7,044 nt of DNA from Planctomycetota bacterium. Lineage in GTDB: Bacteria > Planctomycetota > Phycisphaerae > FEN-1346 > JAACEH01. A program made the translations under genes and the position numbers. A model generated the notes under the pieces. It was not told the DNA's origin. It worked only from the letters and a program-made list of their open reading frames with translations, and searched no databases. Location of the stretch: NCBI GenBank assembly GCA_016935955.1, contig JAFGPY010000352.1, positions 1 to 7,044 on the forward strand, given 5' to 3'. This document shows, piece after piece, positions 1 through 7,044 of the stretch (position 1 is its first letter; the number at the start of each line of letters is the position of its first letter).

Positions 1-1029
1 CAGGTTGCCCTTGTAGATCGACACCGGGTAGAGGTCGAACATCAGCAGGTCGGTCGCCGGCGGATACTGCCGGTACGTCTCGATCGGCAGCTTCTGGAAC
101 TTCACCTCGTCCATGAACCGGGCCATGATCGTCAACGACACGAGCCGCTCGGGATCGAGCTTCTTGACGGCCTGGTAGTCGGCCATGACCTCTTCGGGCG
201 TCTCGGCGCCCGACAGCCGCGTGGGCGACAGCAGTACGTTGTTGCCCTCGGCGTCCAACCCCTGCACCTCGGCCAGGGCCCCGAACTTGGCCTTGCCCTC
301 GTGCGACGAGAGCACCTTCACCGTCAGCGCGGCGAACGTTGCGGCCTGCGGCAGCGCGAACTCCTGCAGCCCGTTGCTGCTGTTCAACTCGACCTTCAGC
401 AGCGATTTGCCGTCGGCCACGAACTCCAGCTCGCGCGGCGACGAGTAGCTGCCCGTCACGATCGCCGCCGCCAGCTTGTGCACCGTCACCGGCTTGGGCG
501 GCGTGAGGGTGAACTCGACGCCCTGCGGCGGGTCGATGACCGTCCAGCTCCGAGCGTTGCCGTCGAACACGTTGAACAGCGGCTGCGAGCGATTGACCTT
601 CATGCCCGGTCCCGGCTCGACCTTGGCGTCACTGACCGTGCGCGGTTTGTCGGGCTCGTCGTTGTGGTGGATCGTGAGCACCCGCGGGTGCTTCATCACC
701 TCGTCGAGCAGGCCCTCCCTCTTGGCCCACTGGTAGCCGATCGAGGCGTAGGCCTGGTGCTCTTCGACCGCTTTCAGGTAGTTGGCCAGCGTCCCGCCCT
801 TGTGCGGGTGGCTGCTGGCCATGAACAGGTTCACGCCCATGTCCTTCCACATGGCGAACGTCTCTTCCGGTTGAAGCCAGACGGCAATCGGCAGGAACTT
901 CTTGCCGTCGACGCGGATGGCGTTGTTCTCGTCCACGGTCACCTTCGGCGGCTCGGCGGCCCGGGCGACCACGCCCCATGCCACCACGACCGTCACCATC
1001 GCCGCCACCACGATCCTCATCCCGTTCAT
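1..1029 (-). CDS. Secreted glycosidase-like TIM-barrel protein with inserted discoidin-like domain (C-terminus cut by window edge)
   Basis: 343 residues are visible from the ATG at 1029; the frame is open to the window edge, so the C-terminus is missing. Seen: residues 1-25 form an export signal (Met-Arg start, hydrophobic VVAAMVTVVVAWGVV, then ARA-AE as a likely signal peptidase I site). Residues 38-70 (IRVDGKKFLPIAVW, then MWKDMGVNLFM) match the entry strands of glycoside-hydrolase-like TIM barrels. Residues 117-127 end in HHNDEPD, the strand-4 position where clan-A enzymes often carry the acid/base; E125 is the candidate. Residues about 145-260 look like a discoidin/F5-8C-type beta sandwich (FDGNARSW, SYSSPRELEF, LQEFALP, GALAEVQG). 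The barrel resumes at 276 (ETPEEVMADYQAVKKLDP) and reaches DLLMFDLYPV at 327-336. A strong Shine-Dalgarno (AAAGGAG, 1038-1044) sits 8 nt before the ATG. The start is 20 nt after the stop of the FAD oxidoreductase gene, so the two are probably cotranscribed. Inference: an extracytoplasmic carbohydrate-active or carbohydrate-binding protein; exact family and substrate unknown. Confidence 0.82.
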   Translation of the reverse strand, partial: MNGMRIVVAAMVTVVVAWGVVARAAEPPKVTVDENNAIRVDGKKFLPIAVWLQPEETFAMWKDMGVNLFMASSHPHKGGTLANYLKAVEEHQAYASIGYQWAKREGLLDEVMKHPRVLTIHHNDEPDKPRTVSDAKVEPGPGMKVNRSQPLFNVFDGNARSWTVIDPPQGVEFTLTPPKPVTVHKLAAAIVTGSYSSPRELEFVADGKSLLKVELNSSNGLQEFALPQAATFAALTVKVLSSHEGKAKFGALAEVQGLDAEGNNVLLSPTRLSGAETPEEVMADYQAVKKLDPERLVSLTIMARFMDEVKFQKLPIETYRQYPPATDLLMFDLYPVSIYKGNL

Positions 1030-1049
1030 CGTGCACTCTCCTTTCCGAA

Positions 1050-2405
1050 TCAGAGTATCTGCGCGCCCTGCCGCTGCAACACGTCGCGCAGTTGCGACAC
1101 GTCCAGGTCGGCCACGGCCGCTCCGGAGTCCAGGGCCACGAAGGCGGCCGCCCCGGCCGCCTCGCCCGTCTGGTTGCAGTTGACCATCACCCGCACCGCG
1201 CCGTAGGCCCCGCGATCGGCGTCCATCAACCGGCCCGCCACCAGCACGTTCGTTGCTCCGCGCGGCACCAGGCTGCGATACGGCACCTGGTAAAAGGTCG
1301 GATCGATCGGCGTCGCCTCGCGCCAGCGGCCGTTTTCGGTCGGTCGGCCGGGAACCACGTAGAGTTCCCGCCCGTCGAGGTAGCGGAACGTCAGGCCCGG
1401 CTTGTCGCTGTGGTGCACGTCTACGCGGTAGCTGCCGTTGGCGATCGCATCGTCGAACCGCACGCCGTCGAGCACCTCGCGCTCGGTCAGGCGGTGCAGG
1501 CAGACGGCGTGCCGCGTGTCGCGGATGCCGATGGTGGCGGGAAGCTGCTGCAGGCTGAGCCCCGCGCCCCCGGCCGCGCGGCGCCAGCGGTCGCAGATGA
1601 CGCGGACCTGCCGGCGGCCCTCGATCTCGGCGGCCGTCAGCTGGTCGGCGTCCGAGCAATCGGCCCCGGGCACGCGCGTCCCGGCGATCATCGTCAGGTC
1701 CGCCCCGCCCGGCCGCGGGCGCCCCCAGAAGAAACCTCGCGGAATCTCCTGCCCGTCGCTGTTGTCGTAGGCTGCGGCCGCGGGATCCAGATCCGGATTG
1801 GCCTTGCGCCAGGCCGCCAGGCCGTGCACGATCATGCACGTCGTCGGCGGCTGCAGGTCGGTCCACGTCTCGCACGGCAGGCCGGCCCGGGCCACGAGGT
1901 CGCCGTCGCCCGTGGCGTCGACGAAAAACTTCGCGCGGATTGCGCGGCGGCCCGACTTGTCCTCGACGATGGCGGCCGCGAGGCGACCGTCCTGGACGAC
2001 CGGCGCCACGAATTGAGTGTGCAGCATCGGCCGCACGCCCGCCTCGGTGACCAGGGCGTCCAGCTCGATCTTCAGTTCCTCGGTGTTCAGCACGTAATGG
2101 ACGCCGTCGTCGGGCTCCAGGATGTCGACGGCCTGGCGCTTCCGCAGACGCTCGATCACCTCGGTGGTCAGGCCGGCGATGATCGTCTGCTTGAATTCGG
2201 TGTCGAGCGTCGTGTGCCAGATGCTGACCAGTCCGGCCGCAGCCACGCCGCCGAAGAAGCCGTTGAGTTCGACCAGGGCCACCTTGAGCCCGAGCCGCGC
2301 CGCCGTGACGGCGGCAAAGACGCCCGTGGCGCTGCCGCCCACGACGCAGAGGTCCACGTCGGCGACGACGGGTGTCGTGCGCGCCGATTCGCGAATCGTA
2401 TCCAT
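1050..2405 (-). CDS. FAD-dependent oxidoreductase (FAD_oxidored / PF12831-like)
   Basis: 451 residues, soluble, no signal peptide. Seen: an N-terminal Rossmann dinucleotide site at residues 17-53 (VDLCVVGGSATGVFAA, then VALVELNGFFGG), with GGSATG as a variant of GxGxxG. FFVDATGDGDLVARAG at 160-175 is the second FAD-contact motif. IGIRDTRHAVCLHRLTERE at 292-310 matches the conserved GxRxSR segment of this family. The C-terminal FAD closure is at 386-419 (NVLVAGRLMDADRGAYGAVR, then NQTGEAAGAAA). Family knowledge: these flavoproteins are often annotated only as FAD-dependent oxidoreductases, and substrates are mostly unassigned. The ATG at 2405 is chosen because GAGGGAG (2411-2417) lies 5 nt upstream and homology-like sequence begins shortly after. 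An in-frame ATG at 2504 would add 33 residues read through a palindrome. The secreted TIM-barrel gene follows after 20 nt. The enzyme probably oxidises a small substrate in the cytoplasm; which one cannot be told. Confidence 0.93.
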   Translation of the reverse strand: MDTIRESARTTPVVADVDLCVVGGSATGVFAAVTAARLGLKVALVELNGFFGGVAAAGLVSIWHTTLDTEFKQTIIAGLTTEVIERLRKRQAVDILEPDDGVHYVLNTEELKIELDALVTEAGVRPMLHTQFVAPVVQDGRLAAAIVEDKSGRRAIRAKFFVDATGDGDLVARAGLPCETWTDLQPPTTCMIVHGLAAWRKANPDLDPAAAAYDNSDGQEIPRGFFWGRPRPGGADLTMIAGTRVPGADCSDADQLTAAEIEGRRQVRVICDRWRRAAGGAGLSLQQLPATIGIRDTRHAVCLHRLTEREVLDGVRFDDAIANGSYRVDVHHSDKPGLTFRYLDGRELYVVPGRPTENGRWREATPIDPTFYQVPYRSLVPRGATNVLVAGRLMDADRGAYGAVRVMVNCNQTGEAAGAAAFVALDSGAAVADLDVSQLRDVLQRQGAQIL

Positions 2406-2444
2406 TGCCGCTCCCTCAGTCCTTCGCCAAATGCTGTTGTGTGC

Positions 2445-2468
2445 CACGGCGGGTTTTGCCCCGCCGTG
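2445..2468. repeat. Hairpin G, 9-bp perfect stem
   Basis: CACGGCGGG (2445-2453) pairs with CCCGCCGTG (2460-2468) around the loop TTTTGC. It lies in the leader of the FAD oxidoreductase gene, 40 nt before its ATG. On the minus strand the loop is GCAAAA and no T-run follows, so an intrinsic terminator is unlikely. It may be an mRNA-leader structure or another dispersed palindrome. Confidence 0.75.
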
Positions 2469-2501
2469 CCGATGAAACGAGAACAGTACCGCAGCAGCTA
2501 T

Positions 2502-2528
2502 CATGGCCTAGCCTGCGGCTAGACCATG
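2502..2528. repeat. Hairpin A, 12-position stem with one mismatch
   Basis: CATGGCCTAGCC (2502-2513) pairs with GGCTAGACCATG (2517-2528) around a TGC loop; 11 of 12 positions pair and C2507-A2523 is the only mismatch. It overlaps the left arm of hairpin B by four bases (2525-2528), so the two are mutually exclusive if both fully form. Confidence 0.8.
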
Positions 2529-2561
2529 GCACCCACGACTCCCCGATTCAGGGGTGCCATG
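2525..2561. repeat. Hairpin B, 10-bp perfect inverted repeat
   Basis: CATGGCACCC (2525-2534) is the exact reverse complement of GGGTGCCATG (2552-2561), with a 17-nt loop. The loop contains an alternative small hairpin, CCCC (2541-2544) with GGGG (2551-2554). The right arm shares CATG with the left arm of hairpin C. The same 10-mer recurs at 2645-2654 and, inverted, at 3409-3418. Confidence 0.82.
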
Positions 2562-2623
2562 CCTGCTCCTGTCGCAGATCCCGAGCACCGTCGAGGGGCA
2601 GGCATGCCGAATGGCTCCCGTCT
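2552..2623. repeat. Dispersed structured repeat, copy 1 (contains hairpin C)
   Basis: Core hairpin: CATGCCTGCTCCT (2558-2570) pairs with AGGGGCAGGCATG (2594-2606), 13 positions including one G-U. The 23-nt loop (2571-2593) contains GTCGCAGATCCCGAGC. A direct copy with the same loop start but a different stem is at 3409-3481. Similarity appears to begin at GGGTGCCATG and to run past the hairpin into GGCTCC..TCTC, giving a repeat of about 72 bp. Function unknown; a REP- or MITE-like element is the simplest reading. Confidence 0.85.
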
Positions 2624-2627
2624 CACG

Positions 2628-2654
2628 CATGGCTGCGGGGCAGCCATGGCACCC
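2628..2654. repeat. Hairpin D, 9-bp perfect stem with 3-nt loop, plus CATGGCACCC
   Basis: CATGGCTGC (2628-2636), loop GGG, GCAGCCATG (2640-2648). The right end runs into CCATGGCACCC (2644-2654), an exact repeat of the 11-mer at 2524-2534. It lies 27 nt past the stop codon of the SGNH gene. There is no strong U-tract on either side, so it is not a canonical terminator, though such a compact stem could stabilise a 3' end. Confidence 0.8.
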
Positions 2655-2681
2655 GACACAAGAGTACTCGTCTATTGCCGC

Positions 2682-3278
2682 TCAGCCTGTCGCCCTGAGT
2701 CGTTCCCGCACGACCCGGGCCACGGCGGCCCCGAGCCGCCGCGAGCCTTCCTCGGTCATGTGCACGCCGTCGTCGCGGACGCACTTGTCTACCCCGGCCT
2801 CGGCGATGACCGCGTGCAGGTCGTTGACGGGGATGCCGGCCTCGGCCATGATCTCGTCGGCGACCGCGTTGCGTTCGAGTACGTCGCGGAGGTAGCGGTG
2901 AAACGTGGTGGTGTGCGTCGCGTAGTGCCGCTGGTCGTGAATGGGCGTCGTCGTGGCCCAGACGAGCGGCTTGCCTGTGGCCTTCAGCCGCGCGACGATC
3001 GCCCGCAGGTTCTCGCGGTACCGATCGAGCGGCACCTGGTGTGCGTCGCCCGGCACGGCCGTCTTGATGTCGTGCAGCCCACAGTTGAAGTGGACCAGGG
3101 CGGCATCAGAATCGGCTGCAAGGTACTCGTCCAGGTGGGCCAGCAGGTTCGCGCTGTCCTCGGCGTTGCCTTCGTTGTGAGCCACGGCGAATCCGTCGCC
3201 CAGGGCCGCCTGGGTCGTCGGCGTGTAGCCGATGGAAATCGAGTCCCCGATGATCAGCACCTTCGTTTTCTGCGGCAC
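2682..3278 (-). CDS. Small cytoplasmic SGNH/GDSL hydrolase, GTG start
   Basis: 198 residues. Seen (numbering from the GTG): Block I is VLIIGDSISIGY at 7-18 with nucleophile S13; the Block II glycine is G37 (HNEGN); Block III is NCGLHD at 65-70, a variant of the usual GxND; Block V is DDGVHMTEEG at 169-178, giving the D170-x-x-H173 pair. These are the catalytic blocks of SGNH hydrolases, which remove acetyl or other acyl groups from sugars or lipids. ATTTPI at 108-113 is a further typical strand. No signal peptide. The GTG at 3278 is preferred because AAGGAG (3285-3290) is 6 nt upstream. An in-frame ATG at 3362 would add 28 residues that translate a repeat remnant. The gene lies between direct copies of a hairpin repeat and has 220- and 276-nt gaps on its two sides, so it may be an insertion in an otherwise UROD-FAD operon. 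Likely role: cytoplasmic deacylation; substrate unknown. Confidence 0.9.
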   Translation of the reverse strand: MPQKTKVLIIGDSISIGYTPTTQAALGDGFAVAHNEGNAEDSANLLAHLDEYLAADSDAALVHFNCGLHDIKTAVPGDAHQVPLDRYRENLRAIVARLKATGKPLVWATTTPIHDQRHYATHTTTFHRYLRDVLERNAVADEIMAEAGIPVNDLHAVIAEAGVDKCVRDDGVHMTEEGSRRLGAAVARVVRERLRATG

Positions 3279-3284
3279 GTCCGT

Positions 3285-3290
3285 CTCCTT
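3285..3290 (-). promoter_or_regulatory. Ribosome binding site deciding the GTG start of the SGNH gene
   Basis: Minus-strand AAGGAG lies 6 nt before the GTG at 3278. The encoded protein then begins MPQKTKVLIIGDS, the normal distance of an SGNH nucleophile from the N-terminus. No comparable site is near the upstream ATG at 3362. Confidence 0.75.
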
Positions 3291-3330
3291 CTTCCTGCAA
3301 TCCGCGTGGCCGCCATTCGACAAGCCCATG

Positions 3331-3358
3331 GCCCCGAGCAACGTCGAGGGGCAAGCGT
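3331..3358. repeat. Degenerate, 5'-truncated third copy of the structured repeat
   Basis: The stretch 3333-3358 matches 2580-2605 of copy 1 at 23 of 26 positions by eye (CCCGAGCAACGTCGAGGGGC against CCCGAGCACCGTCGAGGGGC, then CAAGCGT against CAGGCAT). The left arm and the TGTCGCAGAT part of the loop are missing. What remains can fold only through GCCCC (3331-3335) with GGGGC (3348-3352). Confidence 0.65.
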
Positions 3359-3374
3359 CCACACCCTATCTTGC

Positions 3375-3394
3375 GGGCACGGCAGGCCGTGCCC
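3375..3394. repeat. Hairpin F, GGGCACGGC palindrome
   Basis: GGGCACGGC (3375-3383) and GCCGTGCCC (3386-3394) form a perfect 9-bp stem around AG, followed by CTAC. A GTAGGGGCACGGC-type palindrome is, from memory, a dispersed repeat in several bacterial phyla; that recollection is not checked. No T-run follows on either strand. Confidence 0.75.
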
Positions 3395-3408
3395 CTACAT
3401 TCCGTGCC

Positions 3409-3481
3409 GGGTGCCATGCTTCTGCTTGTCGCAGATCCCGAGCGAAGCCGAGGGGCAGAAGCATGCGACAGGCTCCGCTCT
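3409..3481. repeat. Dispersed structured repeat, copy 2 (contains hairpin E)
   Basis: CATGCTTCTGC (3415-3425) pairs perfectly with GCAGAAGCATG (3455-3465), and two G-U pairs may extend it. The loop region 3428-3450 is 23 nt and matches copy 1 at 19 of 23 positions, including GTCGCAGATCCCGAGC. Compared with copy 1, the left arm gained TT and changed sequence while the right arm gained the complementary AA, so pairing is kept. Same orientation as copy 1, on the other side of the SGNH gene, and 17 nt past the UROD stop codon. Confidence 0.85.
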
Positions 3482-3498
3482 CGTTTCCGCGGCACACC

Positions 3499-4623
3499 TT
3501 ACAGCCAACCGGTCATTCGTGCAAGCTGCCGGCTGTAATCGACGTAGGCCGGCCACGAGACGTCCGACGGCACGCCGTGGTCGCAGCTCGGGATGTAGCC
3601 GCCGTCGCGAACCACCGGCTCGATGCGGGCCAGTTCCCGCTGGATCGCGCGGCCGCCCTTGGCCATGGCCCGCTTGTCCACGCCGCCGCGATAGGCCATC
3701 CGCCGGCCGTGCCGCGCCCGAAAGATGTTGATGTCGTTGCCCGCCGCCACCTCGATCGGGTCGCACACGTTCACGCCTGAATCGATCCACAGGGGAATCA
3801 ACTCGTCGATGCAGCCGTCGCTGTCGACGTCCACGAGCGGCACGCCTGCGGCCCGGGCCTGGCCGGCCCAGCGATCGTAGGCCGGCGAGCAGAACCGCCG
3901 CACCATCTCGGGCGAGATCATCGAGTGGCCCTTGTAGGCCATGTCCTCGCTGATGTGGATCATGTCGGGCGCGACGCGATCGAAGATGCGTTCGAGCACG
4001 GCGGCAACGAACCCGGTCCAGAAGGCGGCCATCTCGTCGACGAACTCGGGCCGCTCGATCATCGCGAAGCACAGCCCCTCGAAACCGCACCACTCGCGCA
4101 TCTGCCAGAACGGTCCGCTGAAGGCCACGGTCAGCACGTAGTCGCGATCCTTCAGGCGGCGGCAACGGTCGGCGAAGTCGTCCGGGAAGCGGCCCGGCGT
4201 GTCGACGTGGTAACGCTGCTTCATCTGCGCCAAGTCCTCGGGCGTCTCGACCGGGCACCGCAGCCATCGCCGCGTCACGAAGTCCTTGGCCTCGCGCAGG
4301 TAGGTCACGTCGTACTCGTCGCTGATCTCGCAGACGTTGCCCTTCCAGTCCTGCACGATCAGGTGGTTGCCGCGCCGCTCGAGTACCTTCTCCTCGAACT
4401 GCGGCATCATCACCAGCGACACGCCCAGGCTGACCGCCGGCTGGGCGGGCGGCAGGGCGATGCCCAGGGCGTCGTAAAGACAGGTCATCCAGGGCCGCGA
4501 TCCGTCCAGCCCCTGGCCGCGCCAGGCCCGTAGCGTGGACTCCCGCGGATGACCCGGGGCAAAGGGCACGCGGTCCGGCCGGCCGAACAGCAACGTTTCC
4601 AGGAACCTCTCGCGAGAGTTCAT
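3499..4623 (-). CDS. Uroporphyrinogen decarboxylase (URO-D) family protein, not HemE
   Basis: 374 residues, soluble. Seen: the N-terminus MNSRERFLETLLFGRPDRVPF (1-21) is the standard opening of UROD-fold proteins. The middle has PFWQMREWCGFEGL (171-184), RPEFVDEM (191-198) and PDMIHISEDMAYKGHSMISP (219-238). The metal- or substrate-site region is VPLVDVDSDGCIDELIP (261-277), and the C-terminus is GGYIPSCDHGVPSDVSW (341-357) with C347. The Arg-rich PVWxMRQAGR motif of haem-pathway HemE is absent, so it is unlikely to make coproporphyrinogen. Family knowledge: UROD-fold relatives include the corrinoid methyltransferases MtaA, MtbA and CmuA, which bind Zn through His-x-Cys plus a distal Cys. Here the His-x-Cys site reads DSDGC, so ligands may differ. 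The ATG at 4623 is chosen over 4683 because the putative promoter (4659-4687) overlaps the longer form and GGGAG (4635-4639) precedes the shorter one by 11 nt. First gene of the minus-strand cluster. Methyl transfer or a related C1 reaction is a possibility, not a conclusion. Confidence 0.9.
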   Translation of the reverse strand: MNSRERFLETLLFGRPDRVPFAPGHPRESTLRAWRGQGLDGSRPWMTCLYDALGIALPPAQPAVSLGVSLVMMPQFEEKVLERRGNHLIVQDWKGNVCEISDEYDVTYLREAKDFVTRRWLRCPVETPEDLAQMKQRYHVDTPGRFPDDFADRCRRLKDRDYVLTVAFSGPFWQMREWCGFEGLCFAMIERPEFVDEMAAFWTGFVAAVLERIFDRVAPDMIHISEDMAYKGHSMISPEMVRRFCSPAYDRWAGQARAAGVPLVDVDSDGCIDELIPLWIDSGVNVCDPIEVAAGNDINIFRARHGRRMAYRGGVDKRAMAKGGRAIQRELARIEPVVRDGGYIPSCDHGVPSDVSWPAYVDYSRQLARMTGWL

Positions 4624-4658
4624 CACCGACCGTTCTCCCAACGTCACACCGTGCGGCC

Positions 4659-4687
4659 ACTGTACGCCGCCGCCCGCACCCATTCAA
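4659..4687 (-). promoter_or_regulatory. Putative sigma-70-type promoter for the UROD-like gene
   Basis: On the minus strand TTGAAT (4682-4687) and TACAGT (4659-4664) are separated by exactly 17 nt, with the ATG about 35 nt after the -10. Located in the divergent gap. Supports the start at 4623. Confidence 0.5.
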
Positions 4688-4748
4688 CCGCAAAGCCGGC
4701 GGCGGGAACCGGTCCTTCGCTCGCCCGGAGAACGATTGCGGCAAAGGC

Positions 4749-4777
4749 TTGCGGACGGCGCCGACAGACGGCAGAAT
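4749..4777 (+). promoter_or_regulatory. Putative sigma-70-type promoter for the membrane-protein gene
   Basis: TTGCGG (4749-4754), 17-nt spacer, CAGAAT (4772-4777), giving a leader of about 80 nt before the ATG at 4865. Back to back with the UROD promoter, about 60 nt apart, so the two could share an operator, but no clear palindromic operator is visible between them. Confidence 0.42.
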
Positions 4778-4864
4778 AGCTGTCCGTGCGGTCCCATCAC
4801 CATGCCGGCAACGAGCCGCGGCGCCCGTCGCGCGTCTGCGGCCCGAGACGGAAGGCAAGCGACC

Positions 4865-6163
4865 ATGTCAACCTTCAACCTGAGGCCTCCCAGGCGCGCC
4901 CCCGAGGGTCACATTGTGGGCCTGGGCGGCGAAGTGGTCGGCGAAGCGCCGCCCATGATCGGCCCCGCGACCGTCCGCCAGGCGATCAAGCCCCTCGGGT
5001 GGATCTTCATGGGCGCGCTAGTCTATGGCATCGACTTCAGGATCAACAACTTCGACCTGATGAACGATGCCATAGGCATGATCTTCATCGCTTGCGGCAT
5101 CTTCCGGTTGTCAGACATTCGTGTCCACGATCGCTATCGTCGGGTCATGGCCGCGGTCAAGGCTGTGAGCTTCGCAGCTCTGGCTGCTGCGGTCACACAG
5201 ACGTTCCTTTGGAACCAGCCCCAACTGATCGGGGGGTTGCTGAGCCTGGTCGGCTTGGCTGGCTCCGCGGCGGCCATTCTCTTCTGCGTGGCCATGCGTT
5301 GGCTCTGTCAGGAGGCCAACCTGTTGAAGCCGTGGCGAAGCTGGACGGTCACCCTCGTACTCATGACGATCTGCACCCTTGCCTACTTCGGGACGGCGGG
5401 AATCGCCACCGCGGCGCGGGTGACGGGCGGCAGTTTTCAGCCCTACGTCGTCCCGCTCGCTATCGTCACGGCTGTGCTTGCAGTGGCCGCCCTCATTCAC
5501 ATCCTGATATCCGTCTCGCGGATGAAGAAGGCCGCCGAGCAAATGAAGGAGCCTGCGGTGCTGGGCGCTCAACCGACAGCCGAGCCGGTTGCCGCGAAAC
5601 GTTCGCCGGGGCGCTTCGTGGCATTGGCGATCACGATCGGCCTTGTACTGTCCGTGGGCATTCATGTTCTCGGCCAGATCCCTTCCGTCCGCCGCCACTG
5701 GATTGGGGAACTTCTGGTGGAGAACCGGTCGATCACGAGTTGTTCCATGGGGTCTGCCGCGGATGTTTCTGGTAACGTGGTTTACCTCCAAGTCGGCAAG
5801 AACGCTTACGGTGATGTGCGCGTCGTTGTCCTACTCCATGGGCCAACATCCACTTCAGGAACAGCAAGTTTCTATTCGGCAGGCGGCGCGTTCGGCGGCT
5901 CTGTGCCGGGCATGAAGTCCACGGTTGAGATCAGGACGCACCCCGGGCCGGGCACAGAGGAAGGAGGCCTGTGGATCGACGGCGTCAAACGGCCGCTGAT
6001 TAAACCGCTGACGGTGATCTACGTCTCTGACAAGTACGCGGCCACCGAGATCGAGATTCCCGAGGACGAGCAGGAGCAGTTCCTTCAAGACGTCAAAATG
6101 CACTTTGGCAGCGGCCTCATCGACAAGTGGATCACACCGCGCCTGCCGCCGCCCACACCCTGA
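4865..6163 (+). CDS. Unrecognised polytopic membrane protein with C-terminal soluble domain
   Basis: 432 residues; I do not recognise a family. Seen: a short cytoplasmic-looking N-terminus rich in Arg and Pro (1-30), then hydrophobic segments at about 43-56, 66-82, 97-116, 121-145, 160-182, 195-217 and 250-270. A charged linker (218-249, KKAAEQMKEP to AAKRSPGR) separates the sixth and seventh segments. The last about 160 residues (271-432) are soluble and rich in Gly, Ser and beta-type sequence (GNVVYLQVG, DVRVVVLLHGP, LTVIYVSDKY), ending IEIPEDEQEQFLQDVKMHFG and a Pro-rich tail. A positive-inside reading would put this domain outside the membrane if there are seven helices, but segment count is uncertain. 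The ATG at 4865 is chosen because GGAAGG (4850-4855) is 9 nt upstream; the in-frame ATG at 4736 lies before the putative promoter. Codon use looks less GC-rich at third positions than in the neighbours, judged by eye. No operon partner is visible: the next plus-strand gene is 351 nt away. Confidence 0.8.
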   Translation: MSTFNLRPPRRAPEGHIVGLGGEVVGEAPPMIGPATVRQAIKPLGWIFMGALVYGIDFRINNFDLMNDAIGMIFIACGIFRLSDIRVHDRYRRVMAAVKAVSFAALAAAVTQTFLWNQPQLIGGLLSLVGLAGSAAAILFCVAMRWLCQEANLLKPWRSWTVTLVLMTICTLAYFGTAGIATAARVTGGSFQPYVVPLAIVTAVLAVAALIHILISVSRMKKAAEQMKEPAVLGAQPTAEPVAAKRSPGRFVALAITIGLVLSVGIHVLGQIPSVRRHWIGELLVENRSITSCSMGSAADVSGNVVYLQVGKNAYGDVRVVVLLHGPTSTSGTASFYSAGGAFGGSVPGMKSTVEIRTHPGPGTEEGGLWIDGVKRPLIKPLTVIYVSDKYAATEIEIPEDEQEQFLQDVKMHFGSGLIDKWITPRLPPPTP

Positions 6164-6208
6164 CCGGCATCGCCCTCATGGTGGGATGCGTCTCTTCCCG
6201 GGGGCACG

Positions 6209-6227
6209 TTGCGACACGGCGTCGCGA
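6209..6227 (+). repeat. Small hairpin downstream of the membrane-protein gene
   Basis: TTGCGAC (6209-6215), loop ACGGC, GTCGCGA (6221-6227), seven pairs including one G-U. It lies 45 nt past the stop codon. No U-tract follows, so a terminator role is only possible. Confidence 0.45.
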
Positions 6228-6229
6228 GA

Positions 6230-6281
6230 CCCCTCTCCCTTGACGGGAGAGGGTGGCCCGTAGGGCCGGGTGAGGGTGACG
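6230..6281 (+). repeat. Two-hairpin repeat, copy 1
   Basis: Hairpin 1: CCCTCTCCC (6231-6239), loop TTGAC, GGGAGAGGG (6245-6253). Hairpin 2: GGCCC (6255-6259), loop GTA, GGGCC (6263-6267). Then the tail GGTGAGGGTG (6269-6278). This type is, from general knowledge, a common dispersed repeat whose translation gives spurious protein fragments in many genomes. Confidence 0.88.
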
Positions 6282-6340
6282 ACGCGCGGGCTGCGTTACG
6301 AATCCGAGGCGTCGCATATTGCGGGCGTCTTCCCCGCGTA

Positions 6341-6394
6341 CGCCACCCTCACCGCCGCCTGAAGGCGGCACCTCCCCCGTCAAGGGGGAGGGGT
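6341..6394 (-). repeat. Two-hairpin repeat, copy 2 (inverted)
   Basis: Read on the minus strand it has the same plan as copy 1. Hairpin 1 is CCTCCCCC, loop TTGAC, GGGGGAGG (6391-6371); hairpin 2 is GCCGCC, loop TTCA, GGCGGC (6369-6354); the tail is GGTGAGGGTG (6353-6344). Loop 1 and the tail are identical to copy 1, whereas both stems differ with pairing preserved. The tails of the two copies face each other. Confidence 0.88.
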
Positions 6395-6447
6395 TCGGCA
6401 CCGTCTCATTCAGATACACCGCCACACGCGCTTCGGCCGGGCAACTC

Positions 6448-6476
6448 TTGCACGCCGGGCCGGGTTCGGTCACAAT
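6448..6476 (+). promoter_or_regulatory. Putative sigma-70-type promoter for rmuC
   Basis: TTGCAC (6448-6453), 17-nt spacer, CACAAT (6471-6476), 38 nt before the ATG. It lies outside the repeat region and has the same spacing and a similar -10 to the promoter proposed at 4749-4777. Confidence 0.45.
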
Positions 6477-6514
6477 GGGCCCTTGCGAGGCTGCCTTGTC
6501 GGGAGAACAAGACC

Positions 6515-7044
6515 ATGAACGGACTGATCGTTGCGCTGCTGGTGCTGAACGCCGTGTTGATCGTGGCCCTGGGCGGCTACGTCGTCGTGCTGCTCAGGCG
6601 GCGCGGGGCCGAAGCGGGCGGCGAGGCCGCAACGGCCGAGCTGCGCGATCGCGTCGAGCGGCTCGGCGGCCAGTTCGCCGAATCGCTGCACAAGAACAGC
6701 CTCGACATGCAGGATCGCGTCGCGAAGTCGTCCACCGAACTCAAGGACGCCCTCGGGGCCAACCTGGCCCAGGGGCGCAAGGAATCGGCCGAGACCCTCG
6801 AGCGCACGACCCGGGCTCTCGAAGAGCGGTTCGAGCGGCTCCAGAAATCCAACGAGGATCGACTCGGCAAGCTCCAGGAAGACAACAGCAAGAAGCTCGA
6901 CCAGATGCGGGCCGTGGTCGAAGAGAAGTTGCAGACGACCCTTGAAGCCCGGCTCGGCCAGTCGTTCAAGCAGGTCAGCGAGCGGCTGGAGCAGGTGCAC
7001 AAGGGCCTCGGCGAGATGCAGGCCCTGGCCAGCGGCGTGGGCGA
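6515..7044 (+). CDS. rmuC: RmuC-family protein (C-terminal catalytic-like domain beyond the window)
   Basis: 176 residues are visible; the frame is open at the window end. Seen: an N-terminal membrane anchor at about 4-27 (LIVALLVLNAVLIVALGGYV) followed by RRR, giving an N-out, cytoplasmic-body topology. A long charged heptad-like coiled coil spans about 40-160. The recognisable family segment is LDQMRAVVEEKLQTTLEARL at 128-147, followed by GQSFKQVSERLEQVHKGLGEMQALASGVG (148-176), which in the family leads into a PD-(D/E)XK nuclease-like domain. Family knowledge: E. coli RmuC (about 475 residues) limits recombination at inverted repeats. Start: the ATG at 6515 has GGGAG 9 nt upstream, and the membrane anchor begins immediately. 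A plus-strand frame at 6319-6945 overlapping it is a shadow. The gene appears to be transcribed on its own. Its nuclease domain cannot be checked here. Confidence 0.92.
   Translation, partial: MNGLIVALLVLNAVLIVALGGYVVVLLRRRGAEAGGEAATAELRDRVERLGGQFAESLHKNSLDMQDRVAKSSTELKDALGANLAQGRKESAETLERTTRALEERFERLQKSNEDRLGKLQEDNSKKLDQMRAVVEEKLQTTLEARLGQSFKQVSERLEQVHKGLGEMQALASGVG

Follow-up and report, generated by a model that had tools for sequence, protein, structure and literature searches.

The 7,044-nucleotide stretch of planctomycete DNA analysed here (contig JAFGPY010000352.1; hereafter the window) raises the question of what two similar hairpins on either side of an SGNH/GDSL hydrolase gene are, and whether they bear on the presence of that gene. 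An earlier note on this DNA had described them as two copies in the same orientation, 857 bases apart, with exactly one gene between them, and this description is correct: both lie on the forward strand, 857 bases from start to start, and only the SGNH gene separates them. This gene stands in a row of three co-directional genes (UROD-like, SGNH and FAD), whose named homologues, like those of the other window genes, are mostly planctomycete with a few from other phyla. The two intervening gaps hold four hairpin units (Table 1), of which the earlier reading had overlooked the two on the reverse strand (2502-2534 and 2628-2654), along with a partial core at 3332-3350.

Table 1. Features of the window, in window coordinates
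Feature	Position	Strand	Remarks
FAD-dependent oxidoreductase gene (PF12831)	1050..2405	-	start at 2405 favoured by 451-aa homologues
Unit 1, REP-type	2502..2534	-	3-nt loop, CATGGTCTAGCC-GCA-GGCTAGGCCATG; foot at 2534-2529
Copy 1, REP-type unit	2552..2606	+	foot GGGTGC at 2552-2557; tip module in loop
Copy 1 arms CATGCCTGC/GCAGGCATG	2558-2566/2598-2606	+	perfect 9 bp; loop 2567-2597, 31 nt
Unit 3, REP-type	2628..2654	-	3-nt loop, CATGGCTGC-CCC-GCAGCCATG; foot at 2654-2649
SGNH/GDSL hydrolase gene (PF13472)	2682..3278	-	between copies 1 and 2
Partial module core CCCCGAGCAACGTCGAGGG	3332..3350	+	without foot or paired arms
Copy 2, REP-type unit	3409..3465	+	foot GGGTGC at 3409-3414; copy 1's module in loop
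Copy 2 arms CATGCTTCTGC/GCAGAAGCATG	3415-3425/3455-3465	+	perfect 11 bp; loop 3426-3454, 29 nt
UROD-like gene (PF01208)	3499..4623	-	
Second repeat type, frame CCCCTCTCCCTTG..GGGAGAGG-GTG[X]GGTGAGGG	6229..6282	+	palindromic insert GGCCCGTAGGGCC
Second repeat frame, inverted	6340..6394	-	different palindromic insert GCCGCCTTCAGGCGGC

Copies 1 and 2 have the foot GGGTGCCATGC in common, and both of their perfect stems begin and end with CATG. As had been claimed, the stems differ on both arms together, the left one by TT and the right one by AA. The reported loop identity of 19 in 23 is right for those 23 nucleotides; the actual loops are longer and contain a common core, TGTCGCAGATCCCGAGC-nnn-GnCGAGGG, with 24 matches over 28 positions; no identical run shared by the copies exceeds 17 bases. 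The sequence GTCGCAGATCCCGAGC, with up to 3 mismatches, occurs twice in the window against 0.20 expected, and 4 of 200 shuffles have at least two. The larger extents once given to the copies, to 2623 and 3481, did not hold up, as the resemblance of the stretches that follow the hairpins is not significant (149 of 2000 shuffles score at least as high). Folding energy by itself is weak evidence, as 7 and 20 of 200 shuffles fold equally (DNA parameters). The partial core between the SGNH gene and copy 2 is likely a relic.

Exact GGGTGCCATG occurs four times in the window, against a mean of 0.03 and a maximum of 1 in 300 first-order Markov sequences, and all four feet head hairpins, with four different stems that are paired in 4 of 4 cases. 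Copy 1 and unit 3, 21 bases apart on opposite strands, form an inverted doublet of the BIME/REPIN layout, which recurs in three other genomes (G003, G009 and G429), while unit 1 has a counterpart in genome G407, CATGGTCTGAC-GAA-GTCAGGCCATG. Two further hairpins of other kinds lie nearby: one at 2441-2470 (GTGCCACGGCGGG-TTTTG-CCCCGCCGTGCC), with similar hairpins in G407 (14 pattern matches in 508 kb, at least one differing in sequence); and a perfect hairpin at 3375-3394 beside copy 2 (GGGCACGGCAGGCCGTGCCC), whose pattern is absent from the four genome samples searched.

Bacterial genomes commonly carry short repeats known as REP elements. All four units of the window resemble them in being extragenic, within the gaps 2406-2681 and 3279-3498, and in carrying a complementary region of variable sequence downstream of the foot. 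The definition of REPs also places a 5' tetranucleotide GT[A/G]G directly at the hairpin (PMC3686654), whereas all four window units read GGGTGC and then CATG; the foot beside the hairpin is thus GTGC in the window and in G429, and GTGG in G407 and G003. Since GTGC departs from the strict foot, we treat the units as a divergent-foot family of REP type rather than as canonical REPs. We consider it likely that copies 1 and 2 are REP-type elements of a planctomycete family linked to RAYT/TnpA_REP, with a second palindromic module in the hairpin tip. This family of extragenic GGGTG[C/G]-foot hairpins, dispersed as single units and inverted doublets, has probably been spread by a REP-type transposase.

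The dispersal is seen in relatives, with the reversed pattern as the copy-number control; a first set of loci was collected by UROD alignment (best 80 of 143 matched stretches). Hairpins of the form GGGTGCCATGC...GCATG occur in 8 of the 16 genomes behind these UROD loci, in up to 65+62 copies where the reversed control gives 0; that maximum belongs to G003, and G009 has 39+27 (reversed control near zero). Matches to GGGTGCCATG...CATG occur in 110 of 198 genomes belonging to this class, and 28 genomes have at least 10, both strands together, with a control of at most 3 per genome; because some of the matches listed look coding, these 28 need not all hold REP families. Each of the match-rich genomes listed has its own main stems. 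G407 contains 221 hairpins with the foot GGGTGGCATG (101+120; control 0+0) in several stem types, and in the sample taken from it 77 of 86 feet fold, giving 33 distinct hairpin sequences. The foot followed by TGTCGNAGATCC is found in none of 392 genomes of the phylum and in one of 248 of the class (G003). Two results count against the reading: the window core with up to 1 mismatch occurs in 88 of the 392 phylum genomes sampled, at 1-9 copies each and in none at high copy, and in 16 relatives the loop 16-mer does not rise above its reversed control (91 against 111 matches).

Outside these genomes, the loop 16-mer matched 18 IMG/VR contigs, none of which, as printed, has a GGGTGC foot in the 40 bases before or the second half of the core in the 50 bases after, and these matches are taken as chance; a plasmid search in distant mode returned three weak Rhizobium matches, all under one coding gene. 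Two arrangements in relatives are recorded here for their own sake. At two loci of G009 (L202, position 4711, and L203, position 4931) a foot and half stem directly precede a complete unit (GGGTGCCATGCTTTCGCTTGG-GGGTGCCATG...), which may reflect insertion of one unit close to another's tip, and the doublets of loci L369-L371 in G420 set a unit with a long interior, GGGTGCCATGGCTGG...CCAGCCATG, opposite a unit with a CCTGCGAC stem.

Three relatives provide the link to a transposase, with RAYT genes called by NF047646 at a cut-off of 80 bits. The RAYT of G407 (L273:1399-1968; 92 bits, and 22.7 bits for Pfam Y1_Tnp, just under its cut-off of 23) is flanked by inverted GGGTGGCATGGTCCGGCG hairpins at 1311(+) and 2035(-), and a homologue in G003 (L158, 89 bits) lies between hairpins at 1017(+) and 1752(-). 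That of G429 (L357:9482-10024, 101 bits) lies between same-strand CCTGC-stem hairpins at 9375(+) and 10117(+), and a reverse unit comes after the second. Flanking pairs are not strictly inverted in every case. A tblastn search with the G407 RAYT found 6 distinct genes in the loci scanned, 4 of them with GGGTG-foot hairpins on both sides, one of these four having hairpins of another palindrome type. At locus L271 of G407, a RAYT-like gene stands between inverted GGGTGCCACACTTTGTCC hairpins (1207 and 1916) with the GGGTG foot and a quite different palindrome. PF01797 matches occur in all 16 genomes first examined, most without these hairpins nearby, and 27 of the first 30 Y1-transposase loci lack the GGGTG[CG]CATG foot, so that most such transposases are not visibly linked to the family. 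We propose that the RAYT, an HUH single-strand nuclease, would recognise foot and hairpin in single-stranded DNA and thereby aid the spread of units, and that this role as substrate would keep the arms complementary while leaving the stem sequence free to vary between subfamilies; the source genome of the window presumably behaves as its relatives do.

Whether the arms do stay complementary was assessed by dealing out the right arms anew in 1000 shuffles and scoring base pairs 5-9. These are paired in 0.89 of cells in G407 (n=78), against at most 0.74 when shuffled, in 0.97 against 0.85 in G003 (n=56) and in 0.92 against 0.90 in G009 (n=27); G001, G004, G005 and G008, with 3-7 copies each, and the four window units (1.00) are inseparable from their shuffles. 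At pair 5, the distinct elements pooled comprise 66 C-G, 32 G-C, 4 T-A, 2 G-T and 5 unpaired. The earlier suggestion of selection for the fold is therefore borne out in so far as pairing is kept while the stem sequence changes in G407, G003 and G009. For REPs, however, palindromes kept with complementary changes have already been reported (PMC2817692), and covariation is thus to be expected. The other mechanism that had been suggested is copying of palindromes, by template switching between arms at the fork or quasi-palindrome correction, which would rewrite one arm and leave perfect new stems. The symmetric TT/AA difference and the diversity of the G407 sample, where 77 hairpins comprise 33 distinct sequences, are in its favour; we nevertheless judge it improbable, since copies with a single changed arm exist in G407, G009 and G005, and selection on RAYT substrates explains the pairing without it.

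A more specific reading of the covarying stems is that one tip module sits in two stem types, both of which are found module-free in relatives. Empty and filled stems were counted by place, the empty forms being other copies or copies in other genomes, not orthologous sites. In G429, the stem GTGGCTGC/GCAGCCAC closes loops of 2-3 nt at 13 places and loops of TT plus 27 nt at 6, the filled loop reading TT followed by GACG(C/T)AGTTCCCGAGCACCGTCGAGGG (8 filled units with looser matching); 5 of the 14 longer-loop places listed for this stem (15 in all) carry two cores in tandem. G003 offers two such stems: GTGGTCGCC/GGCGACCAC closes a bare GC loop at 2 places and GC plus module at another 2, and CTTTCGC/GCGAAAG has a TT loop at 3 places, 6-nt loops elsewhere and the module at 5, one filled loop being exactly TT plus GTCGAAGATCCGCTGTGGCGG. 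In G422 the CTTTCGC stem holds a different loop of 35 nt.

The stems of the window fit into this series. The exact stem of copy 2 is empty once in G407, as CATGCTTCTGC-TT-GCAGAAGCATG (CTTCTGC-TT-GCAGAAG), and the window loop accordingly reads as TT plus 27 nt, as in G429. In G429 the left arm of copy 1, CATGCCTGC, belongs to hairpins whose loop part measures 5 nt and whose right arm (CAGGCATG) is shorter by one base, at 20 of 21 places, the 21st having one change; one such hairpin, adjoining the RAYT, starts its loop with TCC like copy 1. The 579 kb of G429 sampled contain no CCTGC stem filled with the module, and the module of G429 is of the window's kind, with 19 nt, TCCCGAGCACCGTCGAGGG, identical to copy 1. 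In the doublets of G429 the partner with the CCTGC stem is empty and the one with the GGCTGC stem may be in either state, whereas the window doublet combines a filled CCTGC partner with an empty GGCTGC partner; similarity between the doublet spacers of the window and G429 is not significant (337 of 1000 shuffles). Given the states of these doublet partners and the stems found empty, the differing stems of copies 1 and 2 are most plausibly explained by a single module occupying two REP stem types, the tip holding a palindromic module of about 27 nt that would not be tied to the stem type.

The main competitor of this reading is a single inherited long-loop REP, with the loop present throughout and a stem that drifted compensatorily under selection for the fold. 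It accounts for the pairing kept across stem types, for the foot and loop common to both copies and for the symmetric TT/AA difference that preserves pairing, and complementary change of this sort is described for REPs (PMC2817692). It has difficulty, on the other hand, with stems like both window types that have short loops elsewhere, with one stem being both empty and filled within G429 and again within G003, and with the doublets, whose CCTGC partner is empty and GGCTGC partner in either state in G429, as opposed to filled CCTGC and empty GGCTGC in the window. We thus hold it to be unlikely, if the strongest of the alternatives. For the module itself, insertion into empty stems would be our preferred direction, loss from a filled ancestor being the alternative.

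In G003 the module is a dispersed repeat in its own right, the 21-nt motif GTCGAAGAYCCGCNGNGGCGG (up to 1 mismatch) having 74+57 copies, with a control of 0. Among the 97 copies whose flanks are clean, 15 form the tip of a perfect palindrome of at least 7 bp (shuffled mean 2.3, maximum 9 in 2000), and the other 82 lie outside any palindrome of that length. Outside the main hairpin type, 9 of 89 copies are at palindrome tips, a modest excess over a shuffled mean of 2.1 whose maximum of 9 was reached once in 2000. A smaller count of 42 copies, two of them from G005, placed 13 at palindrome tips. The corresponding stem test in G429, where 11 of 22 cores have at least 6 bp (shuffled mean 8.0; 40 of 2000 reach 11), is weak because one stem dominates.

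A second repeat type in the window (Table 1), whose frame may also be written CCTCTCCCTTG..GGGAGAGG-GTG[X]GGTGAGGG, points in the same direction. Both of its inserts X in the window are perfectly palindromic. The G407 sample contains 37 such frames, 35 with a palindromic X of at least 5 bp and 21 distinct X, and the G429 sample 20, 17 with a palindromic X and 16 distinct X; the samples of G003, G009, G420 and G414 contain none, and two pattern matches in loci L001-L080 are both without such a palindrome. Many of the X listed for G429 read CCCCGAGC...GAGGGGC, a core of the kind present in the hairpins. The inserts of the second frame would fit an exchange of palindromic cores between frames. 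More broadly, we tentatively propose that REP hairpin tips may serve in these planctomycetes as landing sites for palindromic modules of 21-35 nt that move between unrelated frames, so that an enzyme working on the single-stranded loops of hairpins would reshuffle stems and tips independently, each as a mobile part; we hold this to be somewhat less likely than not. The second frame and the hairpin stems also suggest, as far as sequence can tell, that the window is nearest to G407 and G429, which belong to one order (8 genomes).

With this in mind, we return to the SGNH gene. Recombination between the copies had been expected to remove it, and one might suppose more generally that copies 1 and 2 delimit a recombination or transposition cassette, as they flank exactly one gene. 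This we find scarcely credible: the hairpins are dispersed in many genomes, the longest identity between the copies is only 17 bases, and close homologues of all three genes are listed on contigs of 3990 bases (source jgi). The latter, FAD P0242, SGNH P0125 and UROD P0002, have 74, 62 and 75% identity and rank first, fourth and first, respectively, once the proteins of the window itself are set aside. FAD P0243 and SGNH P0123 are likewise each listed on a contig of 4117 bases, and UROD and SGNH matches also share the contig sizes 15718 and 32199. Equal sizes suggest that the homologues lie on one contig in each case, and the gene order hence appears independent of this repeat pair. An SGNH homologue is found at none of 80 UROD loci (tblastn, E 1e-8; best 80 of 143), which marks the linkage as uncommon there and is no proof that the repeats made it; a weak FAD homologue occurs at 2 of the 80 (30 and 29% identity), and in the order of G407 an SGNH homologue occurs in 2 of 8 genomes (42 and 38% identity). 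Altogether, the idea that copies 1 and 2 serve to excise the SGNH gene is not supported by anything found. The position of the hairpins between co-directional genes could also indicate transcription terminators or a structured RNA leader. This is very improbable, however, given the absence of any terminator-like site in 2380-3520 (0.4 expected) and of Rfam matches up to E 0.5, and the scatter of same-family hairpins in relatives.

Much of this picture is already known from other bacteria, namely REPs, doublets, RAYTs, kept palindromes and repeats inside small palindromes. The units resemble the REP/BIME/REPIN and RAYT systems in their extragenic hairpins with a conserved 5' foot, their inverted doublets and their variable complementary stems and, in relatives, in high copy number and a RAYT gene flanked by hairpins; they differ in a foot of GTGC (window, G429) or GTGG (G407, G003) instead of GTAG, and in a long loop that holds a second module. 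In Thermomicrobium roseum, GTAG-23 REPs sit inside small palindromes CCGSSCC(n3,4)GGSSCGG, and two further such cases are described (PMC3733652). There, as here, small palindromes carry the repeat at their tip and the genome offers many further targets that are empty, but the host palindrome in our case is a REP-type unit with its own foot, and the module begins with G[TA]CG[CA]AG (G[TA]CG[CT]AG in G429), without a GTAG foot. As described in the same source, E. coli type GTAG-3 REPs likewise combine short- and long-loop forms, with long loops that can be self-complementary, yet these are loop variants of one family, whereas here one core occurs in several different stems. GTAG repeats also occur in the PVC superphylum (PMC3733652). 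The open-access literature searched yielded nothing on GGGTG REPs of planctomycetes or on tip modules, which is not proof of absence, and little on REP families in this phylum.

What we would call new is the combination of stem and module, with empty and filled forms. To our knowledge, the origin of new REP sequences is not settled. A stem that is empty at some places and filled at others in one genome, with exact junctions, and a core shared by several stems suggest a concrete and testable route to new REP types, by insertion or exchange at the hairpin tip, and this tip-module pattern is the part worth following.
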